Shown: positions 1 through 64,000 of the stretch, piece after piece
How the letters are laid out: each line of letters starts with the position of its first letter
Numbering within the stretch: position 1 is the first letter of the stretch
NCBI GenBank assembly: GCA_015501585.1
Contig: JADNRY010000248.1
Location: forward strand, 27,226 to 91,225
DNA length: 64,000 nt
Reading direction: 5' to 3'
Origin: Rhodocollybia butyracea
Lineage: Eukaryota > Basidiomycota > Agaricomycetes > Agaricales > Omphalotaceae
Notes under the pieces: generated by a model
What the model was told of the DNA's origin: nothing
Databases searched by the model: none
The model's input: the letters and a program-made list of their open reading frames with translations, nothing else
Translations under genes and position numbers: made by a program

Positions 1-2
1 AC

Positions 3-1031
3 GCCAAACAAGAGGAATATCAAGCTCTAGAGTGTCACGGCAATTCTGAAGCAAGCCTTTTGAGATTACCTTCCACTGATCACGCGAGCTCATTTTCTGT
101 CCAAAACCATGGAGATTTCAAAGTAATTCCTGGGCATCATGGTGGTTTTGGACCTGCATCATCGAGACGACCTTCAGTTGATTACTTGCGCGGGTGGGGC
201 GCTCCAAATGGCTTTCGGTAAGCTGGTGACTATGAAGTCAGGTCATTGAATGAGCCTGGGCAGTCGGGGCTCAGTCAAAATCATGGGGATCTCGAGCCAA
301 AGTCATTCTCCAGCCATAACAAGTGGATGCAGTCTGTCGATCACAGAACATCATCGTCATTTAATAATTACTATGCAGCCACTTCCCCTGACTACATCCC
401 AAGTACACAGTCAATTTCCCCTGTCATGAATCACAATTCATCTTCATTCATGACTGGAGACTCTCCTCAACCACATTTTCGCATGAAACATTACTACGAT
501 CCAGTCCGAGATATAGATGATCACCCATCAGACAAGATTGAATCCATGGGTTTCGGCAGCTCGTCCATTAGTCACTTTGTCCAGTCTCCAAAACCCACCC
601 AGAGTTTACCTTTTCAAGATGTTCCTGTCAATATTAGCGATGGTCCTATGTTGGATTTGGCATCGCCTTTGCCGATCCATGCCCATACCCATGTTACACT
701 TGGTGAAAAACTCCACTTATCGACGTCTCGATGCACACCGAGCTTGTCAGATCCTTCAACATCACATTTAGAGACCGAGTTGGATGCCTCACTCTTTGTT
801 GATCCTACTGAAACTGCTCCTATCCTTTCCAATGTGGCAGAACCCATACTGTCAACCTCAACCGTTCCTTTCATCCTTGAGACTGAATCTGTGGGTCCAG
901 GTTCAGTGGTTGTACAATTGCACGAAATTTTCGGCTCTGATTCAATGCTCACTCCAACTCCAGATTCTCCCATCTCTACATCTCACCTCCGATTGTGCGG
1001 TCGAATTCTCGTCCACCTACTACTCCAGTAG
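3..1031 (+). pseudogene. Low-complexity Ser/Pro/His-rich coding stretch, probable N-terminal part of the JmjC-like gene
   Basis: One reading frame is open from the left edge of the window to base 1031 except for a single TAA at 222-224. It encodes a Ser/Pro/Thr/His-rich sequence with no recognisable domain. The motif QNHGD occurs on both sides of the stop, so the two halves belong to one sequence. Near base 1000 the likely continuation moves to another frame without a convincing intron. I read this as the disordered N-terminal region of the gene that ends at 2849, damaged by a stop and perhaps a frameshift. It could also be a separate gene whose start lies left of the window. The function of this part is unknown. 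Confidence 0.35.
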
Positions 1032-1033
1032 GC

Positions 1034-2849
1034 CTCATTATTACTCTGACCTGGTTTTTGAACCGACTGATTTTACCGCCGAAATCCTGGGGTTGCACAT
1101 GGGAGAGCAAGCAGAAATTCAAGTATGGCCAAATGGGTGGAAGACTATCTTACCAGAGTTAAGACACGAATCGCATTCCGGAAATATTCTAGAGGCAGTA
1201 AGTGCTCCGATTACCAGTGAATCAGTGTTGACAGTAATTATAGGATGCCAAAGCGGTGAAGTGGATGGCGAATCCTGCAAATATAGCACCACCAGAGCAG
1301 TCAATTGTTCGTTATCTCGATGCCAAATCCTACAGTAGCCCGGCCTCCCTGATCAAAGATATCCGTAGCCTTATGGCGAAATCTTTTGTTGTCGTTCTTC
1401 CAAATGCAGTGGCGCCTGTGGGCCCAAGACAGTTAGACACGCTGGAAGATATTACCTATGTACTGGGAGCTGGCTCCAGTCAAGCTCAAGCTATCACCTA
1501 CCATGGTAAAAATTGTTTTCAAATTCCAGAGACAATCTGTTAACGGCGTGGCACAGATATGGAGCTTAGGGCCAGGGACCCAGGACAACCTACATTCCTG
1601 CACGACATGAAACAACCAAGTAAGGTCCATATGCTTCTAGACTTCCCTGTTGCCATTGAAACTATTCCTCATCCCTTCCAGTACGTTGATGGGCTCTGAC
1701 TGATGTAATGTGTTCACTCTTCTTATTAGCCTCCTAAATGATGGCAAGATTTCTGTGGAGCAAATGAACTCTGATATGTTGTATCGAGTGAGGAGTAAGC
1801 CGTCATATCTCTCGAATCACCTAGCTTCAAAATGGGGGTTGCTACACATGGCAGGCACTTTCACATACCCCCATATAGACACCGCAGGTTATGCAGTTGG
1901 AGGACAGGTCACGGGTGACCGGAATGACCCCCAACCAAAGATCTGGGCTGGCTTGTCACTGAAGGATCCATCTATGGCTAAGCTACCCATGGAGAAACTG
2001 GCTGAAAAATTCCAAGACGTGACTAGCATGATCGCCTCAAGTGCTGAAGAGTACCACCAATGGCTCAAAGGCTTCAAGAAAGCCAAGAACAATGCGAAAA
2101 AGGTTCCATTGTTTCCAACACAAGGCCCAGATACGTGGTCTGAGGTTTGGAATGTGGAGTTAATATATCTACGCCCTGGAGACATTTTGTAAGTTATTAT
2201 GCCTACGCCAGTATCAAGCTAATAAATAACAGCTTTCAACCGCCCTCCATCCTTCATCTGGTCTACACACCTGCTCCATGTGTAGCTTTCAGTTCTCATT
2301 CCTATGGCTATGACACAATGCACTTGACAGAGACTGCGCGTCGCATTCAGCATCTCTCACGAGGTACCGTTACAAACCAAGAACACATCGGCACCTACGA
2401 AACACTTGAACAAATGCTTCTGACGCTACATGGGCATACAGAACGAGGTAACTTTCTTGAATGCCTCCTTCAAATGTATTCTGAATTGTTACTACATAGT
2501 GTTTTACAGACGAGCAATCGGCGCGCTCTGCTTGATGATTTTATTCCCCACTCAATACTTCAACAGGGAAGATCAAGAAGTGCTCGACGAAGCTTCAAAG
2601 ATATACAAGGACATCGCTTGTGAAGTTGCCATTTTTGTGGCTGGCCATTACTTGGGTATACCACGGGGAGAGAAGAAGAAGTTTACTGAAGACGTGCTGG
2701 TAGACTATTTGTATGATGGAAATACGGACTACACAGATGCTGGTGTTTCGTTTACACTAGGAACCTTACTTACAGAAGAAACCAAGAAAATCTTCGTGCA
2801 GCGGGAAAAACGAGCCAAAAAGAAAAAAGAACCAAGGGCCAAGAAATAG
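1034..2849 (+). CDS. JmjC-like (cupin-fold) domain protein, multi-exon
   Basis: Several exons joined by short introns (about 2189-2232 and 2448-2499, and others upstream) give a protein with a JmjC-like core. The segment HMAGTFTYPHIDTAGY carries an HxD pair. After the splice at 2189/2233 the sequence PGDIFFQPPSILHLVYTP runs on to an S-H-S-Y motif that supplies the second His. HxD...H is the Fe(II)-binding triad of 2-oxoglutarate oxygenases, and this arrangement is common in agaricomycete JmjC-like proteins. The C-terminus (about the last 25 residues) is Lys-rich with several KKK runs, possibly nuclear. Substrate unknown; histone or protein demethylation is only a family-level guess. The 5' structure is uncertain: the exon containing RYLDAKSYSSPASLIKDI needs either a very short intron near 1255-1285 or a frameshift. 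Confidence 0.55.
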
Positions 2850-2991
2850 CATTTGTAGAATGTAGCTTATATCAATTATGTTGTACACTTGTCAGCGCGT
2901 CACCATAATAAAGGCGTTTTCCTCCACCTTGCTCAAGCTTCCGTGACCACTCTGGTTTTCCCAAAAGATTTTGGCAACAAATATGCGTTTA

Positions 2992-3092
2992 GTCCTGAAG
3001 AGGAATCGAACCCCTGTCTACATAATATAATTGCTTGATTCTCTACAAGAAATAACAACGTCATGTTGTGTTAATCACTACACCATCAGGAC
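2992..3092 (-). tRNA. tRNA-like gene with a possible intron, isotype uncertain
   Basis: On the minus strand the two ends form a perfect 7-base acceptor stem (GTCCTGA with TCAGGAC). A 4-base D stem (GTGT/ACAC) encloses AGTGATTA. The T arm is AGGGG-TTCGATT-CCTCT, with a standard TTCGA loop. Total length is 101 bases, so about 29 bases beyond a normal tRNA must be an intron next to the anticodon. The anticodon arm is weaker: ACATG/TATGT pairs with one G-T, and position 33 would be C, not the usual U. An Asn (GTT) anticodon can be drawn but is not secure. It could be a functional intron-containing tRNA or a decaying tRNA pseudogene. Confidence 0.45.
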
Positions 3093-3768
3093 ATATTCCT
3101 CTTGAGGATATTTAGGTTTTTGACTGTTTGACCGGTTTGCTACGTTAGTTCTATAGATTTTATCTCAACAACATATAAAGCCGAAGCAGTATCATCTAAC
3201 TTTAGAAGGCTGACAAGAGACTGATCAGTTGATAGGAGGAGAATAGAAGGTGACTGGGAGATTGGGAGAAAACGGGAGACGGAGACGGCGAGGTGAGAGA
3301 TCCCAACGTAACCGCAGCCTGACTTCTGCACAAGCCCCAAAACAAAGTCTGATATCTTAGTGAACAAGAAAATCACCCAAATTACAATGACCTAGACCAT
3401 CAGCGCTGACTTGAAGTAGAGTATTTCGGTGAACTGCGTGTACAACAAAATCGTTGTATTCGGAATTCAAAGGAAACTTGACCCCGATAAGAGTATCCTC
3501 CCCTTCAAACTGCGAGCGAGTTCATGCAACCAACAACAGAATCTGCTCTTGCAAAACCACCTCCCATCTCGATGGGTAAACAGATATGTCAAATTGAATT
3601 AGAATGTTCTTCGCACCCAGACTCGCAGACTCTTGGAGGTGATCCAACGGGATATTTCATCGGCATGGAGAATTTTAATTTCAGCGACAGCTCTCAATAT
3701 AAAGTAGTGTTGTTTGCGAGTATTTATGAGCAGATATTGAGGAATAAATGTTGGCCCAATGCAGTGGT
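3093..3768. other. Intergenic; short unassigned ORF
   Basis: No recognisable gene. An 82-codon plus-strand ORF at 3524-3772 has no family features that I recognise. Confidence 0.4.
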
Positions 3769-5212
3769 CTAACACACATGATAAAGATAGTCTTGTACAT
3801 GAAGCTTTACTAACTGTGACTTACCCAGTCGCTGTCTGTTGAGTTTCCAACAGACTGCTTTGTGATTTGCATGCCAATCTTCCTTTTGACAAAAACGTCC
3901 ACAATAGCCTACAGCCTGAGATCCACTACAAAGCTTCGAGCGATGAAAACGACCAGTTTGGCTACACTGTAAAATCCAAGTACATGAAGCGAGAAACCTT
4001 ATATTAATGTGATTGAGCACTTACATTCTCATTGCTACATGTCTCCAACACTTTGCTGTGACACTGAGAACGCATGGATGCACCCTTCGAGTCATATGCT
4101 ACCCTCTGTAAGTGATGCCAAAGGGCAACACAGACTGGAGATGCTAGGTGGCTACTGATATTTGGGGACCTGATGTTTGTGATACACCTATGGACCTTAC
4201 ATGCAACATGCTCATAGGCAGAAAGTTGGAGAACGATGGTCAGAATCCCACAAATGGCATCACATATCTGGGGACTGATTGATTCAATGGCCGGTCGGTC
4301 CTGGTTGTCAGAGTGGTGCAAATGATCAAGCCAAGTCAGGGTCTTGGGCAAAAGGTATAGAATATGGACATTAAGTGCGTGCAATGTCCACTTTGGACCA
4401 CCAGACATCAGAAACAGAAAGAACTTGGCTGTGAGCTGAACAGCCGATAAGAACTGGGATTCGGGGAATTTTATCTGGTGAGCCCATACGCGGCGCATAC
4501 AGCTCATCAAAGATCTAGATGTATCTAGTGTCTGCCCTTGAAAAAAATGTGATCCAGTTATGACTAGTAGGAGTCCCTGACTTTTCATCTGATGATGCGA
4601 AGCAGAACTCCAATTGCTGAACTCGTGGGAGGCCTTTATCCACACCTTGAAAAGAGAAAAGCCTGAGAGAGAGGGGCAAACTTCTGTCACCACCTGTGGC
4701 AAGTCTTTGAGGTGCGGCCTCTTCTCGTAAACATCAATGAAGAATCAAGCAAAAAAATCGACTATAGCCTCAAGCACCGGCGCTTCCCAGGGTATTATGA
4801 GGGCAAAGACCCACGTTTGGGCTAATACCTCGATGATACCCGGGGTGTACTCTAGCTGGACTGTAAAATGCCAGTTTTCGGATGGAGAGGAGTTGCCAAT
4901 AGTGATATCTAGAAAATCATAGATGACTACTATGAATTGGCCCCAAGTATCGAGGACAATCTTGTTGACAATTCTACTGGGGTCTTTGTAATGATCCATC
5001 GTGCGTAGAAGAGCGATGATCCAAGGGGAAATCTTGGGCCAGTGCACCTTCACCAGATTATAGCGACTTTGGAAGCTGGGGATTGGCGATAAATAGGCAG
5101 ACAGCACCCTGATTGTTGCAAGTACCTGATCCACTTCAGTGGGAAGAGGACACGTGCAATCCATGTTAGGAGGAGGAATAGATTCAATGTGATGAGGTGA
5201 TGTGGTAGCCAT
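3769..5212 (-). pseudogene. MYND-type zinc-finger protein gene interrupted by an in-frame TGA
   Basis: The minus-strand frame begins at the ATG at 5210-5212 (MATTSPHH). It is Trp/Leu-rich and helical, as in the large agaricomycete MYND protein families. It ends in a MYND finger created by splicing out about 3967-4024: exon 1 ends TCSNEN and exon 2 begins CSQTG. The finger then has LCSGSQAVGYCGRFCQ and DWHANHKAVC, giving all the Cys/His ligands of a C-x(4)-C...C-x(7)-C-x(3)-C...H-x(3)-C layout. Reading is continuous in one frame across 4745-4747, where there is a TGA; the sequence after it (FFIDVYEKRPHL) is clearly protein-like. A single CGA-to-TGA change at a CpG would explain it. MYND fingers bind proline-rich peptides. 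The gene is probably inactive, or makes a truncated protein without the finger. Confidence 0.65.
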
Positions 5213-6325
5213 GTAAAAAATCTGAATGCAAAGATGGTGGTTATTGGAGAGTCCTGTGTATTTTGACGTGAAGCATATCTCATATAACTTAAACGGTAGC
5301 CTAACAGAGCCGCCTCCACTTGAGAATGCAGACTGATTAGCTGATTGTTTGATAAGCACTTGGTCTGACTGTCATGCTGGTTCTGATGAATTTACTTCCA
5401 TTAGAAAGACTGAGATGGCCAACCATGTCTATCAAGAGATATTGCGAAGTAAGTACATTAACAAGGCTCAGCCGGTGGAGATATGTATCAGTCATCAGGC
5501 AGATGGGATTCGGTTTTGTGTATTGACGAATGAAATTCATCTTCAGCAACCATCATGGCTTTCACTGATTGCCACCTCGTGCTGTGGTGGAAGTTACGTC
5601 CACTAAGCCATTAACATTGTACGAAACACAAGATGTATCCTACAACTGGCCCACCCTACCCTACCCTCTGTCTATCATAACGGCGGACAATGGAGATCTG
5701 AAGATCAAGATTAACAGATCTCGGGAAGCCTCGGCTCATGAAGGCGTCTGGTACTTATCAGCCTCCTCAAATTTTTTCTTTCTGAATGTCCCGTGCGATC
5801 AATATATGTAGCGAAAAACGAAGAACATTAACATTTTCTTTCGCACCCACAATTTTACTTCTTTTATTATCCATGGACGCTAGTTGTCCCTCAGCAAATA
5901 TGAAATACACCAATCCAACTCGACAGTTCACTCGATAGTTAACGGACCTTTGTGTGGCAAGGCAAATGGAAACAGGAATGCACCAAGCTTGAATCCAGAA
6001 CTCTCTTCCAACCGTTATGCAGCAGTAGGCAGAGGCAGATGACCTCTTGGATGTCCTGCAGCAATTCAATGATATTATTGATGCAGGCGCGCTTTGGGAC
6101 GCTTTGGCTCTTACTTATCAGCGATCAGGTGACAGAGATTAGATATCCGGCCACTGTGCCGCGCCGCATTTTCAACATTTCTCATTCTTAGTCTGTTATT
6201 GTTTCTCGTTTTTCAGTTTGTTCTTTTGGTTCGACTAAAAGAAAAACTTTCACCCACTCAAGCATCAGGTAATACAGCTGCAAAGATTTGTTCATCATCT
6301 AAATCCTTTCACCTTATAAGACACA
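5213..6325. other. Intergenic region with two short unassigned ORFs
   Basis: ORFs of 85 and 80 codons (5349-5606 and 5569-5811, plus strand) overlap in different frames and have no recognisable motif. The stretch just before 6326 is pyrimidine-rich and could hold the promoter of the next gene. Confidence 0.4.
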
Positions 6326-8678
6326 ATGGAGTATCGCATTGCAACCTGTAAACCAGACATGAAACCTTCCATCCACGCCTTAATCGAAGTCAAAGCTGAA
6401 TCTCTACATGATTCCGTTCCACCTCGAGTTTTCACGTTTGTTGGTCCAAAACCTCACAATTACCCGATGGTTCCTCCTGAAACTCAACCTCCAGATCCCG
6501 ATTATCATGCCCTAGCTCTGCCTCGTTTTGATCTACCTGGTTGGTTCGTCTCTTCTCTGCCTTTCTTGGGGTTTGCACCTAGCTCCAATCCTTTTAAATG
6601 TCAATTTCTACAATGTCTTGATTACAACATTGACATGTTGCCCATTGAATTGCATCACGAAAGTGGCTGTTACATTCTCAATCCATCTTTGAGAGACGAC
6701 TGGGATTCCTTAGAACGGAATATGAGAGCTTTCCTTGGCGCATGCAGGCACGTTAATCCCCTAGGATTAACCCATGATTTCCGGTTCTGGTTCTATCCTC
6801 AACAATTTGGATATTGCTTCGCTTGGGAGACAGAGAAACTGGCTCGATGGGCGGCGTCGAGATCTCGGCAAGCTTTCATTCTGCTGATAGCGGCCATATC
6901 CTTCTTTCTTAAAATGCTGTATCATATGGAAAAGAAGTGGGTTGCACTGTTTGAGAATTGTACAACTCAATTACCTGACCCAAATCCATTTTGGAGCGCG
7001 AGGCAGAATGAGTACGCCAAACTTTGTTGTGGACTGGTTCCTTCGAAATTCGAATGGCAGGAGTGTTTGCAAAAAGAGACATCCATTAGCTCGGAGTGGC
7101 TTTCTTACTTTTACCAAATCATGGAAATGCCAATGGCGGGGGTCTTCATGAACGTCAACGACCGCAGTTGCATTCCGCTGATTCCTGTGTTTCTTGAGGC
7201 TAATATGCCTTTGGTGCTGTGCTGGGGTACTCTAGAAACATGGTACAAATCAGAACTACCAAAAGCGTTGGCTCTGCTTATTTCTGCACCAAATTTGTCC
7301 AATGTTAAGTCTAACGTTGCTCCTTATGTCTTCCTGTCCGTCGTTATGGATGTCTCACGTGTCGCAAATCCTGGGCTATGCATTCCCCGAGTCACAGGTG
7401 GAACTCAACCACGTGCAAATGAAAACATTCATACATTCATCAAGCGTCAAGAGGAGCATAGGATAAAATCTATAGCCTCTGAGACTCCTGTCAACCGCCA
7501 GTCTTGACTACAACAAGAAGCAAATGCCCAGAAAGACCAACCTCCCGGCCGGAGAGGGCTTGTGTCTATTATTGGGATCTGGTTGAGGGAGTGAGAGTTC
7601 CGAACGGTGTGCTGCAGGCAGAGGAACTACAAAAGTATTTGGGAAAGATATGGACCTAACCGGCGACACTATGATTCTGTGGCTGATGAATGGGAGGTGT
7701 CCACAGATCTAGATCCAAACGATAGTTATGAGCCAGGCTTTGATGATGAGGAAGATGACATCTTTTGTCCAACAGACGATGTTCTCGATCATACTGCTGG
7801 GTGTACCTCATCCCAGTCTTATATTGACCGCCTTCATGGCCAGACACAAGTCCCGACAAGTGTCGTGCTGTTTTACGATGCTGTTGATGACATTGCCTTC
7901 CATCGTTTCGGTTTCATCGCTCCTGCTCCTCTCCCCTCTGACCGTCCAGTGGTCCTTTCCACAAAGGTATGGGGGCAGATATTAGATATGCTTGGATCAG
8001 GGCATCCTCCAAAACCTCCAATTCATAACCCTGCCTCCGAACACCAGATGTGTACATTTTTCTTCGACTTACTACGTGCGAAGGATATCTCTGAGGTACC
8101 ACAATTCTGTGATCTGGTGAATACTAAATTCAGCCCTGTTCCCCCTTTCAAGATTGATTTCATATCCGGCTACTTCCTAATTCAAGCTCAAGAGGCATCA
8201 GATGATGAACCCTTCGTGCTTGGTATTCCAAATGCCTCTACTATTCTCGAAATTGCAAGGAGAAAATGGGGGCCTAAAACCATCGACATTATGAAAGGCT
8301 TGCTCAAGGAGGGAATCCCATTCAAAACCTTGGTACCTTACAGTCACCCTCAGAAATATATAGCACCTCCGGTGAGAAGAGTCAGCGCATTAGGCATTGG
8401 CCCTGCTGGATTTTCGCCCAGAATAGAAGACTACCACGCTTATGAACACTGCTGCAATGAATACCTTTGCTCAGCCAGAGGGCAAGCAGCGCTTCTGAGG
8501 GTGGCCTTATCGCTCGACTTGGCCGAGATATCGTCAATGAAAATGATGTTTTCGATGGACCGACAGAGAGTGCTCTCACAGGAAGCGAGAAAGTGTTTTG
8601 CTTATCGGAATCGACACAAAACCATGCGTTCTGGGATGACCAGCTTACTGAAGAAGAAATAGACCTCGTTTGCGGCAC
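6326..8678 (+). pseudogene. Decayed member of a large agaricomycete family of unknown function, cut by an LTR element
   Basis: Starts at ATG 6326 and reads 393 codons to a TGA at 7505-7507. Coding then continues in other frames: ACVYYWDLVEGVRVPNG near 7560-7600, then IWERYGPNRRHYDS (7607-8500 frame), then GGLIARLGRDIVNENDVFDG to EEIDLVCGT (8500-8678). From memory these blocks, in this order, match one widespread agaricomycete family of unknown function (acidic middle part, then WDD.LTEEEIDLVCG near the C-terminus). The copy therefore carries one nonsense codon (CGA to TGA fits), about three frameshifts, and a retrotransposon inserted immediately after the VCG motif; the final part of the gene is missing. 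No enzymatic motif seen. Confidence 0.6.
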
Positions 8679-8931
8679 TGTAACGCCTCCGCCTCTCCAT
8701 AATCACCACTGACCGTATCCGGCGATACGGTCATCCTAGACGCCGCCGATAGACCAAACAGTCTATCTTATCATTCTATTTATTATTAATTATATAATAA
8801 ATCCGTTACTATAAGTATCATACGATTACTTAAGAGTCTAGTTAGTCTTTTACACCGTCGTACACACAATAGTATCCTATTTGTTGTGTTCACCGGTGTT
8901 CTTAAGGACTTTGCCCATAGGGCGCGTTATA
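8679..8931 (+). repeat. 5' LTR of the gag-only element
   Basis: Begins TGTAAC and aligns with 11771-12024, differing at roughly 8 positions. Contains a 10-base-pair hairpin at 8710-8733 (stem TGACCGTATC, loop CGGC) and a 7-base-pair hairpin at 8748-8767. Similarity between the LTRs stops at about 8931, which sets the right border; no clear primer-binding site follows. Confidence 0.75.
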
Positions 8932-9099
8932 CTTTTTTGAACATCAAAAAATTACTATTGTGTGAATAACACAAAGCTATTAGTTTAACAAGCTAAAAAC
9001 AGTTATACTACCAAGTATAACAACCATTATTCCAACTCACCACACAATCTACACAAACCCGCTCCATTTTTCCGTCCCACTATATCATTTGCTGTCTCA

Positions 9100-11418
9100 A
9101 TGACCTCTCGAAATCAATCAGAGAAGTCATATCGGAGCATGCGCGATCGCGCACCTTCCATTCGTGGTGACGTGTCACCACAATCAATCTATTCAGTCGC
9201 ATCAGCGACTCATTCCGTGCGTGCGTCTGAAGGACGGCACTACAGGCAGGACAAAAGTCCACCTAATGAACAGTATATGACTATTCGTACGACCCGAGAG
9301 GGTTTAAGTGAGATTTCTTCTGCGCTACGAGATGTAGCGGCATCACTCGACAAGAGTATGCAAGTACTCAATCGTATTCTCAATATAACTGAGAAATGGG
9401 ATGCATCTAGCATCCAATCTAATGAAGAAAGATCTTCTTCATCGAGAAACAGCAATAGAATCACTATTGCTGCACCCACACCGAGACGGCCTGCCGTCAC
9501 ACCGCTGGTATTGCACAATGCAGCACCATCTGTTCCTACCGAGGCAAACAACTTGGTACGCCAATGGCGTGAGACTGTGCCCAAGGCAGCGTCAGTCCAA
9601 CAATCACTGTTGGACAAACAGTATTCACAAGGGATGACCAAGTCACCCCGTCATGTTCCTGTATTCCGACAGGAATACGCACCAGTGTCAGTAACTATAC
9701 CGACACCCATCTACACATCCCGCATGAGACAGAGTCCCAATGCGGAGGCAGCGTCTCTGACACTGCGAGGTCCCAGGCCATTACTGGTGACCAAATCTTG
9801 CTCACCACAAAGCGCGGTGAACATTAAAAGTGAACCAAAGTTACCTCGTAACTTCAATCAGGTAGTAGTGATACCACCACAGGAAAGTACAATGTACTTC
9901 CCTACTGCAAGGGCGCCAATGGTACCCAATATTATTACACCTCCAGTAGTTGTACCAAACACTACTGGAAATCATTCCAGTATGGGACCGCAACACGGTA
10001 CCCTTCCGGTAGTTCCTACTACCATATCCATCGCCCCAGCGACACAAAGTGTTGCCCCTCCGGTAGTACACACTACCGTAAGACTGCCCAAATTGCCGCC
10101 CAGCAATGCGCCAGAGCCAAGTTCAATGCCAGTACCAACGGTATTGGCTGAGTTGCAACCACAGCCGCTTCCGTTGGGAGTAGCTAAAGATTGGATGAGT
10201 CGCATAGCGATTCAACGCCAACATAACACCAGTCTCCGAGATTTCGGATTCGTGCCATCTGGGCTTCCCAACCAAATGGTGGGATATAATGTCGACGGAA
10301 TACCCGTTGATAAATTGACTACTCCCAGAGAAATCTGGGATCGATTTTACATTCCACCCGCTGAGTCCTTTCCAGGACCAAGCAATAATGCCGGAGCAAA
10401 AGCGCCTAGCAAAAAATCCCGTGAAGGGGGGAGGAAGCACAAGAGTGCTAAATCCAAAGGCCGCAAACGCAGGCCATGGTCGGATGAATCATCTGACTCT
10501 AGTGATACCGAGTCAAATACTGACTCTTCATCTGATGCCTCTTGGCTAGACAAATTTGCTACCCGTAAGGGTAAAATTACTCCTAATGAGCGCCGTAAAA
10601 TACTGCGTTCACTTGCATCTAAGATGCGAGAAACAACAGGTGACGACGAATGTCGTTCCCGATGGAAACACAAGGTACACAAAGTGTACTGTAAACAAAT
10701 TCGAGATAAGGTAGGGAATCCTATCCCTCCCATTGAGAGCCGTAAAGCTCTTAAAGTTCCATCTCCGGAGGTCTATGACGGATCTCCGGATGTCGATGTC
10801 TTTGAGCGGTGGCTAATGTCACTTCTCCAATGGATGGTAGTCAACCGCATGTGCGGTGACGATTACGGTGCTACACGGACTGCCGTGCTTGGTATGTTTC
10901 TAAAGGGCAAAGCCCTTGACTGGTATAACGACAAAGTCGCTGGTATACACCGCACTGTCCTTAAGTGGACATTTGAAGGTGCCATCATTGGTGTCTTTGA
11001 TCGTTGCATCCAAGCAACGACCATTCATCAAGCTGCACGGCAGTTTGACCTTATTGAGTATTCACCCGATACGGGTGTGAGGGATTATTATTCCTCACTT
11101 ACACGATGGGCATCATGGATGCTCCAAACACCGGATGATGCAACAATGCGGAAACGGTTCATTGAGGGATTACCCTTCAATATTATCAGGCAACTCACAA
11201 ACGAGGGGATCGTTCCGGAGTATGCCAAATTAGAAGTGATGGTCAGAGCCGTCACACACAGTGAGGACCACATGGCCCTCACTAAATATTATGTCTCTTC
11301 TAGGAATAGAGACAATGAACTTAAATCATCAGAACACCCCGATGAGTCGGACACCGAGAACATTAAAAATGTTCTTGAGCAATCAGGAGGACACCTCCTT
11401 AAGTATCGGAAAGGATAA
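9100..11418 (+). CDS. Gag-like protein of a Ty3/gypsy-type element (no pol)
   Basis: A 772-codon ORF. Residues 1-420 are Ser/Pro/Thr-rich and unstructured. Residues about 425-490 hold a basic stretch (KHKSAKSKGRKRR) followed by an acidic Ser/Asp run (SDESSDSSDTESNTDSSSD). Residues about 560-720 look like the retrotransposon Gag domain (PF03732-like), with LKGKALDWYNDKVAG, a W-x-F-E-x-A segment, and VRDYYSSLTRWASWM followed by MRKRFIEGLP. There is no CCHC zinc knuckle and no downstream pol. Gag assembles the virus-like particle and binds RNA; here it may package its own RNA using enzymes from an autonomous relative. The reading frame is intact, unlike the neighbouring copia element, which suggests recent activity or selection. 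The coding sequence itself is full of perfect short inverted repeats. Confidence 0.75.
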   Translation: MTSRNQSEKSYRSMRDRAPSIRGDVSPQSIYSVASATHSVRASEGRHYRQDKSPPNEQYMTIRTTREGLSEISSALRDVAASLDKSMQVLNRILNITEKWDASSIQSNEERSSSSRNSNRITIAAPTPRRPAVTPLVLHNAAPSVPTEANNLVRQWRETVPKAASVQQSLLDKQYSQGMTKSPRHVPVFRQEYAPVSVTIPTPIYTSRMRQSPNAEAASLTLRGPRPLLVTKSCSPQSAVNIKSEPKLPRNFNQVVVIPPQESTMYFPTARAPMVPNIITPPVVVPNTTGNHSSMGPQHGTLPVVPTTISIAPATQSVAPPVVHTTVRLPKLPPSNAPEPSSMPVPTVLAELQPQPLPLGVAKDWMSRIAIQRQHNTSLRDFGFVPSGLPNQMVGYNVDGIPVDKLTTPREIWDRFYIPPAESFPGPSNNAGAKAPSKKSREGGRKHKSAKSKGRKRRPWSDESSDSSDTESNTDSSSDASWLDKFATRKGKITPNERRKILRSLASKMRETTGDDECRSRWKHKVHKVYCKQIRDKVGNPIPPIESRKALKVPSPEVYDGSPDVDVFERWLMSLLQWMVVNRMCGDDYGATRTAVLGMFLKGKALDWYNDKVAGIHRTVLKWTFEGAIIGVFDRCIQATTIHQAARQFDLIEYSPDTGVRDYYSSLTRWASWMLQTPDDATMRKRFIEGLPFNIIRQLTNEGIVPEYAKLEVMVRAVTHSEDHMALTKYYVSSRNRDNELKSSEHPDESDTENIKNVLEQSGGHLLKYRKG

Positions 11419-11770
11419 ACCTTCCGAATGATTTACTGGTTATTCTGACGCCCAGGTAATATGCCTTACCTGGGCATCACTACTTATCCTCAGCCCGGAT
11501 TCTCACTGAGAATCCTCATTAAGCAATACTCGGAAAACTTCCGAGTCTGCGCGTTGAACATTCGGACATTTCCGGATCAAAATCATGCTCTAGTGGTACG
11601 CCCCACTATTGTTTGATTCGGACAAGTCCGAAAATCTGATGCGCCGCATCAATTAATCCCGTACTTGATACGGGATCATTCTATGTTAAACCAAATTAAA
11701 AATGGTTTGGATGGTGATGATGTCATTACCATTTTCGATTCACATCCCTGATGTTAATCTGGTGGGGAGG
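11419..11770 (+). other. Hairpin-rich 3' untranslated region of the gag-only element
   Basis: Non-coding. Contains back-to-back perfect inverted repeats: 11450-11475 (10-base stem GCCCAGGTAA, loop 6), 11497-11515 (8), 11528-11546 (8), 11591-11608 (6), 11617-11632 (7), 11637-11651 (6) and 11656-11676 (8), then an 11-kb-scale pattern end with an imperfect stem near 11718-11740. It ends in the polypurine tract at 11761-11770, the expected plus-strand primer. Confidence 0.7.
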
Positions 11771-12024
11771 TGTAACGCCTCCGCCTCTCCATAATCACCA
11801 CTGACCGTATCCGGCGATACGGTCATCCTAGACGCCGCCGATAGACCAAACGGTCTATCTTATCATTCTATTTATTATTAATTATATAATAAATCCGTTA
11901 CTATAAGTATCGTACGATTACTTAAGAGTCTAGGTAGTCTTTTACACTGTCGTACACACAATAGTATCCTATTTGTCGTGTTCACCTGGTGTTCTTAAGG
12001 ACTTGCCCATAGGGCGCGTTTATA
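11771..12024 (+). repeat. 3' LTR of the gag-only element
   Basis: Copy of 8679-8931. Several differences from the 5' LTR fall inside palindromes. The hairpin matching 8748-8767 is one pair longer here (an A-to-G difference adds a C-G pair). TCGTACGA is a perfect palindrome here and is broken in the 5' copy, while CACCGGTG is perfect only in the 5' copy. Confidence 0.75.
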
Positions 12025-12929
12025 ATAATGTGTTCAGGCGCAAGGGCGCCTATCACTCTCGCCCCAAAACTGTATTAATGGTCATCGTGCTATTCATTAG
12101 TGCTGGGTATAGAACTGTGACTTATCATACCAGCCTGTATAATATATGTATCATACATATTGTACCTCAAGCCTCTGAGAAACCATGTATAATATGTATA
12201 CAAGTCTGAGGGTGGTCTGAGCCCTCTGAGTACTCTAAGATGGTCAAGTAGCCCGAGATGCAATTTGCCAATGAAATATTCAAAAATCCCCAGTACTTAC
12301 TAGTGGTTCACTATTCAATGCTCAAAAAGGACGAGTAGGACAGGTTGAACAGCGCGGCACATTCATTTCTTGACAGTGTGCATTTGGCTTAGTTGGCAAA
12401 GTCATGGAGCAAATCTTGGATACTGACCTAGACTGACCTGCCTTGACCTACCTCTGCGCGCGGGTTGACCTACCTTCCATAAGTTGAGCTAATCTCACCT
12501 AGAGATTGATAAGTTTGTCCGTGGGAGGCAAACGGTATGTCATGGTAGCCATTCATTATTATTATACATGTATTATATGTATAATACCTCAAAAAAAATG
12601 CCTGCGGCGCTTGTATAATACTTATTATACCTTAATTACTTACAAGACACGGAGCCTCTTCTATCATACAGTATCATACCAAGCCAATTCAATATCATAC
12701 CCAGCACTACTATTCATGTTCCTGGTATCGACCACCTTGTTTATACTCCACATATACCAGTTTGCAGTCCAAGTCCAAAGGAATTTACCTCAAGAGTATG
12801 GTTAAGGGTCAGTCTCTAACTGAAAAAGGCGCACCTTCAGCGTCTTAAGTGACAAGGTAGATTTTGCAAGCGATATCCTTTTTGGATTTGAGGTTCATCA
12901 ATCTTTTTCTTCAATTAATCCGTATAGTC
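12025..12929. other. Non-coding stretch with AT-rich palindromes between two LTR elements
   Basis: No gene seen. It holds perfect inverted repeats, e.g. 12560-12586 (TATTATACAT, 10-base stem, loop 7) and 12613-12630 (GTATAAT, 7-base stem, loop 4), and recurring TATAATAC/TATCATAC words. It may be a decayed relative of the hairpin-rich element. The last 80 bases before 12930 are probably the left part of the membrane-protein gene split by the copia insertion. Confidence 0.4.
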
Positions 12930-13276
12930 TGTTGGTATTCGGTCCGCGGTATATGGCCGCCAGTATGTACAGCTCCAATACCAAGTAGATATCAGACCCA
13001 AGTTCTTATCATTTGTTTTAACTTTTATTTCATTGATACGGATTTCTACTTATACTGTATGTATCGACGTTCCCTTCTTTTCCTCAGCCTTCATCACTTC
13101 TGGCTGAGGTATGTCTATTATACTTATGCTCTATGTCCATTATGCTCATACTGTACCTATAGCTTAGTTGTACATCGTACTAACGTGTCTCTTAGGTATG
13201 GTAATATGATTAAGCCTTCATCACTTCTGGCTGAGCTTAGTTGTACATCGTACTAACGTGTCTCTTAGTTCCAACA
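12930..13276 (+). repeat. 5' LTR of the copia element
   Basis: TGTTGG...CCAACA. Contains an internal duplication: the block CCTTCATCACTTCTGGCTGA and the block CTTAGTTGTACATCGTACTA each occur twice, also in the 3' LTR. Confidence 0.9.
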
Positions 13277-13288
13277 GGTTATGGGCCC
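13277..13288 (+). promoter_or_regulatory. Primer-binding site, half-tRNA-iMet type
   Basis: GGTTATGGGCCC immediately follows the 5' LTR. From memory the same sequence follows the LTR of Drosophila copia, which is primed by a 5' half-molecule of initiator tRNA-Met. The match suggests the same unusual priming here. Confidence 0.6.
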
Positions 13289-13375
13289 CGAGTCCGCCTG
13301 ATACAGCCAGCCTTATAGTGATTACCGGAATCGAATCTTTTATCTTCTCTTCCTGCATAACCCTCGTCTCTATCG

Positions 13376-14590
13376 ATGTCTACTACCCCTTCCGCTCCTA
13401 CTACCCAACCTACTCAGACTACTTCGAGTACACAGACCACTATGACCGCGCCGACTATTCCGAGTGATTGGACCATCCCTAGTGGTGGAAATTCTCTTCC
13501 CTCGTGACACTAAGCTCAAAGGTGAAACAATTTTTGTCTTGGTCTGCCGTCTTCCTCGCTGGTGCTCGCACAGTAGGATGTCAGTCTATTTTGTCGGCAC
13601 GCTTGTTTGTCCTCCGATACCGACACTAAGTATCTTATCTGGCAACGGATGGATTCTTATATGATGAACATGCTTCTCCAGTGTATCTCTGAGAGCATGG
13701 TCAGCATGGTAGAAGGTCTTACGAGCGCCGCCGCCTATAAACGACTTTCGGGTACTTATGGTCCTCAGGGTTCTGGTCTCATCATGACGTTCTTCTCCCG
13801 ACTCACCCGCCGACTTCCGCTCCAGCATAGCTTTGATTCTTTGTCTGCCCATCTTCAGGGTTTCGAATCTGCTCTGCAGGATATCCGGAAAGCTGGGTAC
13901 GTTGTGGAGGAAGGGTTTGCCTCTGCTATTCTTGTCACTACTCTCCCCAATGAGGAAGGTGCGACCGGGTCTTGGCACACCTGGATCCGCAGTTTCTCTC
14001 TCACCTCCAGCACTACTCTTGAGTCGACTGTCCAACAGATTTTAGGTTCTTACCGTTCAGCTCATCCTGACGAGAACTCTAATTCCGGCATGTCGAACGT
14101 AGAAGCCGCCGTCGCTGTGCTCGAACGCTCCTATGCGGCCCGTGGAGATTATTATTGTGTCAACTGCCACACTCCCGGTCACACCAAGGATTTTTGCCGT
14201 AAGCCCGGTGGTGGGAAACATGCTATGGAGGCTAAGGGAGGTAACAGAAAGGGGAAAAATAAGAAGAAGGGCAAAGAGAAAGCCCACCATGTGGAGAGTG
14301 GGGGAGGAGGTGAAACTGAGCAGTCTACCTCATCACATTTCGTAGAATCTTCTTCGGGCGCCAATATTATCGATTTCTCTGCTTACCCGGTGACCGAGAC
14401 TTCTACAAATGTGAATTCCTCCCAGCCTATGTCTGAGTCAGTGTATCCAGCTGGTACTACTGCCGATAGGCCTCCCATCATTATCGACTCTGGTACTACG
14501 TCTCACATTCATTCTGTTCGTGCCGACTTCACTCTTTCCACCATCCGGCCATTTCTCAGAAGGTTACTGGATTTGGTCATGGTACTATGA
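13376..14590 (+). pseudogene. Copia gag and start of protease, frameshifted
   Basis: The likely start is ATG 13376 (Thr/Ser-rich N-terminus), but the first 75 codons switch frame twice before the long open stretch from 13607. That stretch gives a gag-like helical region (DTKYLIWQRMDSYMMNMLLQ), a CCHC zinc knuckle CVNCHTPGHTKDFC near 14155-14200, a Lys-rich linker, and the aspartic protease motif IIIDSGTTSHI near 14480. A further frameshift near 14555 separates it from the pol frame, where TGFGHGTMKIAGRG continues the protease. Confidence 0.75.
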
Positions 14591-17500
14591 AGATTGCAGG
14601 TCGAGGTATAGCCGTTTTTCTTGCGCGTCGTCGCCATCGTCAACTTGTCCGTCTCAATCTGAAGGACACTGCTTTCGTTCCTGACTCCTCTCCTACCCTC
14701 ATTTCCGTTTCCCGACTCGACGAAGCTAAGTGTTATACTGTCTTTGGCGCAGGGAAATGTGTAACATTCAGTAAGGATGATGCTGGTACTTTTATCCAGC
14801 GCCTTATTGATGAGGAGGATGTTGTTTTCACTGGAACGAAGGACGATTCTCGACTTTATCACCTTGACTCTGCTCCCTCCACCTCTGCGTTTACATCTTC
14901 CACCTCGGACAAACCTCCGCTTTACTCCAAACTGGTTCAGCTTCATAACGAGCTTGGGCATTTGAACTATCCCGCTTGTCGTGACTTGTACCGTTCGGGT
15001 ACGCTTGAGGGGATGACCGTGAAACTTACGGCCTCAGAATTGGCTGCAGAACCCCCCATCTGTGACGCCTGTGCGCAGGGAAAGCTCACCCGTGCGCGCT
15101 TTCCTGAATCGAACTCTAGAGCTTCAGAGCCACTGGGCCTAGTTCACTCAGATCTTTGGGGACCAGCTCCGGTCTTGACCACGACCGGCATGGGGTATCT
15201 CATCACGTTTCTTGATGATTGCTCCCGTATGGCTTGGGGTTACTTGCTTCGCCGCAAGAGTGATGCTTTTACTGCTTTTAAGCAGTGGTTAGTTGAAGTA
15301 GAGAAGGTAACCGGCAAAAAGTTGAAGGTTTTCCGCACTGACAATGGTGGGGAATATATAACCAACGAGTGGCGCGATTGGATGAAGGAGCATGGTATCC
15401 GCTGGGAAAAGACCGCTCCTTACACTCCTGAACAGAACGGCCGTTCTGAGCGCCTCAATCGTACAATTTTTGACCGGGTACGCACTATCCTTATTCACTC
15501 TCAACTTCCTCTCTCTATGTGGGGCTACGCTGTCTGGTACATTCTTAATATCCGTGCCCGGACTTATGCTAGTCCTCTACCTAAAGGGGAGACACCCTAT
15601 CATCTCTGGTACAAGAAGCACCCTGACCGTCGAAAATTGCATTCTTTTGGATGTAAAGTTTGGGTATACAACAACTCCAGGAGCATAAACTTGACGCTCG
15701 TGGTACTCCTGGTATTTTTCTAGGTTTTGACGAGACTCGGGTGGCGTACTATGTGTACACGCCAGGTAAAGGTGTACGTTCAGCAATCTCTGTGAAGTTT
15801 GATGACAACACTAATGGAGATGGACTTTTGAGCGCCGCGGGGGAGTCCTATGATTATTCGTCTCTCAAAAATCCTACTTATAAAGATGACGATGAGTTTT
15901 CCCCTATAACCGCTCCATCCGCTCTCCCACCTGACCCTCCTGTTCCTGTTCCTCCTGCTACTCCTCCACCTCGTGCCCCTCGTCCTAATCCCCGCATGCC
16001 TTCTGATGCTACACCTGCTAAGACTCGCTCTCTGCGAGAGCAGAAGTCCAGCCACAGATTGATGAGGATATTCCTCCGCATGTTGAGCTTGATATGGATG
16101 ATAGCGGGGATGAGGGGGAGATGCCCGAACTGGCTCATATCTTGAGTGGTGAAATTCCATTCAATGTTTCGCAGGCTCTCAACTCTCCCGATCATGCAGA
16201 GTGGGAAGCCGCTTGTCATTACGAGCTTAACCAGCTCTTGGAGACTGGGACTTACTCTCTCGTTCCACCACCTCCTGACCGTAAGGCCATTGGTACACGC
16301 TGGGCTTCGCGCTATCAAGCGCAATGCCGACACTCAGGCCATTGAGGTCTACCGAGCTCGACTTGTAGCTCAGGGTTTTACCCAAATTCCGGGTATTGAC
16401 TTTGTCGATATCCACGCTCCGACTGCTCGTATTGAATCCATTCGTGGTATTGCAACCGTAGCGGCCATCCAGGATTGGGAAATTCATGTCATTGATGTGA
16501 AATCTGCTTATCTTAATAGCACCATCCCTGATGACCAGCCAACGTATGTGAAGCAACCCCCGGATTTGCAGTCAGAGGAAAGGATTCGTGGGTTTGGAAG
16601 CTTAACAAGGCACTCTATGGACTTAAGCAGTCTGGTTTTCTCTGGTATGAGAAACTAAAAAGTGTTTTGGTTGAACTTGGCTTTCAGGTTTGCATTTCCG
16701 ATCCTTGTGTCTTCTTTCGTCGTTCTTCCGATGGAATAATCATCATTGCAACTCACGTCGATGATCTAGCTCTCTTTGGTTCCTCCATTCTACAGATTAT
16801 TCAATTCAAGGATGAGTTCCGTACTCATTTTGATATCTCGGATAAGGGGGAGATCTCTCAATTTTTGGGTATGACTGTTACTCGTGATAGATCTGCTCGA
16901 ACCATTTCCTTTTCCCAACGTTCCTACATCTTGTCTCTCATTTCGCGTTTCCGACTCGATGATGCTCACCCCTTGGAACACCCATGGAAAAGACGGTATT
17001 GTCCAAAGCTGATTGTCCTTCTGATGATTCTCCTGAACAGAGAGAGATGCGCTTGGTGCCCTACGCTGAAGGTGTTGGTTCTCTCATGCACGCCTCCACT
17101 CGAAGCGCCCGGACATCACTCGCAGCACCCAACAAGTAGCGCAGTTCATGCATAATCCCGGTCATATCCACTGGAAAGCAGTGAAACGGATTATTCGCTA
17201 TTTGAAGGGGACTGTTGACTTCGTCCTCGTCCTTGGTGGCAAGTCACTCCTTTTCTTTGCCTATACCGACTCCAACTTTGTTGATCACCTTGAACATGGT
17301 CGTTCGGTGTCTGGCGCCGCCCTCACTTTCGGTACAGGTTGTTTTTCCTGGTATACGAGGAAACAGACTGCTGTTGCGACTTCCACCAGTGAAGCCGAAT
17401 ATTATGCAGCTGGATCTTGTGGTAGGGAAGTTGTTTGGTTCCGCTCCCTTCTCCAGGAACTCGACTTCACTCAACCTGAACCAACTCAGATGTTTGTTGA

Positions 17501-17729
17501 TTCATCTTCGGCTTTGAAGAACATTAATTCCGACCAAGTCACTAATGCAAACAAACATATCAAAATTCACCACCACTGGATTCGTGAAGCGGTTCATTGC
17601 GGTGATATTCAGACAGCTGTTGTTGCTTCTAGGGATAATGTCGCCGACATATTCACCAAAGCTCTTGATGGTGAAACTCATCGACAGGCAACTCGACTAC
17701 TGGGACTTGTCCCAATGCATTCTCGTTGA
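14587..17729 (+). pseudogene. Copia pol: integrase, reverse transcriptase, RNase H, with several frameshifts
   Basis: 14587-15723: the integrase HHCC region (HNELGHLNYPACRDL, CDACAQGKL) and a complete DDE core (HSDLWG, RTDNGGEY, NGRSERLNR). The frame changes near 15660; QLQEHKLDARGTPGIFLGFDE then carries on. Reverse transcriptase is spread over frames at 16094-16330, 16330-16600 (RLVAQGFTQIPGIDF, IDVKSAYLNS) and 16667-17000, with the active-site motif HVDD in place of the more usual YVDD. RNase H at 17148-17729 has AYTDSNF and TSTSEAEYYA and ends at a TGA just before the polypurine tract. At least five single-base frame changes make it non-functional. Confidence 0.85.
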
Positions 17730-17736
17730 GGGGGAG
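17728..17736 (+). promoter_or_regulatory. Polypurine tract of the copia element
   Basis: GAGGGGGAG ends at the base before the 3' LTR, the expected plus-strand priming site. Confidence 0.8.
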
Positions 17737-18082
17737 TGTTGGATATTCGGTCCGCGGTATATGGCCGCCGGTATGTACAGCTCCAATACCGAGTAGATAT
17801 CAGACCCGAGTTCTTATCATTTGTTTTAACTTTTATTTCACTGATACGGATTTCTACTTATACTGTAGTATCGACGTTCCCTTCTTTTCCTCAGCCTTCA
17901 TCACTTCTGGCTGAGGTATGTCTATTATACTTATGCTCTATGTCCATTATGCTCATACTGTACCTATAGCTTAGTTGTACATCGTACTAACGTGTCTCTT
18001 AGGTATGGTAATATGATTAGCCTTCATCACTTCTGGCTGAGCTTAGTTGTACATCGTACTAACGTGTCTCTTAGTTCCAACA
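17737..18082 (+). repeat. 3' LTR of the copia element
   Basis: Near-identical to 12930-13276, with a few substitutions and 1-base indels, ending CCAACA and followed by the target duplication TAGTC. Confidence 0.9.
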
Positions 18083-18963
18083 TAGTCAACTTGATATCTA
18101 TGGTGTTAGTTTTTGATTGGAGATGCGGTGGTTTTATGGAGGACTTGGGCAGTTTGGTCCCCTCATGGGTCCCCTACTAGTACGCATTCCATTGTCATTG
18201 TTCCTATTGTTTTGTGGATCTCATCGTTCGGTGTGTATACACTGAGCAACGCTGGCGGCACTGATGTTTATCTGATCATACTACTTGAAAGGGTGCCTTC
18301 TTGCTTGGGTTATTACTCGCGTGACTCAGGCTATTGAGCCTTTGCACTGGTTAGACTTTAATTTCCGCAATGACGACCCTGAGTTTCTATTGCTCACAAA
18401 TTACATTCTTTCCTTGGTTGTAAACGGGGTATCAACAATTCTAACAGGATACAAGGCATGGTGCGTGAACAAACCTTGAATACTTAGCTTTACTGAATTG
18501 TCTGTGGATAGGAAACATCGTAACCTAAAAAGGATTCCTTCACTGTTTTGTCTGTACCAACAAGGGCTGGAAGAACCCTTGCATTGTTGGTGGAGTCTGG
18601 AATGATCTACTTTGTGTTATTTGTGAGTGAGGCTGATTCCATGATACATTTTGTCCATGCTTGGAGCTCTAAGATGGGCGATTCAGAGCATACTATTCTT
18701 CGACTTTGTTCCTAACCCAAATACTGCCGGAATCGCGGCATCAATTATTGCAAGCTTAGGAGACCAAGTTATGGTATGAATGTCAAATGTTCCTTCGGAG
18801 ACAAAAGTTCAACTTCTTCACATTCCAATCAGAGTTTGTACCGACCTTAATTATCATTCTTGTACAGAGGGAACAGACAATATGGGACTCAGCTGAAGTC
18901 TGGGAAGCTATTACAACCGTAGCCTTTGAACCAGGTACCCACTATGAAGATATAGTAGTTTGA
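18083..18963 (+). pseudogene. Fungal multi-span membrane protein gene, 3' part, disrupted by the copia element
   Basis: In different frames, consistent with exons, the region encodes blocks that I recognise from a large basidiomycete family of seven-span-like membrane proteins: IGDAVVLWRTWAVW; LTNYILSLVVNGVSTILTGYKAW; RTLALLVESGMIYFVLF; and a last block with FVPTLIIILVQREQTIWDSA. The segments are hydrophobic and spaced as membrane spans. The copia element sits just upstream of the IGDAVV block, so the gene is split and its 5' half (left of 12930) is hard to recognise. Function of the family is unknown; some authors treat it as GPCR-like. Confidence 0.55.
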
Positions 18964-19700
18964 TAAGTAACTTAAGATAGAAGTAAAATCAGCGGTGTCC
19001 TAGTCTAGGTTTGTATTAGGCCTAGTTCAACTTGGGAGCTCTCACTCTCGCGATTGGAGTGTGAATAGGTTTGGCCACCGGTGCAGGAAGTTGGTGAACG
19101 ATTCCAAAATCTTCGAGAGACGCCGTATTCTGGTAGACTTTTTTCGGAGCCCATAAATTTCTATTCAGATCATGAATATTTTGTGTTCCGTGGGGAGGTA
19201 GTCTCGCAAGCCAGAATTCACGTCACGAGAGTGAAGAAAAGTCGTTAGCGGGAGATGCATTTACAGGCTACAAGCGGCCTACATGGAACCATTAACCAAT
19301 ACGAAGAGAATCAAAGCCCAAATTAACGCAGATACTTTATCGAATATCCACCAACGGATGCCATCTGCGACTAATGTGTATAGAGGATGCTACCTCCTGT
19401 ACCAAGAAATCTCGTCATACCAACGTCATACAGAGCGCATGCAGGAGTACGGATCATACCTTCAAGGAACCTTCCTCTTAACCTTCATCTTCCAACGCTA
19501 ACCCCTAGTGCTCAAATCCAGTTATAAAACTCCCTCGTAGACTTATTCCTCCTGCTAAAGTAAGTCCCTTTGCTCCAGTCAGTCAAACTGTCGACTTGTA
19601 ATTACAATCGTAATTACAACTGGGTTGCAGCCCCCGCCTTCCAACACCATACTCTCTAGTCGCGTCTCATGGGGTTCGAGTTAACGGCCAGAGTGCATTA
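18964..19700. other. Intergenic; one short ORF
   Basis: A 72-codon plus-strand ORF at 19283-19501 has no recognisable motif. Nothing else seen. Confidence 0.4.
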
Positions 19701-19709
19701 TCGTACCCC

Positions 19710-20300
19710 GAACTCTCCGAGCATGTTTCCGAAATCCGGATCCCTTCGAATCTGAGAGATTACAGCACATAGCTTAACTCAGGCAACAGGAGAGTCGGGA
19801 ATATCGGTGTGGCGGCTTTTGTCATGGAATCCTATGTGAAGTGCCTGGCAGGAAGATTCGAGGGTATGTCAGAGGATGCGAGGAAGTCAAGGTTCCAGAG
19901 TACAGCCGACTAGCACGCGGTTGAACGTTGGCTTCGGAGTCCGGACATGGTGGTTGTTACGTTGTAAGCAACGCGCGAGCGGTTCACGTTGGCCAAGAAG
20001 TACAATTGACATTAGTAGCATTGTTTGCTTCCAACTGAAATGCGAATCATTGGGCCTTGGCAAACTCACGGTCTGAATTTTGAATTTAGCCAATGATATA
20101 GATCCTATATTTAATGCAGATTTAATGGTATCTGTAAAGAGGCACTTGTTTAGATGCATAATCCTTCCAATCCTGCAATGCTATGTTCCCAACGAACCGC
20201 CCTTCAGCTTTCACCGACAAATCCTTGAAAAAGTACTCCACTATTTCGAGTACAGACTCGGGCCATGCACCATTATTCTCCTCGTAATCTTCCACGAGTG
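19710..20300 (-). pseudogene. Partial F-box gene copy (5' region) fused to the 3' part of the next copy
   Basis: 19710-19970 resembles the 5' part of the F-box gene at 21330-21560 (shared words such as CAACAGGAGAGTC, GGAATATC, GTGGCGGCTTTTG, GAAGTGCCTGG), but its frame is broken and the F-box itself is absent. 20085-20300 resembles 21690-21905. The arrangement is what unequal exchange within an F-box tandem array would leave. Confidence 0.55.
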
Positions 20301-21550
20301 TTTCCAGTTTGACATACTCTAATGCACACTCTGACCGTTTTTACTACCTCTTTCAGCTTACCAAGAGGGGTGGCAGCTGCAGAAGCTCCTTCCCACTGAT
20401 CATAATCAACAAGGTCGACCAGTGTAGCATGTAGCCTGGCCAATTTGGGGAGTGTAACGCAGTCCCAGACCCCGTTATCAATGTAATGATAATCCATGTG
20501 CCCACCGATTGTCAAGTTTGATAGCGAGGATTGGCAGGGGATTTGTTTAGCATCAGGGTTACCTCCGAAACGGAAAGACCGGAGTGTCAAGGACTCCAAA
20601 CAAGGGCACATACAGAGTAACCTAGCAAGAGATACGCCGCTGTAGCGGTCGAGTTCCAAGACCTTCAAGTTACGACTCGCTATGACATCTGTGTATGACT
20701 CGGAGAGCTTTGATAGTTTCAGTTTCTGGAGAGGAGGGCGACACTCCAAGATTGGATTTAGGACTGGATCTATCCAATACTCATCCCATTGGAATGACAA
20801 ATCTTTGAGAAGAGGAAAATGCGCAGAGGAGAGCTTGAAGGGGAAGATGATGTCAATATCGTGCAGGTAGGTAAATGACAATGCAGCCTGTCTCCATCTA
20901 TGAGCCCGCGCCACCAACATGGTAACGACAGCTGGAGGACTTTGATACTTCGGTAAAGGGGTGAAAATTTCAATACTCATAGGTACTGAGACTCCCGATC
21001 GTAAAATGCATTCATTCAGAAATACAGTCAATTCGGTGGAGAGCGCAACCTGAAAGCCACAGTTAACCTTTATCCTGGACCAGAAGGTAGAGTATGAAAC
21101 AGCCTGGTCCCGCCACCAAAAGCAGATCCAGGTGAATAAAAAAATACACCCAGATAGATGGAAGGTAGGCTTCAAGAATGGCCATGAGTAGGTAATACCA
21201 GGTTTATTGGATGTCTCGATGACTAGTTGAAAGATATCTATCAAAACATCCGAGGGAAGGGTTCGAATGGGAGCCAACAGAGATTCCTGCAGTTCCAGGA
21301 CCCTCGAAATCTCGCTACGAGTCGTACTCTCCGAGCATGCTCCCATATCGCTTCGGGTCCGAGCGATTAGAGCGCATAACCTAGTTCGGGCAACAGGAGA
21401 GTCAGGAATATCATTGTGGCGGCTTTTGGCGAGGAATTCTGTGTGAAGTGCCTGGTAGGCAGTTTCGAGGGAAGAGTACATCGGAGACTCCAAGGAAGTC
21501 GAACTTCTGGAGTACAACAGACTATGCGGTAGAACGTTGGCTTCGGACAT
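20122..21550 (-). pseudogene. F-box protein gene with a 1-base frameshift near its 3' end
   Basis: Reads from ATG 21548-21550 (MSEANVLPHS). Around residue 90 is the F-box core LAPIRTLPSDVLIDIFQLV, followed by ICFWWRDQA and a leucine-rich region with LSESYTDVI and YSGVSLARLL repeats. It is a close paralog of the genes at 53260 and 57333. Compared with them the sequence has one extra A in an A-run near 20335 (KEVVK). Reading then goes out of frame and stops early at 20273, while the neighbouring frame continues with homologous C-terminal sequence (FFKDLSVKAEGRFVGN) to a TAA at 20122. F-box proteins link targets to SCF ubiquitin ligase through Skp1; the LRR-like part would choose the target. A homopolymer sequencing error cannot be excluded. 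Confidence 0.7.
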
Positions 21551-21689
21551 GGTGGTTGCAAGCAACCTGAAGCACGCAGTTCACGTGGTTCACGTTATGC
21601 ACTCGCTAAGTATATTGACTATGGTATTGTTGCGTCCAACTGAAATGCGAATACTCGCAAAACTTACCGAGGTTGTTCAAACCAAGAGT

Positions 21690-21910
21690 GTTGCCTTGGT
21701 TTTGAATTTAGTCAATGACATAAATCCTACATCTAATGGTATCCGCGACGAAATAAATGCTTAATCCTTCTAATCTTGCAACAACTCGCCCCCAACAAGT
21801 CCTCGACGAGACACCCTTCAACTTTGACCGACTAATCCTCGAAAAAAGTACTCCACTATTTCGAGTACAGGCTCGGGCCATCTGACATGGTAATCTTCCA
21901 CACGCTATCA
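21690..21910 (-). pseudogene. Fragment matching the 3' flank and end of the F-box gene
   Basis: Shares long words with 20085-20300 in the same orientation (e.g. AGTACTCCACTATTTCGAGT), but the body of the gene is absent. It is the remnant of a third tandem copy. Confidence 0.5.
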
Positions 21911-23348
21911 GAAGTTGAAATGGAGGTCACGCCCGATTACAGACAGATTCTCCCGTCGTCTGAGTGGTGGGGAACTCGGCATTAAGATTCCCGCAGTCAC
22001 GATCCAAATTTTTCGAAGATGTTGCTATAACGCACCAAAGCCACCAGATTAAGCGCACGATAAGAGAACTTGAATATGTGGAGACTATGTATACAAGGAA
22101 ATAAAATCCTACGAGTTGTCTTCAAATTGGTCTTCAAGTATCAAAAATGCAGCGAACAATTAGTCTTCCCTATGCAGACCGGCTTGTTACACATTGACGA
22201 ATCAACATAATCATTAGCCGCTCGAAGCAATACAAGTCCACGGGCTCTTGCAGAATTTGGTGGGTTGAATGAGTTCAGCTATGAATGCGGCTTGCAGCCA
22301 GCACCGGTTTTGGTAGGCAGAGCCTTCGAGCTCATTAGTAGGAGTCCCTTCTTTGTCCAAAGAAACTTCGAAGTCTTAGTGCAGTCTTATCGCAAGATTG
22401 ATGTTTGGTATGCTTGTGCGCGCTCAAGAACGGTGTGAGACGAAAACAAAGACATAGATATATTTTCAAAAGGTACAGGTTTGGAATGTATCAGGTAGAT
22501 GGCTGCTCTGGTGGAGAAGAGACAGCCGAAGCGGAGCGTGTGGTGGAAGAAGACGGGCTCCGATGCATTAGAGTGCCCCATGTCGAGGCGTTAGATCTAG
22601 AACTGGTACCTCTGAAAACCTTGAGAAAAAATCGATATTTTGGAAAACAGACGGTAGATATAATTACTCACCAGGCCAATAGGCTGATACGGAGCTAGAT
22701 CTTCTCTTCCCTGCGTTGCTGAATCCCTCTCTACCTGCTGTCTGTGACCTGAGTCGAGGTCGCTCAACGGGACGTTTCAGACCTGCCTCATCGTGTGGTG
22801 CGTATTGCAGTTATTGCAGTACAGATGCTGGGCGTTGCGCTGAGGTTTATTAATGTTCATTCCCGGTACTGCTACCTTCAGTTCTAGAGCTGGGTGTGCT
22901 AGGAGGTTGGTGAAACACAAATTGAGTGTCTGCATTGGCCGAAAAGTTTGAAGTCATTGCGAGAAACAAAGATACGTATTAGCTGGGTATAAAGTAGAGC
23001 AAGAGCAAGATAAGTGGTGGATGAACGTTCTGAACGTTGAACGTTGTTCGTGAACGTGAACGCGAGCGAGAGAAGAGGAGAGAGCGAAAATAGTGTTCAC
23101 GTGGTGTGACGTCATTCCATAATCCTGTCCGTGTCCAGACGTCCAGACTTCGCGTCTAGCTATCTGATTCTCAATTTCATCTCATTTACCGTTCAAATCA
23201 ACGTAGACAGTCTTCCTCAAGGCGTGTGTCGGCGTATCTAGAGCTTTCGTCCCATCTTTGACTCCTGACGACTCTGGTCTCTCCCACCGATACTCTCATC
23301 TCCCTACTGCCGGGGGGTGCAACTATTTCCAAGGCCATCACCAAGGAA
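21911..23348. other. Gene-poor stretch upstream of the protease-like gene
   Basis: Only short ORFs (e.g. 22405-22698, plus strand, acidic, no motif). At 23025-23065 there is a run of GAACGTT/GTGAACG words, repeated elsewhere in the window upstream of other genes (47740, 37982). Confidence 0.4.
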
Positions 23349-25045
23349 ATGAGTCATTTATCCGACTATCCGTACGCCTTCACCGACTTCTTCGGGTCCG
23401 GCACCCCGTGCGTTTTCAAGACCGGTCCTTCGTGGCCCATCGCTGTAGGTCCTGAGTCGCAGAAGATTGTCCGCGCTGCCCGCCCCATCTACTCTAATCA
23501 TCTCATTGCCCCGACCTGGCTCGAGACTGCATGGGCCATCTCCGCTCGGCTCGATGAGCTCCAGGTCAACTGGAATACTATCAATCCTCTCGCATATGCA
23601 AATGCAGGTGAGGCGGCCTTGATTTGTGATTTTGTCATCACCATCGGCGTGCAACCTCGCTCCCTTGCTTACGCTGCTGCCGTAGCTGCTGCTAATGCCA
23701 TACACGAGATACTCCAGGTAAGGAGAACTATCTGACTATCCCATTATTCTCGTTATCTTGAATTGAATGAATAAGGGGCCAATTTTTATTCTAATTTTTT
23801 TTTACATTCTAGGCTACAGGCTTCCCCGAGATTCAGGTCGCCTTCATCGAGTCTGTCTACCGTCGCCGTTCCGGCCCCCAACTCATGAGCTTCAATCCCT
23901 TGTTCGACTCTGTGGGTATTCCGGCGCTGCGCAAGCCCTTCACGCCTACTCTCGGTCTCGCGATCGCGCCTCTCAAGTCACCTCACCTCGAGGGAACGGG
24001 TGGTCTGTTCTTCTGCCCCAACACTGAAGAGGGAGACAAGGGTGTCGCGGTCTTGACTTGCGCCCATGTCACCCACCCGCCTCCGCTTTTCGAGAACAAG
24101 AACTATACACGCAAGAACGACACCCAGCCGCGTGAGGACATCATTCTTCTTGGCACGGGATCGTATGATAATGCCGTCATGGCCATCATGAAGTTCATCG
24201 GCGACCAGACCATTGCCATTAGCACTTGGGAGGCAACCCTCGTTAGGCTCCCACAGCCGACAGATGACGAGCCTAAGGGTATCACCTCGAAGCGTAAGGA
24301 GCTCATGGACTTGATCACTGCGGCGACGAACAAGATTGAAGACGCCAACCAGCTTCACGCTGAGGTCACAAAACATTTCACGACGACTGCCTCACGCGTA
24401 ATCGGCTTTGTTCTTCACTGCGCCAAGATCGAGGTAGGTGAACACCGATTCATGTACGACTGGAGCTTCATCCAGATGGATGAAGACAAAATTGAATGGA
24501 AGGAATTTCAAAGGAACAAGCTCTTCGTTGGTACATTGATTACTTTTCAGTTTTCTTTTTGTTCTTTTGAACTGACGGTTATTTTTTTTTTCTCTTTTTT
24601 CTCTTTGTCCACAGGAGGAAACAAGACTAATGTTGACTGGGTTAATTATATGTTCCCTCAGGCTCACGATCGTCGCGATTTCCATATGCCTGAGGACATG
24701 CTTCTTCAGCTTAAGGACTACGTCCCCGAGGAAGAGTTCCGCAACCCACAGAACCTCGACATCCACAACGTGAGGACGCTGCTTGCCGTCAAGAATGGTC
24801 GTTCGACCGGCACCACCTACGGACGCGTCAACGGCCTCGAGTCCATCACTCGTCACTACTCTGAGCACGGCGTTGCACAGATTGCCCTCGAATACATCGT
24901 CTGCGGCTACGACACGGTGACAGCCAAGAACGACAAGTTCTCCAACGTTGGTGACTCTAGTTCGTTTGTGGCAGGTAGGGATGGGCGTGTCATTGCTGGG
25001 ATAATAGTAATACAGGAACTGCGGAGGTGGTGGTGGTTCCATTGA
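23349..25045 (+). CDS. Trypsin-like serine-protease-fold protein of a basidiomycete-expanded family
   Basis: Starts at ATG 23349 (MSHLSDYPYAFTDFFGSG). Introns at about 23718-23813 and about 24529-24615 (long T-rich 3' end, CACAG) join three exons. The middle part has GTGGLFFCP...AVLTCAHVTHP, which supplies a candidate catalytic His. The C-terminal part has NGRSTGTTYGRVNGLES and GDSSSFVAGRDGRVIAGI, where Ser lies in a GDSxS context like the GDSG of trypsin-type enzymes. From memory this arrangement is frequent in agaricomycete proteins of unknown role. The last residues (IVIQELRRWWWFH) do not fit the family; another frame (NTGTAEVVV) fits better, so a small indel near 25000 may have shortened the C-terminus. 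Function and activity unproven. Confidence 0.6.
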
Positions 25046-25811
25046 TGAGAATGTCACCACTGGTGATGTAGGTGCCCGTTGAAAATGTTTCGTAGTAGCT
25101 GAAGCACTGAAGCCTCATATTTGCTCCTCCAGTTCGAGTTGATGTCAATGACGGAACTTGGTCTTGACATTGATTGTCTCGAGACATGATGAGACAAAGA
25201 CCTCGAATGTGAATCAAATTAGTGGACATCGATAAGGATTGGAGAATGTAGTCTAAATCCAACGCTGGCCCTTTCCCATCGTCCTCCTCTTGGTTCTGAA
25301 GTACAAACTCTAGCAACCTAGCCGCGAGGAATAGATCGCGTCAGTCTCCAGGAGTCTCCAGGATCCATTTCTGAGAATTCCCATCTCGTTCTCAATGATC
25401 TTCAGGACTCGTAAAGCCCCCAACTGTGCTAGGCTTCCCGCAACTCTCGGAGCCCCTTCATTTGTTGCTGGAACTGGTCTTTGGATTTCGCATGCAGTTG
25501 ATGTTCAGAGACTACCAGGTTTGTTCGCCTAAATGAAATAAAGATCATCGAAATTGTACACTAAAAATGATATCCTCCTAGAACGAACCCAGCTTTACGA
25601 ACAGCACGTCCGACGAGCAACATGTACTTGGAGTGGAACAATTCATAGATAGATGCAGAGCGAGAGGTGGTATGAGTTACATAGACATAGCTGCGGCAGC
25701 TTCACGACACGGAGAGGCTTGTTCATGTCGGTGTGAAACTCGACCCAGTCGAGAGAAACGAATGAGAAAATGTGCCACATTCGTTCTGAGGGACGTTTTC
25801 GTTAGTTCAAC
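25046..25811. other. Stretch between the protease-like gene and the KDZ element
   Basis: A minus-strand ORF at 24990-25316 (108 codons) overlaps the gene end and has no recognised motif. No other feature. Confidence 0.35.
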
Positions 25812-25913
25812 ATTGACACAGCGGGCAAGGACCGTGGCAGTTGATCTGCAACTGCGTTTAACGCAGTGGAAAGGTGTTGCCCCAGGCAGTGGCCGGCAAA
25901 GCATATAACCGGT
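25812..25913 (+). repeat. Left terminal inverted repeat of the KDZ element
   Basis: Matches the reverse complement of 46663-46764 with only about four mismatches. Contains the palindrome ACTGCGTTTAACGCAGT at 25851-25867, conserved in the other end. Confidence 0.85.
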
Positions 25914-26869
25914 TCTTGCATTCAGTTCTTTCGTAATGTACCTCGTAATGTAAAGTTGGTCATGTCCTCGCACATGGTCATCTCGTACATTGCATGACAT
26001 CATAGCTAGCATTTGTAACGACGTAAATCAGTCTCCCGCTCACGCACTTTGCCCTTGTACATGTTCTACTGCTGACATTCCCCAAGGGCAGCTGGCAGTC
26101 ATTTTGTAAATGCTTGTGTGGTTACATGCTCTAATTTTTTCCCGCCCTGTAAACCAAGCTGGTAATTAATCCAAAATCAACTTGTAATTTGTTGCTGGCC
26201 ACAAGCTGGCCATAGCCTAAGTTTGTTTGAGAAGTGCTATATGAGCCATATCCTCATGTCTTCCATGTTCAAAATATTCACTTATGATGGTGTTGCACCC
26301 ATAATCTGGCTCACACTGCTACTACTACTATGATACTACCGCATCAGTGGTGTCTTGAACATCGCATCTCTCAGGTATCTGTTTCAGGCATTTCTCAAAG
26401 ATGCCAGGACTCAACCAGGACTAGCAAGTGGACTGAAAGGGAGTTGGAAGGGGGTCCCACACAGGGATATTACTATACTTCCACCATACGTACTAGGACC
26501 ATACTAATTTGCATGTACTGACATGTTTCCCATTTTCGATGCTTACAGGATGCCTATGTACTAGTCAAAGTGTAGCCTAGGCTACTGTTACTGTGCCAAT
26601 TAGTAGTAGAGGTTTTTATTCATATTAAATTATTATCTATAATTTTCTTTCAGGCTATTCTCAAGACCCTCAGTTGTTCATAAGATACTTGTGGTCACTG
26701 GTTACTTTCAACTTGAGGGTAGGTCTCTAAGTTCGTACACTTGACAGTACTTAGCAGCCTGACAATGTCTTGCCAGCTAAGCATTGATCCCTTTAAAATG
26801 GTTCTGTATCTGAAGACCGGCATCATGCTGTATTGTAGATACGAGTACTATAATATTTAAATAACTAAT

Positions 26870-27210
26870 GTTTTCACCCTATGCTCTATTTAATTACTTT
26901 GAATGCATTTAAATCTTTAGTATATCTAAACCTCCAGTGCTAATAGTTGTGCAGAAACTCCTCCATTTAAATGTCTTCAATCCTTTCGTGCCTCTGCCGC
27001 ATTTCGCTACCATTCAAATCATTCAAATCATTTAAAGCTCATTCGAAATCCCCTTTTTAAATGCCATTTAAGTAACTCATTTCACGACGATTTAAATTCT
27101 GCTTTAAATCCTGTTTAAATGCCACTGTAAATTGGTTCGTCAAGGAGGAAGACTCGCTCGCTGCATTTAAATCCCTTTCCACTTTAAATCACCACCCGTT
27201 ACATTTAAAA
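26870..27210. repeat. Left subterminal array of ATTTAAAT-type words
   Basis: About 12 copies of TTTAAA-centred words (CATTTAAATC, GTTTAAATGC, CTTTAAATCA and similar) in 340 bases. A matching array lies just inside the right end. Subterminal repeats are probable transposase-binding sites. Confidence 0.7.
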
Positions 27211-27884
27211 GCTGCCACTTCACTGAGCGTCCTTACGCAGCCGGCGATTCTACTTAATGGGTCAGAATTGTGCTTTTGGTGTTTCATTTGGCGGTTCTTG
27301 CGGTCCGCAACCGTCGATGTTACAGGTTTTGGCATGGAGAGCAGGTGATTTTGCAAGTCCATTGGTGTTGGATAGTTGACCGTATTAGACGTATAGCATG
27401 GGAGACGGTGCGTCAGACGCATGGGTAGCTGAGTGAGAAGGTGGCGGTAGAAAGACAAGAGGAAAGTGACTGTAAAGAACCATAACCACGGTCAAAGCGA
27501 TATCTCGTGATCGGTGATCACGAGGATCTTGGAAGGAGAATCGAGATCTTTGCCACTACTGTACAGTGGAAGCCGATGTTATCTTAAGGATAATTGAAGA
27601 TCTTCTCATACAGAATTGCGTTTCCTCTAAGAGATCAAAATTGGACATCACAAAGTAGTCTCTGGGTCTTTGTGCTCTCTTCATCTCTTCATGCTTCGTG
27701 AGGAGCGTAACCCTCCATCTTCAGATTTACAATTGAACTTATCCGTCGAGTGAGATGATTGCAATGCGCCGCGTGAATGCAAACATCATATAAGTACTCA
27801 TGAGCCAATGGTACGAGCAAGAGCATCGAAGAAATTTGCATTGGGAAAAGCAGGGCGGATTCGTGACACAGCCCCGCAAATATG

Positions 27885-28300
27885 TTACAGGTCGCATTCT
27901 AAGGCCCCCTCATATTCAGGGAGATACCAGGTGAATGTCTTACACAATCGTCCTGCACCTTGTGCCCCTCCTGGCCCATACATCTCAACTAAAGCCTTTG
28001 CTCCAGGATGGTGAAATGTATACGACGCCGTGTCAGTCTCCGCAATATACGCTCGTATCGTATGACGAGGGTGTTGTACATCGTATCCTGCGCTATCAAA
28101 CAGGCTTTTTAGCGAATCGGCAGAAAAAGAAAACGATGTTTGGAGACTTACACTAGCATCCAATAACGAGGTATTTGTTGTCCTGCCCTTGTTATTTCGG
28201 GCCCATATACATCCAATATATCCTTGATGAGCATCTTAAGATTCTCTTCGGAGTATGAGCCTTTAGCCCTTCCAGAAATATAGAGTTGTAGTGTTTGCAT
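27885..28300 (-). CDS. Small hypothetical protein carried in the KDZ element
   Basis: ATG at 28298-28300 (MQTLQLYISGRAKGSY), one intron with a GTAAGT donor and an acceptor near 28100 (TTTGATAG), then AGYDVQHPRHTIRAYIAE to a TAA at 27885. About 118 residues. The joined frame is consistent across the splice, which supports a real gene. No recognised domain; the exon after the splice is rich in His, Pro and Gly. Additional 5' exons beyond 28360 are possible (a GTGAGT donor lies there). Confidence 0.45.
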
Positions 28301-30171
28301 AGATCCTCCACGAAGGTTAGAACATGGAAAGAAACTTATAAACGAATGGACTCACCTCAGAATTCGTAAGTCAAGGGCTATCCTAATGGAAATGTATGCC
28401 AGTTGTCAGTTGCTCGCTTTGAAAAAGATTCAAAAGCCAAACTCAGACGAGCACGCCACTAGAAGAGCAGCGCGAGTAAGAAACGGATTTAAACTCTAAT
28501 TGGCGCCGGAAACACTTGTTCTTAACACTCTCCCAGCATGCATTCAAGGAGCACCTTTCTCGAGCTCTTGACTTTCACGTTGGCATCACGACGCTGCTAT
28601 CAACGAGATTTTCGCGATTACCTTCTGGGACGGTGGCCGCTGTACAGATTCAAGAGTCGGATAGGTTTTTGGTCTTGTTTCAACTTTATGCGAATCGGTT
28701 CAAGACCGAATCTTCCAACTTGGAGGGACTGGCGTCGTTCGTCGTGGCCGTATAATAAAAGGGAGTGCTATAGCGAAGTGGTGTTAGATGCCAGATGTAG
28801 ACACTCTGTCAAGTCTGTTACGAAGGTGCGTACCTGGATTGTAATTTGGAGTCCATTGTGCTCAAGTAATTCCATATCGCAGTCCAATGACTTTTCAAAC
28901 CGCCATCTTCTCTTCTCCTTCAACATCCGTTACCACCAAAACCTATGGATTATGGGTTTGGCCTTGCCCGTGGAAACGAGCGTAATGCGCTTTGCCCGCA
29001 CCTCCGACTACTGTATCTGGAACTACGAGTCAATGTTTGACTGACCGACCGTTGAATCACCCATACCAACAGCGCGCTCATGCGTATCTCTTTCTCTTCA
29101 GACGGACCGGTTTTGTCATTGCTTGCCCGAGTGCAGGGCATACACTGAACATCACGCTAATGGTGTTCTTCAGGCTCCAACAGAACGAGTTGTATGGTAT
29201 GAACATGACTCATTCGTGCCATAATGCACTGGTGGCAAATACTGCTGAAGATGGTATGATAAGTCAATGGACTTGTGCGGTCGCTGTTTCGGAAGGTCCA
29301 ATAGGTGCGTCTTCCGACGAAACACGAAAAACAGTAAACTGAGACGTCGCGACAGCCAAAAAAATACATGCTCGAGGACAACGGCTTCGACAGCCAAGGA
29401 TAATCGCAACCTGCGTGCTGGCAAGGAAAACGAGGAGAGGACGCTATGCATCTTCGAATGATCATCTGGCCATCATAATCATCGTTGCCGAGTTGTAGAT
29501 CTCTAAGTAGCTTGCTGTAAGAACCTGCAAATTGGGTAGACTATCGATACTACTCAGGCGTTCTGGTGAATAGCAAGTAGGCCGGAATGGAACGGGAAAC
29601 TCGTGAATAAGGAAGACACTGAGGCCACCCATGAGATTTATCTCGGTTGGAGGATCCATGGTGCGTGAGATGGGTTGAGGCGGTTCGTGTACAATTCGAT
29701 AGCATCAGTGGGAACGATACACTGTACATGAACCTATTTTGTAAGACTTCATCGTCTAGCAAACGTATTAGAAGAATATTCAATGGCGGCACAAAAACGA
29801 ACCCTGTTTCATATTCTCTCCCAAGTCTCTTTGTTAGTACCAAGCAGCGTGAGTAGACTATTTAAGATAGACCCAAAACTTGAAGCCGTGCATCACAAAC
29901 ACCTCCGCACTTGATGTCCAGCGTAAATTTGGCGAGAGATCTGACATGACCAGCTAGCTTCTTGCAATGTATGGTGATTTCCCAAGAACTACGCCCGATT
30001 TTTGTTTCATAAATAATACACGTTAACATGATTGAAACAGAAACTGACCATAATTTTTCATTTTCAGGAACCAAGATACGCATGCTCCACCAAGGGACGT
30101 GATACCAAAGAAAGCAGTAGATAGAAAGCAGTATTATATTTATTATTACATAGAAAATGCGTATTCGAGAA
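28301..30171. other. Unassigned part of the KDZ element with overlapping short ORFs
   Basis: ORFs of 60-170 codons occur on both strands (e.g. 28538-29044 plus; 29462-29659, 29550-29843 and 29862-30224 minus). Some ends look like exon borders, but I could not build a consistent gene. It may hold a decayed gene. Confidence 0.3.
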
Positions 30172-32756
30172 TCATTGTTCACGTTTCCGTTTAAGCTTGA
30201 GCGGTGTTGCAAGCTGCCACTCAAAACTGGGCCGGGCTCCTGAACTGGTGTCTACGATCGTTGTTGGTAGCTTGAGCTTTGCATTATGATCAATAGGTCG
30301 CTTCTCCCGAACACTACGTCGGCTGCTCTCACCCTTCTCACCATCGTTGAGCTTACGTCTGCGAAAGGAGTGTCAGCGAACTGATGAAATTGAGCCACGG
30401 GGATGTCCTACCTTTTCTTGGATGGCAATCGGGCGCTTTCACCCTCAGTCTGACTATCACCCTTCTCACCATCGTTGAGCTTACGTCTGCGAATATCAAC
30501 GAACTGATGAAATTGAGCCGCGGGGGTGTCTTACCTTTTCTTGGACGGCAATCGGCTGCTTTCGCCCTCAGTGTGACTATCGCCCTTCTCATCACCATTG
30601 AGCTTACTTCTGCGAAAGGGGATATCAACTAACTGATGAAATTGAGCCACGGGGATATCCTACTTTTTCTTGGATAGCAATTCCATATTCTCGAGTACCT
30701 TGCTCTGTTTCTTCAGCATCTTTTTGAGTGACCTGGCTGATGGCGACTTAATAGGGGAGGATGTCGGAATGTGGGACGATTCCTTCATGATTGGAGGAAT
30801 CTGCATGTGAGGCTCCTCAGTGTCGATCATCGGGGCTTTGGGAGTTCTGGGGGTTGATATCTTGCTGAACGAAGGTGAAAAAGGGTCTACAGTCGTAGCG
30901 GCGATGTTAGTCGATACGGATGTAGGAGATAAACAGCTCGACTCGTCGTCCAACGCCTTCTTCTTGTCTTTGTTGCGTTTGAGCGAAGGAGACATCGTTG
31001 AATCAGCAGTGTTAGCCGATTTGGTAGGAGATAAAGAATTCGACTCGTGCTCCGATGTTTTCTTGCCCTTGTTGCGTTTGGGCGAAGGAGACGTCGTTGA
31101 ACCAGCCGTCATGGAGGTGTTGTCAATCGATCCAGATGTAGAACATAGAGAGTTCGACTGGTCCTTCTGCGCCTTCTTCTTGCCTTTGTTGTGTTTGGGC
31201 GAAGGAGATGCCGTTGGACCAGATACCCCTGTACTTCGGGCAGATTCACTGTCCTTGACAGGCGATGAGAGCAGAGACTTAGACGCTGAATCTACAACAG
31301 TTGGAACACTGGCATTGAAACGCTTGAAGAAGCGGGGGGTTTTGGCAAGATATGCGATTAGTGAGTCCAGCTCGTTTTCAGCCAGAGTGAAGGGGTCCTT
31401 GAATAGGCTAACTTGGCTTGCATCGGAGAGATATCGATCAGGACGGTCACGGATAGCGTCAAACGGTACACTTTCAGTTTGAGCCAACGTTGGGTCTACT
31501 TGTAGCTCAGAAAATAAGAAAACATTTACATGTAAAAGCTTGCTCACCGCAGTATCGTACAAAGTGGGCTGTCATGTACCCTTCCAAATAATCTAACAAT
31601 GCAGGGCGGTTCCTCGTGTCGATCTCTGCATTCCACACCAAGGGAGTTGACGTCGGGGATGCAGCAGATGCCCGAGACGGGAGATTAGCTGGGTGATGAG
31701 TTCAGCTCGGCACAAACAGCTACCCGCGGGTTGACCACTCTGTGGATAGATAACTCACCTTCTGCATATTCTTGGAAAAGTTTCCCGTACTTTTGCCCAA
31801 TCATCGTAGCAGCAATATGTCCCGACCCTTCACCAACGGATATACTGAAGAAATGAGATCAATAAATACTCCCTACTGCAAACGATGAGGAACTTACAAG
31901 CGAGTCTGAATCTTATTGTATTCATCACGTACAGCGAATGTACATCCGAACATGGCTGGTCCCACTTGACCCAGTCCAGTTCCTATGAGTGACTCGAACA
32001 ACCTCTTCAGTGCACCGGGCATTTCGGCTTGATTTCTAGAATTCGATTGAGAAGTCGGTCCTCACTGAACAAAACGTTGTACTCACTGCTCTAAGGAGTT
32101 TTCCTTCGCTCCCTCAGTAACTTGACGATTTGCGATGTCCTCATACCCTGCCTTTTCCTCATCCGACAGCTCATTCCAACGTTGGGTCAGCATCTTAGAC
32201 CGCAATCCAAGATGGTGAGTCTGATTCAGCCCTTGCTGAGCTCGCACCTCCTTCACCGCGGCATTGACACTCCCACTGGCCCCTCCCTCCATGTAGTCAA
32301 ACACCGCTCTTGCGGTAGTTTTGGGTTGCGGCTGAGTTAAAAGGCTAGCAGGAGAAGCGGAGACTGAGCCTTGAGGGGCAACTCGTTTCGCTTGAGCGCG
32401 TTGATTATTGTAGAACTGGAGAATTTTCTAGTCAATGAGGATCGTTGTAAGCATTTTATCGCGGTCAAATGATGGAAACAAACCTTCTTGTCGTCATCTG
32501 TTAATTCTTCGTGATTGGCGACTATCTCAGCGACCTTCGTGTCTCTGAATTCGTTCTGAACCGTGATGCTTGCTCCATCAGCCACAAGCTTGCGAAATTC
32601 GTCGCGAGACCGATTGAGGATTGCTTGTATATCCGCGTCCAAAGACGATTTAAGTCCACGAACCATGTTGAAAGTGGACGAGGTGGTGGGAGTGAAGTCG
32701 AAGATATCGCTGGTCCCAACGCCTTTTGTAAATGTGGCCAATATTGTCTTACGCAT
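30172..32756 (-). CDS. HMG-box-like protein with tandem-repeat C-terminus, KDZ cargo
   Basis: A multi-exon minus-strand gene. The first exon (ATG 32754-32756) leads to HEELTDDDKK. A splice removes about 32428-32485 and gives KKILQFYNNQRAQAKR. The next exon encodes an HMG-like box: ARAVFDYMEGG, LRSKMLTQRWNELSDEEK and AGYEDIANRQ. Three further short exons follow (FGCTFAVRDEYNKIQTR; GEGSGHIAATMIGQKYGKLF; RPALLDYLEGYMTAHFVRYC). Then comes a 300-codon stretch with three to four imperfect repeats of about 34 residues containing SPSPKRNKGKK and ESNSLSPT. The 3' end consists of near-identical exon+intron units encoding RKLNDGEKGDSQTEGES, ending in a basic tail (LKRKREQ) at 30172. HMG boxes bend DNA; a role in transposition or chromatin is an inference from its location only. 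Confidence 0.6.
30340..30690 (-). repeat. Tandem exon+intron duplication within the HMG-like gene
   Basis: A unit of about 120-130 bases occurs almost three times. Each copy holds one short exon (about 75 bases) and one intron of about 50 bases beginning GTAGGAC/GTAAGAC and ending GCAG or similar. The exon copies stay in phase, so the protein gains a repeat. Confidence 0.8.
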
Positions 32757-32820
32757 CACCTTGACCAGCTTGGACCAGCTTGGACCAGTTTGGACCAGTC
32801 ATTTTTGGACCACCGGGGAT
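32757..32820. promoter_or_regulatory. 10-base tandem repeat in a bidirectional promoter
   Basis: GACCAGCTTG is repeated about four times (GACCAGCTTG, GACCAGCTTG, GACCAGTTTG, GACCAGTC), with further GGACC words to 32825. It lies in the 200-base gap between the divergent starts at 32756 and 32959, so it may bind a factor controlling both genes. Confidence 0.5.
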
Positions 32821-32958
32821 TGGACAATAGCCTGCGCTGATGATAAGTTACTTGAAACAAAATATTAGGGAGCTATAAATACGGGCTTACCTTCGCGAAA
32901 ATCATAAGTTTTGCACTTTCTCCCTCGTCAACGACTACACTTTTACTCCTCACTCATC

Positions 32959-33870
32959 ATGACTCCCGAGCAGTTACTGAAAAGGTATCCGCTAATCGCT
33001 GGCGATCCCTACTTTGACAATAAGAATTGCGAGACAAAGGAAGATCTCGTTAAGGTTGTCGAACAGGGTATTGCAGATATTTGCCATCAATGGTCCCCAC
33101 CGAAGCCGAAGGGCGAGGTCGGCGCGACAGTAAAGTTGTACACCGGCGACAGAGAGTACAACCTTGGCAGATGGACACTTCAGGTTAGGGTTTCGACCAT
33201 TGTGTGGGCGATATATTGACCTTTGTTTCACAGAAACGCATCCAGACCACCAATGGATGGCGTACAGACACAACATTCTTTACCCAGAGCAACATCCAGA
33301 CTCGTCACCCCGAGCTCATGCAGGGGGAGTTGGGAAGGCTTTTGGGTCTACGGAAGAGCCTCTCTGAAGCTACCCGCCCTCGCAAATCCAAAGCATCCAA
33401 AGCCTTGGTGCTTGATGAAACAGAGACACCTACGCGCCAGCAACAAAGGAAGACTCGTCGACCCGCACCCTACGAGCCACGCTTTGTGAAGGCCAAGTCT
33501 GAGGAAGCCCAAACGGAAAGTGCTCGTGATGGTATTGTAACTATTAAGGGATGGTCCAAGGCGAGCACACATTTATTTGTGCTAACGATTCTTATGCTGA
33601 ACCTGGACGTTATAGAACGGAGCGGATGCTACTGTCTTGCGTGTCAAGTCTAAAGGGCTGCGAGTGGTTCTTGCAGAACATAAACAAGAACTGGGAAGAC
33701 ATGGGATCGAAAAGGGAAGTTCATTGGAGGTAGTATACCGGGGCGAGAAGACTTGGATGACTGCGACCTGGATGACTCCCATTCCTGCCCGAGAGGGAGA
33801 GATGATTCTACTTCGTCCTCTGGGTGTCACGAACACTCCTGGATGGGAGTTCGACGTTGAATTCTTGTAA
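32959..33870 (+). CDS. Hypothetical basic protein, divergent partner of the HMG-like gene
   Basis: ATG 32959 (MTPEQLLKRYPLIAGDPYFD). An intron at about 33184-33233 joins GRWTLQ to KRIQTTNGWRTDTTFF. A second intron starts near 33532 and ends near 33617-33622, leading to ADATVLRVKSKGLRVVLAEH and the stop at 33868-33870. About 240 residues. The middle (PRKSKASKALVLDETETPTR) is basic and Ser/Thr-rich; the C-terminus (GEKTWMTATWMTPIPAREGEM) is beta-like. No known domain recognised. Shared promoter region with the HMG-like gene suggests co-expression. Confidence 0.5.
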
Positions 33871-34719
33871 ATCTAAACAATTTAATTAGCTCTAATGAAA
33901 TAGCTTGCTGAATATCATTCTGAACTCACCTGGTCATAATCGTAAAGTCGATGATCTCGTCCAAGCGTGCCGGTCCTCGTTGTATAGCTTTAAAAAAATA
34001 TCAATTTACGAGGAAATGTGAAGTCTGTAGACTCACCTTGCTGTGCTCAGCTTGAAGTCGAACCGCTCAGCTTTGGATGATCTACAGAATAAGAAATCAG
34101 GTTTCGAGACTCTGCTTTCGTTCGGGATGCACACCTTGTCGTAATCAGGTTGACCCGTTCATAGGACTGTGTGTTGGGCGAGAGGGAATCGGAATAAGTC
34201 CGAGCCCTAGGGAAGATTCGGGATAAGCCCGAGTTTCTAGCAGTCGGGAGAAGCCCGTACTGAGATATCTTGGAGGCACCCATGTTGAAGCTTTGAAGGC
34301 GCCGGGCGGGGCCTGGGCGGTGCTGGTCACATGAAAAATCGACGAAGGTGATCATGTGACTATTTCTCTTCCGTATTCCAGTCTCCGTACTACACACACC
34401 AACTTGTTTTTTTTATCTTCAAAATATCCGCATCTTCGAAGACCTTACTTGGAAAAGTCGGTCTTATACCGCTTGATCTTGTAGCTCGCCATTGTGCGAC
34501 TACTTTGGAAGTATATTTGATCTTATATCAATATTACCAAGTACGACACGCTTGGCAAGGATCCTGTCGGACATTCAAGTGCGTACCACTCGAGCGAGTG
34601 CTTTGCTACCTCTATTCACCTTTTGGAATAATCTCACAGCTAATCTCAAGTCAGTAAGTCTAATCATTTTACCTAAGGGTTACACCGTATTCACGTCTTC
34701 GGAAGTCGAAAATTTCACC
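33871..34719. other. Intergenic region with a hairpin-cluster repeat
   Basis: 34180-34270 contains TCGGAATAAGTCCGA, TCGGGATAAGCCCGA and CGGGAGAAGCCCG, each an inverted repeat. The same cluster occurs in inverted orientation at 40695-40790. No gene recognised. Confidence 0.5.
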
Positions 34720-36903
34720 ATGGAGAGCCAGGATGAGGAGAGCCAATATGGCACTGATTCATCATCAATTAAGGCGACCAAGCTGCCTCCAATGACTTAT
34801 AGTGCTGTCCAGGATTTCCCTGATCTTCTGACCCAATTCGCTACAAATTCTGGTATGTCTGTCGTTTTTCCTGCGAAGTCTTGTTCATGTTCATTTCTGT
34901 TAGCACTCCGATCTATGGATGGACGAGTAGGAAATATACTTCCTGGAGATATACTAGTGTCGTCTCCGAATACAGATGTTTTGTATCTTCCTCCGCTTGG
35001 CGCGTGCCATGTCCGTATGAGACGCGATAACCACTTCGGATGTCACGATCCTCTTTATTACCCGCAACCCTTTTCGTCAACAACAGCTCATTTAGCTCTT
35101 ATTAAAAGTCCATCGCCAGATCCCCAGCACAAGTTCCACTGTGCTTGGGTGATCCCAACTGATCGTCACTTCAACGAGCGTCCCTCCAGCGGCCTATGTT
35201 CGGGTTTGGGTACGCTTAATGAGACATTTCGCTCAGAGCTTGAAGCACTGGCCAATAACGTTCTCAAACATAGGCCCTCTGCCTATACCGGGAGTGATGA
35301 GTATCTTATTCTAGGGTCTACTCAAATCAAACGCCTGTTGGATCGTTTACACCTCCCAGCTTCCCGGGAAGAGCTTTTCCTCCGAGTCGCGTGTCTTCAA
35401 CGACAAATTCTAGAGTTGAACGCCCGTAATCACTGGTTGGGGCCTAAATGGCAAGAGAGAATCAATGATGCCAAAGCTCGGAGAAAGATCCATGAACCGA
35501 TTGATATCATTGGTGCTTTCACGGAGGACTTGGACCACCTCGACGTGCTCTTTTACGCGGGCGTCCCGGTTTGGTTTGTTCGCTCTGTCTCCAAGACGCC
35601 TGAAGCCCGAATTGATAAAGTCGTACCGTTAACGAGTGAAGACTTTCGGCAGCGGATTCTACTCGCTTCCGGCCATTCCCTAGACTGCAGAGACGCAATA
35701 CCTGCATGTCGAGTCGTCTATGATGGTCTCGCCGCAAAGCCAGAACGTTACATAGCAATGGCAGCTTACATTCGGTCGCTGTTCAACTACTCTAGCCTTT
35801 TCGGATCCTCGGAGCCTCGCAGTTCTACCTCGCTCATGAATGCCCATAACGCTTTGCCCTCCTCTTCAGCACTTCCAATAAGCTCTTCGTCTACTAACCG
35901 CGCACAATATCGTGCCCAGCCTTGTGAGTGCGTATCAACAAGCTGTGTATATGAATACTCATCAGTTGTAGATTCTACTCAACAGCGCAACAAGCCCGTA
36001 GCAAACCAGGGCGTGAACACATTTCTTGAACCGACAAGCCCTCTGATGCCACCGCCCGTTCCGATTTGGGAAAACGCTCTCAAACTCCTCTCGAATTATA
36101 ACCAATCGCTCCCAAAAGGCAACGAGACCAAGGGTGGCTATTATCTTCCGCCTCCCCGTTTTTTTATCACTCCTCAGAATGCCACGACAAGATGTAGTTT
36201 ATTTCATGGGTGGCTGAGAATTCGCGAACTTGTACTTTATCTCCTTGCCAGCCCAACATGTGACAGTCTCTGTTTGTCGTACAAGGAATGGCACGCACTT
36301 TCGGATATCACTTCAGGCTTCTGGAGCCCAAATGCTTCGGAACGAGAAACCAAACGAGGAAAACAACATGTTCAGATGATGGCGGTCCTCGAGAGATGCC
36401 TGCAACAAAGTTCAGTGAACTTGAGGCTGGAGATCATTGCATTCGAGGTCACGTACTGGCAAGGACGGGAGCTACCTCGATCCGAGATGCCAGAGCCGGG
36501 CATCTGTCGGCGCATCCTGTGGGAGGTGAATGAGCTCAACTTTCGCCAAGAGTTGATCTCACTTGACCGTCACCTCAACACAAGAACAACAGTAGATCGT
36601 AGGGATATGCTGGACGCTTGCTGGGTCGGGTCAGCGGACAATGTTGAGAATCTCAAGGGCAATGAAGGCTTGGCGGCGAACGGAATAGAAGATCGTCTAC
36701 CCTTTCTGCATGCTTTGCATCAAGTAATGTCGACCTGGAGGGGTCATCGGCCGGCCGAGTTGGTTGAAAAGTTTCCGCAGAATCTCCAGGCTCATAATTT
36801 CAGTCTCGTAGTTGAGCGTATCGAACGTGCGCTGGCAAACTTCTATACTGCTTCTTTCTTGGACGTATTTGGACGTGCAGCTTCTATTCCTCGTCACCTC
36901 TAA
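34720..36903 (+). CDS. Large agaricomycete-type hypothetical protein, KDZ cargo
   Basis: The likely start is ATG 34720 (MESQDEESQYGTDSSS). A probable 51-base intron at 34853-34903 (GTATGT...TTAG) is a multiple of three, so the frame stays open through it. About 710 residues. It has the block KIHEPIDIIGAFTEDLDHLD followed by LFYAGVPVWFVR, which I know from many agaricomycete proteins of unknown function, often with a variable Ser-rich linker (here residues about 370-450). No catalytic motif is evident. The frame is intact, in contrast to the decayed family member at 6326-8678. Confidence 0.6.
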   Translation: MESQDEESQYGTDSSSIKATKLPPMTYSAVQDFPDLLTQFATNSGMSVVFPAKSCSCSFLLALRSMDGRVGNILPGDILVSSPNTDVLYLPPLGACHVRMRRDNHFGCHDPLYYPQPFSSTTAHLALIKSPSPDPQHKFHCAWVIPTDRHFNERPSSGLCSGLGTLNETFRSELEALANNVLKHRPSAYTGSDEYLILGSTQIKRLLDRLHLPASREELFLRVACLQRQILELNARNHWLGPKWQERINDAKARRKIHEPIDIIGAFTEDLDHLDVLFYAGVPVWFVRSVSKTPEARIDKVVPLTSEDFRQRILLASGHSLDCRDAIPACRVVYDGLAAKPERYIAMAAYIRSLFNYSSLFGSSEPRSSTSLMNAHNALPSSSALPISSSSTNRAQYRAQPCECVSTSCVYEYSSVVDSTQQRNKPVANQGVNTFLEPTSPLMPPPVPIWENALKLLSNYNQSLPKGNETKGGYYLPPPRFFITPQNATTRCSLFHGWLRIRELVLYLLASPTCDSLCLSYKEWHALSDITSGFWSPNASERETKRGKQHVQMMAVLERCLQQSSVNLRLEIIAFEVTYWQGRELPRSEMPEPGICRRILWEVNELNFRQELISLDRHLNTRTTVDRRDMLDACWVGSADNVENLKGNEGLAANGIEDRLPFLHALHQVMSTWRGHRPAELVEKFPQNLQAHNFSLVVERIERALANFYTASFLDVFGRAASIPRHL

Positions 36904-37217
36904 CGTTTTTCGCTCCTTGTTCTTTACCCCCATTCGTTGTTTATTCTTGTTCATGTCTCACAACATTATTGTGTATTTACCATCTTGAGAATGATAATAT
37001 CAGTGCTTTCTAATTTCCAATGGCCTTTTGCTTGGTGAATCTATCTGTAATAAGCGAGCGCGTCCTCCGGTTAGTTTTTTGTTTTTTTGTGGAGTCTCGC
37101 TACCGATCTCTCGTTCTGGATTAGTCTCTTATTAACAATAACATCACAGCCTATAGGGCACCTTAAATTAGCTTGGTGTAGCTTTCTTCTCAGAATTCAA
37201 CACGCCCACCATCTATA

Positions 37218-37626
37218 ATGTGCGACCTCTCAAATCAAGATCAAAGTCACAATCTCCCTCTTTCCTCCCCAGTCATCTCTCCAGCTACTCAGGCGCTCGT
37301 TGACAGCGTTCCCGAAATGAGTAAGGGGCATATGCTCGGGTGAGCTTTCTTGCGATATTTTGCTATACTTTTTTGTGCCAAGCTCTTCTAACAGAAACAA
37401 ACACCTTGGCGGTATAGAGACCCAGAACGAAGATGGCGACGATGCGACTCCGGCGCTCGAGGTTCCAAATGAACCCGGCCATGCCAACGGTAGTCCATTG
37501 GCTCTTGCAAAGCACGACGATTACTCCAGGTCCCGAGAAACTTCGCTCGATGAAGCTGCACAGAAGGAAGATATGTCTACAATCGAGCAGTATGAATATG
37601 AATCCTATCTCATTTCCTATACCTGA
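37218..37626 (+). CDS. Small acidic hypothetical protein
   Basis: ATG 37218 (MCDLSNQDQSHNLPLSSP). An intron from about 37339 to 37394 (GTGAGC...AACAG) joins in frame to GNKHLGGIETQNEDGDD, and the gene stops at 37624-37626. About 118 residues, Asp/Glu/Ser-rich, no domain. Confidence 0.4.
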
Positions 37627-38039
37627 CTTTTCTTCCGGAACAGTAACACGATCCCAGTGCTACATCTCCACCTTGACTCCCACCCCGGTAATTGTCAGTG
37701 CAGGTACAAGTATACCTGTTGTGTCTCCGACGGTGAAGCGATCGAGAGGGCATGGGCACAGGATATAAACCTCTGATAGTTCCACCATTATGTATATATG
37801 TAGCTCATGTTTATTCATGCACTCAATGTTATATATAAGTTTTGCTCAAATTGTTAGGGACTTTGAAGTTTGATGCGAGTGCACCCAAATAGGGAAGTAC
37901 GGAATCTCGGAGTCGTATACTCGGACCGACTCGGAAATCCCGAGATCATAGCGTCACATGACAAAATCACTGCAACTTCAAGTTCAACGTTCAACGTTCA
38001 ACACGCCTTTCGTTAATCTTTTTGTGGTTCAGGCTTATC

Positions 38040-38120
38040 CTGACCGCTTCAGTCTCGGGCTTCTCCTGAATGCAGAGGTAATCGGACTTATTCTGATTAA
38101 TCTGGCCGATTAACACCTTG
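38040..38120 (+). repeat. Third, diverged copy of the hairpin-cluster repeat
   Basis: Contains CGGGCTTCTCCTGAA and TCGGACTTATTCTGATT, related to the clusters at 34180-34270 and 40695-40790. Just upstream (37982-38002) the word GTTCAAC is repeated three times with CGTT spacing. Confidence 0.45.
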
Positions 38121-38325
38121 CGGGACGTCCCATTCTCAACGGGACGAAAACACTGGAACCAGCTATAGTTTCGGGGTCTGTGTGATTCTATCACATTTGG
38201 GCTAACGCTACGGTTCGTGCACGAAATAGTCCTCATTCATTAACTGACACTTTTAGATTAGTTCACATCCGATAAAGCACGAATTGTTGCGGCACTACAA
38301 GGTATGCTTGATTATATACTCTACG

Positions 38326-39079
38326 CTATGCAAAGGTATTCAGAGTGTCCTTCAACTCAGACATGGCCTGCGCAAGTTCCTTGTTAAGCATCAATGGATC
38401 CATCGATGCCTCTTCGATCTTCTTGCAGCTCACAATCAATGCCTCCACTTCCCTCTTGGTGTAACAAACAGTGGCGCGCCTGAAGATCTTCATAGCGCCT
38501 TCTTTGCCCTCATCGGCATCATCACGTTTGCGTTTATTGGATGTTGGAAAAGAAGGCTTGCAGTGGTCCTTGTCCAGCAAGACGACGATATCTGATAGTT
38601 CCTGCTTGAACTGGCGGTTTTCTTGCGTGGCTCTACCGAACTCTGTGATCGCAAAGATTCGCGGGATGATTTCCTTCAATGCGTCTCTATCTTTGACCTT
38701 GATGAGCCAGTCGGAATAATGACGAAGAAGCTCAAATCTCTCGCTGGAGGTCCAGGGATGGATGAGCTGCTTGTCAATACATTTACGGCAACGCTACAGA
38801 GTTATTCGGTAAATTGGCTAGCCTTAAAATAATAGAGAGAAAGCTGCTTACCTGAACTGTGATAGCACCGAAGAAGCGAGCAGTCTCAATGCCCATGTTC
38901 ACGGTCGTGTGATGTTTGAGTGTTGAGTTGGCGCAGCTCATCAACTCTTGCACCGTCGTGCTACCGATTTCTTCTTGCCATTGGAGGATGAGACCGAAGA
39001 TGGCTTTGGCACGATCGGATGATTGCGAGAAGTTAGCAGGGAGAGTATCGCTGTAGGTGGGGTGTTGTTCGTAGGACAT
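38326..39079 (-). CDS. Hypothetical protein with basic patch, KDZ cargo
   Basis: ATG 39077-39079 (MSYEQHPTYSDTLPANFSQS). One intron (GTAAGC...TGTAG, about 38796-38850) joins AITVQ to RCRKCIDKQL in phase 0. The protein ends at 38326 after about 225 residues. Mostly helical; a bipartite-like basic patch (SNKRKRDD) suggests nuclear targeting. No known domain. Confidence 0.55.
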
Positions 39080-39490
39080 AGTAGTTTTGGCTAGAAAGTT
39101 CGGTTTGTGATTTATTTTGTAGTCTTTCCAGTGGTCATCCTCAAAGACAATAGAAGCTCTGAATCGGCAAAAATGTCAAGTTTATTGTCTGCAATGGTCA
39201 AAGTGTATTCGAGCACTTGGCGTGCTGTCGGCTATCGGGAGATACAATTGCGTTTCTTCGCTTTTGTAAATATATTCGTTCCTACTTTACTTTGGCCTGT
39301 GGCCATATGTCGCATTCTGATGCTTATTGTTGCGGAGTCCGCATAGCAATAGTTCCTTTTGACTGTTCTCAGGTTGTTTTCACGGTTTTCACATACTTTG
39401 GGATGAAGAGCAATCAAATTTTTACAATGGAGATGGCGAGTACAAATCCAATAAGGTTTAAAAGTTTAAGATTGCGTACACTAAAAGCTA

Positions 39491-40593
39491 CTAAAAGTCG
39501 GAAAGGCTGTCTTCTGTGTCAAACTCCGACGCTGAATCAAAACCTGAAGCACCGGAATGATACTCGGAGGAGGAGGAGGAGGAGTCGTAGTCGTCGTCGG
39601 AACAGTCTTCAACACCCTCCTCGACGGGGGGTACAAAATAGGGGTGTTGGACAGGCGGAACCTTCTCTTCGCCTTCCTTATCGTACAAGAGACCTAAAGT
39701 GATCGATGTAAGCAGCGTTTGCGTGCAGAGGATGACTTCCACTCACCAAATACTTTGCGCATAGAAGCTTGCGACTCTGAGTCTTGGTCTGGGCGCTCGG
39801 AGAACGTGTACCGACTATGCGGGATATTTTCTTTATCATCGTCAACATAAGGAATCTCTGAAAAAAAGAGGAACAGTCCATGGGAGAAAGCTGGAGAAAG
39901 GCGCGACGGAAATCTATAAAACTTACCAAAGGTCTCGTTCGGGGGGGAACGAACAAGCTCCTCGATGGCTAAGGAATTACTTTCTGGAGAAGAAGGCCAT
40001 TCTAACGCGAATTATTAATGGTGAATAATTCAATCGAGCTTAAAGCACTTACCGGGTTTTATGGGGGAATGTCCAATTTCCTCGAAGTCTGGTGAATCAA
40101 TCTCTGAAGGATGGTGTTTCAAAATGGCTCTATATCTCTTTGGGACAGTGGGAGGTGTGATAGATCGTTCCAGACGCTTAAGAGATCGTCGAGGATTTGG
40201 TTGAGATGGTGAGCGAAGTGAGAGAAGGGTATAGGCGATTTCTACTTCTTGGCTTGTGTGAGGCATGGCGATTATCGGGGAGGGAGGGAGGGAGAATGTA
40301 CCTGTGTTAAATAGCCATTCGGTCAAAGTCTGGTTTCCTATTTGAGAAGTTTCGTGGACAAAAGACCATAACGTGGACCACAAGTGCACATGTACCACAG
40401 GAATACGATCATCGACTGTGCCCTCAGCTGCAGTCGTGCAACAACGAACTGCGAAATCAAGCGGCGTAAGACCGTCTTGAGTGAGACCATAACCCGGTGT
40501 TGAAGAGCCTGGACCGTATGGGCCGAACGATTCATTTGAAGCGCTCAGGATTGACGCCGATTGATCTGTCTCGTGATTATCACGCCAGGTCAT
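39491..40593 (-). CDS. Hypothetical protein with acidic C-terminus and KEN motif
   Basis: ATG 40591-40593 (MTWRDNHETDQSASIL). Four exons are supported by good GT-AG borders. After the splice near 40057 the sequence continues EWPSSPESNSLAIEELVRSP. The third exon reads EIPYVDDDKENIPHSRYTFS, with a KEN triplet of the type recognised by APC/C. The last exon ends in a Ser/Asp/Glu-rich tail (SDDDYDSSSSSSEYHSGASG) at 39491. No enzymatic domain. All joins keep frame, which argues for an expressed gene. Confidence 0.55.
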
Positions 40594-40689
40594 GCGTGAC
40601 TCAGATCACGCTAATTCATTTTTTAAACGCCACCACCTTCGACGTCGTCTTCTCGTTCGTCTTCCTTCAAGATCTCTCTTTTTAATCTC

Positions 40690-40800
40690 TCTTTTTAATG
40701 CAGTACGGGCTTCTCCCGACTGCTAGAAATTTGGGCTTATCCCGAATCTCTCTTAGGAGTCGGACTTATTCCGATTTCCCTCTTGTCCCCAACACAACAT
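40690..40800 (+). repeat. Hairpin-cluster repeat, inverted copy of 34180-34270
   Basis: Reads CAGTACGGGCTTCTCCCGAC, then GGGCTTATCCC, then TCGGACTTATTCCGATT: three short inverted repeats in a row, as in the reverse complement of 34180-34270. Similarity seems to extend some way beyond the hairpins. Confidence 0.65.
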
Positions 40801-40992
40801 GGAACTTGCGACAAGGTGAGCGTACAGAACAAGGAAAGCCGTCGAAAATTGACTCCGAGTGCACACAGGCCGTTCAACGAACTCTCGACTTCAAGTTGAT
40901 TACGATTAGATCAGGTAAGTAGTCTTCTACCGAAGCCAAAGAAATACATCGAAAATTTACAACGTATAGATCGTCCATCATGCAAGCTGAAA

Positions 40993-41796
40993 CTATTCAA
41001 GCTCGCGCTTCACTCTCTTACCTCCCGGCTCATCGACATCTTGGCTACTTTCGACTCGACGACGCTTCCCACCTACAGACTTTCCATTCACTGTGAGCGG
41101 AAGAATCACGCCAACAAAGACCTTGCGGGTTACTCGATCGGCTGCCGGAGTAGAGATAGGAGAGAGCCGGCGTATATCTAGAATGCTGTTTATGTGGGTC
41201 AGAGTGTCTAGCGGAAGTACCCTTGGAGCAACGAAGGAAGCAACAGCAGCCGCAATCTTCGCATCCACGTCCTTCTCAGCCTGTTCCCTTTCTTCCCTTC
41301 GCTTGTCAATGATGATCTTCTTTCGCGTGGGTGTCGTGAAATCGCGTTTCAGCTGCTTTACTCTGCTTGAATGTCCGACCGCATCCAGAAAATGGATGAT
41401 GTCGTCGGCTAATTGGAGCTGATCTTCTAACTCCATCGCCTCTACCGCACCCGCTGGTTTACACAGTGAATGACAACACCCGTTCTACGAGATGTCCACG
41501 TCAGTAAACACAAAGTCGCCATTCAAAGTAGCAGTAAAACTTACAAGTCTCTTCATTAGCCCAACCTTCGATGCTGTTCGTTTTTGAAATCCCAGAATGA
41601 CGGTCAGATCATGATGCAAGTTGGGTCTCTGTGGATCTTGGCATTTTGCAAAGTTCTGCATCGTATTGGTGCCCAGCTTCTCGTCTCGGGCGCACCGAAT
41701 CCCGAGAAACATTCTACCAAAATAAGATGGATTGGAGCGACAGAATTCTGGCAAGGGTTTTGCCCAAGTTTCTACGGCTGTTCGTTGTTGTGCCAT
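40993..41796 (-). CDS. Hypothetical basic protein, KDZ cargo
   Basis: ATG 41794-41796 (MAQQRTAVETWAKPLPEF). An intron from the GTAAGT after MKRL (about 41545) to a TAG near 41484 joins NGCCHSLCKPAGAVEAMELE, and the protein ends at 40993 with EPGGKRVKRELE. About 245 residues. Contains a probable coiled segment (IDKRREEREQAEKDVDAKIA) and basic nuclear-type patches (GGKRRRVE, GKRVKRE). No known domain. Confidence 0.5.
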
Positions 41797-42151
41797 TGTA
41801 TCTTCGTAGAGGGGATGGCTTATGCGGTTATCTGGAATCCGTACTAGATATACCTCAAGTGATAGGTTTTTGGACCAGCGCATTGACCAGATGGCCCAAG
41901 CTCGCTAACCTCACCCTTCGCGACGCGTAATTATCTTGGCCAACTTATTGTACTATTCGATTGTATTGATCGAGGACTTAATTGTTCAGAGCGCCACGAA
42001 ATATCACGATTCTACTTTCACTGGCCCTCGTACTTGTCATTCTCAAACCACCACCTCGTTATTCTCAAACCACCACCTGCCTCATTCACTAGAAGAGTAA
42101 GCGGCTGCACTGTAACAACTTCCTTCTCGTATTAACATTTTTTGGATTGTA

Positions 42152-45100
42152 GTGGCGCGAAAGCTGGGCTTGTATGCCTTGGCTGGAAAGAAGGCTCCTA
42201 GGCAGAAGCGCCTCTCCCAAAGGGAAATACAGCTCGCAAATCTTCAATTTCCAGCTCAGACAACCAGTCAATCTTCAATCACTTATGGAGGGTTCGATGG
42301 CCAGCCTCTCCAGCGCATCATTATCCCCAGCGGGTCAGGGTCATCCAAACGAAATCGTTCTCCCACTCCAGAGCCTTCCAGGAAGTCTAGGCGTCCAAAA
42401 CGAACTTATGAATCCAAGGTGCGTCGTAAATCTCGCTGTTGACAGGCCTCAAACTTACCTTCGCGTTGCAGGCTGCGTCTGTGTATATGCAAAACTTTGC
42501 AACTCTCGAAAGCAAAATCGCCGGGGCAGTGGTGGCGACAGCACACACCTGTCATGTTAACGAGCCATGTTCGTGTGGCAATCCCGACAGCGTGCGCACT
42601 GTCCGATGCACGGACTGCCTCCATTCCCTCCCTACATGTTCGAATTGCTTCCTTGATAATCATCTTCGCTGTCCCCTACACTGGGTGGAGCTTTTCAAGC
42701 CTGATATTGGCTTCTTCATACGCCTAGATATCAGTGAGCTTGGCTATGTCCTCACGCTCGGGCATAATGGTGACCGATGTCCTTCGGCCTTGTACGACGA
42801 CAAATCAAGCAGTACTTCGATGACAATCATGCATGTAAATGGAATACACTCAACCAGAGTTGCATTCTGCAACTGCGGAGCTGTTCATAAGAGTTGCTTC
42901 GACCAGCTACTGGAGGCACGAATGCTCGCTGGCACCACTACGAAACCTGAAACAGCGTTTACTTTCGAGTGTCTGGAAGACTTCATACAGCATTCGTTAA
43001 CTTCCAAGAAGTCCGCGCAAGACTACATGTGGGCTAAGCGACGCCAAACGAACCCCCTCGCTCCACACACCGTCAAAGTAAGAGCTCGTTACCGTTCTTT
43101 TTCACAATCTTATGTGTTTTTAGAACCCGATGCAACCTTTTATTTGCGCATGTCGAGTTTGGAGAATCCACAGGATTAAGCTCTTCAGCGGCCAGCGTCA
43201 TGGAATCGACAAACTTTTCACTTTCCGACCACCTGGGAGCGTCATACAGCCTTGTCTCGTATGTCCGACACCCGGCTTCAACGTTCCCGCGGAGGAGTGG
43301 GACCCCGATGGCGAGGACTGGAACCATCAATTTGAGTACGTTTGTTCAACTATCATCGTTTTTGTGTCGCTCATCTCACTTCTTCTAGCCATCTGGCAAC
43401 GATCTTCATCTCAGAAGATGGCCACTTTGGACTTCAACGAAAGAAGAAGATTGACGACCCAGATGATGTTGGGCTTTTGGACGGCCTCGGGCTGTTCCCT
43501 GTAGAATCGGAATACCGCAGAGTGCTCAAAGACTATGAGGCTTCCTCTCCAGAGGTATATCCCGCCAAATTACCTTGAAACACTTTTTCACTTACTTATT
43601 TGCTAGAAATCAACATGTTCGAAATTCAACGCGATCGCAATGCAAAGCAAGTTAAAGTTCAAGGGGTCGGTAATCACTGGAGTTGTCGGTGGCATGTGTG
43701 CACGACATAGTGTTTTTCTGTCGATGGTAGACTTGGACAAGGGAGAGAGGTATGTGCCTTTTTGCATCCCAATTCCCTGGCCTTACAAACCGCTTTAGGT
43801 ACATTAACGCTGACTACGCTCTGTGGATGATGTTGCAGCAGTTGCAACACTCTCTACAGGGTGCGAAGGCCATCAAGCGCATAGTATTCATGTATGATAT
43901 TTCTTGCCAATTCTCCAAGAACCTCAAAGCACGCTTCGCCCAAGAGCCATTTGTCAACACTCCTAATATCAGTGAGATGTTGGACATGCTTGTTCCGTTG
44001 GTTCCTAAATTACACCTCGAAGGCCACAAGAGCGATTGCAAGTATCGCTACTCTCTTAACTACACTGACTGCTGCTGCCGAACCGATGGTGAAGCGATTG
44101 AGCGTGCATGGGCAGAGAACAAGCCGATTGGCAGCAGTTCGAAAGAGATGAACCACGGCCATCGACACGAAGTTCTGACAGCCCAGTTCAATGATTGGAA
44201 TTGGTCGAAAATGTTGAATACACGTACGTTGTGCTATCTAGGTTTTCACATAATTGTCCTTATTCCCTTGGTTTACAGCGACCTATCTATCGACCCAATT
44301 GGCGAAAAACAGGATCGGTCGGGATAAGAAACTAGCGGAGTTTCTCCAACACAGCGTGAATTGCGGACGCGAGAATGTTGAGGTTTGGGAGAAACAGTCA
44401 ACTAAACCAAGCCTAAACGCCAAAGGTGAATGGACTAGCGTTTATAGACACGAAAGTGGCAAATGTGAGTGAACGTTTTCGGCTTAACGTTGATATCATT
44501 GACTAATGTATATCCAGTGGAAACACAAGAAACGGTACTCAATAAACTCATTGAGTTATCGGAGGAGCGTTCGACTAGGAGGGATGATAGCCTTAACGGG
44601 GTATTGCCTATTTTCATGAACAAAGCTCTTAAAGTTGAGCAACAGCAGTACGTAGCAATTCCTGTAGTTCTTCTCTCGCTAACCTGATGTCATCAGACGA
44701 GCTCTCCGTCTCAAAGTAGCTAAATCGGAACTCACAGTCAAAGAACTCACCAGCGAACGCTTACGTCTGCGGAAGTCATTAAACGACCTTCGCGAGACGT
44801 ATGTTGTTATCTGTCCCAAGCTCCGGGATATCATCTTGTACACTAATCCCAAGGATACCTCTTCGAACCTCAAACACTCTGACTACAACGACCCTGAATG
44901 CCAACTGCTCTTCCTCCCATCACACTTCAAGAACGCAGAAACTCGCGCTCGATACGGCCTCGATGAATTTGCCGAGGTCGAGCTAGCTCTCAGAAAGGGC
45001 CAGGCGCATGATGCAATTCGGGACCTGCAAGACGCGATCTTACACATAAAAAGCTGCATTGGCGTCAAATACAAAAATAGCGGCAGCCAGGAACGGAACA

Positions 45101-45920
45101 TTCGTTCAACCAAGTACATCAGGGCGATCAGAAATCGCAAGGATGGCTGGGCAGAAAAGTACCGTCATGCCCGTCAGTGTCTAGTAGACCTCGGACACAT
45201 CGACGCTGAGTCGGAACGGTTTCCGAGGTTGGCAGATGAGGACATGTACTTGAAAAACATTCAAGAGGATGCATCACTCGGCCAAGCTTCACAATTGGCA
45301 GGGTGGATTTGGGGCACGCAATGGTTTCAGGAAAACGGAGGAAAAGATCTGAAAAGTGTGCTGGAAGGTATGTCTTCTTGTTACATTCGCTTTTGGCTTC
45401 GATGCTTATACCAAGTGTTACAGGGAAACGCGTTCTATGGCATCGAAACAGAGCGGATACTTTACGATATATCGAGGAGGTAGAACTTCTGGAAGCCGAA
45501 TTCCGGTGGTTCATTCGGTCTTGTGAGGTCATGAATAGTATCTGGAGAGAACTTGGCTCCGTGTCGTCTCTCTCTTCCAACAGCGCCTCTACCGCGGATA
45601 AATCCATCGATGCGGGCTCGCGCGCGTACGCTTTGCAACGTGCATACGGGTATCACGAAATGGAGAAACAGGCTCGCGCCGAATTTGAACATCTGGGTGG
45701 GAGTTGGCCAAAGGAAGGCGAGTCGCTTATCTCGTACGTGCGAGAAAGAAGACCGTCGCTGCAGGTTGATTGGACTGAGGCAGCGAATCGAAGAACTGAG
45801 GAGGCCGCCGCGTTAAAGATCGCGAATAACTTCATCAAGACAGGCGGAGCAGATAAGGTAGTTCAATTGTCCGATGTTGAGGACGGTAGTGATGATGATG
45901 ATGAGGAGGATGACGAATGA
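42152..45920 (+). CDS. KDZ transposase with CxC2 cysteine cluster
   Basis: About ten exons. 42472-43077 encodes the CxC2 region: CHVNEPCSCGNPDSVRTVRC, CSNCFLDNHLRCPLHW, and the typical ISELGYVLTLGHNG. The KDZ core follows, with candidate catalytic acids in FISEDGHFGL, MYDISCQFS and GEAIERAW, and the conserved VPKLHLEGHKSDC, a His/Cys motif of this family. The C-terminal part is a long helical region (SKFKNAETRARYGL-like to EFRWFIRSCEVMN) ending in an acidic tail (EDGSDDDDEEDDE) at 45920. All exon joins that I checked keep frame, so it may be functional. One oddity is that the first recognisable exon begins at an AG acceptor (42151-42152) or with GTG, and no ATG-containing first exon is obvious. 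Catalyses DNA cut-and-paste or related transfer in the nucleus. Confidence 0.85.
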
Positions 45921-45939
45921 GGCTCATAGTGAGTGCTAT

Positions 45940-46500
45940 TTAAATTGATTTGAATCTCACTCATATTTTCTCTAGCTGGTGAGCGTTAGTGTGATTTAAA
46001 TATATTGGATTTGTGCTCAATCTGTCATCAACAGTGCGACGAGGTCTTTACACCTGTGAGTGCCATTTAAATCCATTTAAATCTGTTTGAGTCTCATTCA
46101 TATCTTCTACAGCAGGATTCTAAGGTGTTACTTAAATCTATTTAAATCCATTTAAATCACGATCTTTAACCGTACCACTACCCTTAGGCTTCTCTCGAGT
46201 GAGCGTTATTTAAATCCATTCAAATCCATTCAAATCTCATTCGTAGACACAGTGACTGAGCCCTTGGACTTTTCACTGGTGATTGTCATTTAAATCAATT
46301 TAAAACCGTTTAAATCTCATCTCTACCTTCATCAGCGGTGCCGATGGAGTAGTCGGTGAGATGTTCGTAGGGTTTATGACTTAGTTTCCTAGTGTATCCA
46401 TTTAGGTACATTTAAAGTAATTTAAATAGTACATAGGTTGAAAACGTTCAACATTTAAATCAAGTGGGATTGTTTCCTGCTGTATTACATTTAACGTAGG
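45940..46500. repeat. Right subterminal array of ATTTAAAT-type words
   Basis: About 20 copies of TTTAAA-type words, often paired as ATTTAAATCCATTTAAATC, in 560 bases between the transposase stop codon and the right inverted repeat. Mirrors the left array at 26870-27210. Confidence 0.7.
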
Positions 46501-46662
46501 AACTTTTTGATGTTTTCCTCGCTTTGTGTTGTGCCCTGAGGGACACCAGCAGTCCGCAAGGACAAGGGAACCTAGCCCTCGGAGAAAGGATACGAAGATC
46601 GTAAAGGAGCGCCCGTGGGCGCTCCGTATCGGAGTTTACATTACATTACGACAACTCAATGG

Positions 46663-46764
46663 ACCGGTTATATGCTTTGCCGGCCACTGCCTAGGGCAAC
46701 ACCGTTCCACTGCGTTAAACGCAGTTGCAAATCAACTGCCACGGTCCTTGCCCGCTGTGTGAAT
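46663..46764 (-). repeat. Right terminal inverted repeat of the KDZ element
   Basis: Reverse complement of 25812-25913 with a few mismatches; the internal palindrome lies at 46709-46725. Confidence 0.85.
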
Positions 46765-47119
46765 TAGAAACGTAACTAGAGCAGACCAAATCCAGACAAT
46801 GCCGATCCACCCATCAGATACTATGCAAGTTGGTGAAACCCCAGTCACCAAGACTTGAAATCTCGGTGCAAGTCTTTGAGCTGTGAAGCTTGTGAAGTTA
46901 CACCAGGGAAAGCGAAAGGGGAAGCAACGCCGTTCGAAGCGGTTCCTCCAACTACAGAGATGATACGGCACGCTGGTTCCTATCGTTGGACTCGTTTCCG
47001 ACAACAGCAGTCTGCGGGGACAAACGACTGGCGCTCCCAAAAGCTATCGATGGAGAATTGAAACTTGAAGGGCTGAAAATGAGACTGGCCGAAGTGTTGT
47101 TTACGCACTTTCATAGGCC

Positions 47120-47396
47120 TCAAGTGGCGAGGCCGTTGAGGAAGGAGCTGTGTGTCTGATTGTCTATGTTAGATAGATGTGGAGTTGATGTTGGGCGGCG
47201 CCAGCAGATGCCTCGATGAACCCATGCTGTAAGGGGATTTAGTTAGCAATGCACATCGCAAGGGAATGATTATTGGCAATATATTGGCAGAACTCACATG
47301 TATACGTGTCAAGAAAAAGTAGGAGCACTCACCAACGCGAATTTGGAGGGGGGGCGGCATGGCGAAAGGCTGACTCGAACGATCGGAATCAGACAT
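47120..47396 (-). CDS. Small hypothetical protein
   Basis: ATG 47394-47396 (MSDSDRSSQPFAMPPPLQ). An intron with a GTGAGT donor and an ACAG acceptor near 47230 joins AWVHRGICWRRPTSTP, and the gene stops at 47120-47122. About 58 residues. The good splice signals are the only support; it may be a gene fragment. Confidence 0.3.
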
Positions 47397-47397
47397 T

Positions 47398-47906
47398 GAC
47401 GGCGCAATGAGAGGCCTAACATAAGCAACAGTGAAGGAGAGTAAAGTTCAAGCCATACAAAAAGGACTCCGGCCACGTGAATTCAGAAAAAAAGCGCGAA
47501 AATTTCCGCCAAAAAAAATCCAGAGCCCCTAAGACACTATTTTCTTTCTGGTATTTTCATTGAGAGCAGAAAATGCTTTGACCTTGCATCCTGCTTCTGG
47601 AATGCTTGCGAGAACAAATACGCTATACTAGTAGGTAACTGTAGGAGAGGAAATATGCCAAAATCGCGCCCCAAAATACGCTATTCCGGACAAAATTTAG
47701 GAGGAGTTTCTGGGGGCCTGTGGACGGGTTTTGAACATTGAACGTTGAACAGACGACGTAGTTTTTTTTTCTTTTGGTTTCTGACGACGTCGCGTGAGCG
47801 CCGGGTGAGCGCTCAAGCGCTCAGTTCAACGCACACCAATCTTTGACAATCTCTCCTTCTCTCCTTTCCTTCGGTGGATTATTTGTCTTTTAATCTTACA
47901 GATTAC
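47398..47906. other. Upstream region of the kinase-like/DUF6699 gene
   Basis: Non-coding. GAACATTGAACGTTGAAC at about 47737-47755 resembles runs upstream of the gene at 23349 and at 37982. Confidence 0.35.
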
Positions 47907-50511
47907 ATGTCAAGCCAAACAGATAGCTCATCTGATCATGCTGGATCGGTCAGTATTATACTGGTATTCGCTCAGTTATGTCTGCCAGCACTAATTCAAA
48001 TTCTCTTGCTTGTTCTGCCTGTCAGATATGGAGTGCTGTGAAGTATGATTTCAGATTCTTCCAAATACTTCGTTTTCTGAATAATATTGAACGATAGATC
48101 CTCATTTTTCGCTAATGCAAATCGCTTTACCATAAACGGAGCAACCTTTCAACTATTTTGTGGATCAGAAGGTATGTGCTCTATGAAGGCAGTTGTCTTT
48201 GTTTAAAGTACCTTTAAGATAGTGAACCTGGGCAAGCGATTTATGTTGATGGGATTCCTGTGGTGAGCATTAAATGCTGCGCTGATTAAGTGTTGCGTTT
48301 AACTTTTAACTACGAGATCCCTGCAATACACCTTGAAGAACAAATACGCGAACGAAAAGGGTCACGGTTTTCAATTGCCACGATACCCTTCTCAGAGAAA
48401 AAGGTAATTGTTCAGGTATTCGAAGGTCCCCAAGCAAATCAAGTGGGTAATTGACTGAGCGCTCTCCGGGTGCTCCAGCCCTGCCGGCCAAGTAATGTAC
48501 TGACATACAATCTCAGTTGTGGAAAGAAACACTGCGTTATTCTCGATGTATGGTGTAAGTGTGGATGCTTTGCAGCCGAGACATAACAGCCATTCATAAT
48601 TAACCGACAGAAATGCGCATATCCTTGGCATTGTTGGGATATCAAAACCCGCTGCCTCTGATGATGATGTGCACTATATCGCATTTGGCGGACGTGCGTT
48701 TTCTGCAGTCTTACCATTTTTTCTTGCTCACATATCTCACGCAGGCCATGAAAATGATTCGCATTATCTACTCGCGGAGGCGTTGCGGAAAGGCGACAAA
48801 GAGATAACAACAATAGGATCACAGATAGTGAATAAAAATTCTGTGCATATTCTCTGCCGTGCTAACAACATATTCCACAACTTAATAGGTGTACGGAGCT
48901 TCGGTGAAAATCTTTCTATTGTGCATCTTCCACTATTCATTTTATGGAAATCTGGGTTGACGTACTTAGTCTGGACTGGATTACCTTTTTTCAAGCCGGA
49001 TCATCTCTGTGGAAGATATCAAAAGCACAGTATGTTGACTTCGGCCCTCCATTAAAAATGGCGACCATTCACTCTGCTTCAGAATTTCGAGGTATTCTCT
49101 GACAGGCATGGACACACTGCAATTGTTTTTGCACCAGATATCTTGCCTAAGGCTCCAGATTTTACAGTGGCAAACACAAAGTCAGTTTTGGATTCTTTGA
49201 TCTTAGAGGTACGCTGCACATTATCCCTCTGGTACATTAGCGTATCTGATTCTCTCCGATCTTACATATAGGTATTCAAAGAAGCAAATTATGTCATCTA
49301 CAGTGAGTTGGCGATGATGACGCAAGAACATTGCAATGGGAGGTTATGTCTTTTACAGGAGAGAAAGTCGAACGGCACGATGATGATCTCCAAAGTAACG
49401 AAGATCTTGAAAGAAATCATGCCACTGGAATCTCACCTCGACACCATTCCCAACTAAATTCCGGAAATAGCACTAGCACCCAGGATACTGAGAGCAATAT
49501 GGACGCAAATCCAGCCAGTATTACGGTTTGTCGGAGGGAGATTGTTTGGAGGTCTCTCAATTCCGATCTGGCTTTATCAGAAATATCCAAACTTTACCGA
49601 GACCTACTGCGCATCCACTCATCTCTTGACAACACTGGCCAATATTTGATTGATTTCCCCCGCCGCTCTGGCGAAAGAAAGTCTGCAACCCAGCATAAAT
49701 GCAAAGGTTACATTCGCGAGGAAATTACCCTCACTCCAGATGCATTCCGCAATAGTGTTTCTGTTTTTGAAAAACCATCGCTCAATGAAATTTGTGGGAT
49801 GTGTGGCGAGGTTGTGCAGTATCAGGAATTAGGTGAATCAGAAGATGGGGAAGCTGCGGGCAACGGGGAACCCAATAGTGAAGGGAGCCCGTTGATTGGT
49901 AAACAATGTGGTTTTCAACAGTCAACTGATGAACACTGACGCTCGCTTCAGTAAGAGGCCTAGCTGTGGCATTGAGCTGGCCTCTAACAGAGCCTGGTCG
50001 CACTTCTGCTCGGAAGAAACGGCCAATTATTTGCTTTGACATTGCATTCGACCCAAGGAAGAGCCGGGGAGTGACCGTGCAAGCCTTTCCTGATGTAGCG
50101 CATAGAGTGGATATTCCCTCCGACACGATTAGATTACCCGCATCGTCGCACTGTATACTCACTGAGATGCAGATTTTCCTAGACGTGGAAGATTTTCGCC
50201 GTTGGCCTGTCAAAGTCAAGCGTAAAAGTGGTATCAGATGCCTGGATGTTTTTTACACTATCTACGAGACGTTTCAACGTACCCTGAACCCAGAGGACAT
50301 TCGTTCTTTCGGTGAGGTTCATATCAAGTGTTGCGAGAGGTTTTGCTAACAGTATTGCATCGATTCACCAGGATTACCGCTATATAATAGGCAGCATGGT
50401 ACTATGCGGCGGGTTGATCTTCTACGAGGCAGACGTTTCTTCCGTGGTATCGTACGATCTGGGGAGGATTGGATGTTGCTGCTGGACGATTATACATCTT
50501 CACAACATTAA
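47907..50511 (+). CDS. Multi-exon agaricomycete protein: kinase-like N-lobe remnant plus DUF6699-like C-terminus
   Basis: ATG 47907 (MSSQTDSSSDHAGS). Exons up to 49300 give fragments such as GATFQLFCGS, RNAHILGIVGISKPAASDDD and AEALRKGDKEITTIG, which resemble agaricomycete proteins with a degenerate kinase-like N-lobe. 49331-49900 includes REIVWRSLNSD, QHKCKGYIREEITLTPDAFR and NEICGMCGEVV. A GTAAAC...TTCAG intron joins this to VRGLAVALSWPLTEPG. The end (FRRWPVKVKRKSGIRCLDVF, YETFQRTLNPEDI, HGTMRRVDLLRGRRFFRGI, DDYTSSQH) looks like a DUF6699 domain. One splice near 50336 does not keep frame in my reading, so a frame error or different border is possible. Function unknown; kinase activity unlikely because the catalytic HRD/DFG motifs are not seen. 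Confidence 0.5.
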
Positions 50512-51270
50512 CGATTGCAATTTATCCCACACAACTCCTAAATTTATACGGTGGGTGTTTCATTGGAAACAAGATCCGAACACTAATCTTTGTACAATTG
50601 ACATTTTAACACAAGGTTTAGCTGGGCATGTGGACTTGTTTGTTTGTTGTAGGATGTATAATTTTGTTCATTTGTTTGTTTACTACTCTTCCTATCTCCA
50701 TCTTTCCTTTTTTTTTTCTTCTTTTTTTCACGTGCATCCCCCACCCCACTCACCAATTCGCATCGCTTGTGTTTCCCGTTGTTTCTGTCCCCCATCGTCC
50801 CATATTTGCTGAGGCCTGTCTTTCACGGGCGGCGGCTGCCTCATCGCGTATGCTGAGGGCGGAGGTGACAGCGGCGGGGGTGGCAGCAGCAGCAACAGCG
50901 GCGTCGAGGGATAAACAGGACCGCGTCGGGTTTCCTCCCAATATTTCAATTTTTGAATGATTTTGGATATTCTATTTTCTATAGAACAATGATAAGTAGA
51001 CGCTATTAATCAGCGCATCAAGCGGACACAAAGGGTTGCATAGGGTTGCATGTTATCCAAGACCGAAGGCGTACTCTACTTATCATTGATCCATGTGCTC
51101 CTCTAAATGAGTCTGAGTTAAACGAATTCTGCATTTCATTACTGCATTCAGCGACAGATCGCTACCGAGTATTATACAACTTGAAATATACTGAAGGATT
51201 ACATATGTGGCAAGACTAATAAGTATGAGTGAAAACAAAAAAGTGAAAATTAAACGGTCAATATCAGCAA
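50512..51270. other. Intergenic; pyrimidine-rich and GGC-repeat stretch
   Basis: 50706-50760 is a T/C tract and 50830-50915 is rich in GGCGG/GCAGC words. No supported gene; small ORFs here are products of low complexity. Confidence 0.4.
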
Positions 51271-51289
51271 CAGCGTGAAACTTACCCTC

Positions 51290-52356
51290 AGCATCCCTAA
51301 CCCTCACACCCAGCCATTGCAAGATTCCGCGGAAATGTAAGAGCAACTAAGTACCGGCTAAATTTTCTATCTGAGGGATTGCGAGATTGCCTGAATCAAG
51401 TAGCACTCACAGTTCGTCAGCACGGCGTGTTCAAGAACAGCCGGCGGTTGATTGTTGATGTCTTTATGTGAAAAGCCAAAGACTATCAAGTAGAACGCAG
51501 CGTAGCGGTCATATTCAGGAGACGATGCCTGTTCTTCTAATTCAAGAAACGTGGCCAAATGTGTTGCCGTGACCTTGCGAGCAACCCCATTTCTGGGGCT
51601 AGCAATGATATCGCTAATCTGGAATACAAAAGACACTGAGAGAATGGCAGGTGAAAAGTTTCAAAGCATACACACATTCTGTTCTAACCATTTGCGATCT
51701 TCCTCGTTGATCAAACCGCTTGTTTTGAGTTTTGACGATGATAGGAAGTCGTATTTTCCAGCCGGTTGCACTGTTTGTGGTAAAGGGAAGGCCTTTTTGT
51801 AAGCGTTTCGGTCACTTGGGGTCTCCATATCTCTGCAGCGATGCCGCCGGTATATTCCAACAGCTCGATGAATACGGTCTTCATGAGAGAGGTTCTTGTC
51901 AAGGGAGTTAAACAGGATGGTCAGTTCGCTGACATCTTCTGGGGTGCAGAGCGATTGAGCGAGCGTTGGATACGATGTTTCCCAGAAAATGCGGCTTGCT
52001 GCACCTTTCGCCAGATGGTTGCGAAAGATAGGCTTGAGAGGCGTAATTGACGAGTGAACTAATCTCTTCAGCGATTCGAGTTCAGTCTTCAATGAAGCGA
52101 TTTCAGCTGATAGCCACTTGTCAAAAGCGGCGGCTCTCTCGTCGTGGGCAGCGAAGACGATGGCGACAGCGAAGGGGACGGCGACAGCGACAGCTTCAGT
52201 GATGGCAATACGGATATCGGCGGCGATGGCTGCAGGGACGGCGGCAGGGGTCTGAATTCCAGCTGACCTCTGGGCGGCGGCTCTTTCGTCCTCGGCGGCG
52301 AAGGCGGCGGCTACAGCAGTGTAGATTTCGACAGATTCGACAGATAAGTCCGACAT
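51290..52356 (-). CDS. Hypothetical protein with Ala-rich repeated N-terminus
   Basis: ATG 52354-52356 (MSDLSVESVEIYTAVAAAF). The N-terminal 85 residues repeat an Ala-rich theme (AAAFAAEDERAAAQ; IVFAAHDERAAAF). The middle is helical with a possible coiled coil (AEIASLKTELESLKRLV). An intron after RKWLEQN (GTGTGT...TCCAG) joins ISDIIASPRNGVARKVTATH, and another after AVLTN joins LLLHFRGILQWLGVRVRD. The end is uncertain because a further GTAAGT donor follows. No known domain. Confidence 0.5.
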
Positions 52357-52499
52357 CTGGGTAAGGAGAGAAAGATAATTAAATCTGAAACTCTGCTTGC
52401 ATCATCCTTTTTCAATTTGATTTTTGCACAGCTTGTAACCGACGTGGTATAATCTCAAGGCAAGCGTGACTGGGACTAGCTGGGACTCTCTGGGACTGC

Positions 52500-52960
52500 A
52501 TGATAAACGAAAAGCACGAAGTTGTACCTGTGGAACGATACCCATAGTCCCGGGCGGCGGTTTGTCCATTCCAGTTCTATCTTCGATATTAGACCGGACA
52601 GAGCCAGAGGTACGACCACTGAGGCTAGCTAAGACGGAGAGCGTTGTGGATTTTCCGGCACTAATAATAACCATCCCTTCCACCGTATTTCGTGAGCGTA
52701 AGATCAACTACAGCAGTGACAAGATCTTTCTTGGATCGAAAAAAGAGCAGTGTTAAAAGTCTTGTTTAGGTTTTTGATAGAGATGGCAACGTCCGGAGGT
52801 AACAAGTTGGCAGCAGGCTCCAGCAGCGTTCCATCCTGGACGTCGACCTTTACACCATGAGACTCGTTTTCGTTTAATGGGCATCATAAAACCTATTTTC
52901 GAGAAGAACAGCGAGGTAAGGTCAATCTAAAAAAAGAAAAAAGTTTTTATAGATTGAATC
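52500..52960 (-). pseudogene. Fragment of an ABC-transporter ATP-binding domain
   Basis: In broken frames the minus strand encodes VKVDVQDGTLLEPAANLLPP, AISIKNLNKTF, KKDLVTAVVDLTL, then ISAGKSTTLSVLASLSGRTS and PPPGTMGIVPQ. These correspond to the start of a nucleotide-binding domain: the Walker A end GKSTT and the Q-loop region GIVPQ. The full Walker A consensus GxxGxGKST is damaged and the signature, Walker B and membrane parts are missing. A remnant of an ABCA-like transporter gene. Confidence 0.6.
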
Positions 52961-53259
52961 GACTTACATCGGCGTTCCGTGCCCGGTTTATTACAACAAA
53001 CAACAACAAAACCCTGGTATCTTACTACGTTTCTGTCGTGCTGTCTTTTCTCTCATCATGTCATTACTTGCATACTGTTGAAATGATAGTACCCCGACAT
53101 GACGTCTGATAAGTAAGCTGAACTCTCGATATCGACGAGAAGTTATCCCACTGTGAAGACACATACTAGTATACTACAACCAAAAAATTTGGCTCCGGAG
53201 TCACGTGTCTGGTCTTCTCAAGTGGCTGAGTGACACCTTCTGGGCTTCTGCGTACTCCC
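52961..53259. other. Promoter region of the first duplicated F-box gene
   Basis: No ORF and no obvious motif. Confidence 0.35.
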
Positions 53260-54591
53260 ATGTCCCTTATATCTACCTACCGGGCACTTTATCCAGAACT
53301 CCTTGTCAAAAGTCGCCACAACGACATACCCGACTCTCCTGTTGCCAGAGATAGGTTACGCGCTTTAATCGCTCAGGCACGAAGCGATCTGCAAACATGC
53401 TTGATTGGCAGTACCACTTGGCGCCAGGTTTCGAGAGTCCTGGAGCTGCAGGAATCTCTGTTGGCTCCAATTCGAACACTTCCCTCAGAGGTTTTGACAG
53501 AAATCTTTCAAGCGGTTCTTGAGACATCCAGTAAACCTGGTATTGCCTACTCATCCCAAGAGTCTACCAAGCTATCTGGACGTATATTTCTACTCACCTG
53601 GATCTGCTTTTGGTGGCGGGATGAGGCTCTTTCATGCCATACTCTCTGGTCCAGGATAATGGTTAATGACTATTCGAAGGCGCTGCCCACTTCCACAGTG
53701 ACTCCATTTCTGACTGAATGCATTTTACGATCGGGAGTCTCGGTACCTCTGAGTATTGAAATTTCTTTACTACGATATGAGAATACTCTCCCAGCTGTCA
53801 TTACCATGCTGGTAGCACGCGCTCACAGATGGACGCAGGCTGCATTGACATTCAGTTTCCCTCCCCAGATTGACATTCTGTTCCCTTTCAAACCCTCCTC
53901 TACACATTTCCCTCTTCTCGAAGATCTGTCCGTTCGATCTTATCATTATCGGACCACAGGTCGTGTCCCGAATCCAATCTTGGAGTCTCACCCTCCTCTC
54001 CAAAAACTGGAACTATGCGACCTCTCGGAGTCATACACCGACGTCATAAAGAGTCAAAATTTGAAGATTTTGAAAGTTGGCTGCTACAGCGGTGTATCTC
54101 TTGCCAGATTACTCTACATCTTCCCTTGTTTGGAGTTCTTAACACTCCAGTCTTTCAAGTTCGAAGGAAACTCTGGTGCTTATCAGGTCACTTGTCAGTC
54201 CTCCATCTTGACCTTAGACATTGGTGGGGACAGGAGCAACGAGGATAAGGTCGAAAATGGGGCCTGGACGGGTGTTACGCTCCCCACGTTGACCAAACTC
54301 GATGTCACACTACCGGACCTTATTGATCATCATCACTGGGAAGCAGCTTACGAAGCCGACACTTCCCTCAGCGAGCTGAAAGAGGTAGTAAAACGATCGA
54401 AGTGTGCATTACAGCGCGTCAATCTGATAATGTATGCAGAACAATACGAACGACTTGTACAGCCCCAGCTCATACTCCAAACGGCGGACAAGTTTTTCGA
54501 GGGCTTGCCAGTCAAGGCGGAAGGGTCTTTTGTGGAAAACGAGTCATTGAAGAAATGGATGGAAGGACAACGTTCAAGTTCCGAGGTATGA
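53260..54591 (+). CDS. F-box protein with LRR-like C-terminal region, copy 1
   Basis: Single exon. The first ATG matching the paralogs is 53260 (MSLISTYRALYPELLVKSRH); the frame is open a little upstream without an ATG. The F-box core LAPIRTLPSEVLTEIFQAV lies at about residues 70-90, followed by LLTWICFWWRDEALS and an LRR-like region (PLQKLELCDLSESYTDVI, GVSLARLLYIFPCLEFLTLQ) to about residue 440. Intact. F-box binds Skp1 in SCF ubiquitin ligases; the remainder presumably recognises the substrate. Convergent with the SDR gene at 54794-56281; both belong to the duplicated unit. Confidence 0.8.
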   Translation: MSLISTYRALYPELLVKSRHNDIPDSPVARDRLRALIAQARSDLQTCLIGSTTWRQVSRVLELQESLLAPIRTLPSEVLTEIFQAVLETSSKPGIAYSSQESTKLSGRIFLLTWICFWWRDEALSCHTLWSRIMVNDYSKALPTSTVTPFLTECILRSGVSVPLSIEISLLRYENTLPAVITMLVARAHRWTQAALTFSFPPQIDILFPFKPSSTHFPLLEDLSVRSYHYRTTGRVPNPILESHPPLQKLELCDLSESYTDVIKSQNLKILKVGCYSGVSLARLLYIFPCLEFLTLQSFKFEGNSGAYQVTCQSSILTLDIGGDRSNEDKVENGAWTGVTLPTLTKLDVTLPDLIDHHHWEAAYEADTSLSELKEVVKRSKCALQRVNLIMYAEQYERLVQPQLILQTADKFFEGLPVKAEGSFVENESLKKWMEGQRSSSEV

Positions 54592-54793
54592 TGAGGCGAA
54601 CGTGATTCCGAGTGGTGCCAATTGTACGTTTACTATACCTTCGAGGAAAAAGAAATGTATATAGATAGAATTTTAGTGAGGGCTAATTCATGAGCCAAGA
54701 AATACTTGTTCTTCGTCCAGTGGAACTCATAAGTAGTGTGCAAAAATAGTTTGATTGATAGAGGAAATGCATACTATATACAAAATGGTTTGA

Positions 54794-56281
54794 TCATCGC
54801 ACATTGGCATTCTTGAAGGCTTCTCTCAATGGAAGCTCTTTTAAACCCAACTCGATCTCCTTTGGCAAGCTCTCATAAAAACTTTCCCCTGGTTCAGCCA
54901 ATTCCGAGTGCTTTGCACTCCATCCTAGTTCTTTGATTAATCGGTCAGAGCGACAGAATTGATTAGAGCTCATTACATCGACCCTGTATAGTGTATGATC
55001 AATGATTCAAAGTGAGGTATCATGTGAAGGCATTTTGAGATGGAATGCTTACAAGGACCGAGTTGCTCCATAATTTGGGCTGAAAATGGGATTGGCCTGG
55101 CTGTGGATGTTGAGACAATTCCTTGATTCAACAGCACCTAGATCGTGTCATCAGCGGATATGAGCAGGTCGGAGGACAAATACCGGTCCTCGGTATGTAA
55201 AATTCAGATGATAACAGTAACTCACATCTCCAATAATTTCGCATACACTTAACATGGAAGTCATGTATTTTGATACAACAGGATCTGCGAATGACAATCG
55301 TAAGTATGTATAGCTTAGGATGTGTAGTAATACTCACAAAATCCATTACTTCCTTCGCCGATGCTCTTTCCCTTTAAAGCTCCATCGAGCACCGCCGAAA
55401 CTGCGTTTGCAACATCCTTGATGTGAATACAACCAACAACGTTCCGACCAGGGCCAATTGTTCCTGCAGAGATCAAATTAGGTACCAGTGCAGACAGCCT
55501 GTGAATCTTAAGGCACTACGAGGTTATCACACACCTACATGGCCTGCCTGAGAGGCAAGACTAAGATATAAGCGGAGAGGAAGGGTGACCTTTTGGATAC
55601 CTGGCCCAATACCTGTTGTAGCGTTGGACTGCTTAGCACATCTCCATTATAGATATTCGCACATACCATAGATAAACCCAGGCAGTAGAATCATAGTTCT
55701 CACTGATGGACTCGTCTTATTCGCTTGAACGATAGCTTCACAAGGATCTTTGAAGAGGTGCCCGTCGAATTCTGTACTCATCAAAGTGTCAGTGAACTCG
55801 GTACCAGTCCAGATATGTTTGGGCGCGATAAACTCTCCGGAAGATGTATATGATATGAGACTAGTTCCGGCCATGTGGATATAGATTGGCGCAGGGAGGG
55901 AACTGGTCGCGCGGACTTTGAGACCCCGGAGAGTAGCTTATGCAGGCATCAGTGCCATTTCGATGAGAATCAACTTATAAGCACTGGAAGAACTCTCCAA
56001 AACTTACCGTTTACGCTACCCATATGCTCCGCAGCCGCGACATTGATTACTACATCTGTCTTCTCCGCCTCAGCTTCAATAACACTGATATCATCCAGGC
56101 TACCCTGTATTACTTCGAGGTTCGGATGCAGCGACTTCAAATGTGTGACTTTACTGGGTGAGAGATTTCTTGCCAGCGCACGAACAGGCAGGGAAGGAAA
56201 TTCTGCCGCGAGTGAGAGCAAAACTTGACCTCCAACATAACCTGTGGCTCCAAGGAGGAATATAGACTTAGAGGTGGACAT
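54794..56281 (-). CDS. NAD(P)-binding Rossmann-fold (SDR/NmrA-like) protein, copy 1
   Basis: ATG 56279-56281. The protein begins MSTSKSIFLLGATGYVGGQV, a dinucleotide-binding GxxGxxG motif, followed by VRALARN and SLDDISVIEAEAEKTDVVIN. About seven exons: exon 2 begins ATLRGLKVRATSSLPAPIYI and contains HMAGTSLISY and LLPGFIYG; later exons read GPGRNVVGCIHIKDVANAVS, ARPIPFSAQIMEQLG and CRSDRLIKELGW; the stop is at 54794-54796. This is the layout of atypical extended SDRs (NmrA/epimerase-like). Reaction and substrate unknown. All exon joins that I checked keep frame. Confidence 0.7.
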
Positions 56282-57332
56282 ACTTCAATGTGAGAGGCTG
56301 ACTGGAGAGGGGTCCAGCGGATTTGCGCTCATATATGAACAATTAGTGTGAAGAACACTTCCTTTTATAGATTTGGGCATCGAATGAGAAATTTGGCCAC
56401 ATGAAGGAAGTGTACCAGGATTGTATAGCTATATTATAAGGCGGTCAATGAATGATCTATGTCCCAAGAAATGTTGTGGAAAAAAGATCGGAGGGCGAGG
56501 AGTACAAATCCGTGCTACAGTGTGTTTATCCGAACAAGGAATGTGTAAAAGCAAAAATAGAACTTGAGGTCGTCTTGTAGACACTGAGACGTCTTCATTG
56601 GTTGATATGTGTAGCTTGTCATTATCAATGCATCGGCTCTTTGAAACCGGCTCTTGAAGCCGGCACTTGTGGATTATACTTAGTCTGGGGGAACGCCTGT
56701 AAGGCAAGGTCCTCAGTCTCAACAAAATTGTAAGTTACAATTTAGTGCCAGATAGGATTTACTCTACCTTTATCTGCTAGCTGGCAGAGGTAGCCTGAGC
56801 CAGGGCATTTGAAGGCGTCACTGGGACACTTCGTTTCGGATGACCGTGTACCGGAAAGTGGTACCAAAGTCGGAAATGACCCAAAAGACGGTGAGAGAGG
56901 CGTGGCAGAAAAGTGGACGGCAAGATACCAGTTAACGGCGTATTTGCCAGGTTTGAGGACTTGAGGTCCGAGGTGGACTTGGACATTGATTGTTTGGCGA
57001 TGACAGACTTGTAGGAGGATAGAGCTGCAGATGCCTTTGATGATGAACGACGAACAAGCCTCAAGGAGATCATGTAGCGAACGATTTCGACTGAGAGATG
57101 CGCGTGAACAGGTCTTTTGCTCACGAAGTAATCAATGTCTGGGAACGAGACTGGAAGTTGTAAGAAGACAACGCGATGCTGGGAATGATTGTAATTGAGT
57201 GATAATTTTAAAGATCAAGGTCGCCTGTTAAACAAGCGCTCGCTGTATCATCACGTGAACCCCACCAGGCCAACGTTAACTCTCACCGCGCAGTCAGTTG
57301 ACTCTAAAAGCCTGGATTCTGCGCATTATCAA
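56282..57332. other. Spacer of the duplicated unit
   Basis: No convincing gene. It resembles 60325-61438: both contain words such as AAGGCGGTC, TGCTACAGTGTGT, CACTGGGACACTTCGTTTC and GGTGGTACCAAAG. A minus-strand ORF at 56777-57124 is conserved only weakly in the second copy. Confidence 0.5.
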
Positions 57333-58637
57333 ATGTGCTCCTCCGTTGAGTTTGCATACCAGACACTCTACATTCCCAACTCTCCTGTTGCCCGAGCCGG
57401 GTTACGCGCTCTAATCGATCGGACACAAAGCGATCTTCAAACGTGTTCCGAGATTACCATTTGTAGCCAGATTTCGAGAGTCCTTGAACTGCAAGAATCT
57501 CTGTTGGCTCCATTTCGAACCCTTCCCTCGGAGGTTTTGACAGAAATATTTCAATTAGCTATCGAGACATCCAGTAAACCTGGTATCACCTATTCATCGA
57601 CATCCCTAGAGCCTACCAAGCTATCTGGATGTATCTTTCTACTCACCTGGATCTGCTTTTGGTGGCGAAATGAGGCTCTTTCATACCCTACTTTCTGGTC
57701 CAGGATAATGGTTTATGACCCTTCGCATGCACGACTCACTACCGAAGTGACTGCATTTCTGACTGAATGCATTTTACGATCGGGAGTCTCGGTACCTCTG
57801 AGTATTGAGATTTCTTTACAAAGCGATGAAAGTCCTCCTGCTGTCATTGACATGTTGGTAGCGCGCGATCACAGATGGAGACTGGCCACCTTGTCATTCG
57901 GTTCCCCTCGCCAGATTGCCACCACGTTCCCCTTCGAACCCTCCGCTACACATTTTCCTCTTCTTAAAAATCTGTCCTTTCGATCTTATAATCATTCCAG
58001 CATAGGTTCTGTCCAAAATCCAATCTTGGAGTGTCACCCTCCTCTCCAGACACTGGAGCTATCTGTACTCTCAGAGTCTTATCCAGATGTCATAGGGAGT
58101 CGAAACTTGGAGGCCTTAAAAGTTGGCTGCTACAGCGGTGTATCTCTTGCCAGGTTATTCCACATCTGCCCTTGTTTGGAGTTCTTGACACTCCAATCTT
58201 TTGAATTCAAAGGAAACCCTGGTACTAATCAAATCACTTGCCAGTCCTCCCTGTTGACCTTAGACATCGGTGGGGACAAGGTTAATGAGGATAAGGTAGA
58301 ACATGGGGCCTGGACTGGTGTTACACTCCCTAAGTTGACCAAACTCGATGTCACACTACCGGACCTTATTGATCATGATTACTGGGAAGCAGCTTACGAA
58401 GCCGACACTTCCCTCAGCGAGTTGAAAGAGGTAGTAAAGCAATCGAAGTGTACATTACAGCGCGTCAATCTGATAATGTATGCAGTAGATTATAAACAAC
58501 TACTTGAGCCCCAGCTCACACTCCAGACTGCGGACAAGTTTTTCGAGGACTTGCCAGTCAGAGTGGAAGGGTCTTTTGTGGAAAACGAGTCATTGAATAA
58601 ATGGAGGGAAGGTATGGCTATAAGTATGCTAATTTGA
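57333..58637 (+). CDS. F-box protein with LRR-like C-terminal region, copy 2
   Basis: The first ATG is 57333 (MCSSVEFAYQTLYIPNSPVA), which aligns with MYSSLETAYQAL of the gene at 20122-21550. F-box core LAPFRTLPSEVLTEIFQLA, then LLTWICFWWRNEALS and the same LRR-like region. The last block before the end (FEDLPVRVEGSFVENESLNKW) is strongly conserved with copy 1, while the final seven residues differ (GMAISMLI), so the end is shorter or slightly shifted. Intact, single exon. Confidence 0.8.
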   Translation: MCSSVEFAYQTLYIPNSPVARAGLRALIDRTQSDLQTCSEITICSQISRVLELQESLLAPFRTLPSEVLTEIFQLAIETSSKPGITYSSTSLEPTKLSGCIFLLTWICFWWRNEALSYPTFWSRIMVYDPSHARLTTEVTAFLTECILRSGVSVPLSIEISLQSDESPPAVIDMLVARDHRWRLATLSFGSPRQIATTFPFEPSATHFPLLKNLSFRSYNHSSIGSVQNPILECHPPLQTLELSVLSESYPDVIGSRNLEALKVGCYSGVSLARLFHICPCLEFLTLQSFEFKGNPGTNQITCQSSLLTLDIGGDKVNEDKVEHGAWTGVTLPKLTKLDVTLPDLIDHDYWEAAYEADTSLSELKEVVKQSKCTLQRVNLIMYAVDYKQLLEPQLTLQTADKFFEDLPVRVEGSFVENESLNKWREGMAISMLI

Positions 58638-58825
58638 CAATGATGTTCAAGTTGAGGTGAAAGTGATTCCTACTGTTTACTACCTACAGGTTTGATGAAA
58701 AGAATTTTAATAACTTGGCAATACATAGAGGGATTACTTAATTCAAGAGCTTACTTCATCCAGTGGAAAGTATGCAAAAACAGTTCGATTTATAGAGGAA
58801 ATACTGTATGCAACACATGTTTTGA

Positions 58826-60324
58826 TCATCGCACATTGGCATTCTTGAAGCCTTCTCCAAGTGGAAGCTCTTTCAAACCCAACTCAATCTCCTTTGGCAA
58901 GCTCTCATGAAAACTGTCAGCCAAATCGGTGTGCTTTGCACTCCATCCCAACTCTTTGATTAATCGGTCAGAGCGGCAGAATTGATTGGAGCTCATTACA
59001 TCGGCCCCTGCATAGGGTATGATCAATAGTTTGAAGTGAGTAAGGTATTTTGAGATAGTAGAATGCTTACAAGGACCGAGTTGTTCCATAATTTGTGCCG
59101 AAAACGGAATCGGCCTGGCTGTGGATTCTGAGACGAGTCCTTGATTCAAGAGCACCTAGATCGTGTCATCATCGGATATTAGCAGTTCGGAGAGTCCTTA
59201 GTATGCAGACATGGAATAAGATCCAGATGATTAACTCACATCTCCAATCATTTGACACACGCTTAACATGGAAACCATGTACTTCGATACAATAAAATCT
59301 GTATATGGCATAAGATGTCAAGTATGTAAGGAAATTCAGTAATGCTTGGGGTTACTCACAAAAACCATTATCACCTTCACCCATGTTTTTCCCTTCTAAA
59401 GCTCCACTGAGCACCGACGAAACCGCGCTCGCAACATCTTTGATGTGAATACAACCAAGGACGTTCCGACCAGGGCCAATTGTACCTGCAGAGATGGGGT
59501 TGGTTACTTGTACAAACAGCCTCTGAGTTCGAGGCACTACGAGAAAATCACACACCTACGTGGCCTGCCTGAGAGGCGAGTTCGAGGTACATGCGGATAG
59601 GACGGGTGACTGGTTGGATGCCTGGCCCAACACCTATTACAGCGTTGGACTACTTAGCATATTTCCATTATAGATATTCACACATACCATAGATGAACCC
59701 AGGAAATAGGATCATCGTTCTCACCAATGGGCTCGTCTTGCTCGCTTGAGCGATAGTTTCACAAGCACCTTTTAGATGGTTGCCTTCGAATTCTGGACTC
59801 TTCAAGGTGTTACCAGTGAATTCGGTGTCGAGCCAGATATGTTTGGGCGTGATAAACTCTCCTGCAGATGCATATGATATAACACTAGTTCCAGCCATGT
59901 GGATGTAGATTGGCGCGGGAGGGAACTAGTCGCGCGGGCTTTGAGACCTCGGAGAGTAGCTTGCGTGTGAATCAGTATCGTTCGTTAATGAGTGGATAAG
60001 TAAGCACTGGAACTTCATATCAACAACTCGCCAAAACTTACCGTTTACGCTACCCATATGCTCCGCAGCCGCAACGTTGATTACTACATCTGTCTTCTTC
60101 GCTTCGGCTTCAATCACACTGATATCTTCCAAGCTGCCCTCTATTAGTTCAAGGTTTGGATGCAACGACTGCAGATGCGTGATTTTGCTGGATGAGAGGT
60201 TTCTCGCTAGCGCACGGACAGGCAGCGAGGGAAATTCTGCCGCGAGTGAAAGTAAAACTTGACCTCCGACGTACCCTGTGGCTCCAAGGAGGAATATAGA
60301 CTTAGAGTGGACGGACGTTGACAT
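58826..60324 (-). pseudogene. NAD(P)-binding (SDR/NmrA-like) protein, copy 2, with a 1-base deletion
   Basis: Same exon order as copy 1: MSTSVHSKSIFLLGATGYVG, then the Rossmann segment, then exons ending in a TGA at 58826. At about 59913 the second exon lacks one base relative to copy 1 (minus strand CCCTCCCGCGCC against CCCTCCCTGCGCC), which shifts the frame after ATLRGLKARATSSLP. The rest is well conserved, so the lesion is recent or a sequencing error. Confidence 0.65.
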
Positions 60325-61438
60325 TCTTTAGGTGAGAGACTAGCTGGGAAGGGAACTAGCAGATTTGTGCTCATATATGAACAGTTAGTGTGAAGACCAC
60401 TTCCTTTTATAGATTTGGGTATCGAATGGGCTTTGGCCACATGAGGAAAGCGTACTAGAATCATATGGCTATATTCAGAGGATAAGGCGGTCCATGAATG
60501 ACCCATGTCCCAAAAAATATCGAGGAAAAGAGATTGCAACCCGAGAGGTACAGATCTGTGCTACAGTGTGTATCCAAACGTCCAGGCCGATCGAACATCG
60601 CAGGGTCTCGTGTTTCGTTTTCGTTCCAACGCACATCTCCATTCGCCAGAAAAAGAAGCTTCCAACGGGAGAACGTGTAAAAGCAAAAATAGAACTCGAG
60701 GTCATCTTGTAACCAGTCACTGAGACGTCTCCATGGGTTGATATGCATAACTTGTCAATGCGTCGGCTCTTGGGACCGGCATTTGTGCATTATACTATAA
60801 AAAAGCTATACAACTCAATTTTTGGTGTCTTACTCAAGTACACGCTGCATTGTGGTGAGCAATACGAACAAAGAAACTGACATTGCAAATTGAATAGCTC
60901 TATAAACGCCTTGCGGTGCTCTAGGGCATTCTACCAAATGCATTTTGGACAGTGAGCGATCACTTTCATACAACATGAGCTTGTCTGACGCATACTTGTC
61001 CAATCCCTCTTGGTTTGGTTATGGCGACGCAATGCTAGCCGTCGGAACAGAGAATAGGTATTCAGCATATCTGTCTGCGAGTTGTTGCTTACTCGAGAGA
61101 CCGTAGTAAAGCAAAATTGACGTTGAAGTTGGAGTCAATACTCGCATGTCGTCAGCAGAGATAACGGTTGAATTTAGAGCCAAATAGGATTTACGAGGCA
61201 TTCTGAGCCCGGGTCACTGGGACACTTCGTTTCAGATGACAATGTATCTGAAGGTGGTACCAAAGCTCGAAAGACGGCGGGAGAGGCGTAGCGAAAAAGT
61301 GAAGGGCACAGCACCGGTTAACGACCTATTTGTTGAGTTTGGAGTTTGGGGTAGACTTGTACACCCATTTTTTTTTGAGGATGACAGACTTGATGGAGCG
61401 GCAGATGCTGGAGTGCACCTAAGGTCTGGGTCATGAAC

Positions 61439-63153
61439 CCCAGTGAAAATTGACATGATTGAAATCGATTGAAATCGAGTGAGATTGAGTGATATTGGTT
61501 CAAATTGAGCGATATCGGTTCAGATTGGAAACTGTCAGCAAGTGACAGGTGTATTTACTTGTCACCGAGGAGAACCGATCTCCTTCAAAAAGTGAGACTT
61601 TAACCGATTTTTTTTGATTAAGATTGGATGGAATTGGTTTCCATTGTTTCACATTGTATCATATTGAAAGAAATTGGTTCTTATTATTGCAGTTTTTTTT
61701 GGCTTTCAAATCTGTTAAAATCAATTCATGTTCATTATCATTGGTTCAAAATGGTTCATATCTATGTACGTCGATTCTATATACATATACACCACACCAG
61801 GCCACACCATACTTGCAAGCAAACAAATCAGAGAAATTGCTGCCTTTGAAGCGAGTTTGAAAAGACTTAGTTATCTCTTGAGTTATCTGAAACTGAATAG
61901 CGCGTATTTGCAGTCGGTTTGGTGACCTCGGCGTCTCCTCGCTACGTCGCACAGCGATCGCGGATGACGACCGCAAGCTTGTCACGCCGTCTCATCGGCG
62001 TCTCCTCGTTACATGTAATGAACAAGGTAGAACTCACTGAGTCTGCTTCAGGTGTGTTGGCTATCTGTGAAGCGTGAAACCAGTCATTAGTAGGTTAATT
62101 GAATGAACAGCAAATGAAGAACACACCTGAATTGCTGTCTATACACCAGTTCTTGACCAGTTCAAAATGTGTTAAGGATAGTTTTTGGAATCTTCAGATG
62201 ATTGAGCAAAGAGACAGAAGTAATTAGTAAGATATCTTCAGACAGAGTAAGGACAGAGATAACAGAAGGGTGATTGTGGTGGTCTGTAAGAGAAATGCCT
62301 TTAGGGTTAGTCCTGCAACTTTTTCAGGGTGAAAAAATTCAGACGTCAAAATATTTCGAATGAGCGGAGCGCTCGGGACGGAACACATGATACTACAGTA
62401 ACAGATGACAATATGTGACTAACATCGTTACTCGTCGTTATATCTCTTATTTCTTGCAATCTGGTACTTATTTTAAGTTGTTTTTATGATTTTTTGGCAT
62501 GTTTTGAACTCTAAGCTGCGTACAAATGGAATCAGGAATGCCATGGCCCAGTTTTCACTGCTATCTGTACTCCTCAGGGCATAGAACTGTGTAGTCAGGT
62601 CTGTGTGCACAAGAAGAAAGATACGAGGTCATACTAAGGATAAAATGTAGCCAAAAGAATACACATGATATAGAAGAGTATTTTCTTTCATTTTCTCCTG
62701 TTCTGTGCTCTTTATTATACCTTTGCACCTCCCTAATTCATAGTAATTGCATGATCCTACACGACGTGACAAAAGGTGACAACAAGGTCATTCTATTGCG
62801 CCATCATACGACCGTAGCGCCTTGTAGCGCCGGCCAAAGATATTTTGATGCCCGAAATTTTCGCCCTGAAAAAGTTGCAGGACTAAGCCTTAGTGTTTTG
62901 ACTTGCATAAAATATTTTTATGGCACAGCGTTCTCTTGACATGTCGACGGGGCAACTTTTTAATAGCTTAGATTGTTCAGAACAGCGTAGAACCAATGTG
63001 GTTCAAAACTAACAGATTCAGTATGTATTGATTTGGGTAAGGGATTGACAGCTACCAATTTCATCTGATTTCACTCAATCTTGTCCGATTTCACTCAATT
63101 TCATCCAATTTCATTCAATCTCAACCATTTAAACCATGTCGATTTTCACTGGG
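61439..63153. mobile_element. Non-autonomous TIR DNA transposon, 1.7 kb, superfamily undetermined
   Basis: The ends are an inverted repeat, CCCAGTGAAAATTGACATG on the left and its complement (one mismatch) on the right. CATGAAC is repeated directly outside both ends (61432-61438 and 63154-63160). Inside each end are runs of GATTGAAATC/GAGTGAGATTG words. No transposase ORF. Removal of the element rejoins two parts of the duplicated spacer. Confidence 0.8.
62304..62889. mobile_element. PIF/Harbinger-type (Tourist-like) MITE nested in the TIR element
   Basis: Inverted repeats of about 50 bases, starting GGGTTAGTCCTGCAACTTTT on the left and GGCTTAGTCCTGCAACTTTT on the complementary right side. 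They are flanked by TTA (62301-62303 and 62890-62892), the typical PIF/Harbinger target duplication. 586 bases, no ORF. Confidence 0.75.
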
Positions 63154-64000
63154 CATGAACGTTTGAACGATGAGTAAAGAGATGAGGATCTCAACTGGGA
63201 GGCGCGTGAATGGGTCTTGCGCTAGCAAAGAACGATGTCTAGGAACGAGACCGGAAGTTGCAAGAAAGAAACCGTGATGCTAAGATTTATTCAAGGATCA
63301 ACCAGCAAATACTACAGCGTGAAAAATAAGATAGGTTTCTGCACGTCATATGCCACTATTACTTACCTGATGATCAATGTTCATCAGTCCCTTCCATTAC
63401 TGACAACACAATTTCTCTGCACCACCCATTACAGCCAGGTCTACGTGAGCAGGCACAGAATACCCCATGTCGCAACCAGTTCACGAGCCATTCATACACT
63501 CCATACTCTAGAGACTTGCGTTCTCAACGCTCTGCAGCAGGCGATAGCAAGAGGCGTAGACAGGAAAGTAAGACCGCTTGTCTTGTCTACTGGTAGTGGA
63601 GAACAACCGGAGAACGACTCGGACAAGACTCAGAGAACGATAATTAGCCTGGTGGCAAGGGTTTGACGTACCCTCATGGTCCAAATTCCCAGGCTCAGCC
63701 GTGATGCCGCTGATATCCCAGACCCGAAGATTACTCTCAGTGTACAAGATGTTGGTTCAAAACAATGGTGAAAGGCGTTATGAGATATCCGACAATGGAC
63801 CACACCTTCAGCATATAGTTTTCCGTATATCTCATTTCTTATTTTTTACTTTCCCTTCATTCCACCAAAATTCACGTAAGCCGGAAGCCAGACGGCAATG
63901 TCTGCCATCACGGCTATGCCTGGGAATTTGGACCATGATGGTCTGTCGAACCCTTGCCACCAGGCTTTATTAGTGAAACACTTTTCTCACTAACTACAAG
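63154..64000. other. Remainder of the third duplicated spacer and right edge
   Basis: 63160-63300 resembles 57060-57190 (e.g. GGAACGAGAC, GGAAGTTG). After that similarity fades. A 143-codon plus-strand ORF (63235-63666) has no recognised motif. Confidence 0.4.

What the first reader, a model, noticed from the sequence alone, without database searches (positions are those of the whole stretch)
8679..12024. Gag-only LTR retrotransposon saturated with perfect short hairpins
Across LTR, leader, coding sequence and 3' UTR I counted at least 30 perfect inverted repeats with stems of 6-10 bases and loops mostly of 2-6 bases. Examples: 8710-8733, 9002-9021, 9164-9181, 9595-9615, 9661-9678, 9838-9854, 9964-9981, 10008-10023, 10061-10078, 10323-10340, 10675-10689, 10903-10917, 11001-11020, 11063-11077, 11357-11375, 11450-11475, 11656-11676. 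With equal base use, about four 6-base stems with 2-6-base loops would be expected in 3 kb, and about one of 7 bases or more. The pattern ignores the coding/non-coding boundary. It could be a mark of intramolecular template switching by a reverse transcriptase (turning imperfect hairpins into perfect ones), or selection for a highly folded RNA used in packaging or protection.
Basis: partly seen in the sequence, partly recalled or inferred. Interest (0 to 1): 0.9.

Follow-up and report, generated by a model that had tools for sequence, protein, structure and literature searches.

The report
Fungal retrotransposon built of RNA hairpins
A family of fungal jumping genes carries a perfect small hairpin about every 70-80 bases along its length, protein-coding parts included, and its evolution suggests that this folding is kept by natural selection rather than left behind by copying errors.

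Summary
The element (8679-12024) holds 47 perfect hairpins against 5.8 expected. The excess survives synonymous-codon shuffling and is absent from the neighbouring copia element. It belongs to a Ty3/gypsy clade in this genome: gag-only families A (window) and B and autonomous gag-pol families C and C'. 15 of 15 gag pieces (five lineages) show it; six more distant Ty3 loci do not, or only weakly. The folding-energy excess (MFED) is 36-42%, against 15% for SARS-CoV-2 and a published maximum of 23.4%.

Template switching is not supported. Differences between lineages spread over both arms more evenly than chance (one-arm cases with three or more changes: 0 of 28, 0 of 16, 2 of 95), and hairpin births among copies are not significantly above chance. 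Selection fits better: stems evolve more slowly, paired sites covary, short stems are GC-richer, overlaps are avoided. Individual hairpins turn over while density persists, as in genome-scale ordered RNA structure (GORS) of RNA viruses. Against this, G·U pairs are tolerated no better than A·C. The purpose (Gag-driven packaging, or shielding) is inferred. No DNA of relatives from other fungi was found.

The parts
8679..8932 (+). 5' LTR (254 bp), with 4 hairpins such as 8710-8733 and 8778-8802
   Evidence: LTR starts TGTAACG and ends GTTATA
8933..9099 (+). leader, including the tract just after the LTR where the primer-binding site should lie (in A folded into hairpin 8933-8951)
   Evidence: the tract is shared with family B and, for its first bases, C
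9100..11418 (+). gag reading frame, 772 aa, no Pfam match above cut-off, 27 hairpins
11419..11770 (+). 3' untranslated region, the densest part (8 hairpins, 22.7/kb)
11771..12024 (+). 3' LTR (254 bp), with 4 hairpins
11450..11475 (+). longest single hairpin outside the LTRs (10-bp stem, 6-nt loop)
11001..11020 (+). coding hairpin whose site is shared across gag lineages, with covariation (TCGTTGC..GCAACGA here, TAGATGC..GCATCTA in C and most C' pieces)
10675..10689 (+). coding hairpin GTACAC-AAA-GTGTAC shared with B and most C' pieces; a paired substitution in L070 (whose loop has a gap)

Best explanation
The window element and its Ty3/gypsy clade are under selection to keep their genomic RNA folded, from end to end, into short local Watson-Crick hairpins. 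What is kept is the amount of local folding, not particular hairpins: stems are lost by point mutation, kept by purifying selection and by paired changes, and new ones arise from near-hairpins. In this respect the element works like the genome-scale ordered RNA structure (GORS) of positive-strand RNA viruses, at 1.5-1.8 times the highest value in the paper read and 2.4-2.8 times that of SARS-CoV-2. Most probable use (inferred, about 40% within this reading): a string of short hairpins lets the clade's own Gag, the one protein shared by gag-only and autonomous members, condense and package the RNA. Next (about 30%): compact local folding hides the RNA from antisense pairing, RNA interference or nucleases. 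Shown here: density, clade restriction within this genome, slower stems, covariation, stability trade-off. Inferred: that RNA rather than DNA is the folded molecule, and the benefit.
For: Hairpins 47 against 5.8 by dinucleotide shuffles; A gag, B gag, C gag, C pol and C' pol frames 27/28/46/49/38 against 4.7/4.8/6.9/7.9/5.9 by synonymous shuffles. Clade-restricted within one nucleus: 5 of 5 near RT loci 8.9-15.4/kb, 6 of 6 far RT loci 1.7-4.3/kb; 15 of 15 gag pieces, from five lineages, 9.5-12.5/kb. MFED A 42, B 36, C 42, C' 39% against 1% for copia and -1 to 14% for six far Ty3 loci; 74-78% of predicted pairs span <=30 nt against 43-60%. Stems defined in another sub-group change more slowly: A 47/755 against 210/2066 sites, P=0.001; L049-L051 10/286 against 75/997 (stems from C), P=0.015, and 7/243 against 77/989 (stems from L053), P=0.004; C-L053 22/521 against 103/1536, P=0.043 (the two L049-L051 rows are not independent). 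Both-changed pairs that stay paired: gag 44/80 against 34% null, P=1e-4; pol 23/35 against 38% null, P=0.001 (ordered pairs, not independent). Variants shared by copies are depleted in stems (43/584 sites against 267/2097, P=0.0002), private ones are not (56/584 against 223/2097, P=0.49); hairpin-breaking shared variants 42 against 65.3 expected, P=0.001. Stability trade-off: stem GC falls from 0.52 (5 bp) to 0.40 (9 bp) while shuffles stay between 0.39 and 0.42; AT-rich 4-bp stems are below chance. Overlapping hairpins avoided, 16 pairs against about 65 for random placement. Strand signs: loops A-rich 0.416 against 0.317, G-poor 0.143 against 0.22; the + strand folds about 1.1 kcal/mol per 120 nt better than its complement in A, B, C, C' (my pooling).
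Against: G·U is tolerated no better than A·C: interior mispairs 18 GT, 31 AC, 24 other, the AC:GT ratio that composition predicts; shared stem-breaking variants 19 GU, 19 AC, 5 other; cross-lineage one-sided changes GU 45/AC 36 in gag, 26/37 in pol. Classic RNA-level selection should spare G·U. The + strand advantage is only about 10% of the effect, and copia shows a non-significant one of the same sign. The shared/private contrast tested directly is weak: stem against spacer P=0.047, and P=0.22 when ambiguous sites are added. Two further covariation comparisons show no excess: C' against L070 10/21 against 48%, and 93-94% identical pairs 3/3 against 67%. Loop length 3 is the most enriched class, which RNA energy rules alone do not predict (recalled). 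No structure was probed.
Confidence: 0.6

Rival explanations
1. Intramolecular template switching: the clade's reverse transcriptase (or the nascent cDNA folding back on itself) copies one arm of an imperfect hairpin from the other, so perfect hairpins accumulate as a mutational by-product.
For: Stems are strictly Watson-Crick and mispairs look like neutral transitions. Short loops are favoured, broadly falling from 3 to 10 nt, as expected for fold-back. The trait follows an RT clade and ignores coding boundaries. Correction of existing hairpins would also slow stems and create covariation.
Against: Changes confined to one arm are rarer than chance: dispersion 0.30-0.45 against null 0.6-0.8 for hairpins with >=3 changes; one-arm-only 0/28, 0/16, 2/95 (with >=2 changes 4/43, 1/20, 3/101). 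The gag comparison is old enough for later changes to blur such a mark; the pol ones less so. Births: private 14 against 15.3 expected, shared 26 against 20.0, P=0.11. Of 118 substitution clusters (copies share ancestry), 9 put two or more changes in a hairpin's stem and 2 lie in one arm only. No stem exceeds 12 bp in A, B or C. Hairpin codons in RT match other fungi no worse than the rest.
Confidence: 0.15
2. Selection on the single-stranded cDNA (or on DNA generally) to fold, for instance to protect or compact cDNA, so that pairing must be Watson-Crick and G·U on the RNA strand brings no advantage.
For: A·C and G·T mispairs behave alike. Three-base loops are the commonest class, often C-AxA-G; stable DNA triloops of this kind are recalled, from no call.
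Against: Loop composition is strand-asymmetric and the + strand folds slightly better. Related Ty3 loci L054-L056 carry moderate structure that is better on the + strand, typical of RNA. The whole element is transcribed (recalled for LTR elements), so it has no DNA-only part as internal control.
Confidence: 0.12
3. Dispersed packaging signals: each hairpin is a degenerate recognition site for Gag, as in MS2 or satellite tobacco necrosis virus (a special case of the best explanation).
For: Gag is the one protein shared by A, B and C, and few relatives turned up: 1 hit for A Gag and 4 for C Gag, while 5592 proteins matched the RT of C. Loops are A-rich, with A at triloop positions 1 and 3 in 48 and 42 of 82.
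Against: No loop motif beyond A-richness is visible in the position tables for loops of 3-7 nt. Spacing is not more regular than random in A, B or C; only C' is more even, P=0.017. Gag binding untested.
Confidence: 0.25
4. Composition or alignment artefact, simple repeats, or host-wide bias.
For: One other bin of the window (46 kb) and the 600 bases downstream of the element are raised, with AT-rich repeats.
Against: Dinucleotide and synonymous-codon controls; host DNA and copia in the same window near background.
Confidence: 0.01

Closest known systems
Genome-scale ordered RNA structure (GORS) of positive-strand RNA viruses
   Same: Hundreds of consecutive local stem-loops; high MFED; poor conservation of exact pairs with 'inexact covariance'; less diversity at paired sites (PMC7642675: abstract passage, other passages and section 12 seen).
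   Different: LTR retrotransposon, not an RNA virus; MFED 36-42% against 15% (SARS-CoV-2), 7-9% (HCV) and 23.4% (Bulbul coronavirus HKU11, highest recorded in that paper); perfect Watson-Crick stems without G·U preference.
Dispersed RNA packaging signals (MS2, STNV, parechovirus, HBV)
   Same: Many degenerate short hairpins across a genome, tied to a capsid protein (search listing with starts of abstracts only).
   Different: No common loop recognition motif found here beyond A-richness; protein binding untested.
Yeast Ty3 and Ty1 genomic RNA structure
   Same: LTR-retrotransposon RNA with local structure (PMC11381356: abstract, section list and section 29 read).
   Different: That section reports a mosaic in which stable, highly structured regions make up to 30% of Ty1 and Ty3 RNA (by SHAPE); here all 52 non-overlapping 350-nt windows of A, B, C and C' fold better than their shuffles (prediction only).
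Quasipalindrome-associated template-switch mutation
   Same: Would turn imperfect into perfect hairpins (PMC7202029: start of abstract in the search listing).
   Different: One-arm conversions, its mark, are rarer than chance here.

Membership tests
Ty3/gypsy LTR retrotransposon (clade of families A, B, C, C') | RT, RNase H and integrase of the Ty3 type in the autonomous member | tested here: met
   C (L048): RVT_1, RT_RNaseH, Integrase_H2C2, rve, SH3_Tf2-1
Ty3/gypsy LTR retrotransposon (clade of families A, B, C, C') | LTRs and target-site duplication | tested here: met
   A LTRs of 254 bp; 5-bp duplications readable in 10 of 13 A copies examined, but not around the window copy; A, B and C share the LTR start and similar ends
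Ty3/gypsy LTR retrotransposon (clade of families A, B, C, C') | pol in the window copy itself | tested here: not met
   Only the gag frame lies between the LTRs: a non-autonomous, gag-only member
Genome-scale ordered RNA structure (GORS) | Folding energy well below shuffled controls throughout the genome | tested here: met
   MFED 36-42%; lowest of 52 350-nt windows +16%
Genome-scale ordered RNA structure (GORS) | Exact pairs poorly conserved, density conserved | tested here: met
Genome-scale ordered RNA structure (GORS) | Lower diversity at paired sites | tested here: met
Genome-scale ordered RNA structure (GORS) | Genome of a positive-strand RNA virus | tested here: not met
   LTR retrotransposon; hence 'works like', not 'is'
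Genome-scale ordered RNA structure (GORS) | RNA-level pairing that tolerates G·U (expected of RNA structure; my criterion, not the paper's) | tested here: not met
   G·U and A·C alike
Dispersed packaging signals | Shared recognition motif in the loops | tested here: not met
   A-rich loops only
Dispersed packaging signals | Hairpins bind the capsid protein | not testable with these tools
   needs CLIP or a binding assay
Template-switch (quasipalindrome) mutation | Multi-base changes confined to one arm | tested here: not met
   0 of 28, 0 of 16, 2 of 95

The most novel reading that the evidence does not exclude
A retrotransposon lineage whose genomic RNA is, end to end, a chain of short Watson-Crick hairpins that serve as dispersed, sequence-degenerate assembly units for a rare Gag. 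The code is read as structure only, so proteins and hairpins are written over each other for the whole 3-10 kb.
Probability: 0.25. Interest if true: 0.9.

Novelty: new variant of a known kind. Interest (0 to 1): 0.76.

Why it matters
Whole-genome RNA folding is a puzzle in RNA viruses: its strength is measured, its purpose is not. Here a fungal retroelement clade shows it at 1.5-1.8 times the highest value in the paper read, next to sister Ty3 lineages in the same nucleus that have moderate folding or none. Comparing sister clades in one host separates element-encoded causes from host-wide ones, which viral comparisons seldom allow, and gag-only, gag-pol and non-folded relatives form a ready-made series for packaging tests.

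Tried and rejected
Template switching: tested by births and deaths of hairpins among copies, substitution clusters and arm dispersion, and rejected as the main source. Classic RNA wobble signature: sought three ways (and 39 with its rerun 75), not found. Codon phase of stems: the phase with wobble-wobble pairs is lower (49 against 66 and 76), a mild effect only. Protein cost of hairpins: of 400 RT codons of C, those mostly in stems match the majority of 16 homologues in 63 of 79 and those outside in 212 of 297; 24 codons touching a stem by one base were left out of that contrast. Regular spacing: not in A, B or C. Rfam: 0 matches in 8000-13000 at gathering scores. Literature: the listings of searches showed no report of hairpin-saturated LTR elements; this covers only the held library and those words.

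Dropped rows and corrections: hairpins with alignment gaps were left out of arm counts. Sites covered by fewer than 12 copies were left out of polymorphism counts, and sites with a major allele under 60% from the birth/death counts. Searches used 31 copies besides the window, but two of these rows, L003 and L021, turned out to be the same insertion (overlapping places in list); one search repeats the counts without L003 (30 copies), and its numbers are the ones given. L021 and L022 lie on one contig and share many alleles; both were kept. At least 150 gag matches exist, so these copies are a part. Searches used 20 copies; the low stem divergence is biased because stems were chosen in the window copy, and it is not used. 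L053 looked 65% identical by protein because its frame is broken; by DNA it is 92% identical to C.
Full report
WHAT IS THERE. The window copy (family A) is an LTR element with LTRs at 8679-8932 and 11771-12024 and one long frame, 9100-11418, of 772 codons. Pfam gives nothing above cut-off for that frame. It has at least 150 gag relatives in its own 95.6-Mb genome. I call it gag because it is homologous, over its C-terminal part, to the first frame of family C. In C a CCHC knuckle (17.6 bits, below its cut-off of 20.8) lies in that frame, and RT, RNase H and integrase of the Ty3 type follow in the next. A, B and C share the LTR start TGTAACGCC, similar LTR ends and at least the first bases of the tract after the 5' LTR, so C is a plausible helper for A and B (inference). 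RT relatives named by sources include Mycena, Phanerochaete, Trametes and Agrocybe, and one C-Gag relative is from Lentinula, so it is probably an agaricomycete fungus (inference; the classification of these genera is recalled).

There are 47 perfect hairpins against 5.82 expected (maximum 14 of 100 shuffles), and 17 stems of 8 or more against 0.36. With synonymous-codon shuffles, gag A has 27 against 4.7. Copia beside it has 10 against 7.9, and window 18-46 kb has 57 against 49. The 1000 bases upstream hold none; the 626 bases downstream still hold 6, then none to 14 kb. The 20 A copies fetched by place carry 27-53 hairpins per roughly 3.8 kb, flanks included.

IT IS A CLADE TRAIT. Family B (3 loci) and family C (7 loci) are rich too, C through gag and pol. 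Around the RT, 5 of 5 loci of the clade (L049-L053) have 8.9-15.4 hairpins/kb, while 6 of 6 loci with RT 36-42% identical have 1.7-4.3/kb (identities). Two of those six (L055, L056) are mildly raised: 15 against 5.8 and 15 against 7.5. The 15 gag pieces, from five lineages down to 60% DNA identity (A, B, C, C', L070; ten are C' pieces 90-99% alike), have 9.5-12.5/kb. As all these elements share one nucleus, a host-wide mutational or selective cause would not pick out one clade (inference).

STRENGTH. In 350-nt windows the excess of folding energy over dinucleotide shuffles (MFED) is 42% for A, 36% for B, 42% for C and 39% for C'. Copia is at 1%, and six other Ty3 loci range from -1 to 14%. The paper PMC7642675 (passages and section 12 seen) gives 15% for SARS-CoV-2, 7-9% for HCV and 23.4% as the highest recorded. 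It used a different dinucleotide-preserving shuffle and overlapping fragments, so the comparison is close but not exact. L054, L055 and L056, at 10-14%, fold better on the + strand than on the complement, which is ordinary RNA-level structure.

SELECTION OR MUTATION. Template switching predicts changes confined to one arm. Between lineages the differences are instead more evenly split over the arms than chance (dispersion 0.30-0.45 against 0.6-0.8). With at least three changes, one-arm-only cases are 0 of 28, 0 of 16 and 2 of 95; with at least two, 4 of 43, 1 of 20 and 3 of 101 (ordered pairs, so not independent). Among 669 variants in 30 copies plus the window, births do not differ significantly from expectation (private 14 against 15.3; shared 26 against 20.0, P=0.11), and deaths are depleted among shared variants (42 against 65.3, P=0.001) but not clearly among private ones (49 against 56.2, P=0.19). 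Shared variants are rarer in stems than in spacers (43/584 against 267/2097 sites); private ones are not (56/584 against 223/2097). The direct contrast of shared to private counts is weaker (P=0.047, or 0.22 with ambiguous sites added). With stems defined in a different sub-group, which avoids ascertainment bias, stem sites change at 0.4-0.6 times the spacer rate in four comparisons, two of them on the same pair of sequences (P 0.001-0.043). Paired sites that both changed stay complementary in 44 of 80 (gag) and 23 of 35 (pol) cases, against 34% and 38% for complementary pairs outside stems. Two other comparisons in the same call show no excess: C' against L070, 10 of 21 against 48%; pairs 93-94% identical, 3 of 3 against 67%. 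Examples: at one gag site C, B and C' carry three unrelated stems, and at another A and C differ at several paired positions, all compensated.

SIGNS OF A FOLDING THRESHOLD. Stem GC falls with stem length (0.52 at 5 bp, 0.40 at 9 bp, 0.43 in the six of 10 or more; shuffles 0.39-0.42 for 5-9 bp). AT-rich 4-bp stems are below chance (0.4x), while stems of 5, 6 and 7 bp with 3 or 4 GC pairs are enriched about 3, 8 and 14-23 times. Enrichment broadly falls with loop length, from about 18x (3 nt) to about 2x (8 and 10 nt), with 9 nt at about 5x. Hairpins avoid overlap: 16 overlapping pairs in A, B, C and C' against about 65 for random placement. Individual hairpins nevertheless turn over: of 35 C hairpins in pol that align without gaps, 6 are unchanged in C' at 77% identity and one more is intact through covariation.

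WHAT DOES NOT FIT. G·U pairs should be spared if RNA stability alone were selected. They are not: mispairs inside stems are 18 GT, 31 AC and 24 other, with the AC:GT ratio that composition predicts, and polymorphism and divergence agree. The + strand is better folded than its complement by only about 1.1 kcal/mol per 120 nt out of about 10 (pooled by me from the four rows). Loops are A-rich and G-poor, which is a strand sign but a modest one. Selection on cDNA folding, or a requirement for strict A-form helices, cannot be excluded.

PURPOSE (inferred). The trait goes with a Gag for which searches of 5.8 billion proteins returned 1 hit (A) and 4 hits (C) at E<=0.001 (only the candidates sharing most words were scored), while 5592 of 7965 scored candidates matched the RT region of C. 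The gag-only families A and B keep both gag and the folding. I therefore rank Gag-driven condensation and packaging first and shielding from antisense or RNA interference second. Neither was tested. No shared loop motif was found, so this is not filed as a packaging-signal system.

VERDICT. A real, strong, clade-wide feature that works like GORS but is not a member of it by definition. Template switching is disfavoured at the time depth sampled. The spread beyond this genome is unknown for want of DNA from relatives.

Noticed in passing
8679-8932 and 11771-12024: The window copy has no target-site duplication (GGCAC before, ATAAT after), while 10 of 13 other A copies examined show a readable 5-bp one; it may be a recombinant of two insertions.
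   Followed up: partly
8933-8951: The tract just after the 5' LTR, shared with B and in its first bases with C, does not begin with the TGG typical of a tRNA primer site (recalled) and in A lies in a perfect hairpin. Self-priming or an internal tRNA site is possible.
   Followed up: no
12025-12650: Just downstream of the 3' LTR six more perfect hairpins lie in 626 bases, several of them TATA/ATGTAT-rich; perhaps a piece of another element.
   Followed up: no
L042 6424-6426 and L048 6436-6438 (oriented coordinates): The autonomous family C has an in-frame stop between its 1349-codon first frame and pol, with the same flanking residues in L041, L042 and L048; stop-codon readthrough is possible.
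   Followed up: no
L054, L055, L056: More distant Ty3 loci show moderate folding excess (MFED 10-14%) that is stronger on the + strand; L057-L059 and copia have less.
   Followed up: partly
46001-48000: Raised hairpin count, partly from ATTTAAAT repeats, plus a 9-bp GC-rich hairpin at 46606-46625.
   Followed up: no
Family A copies: Variants among copies are mainly C-to-T and G-to-A (212 and 194 of 669), as expected for CpG decay or a RIP-like process.
   Followed up: no
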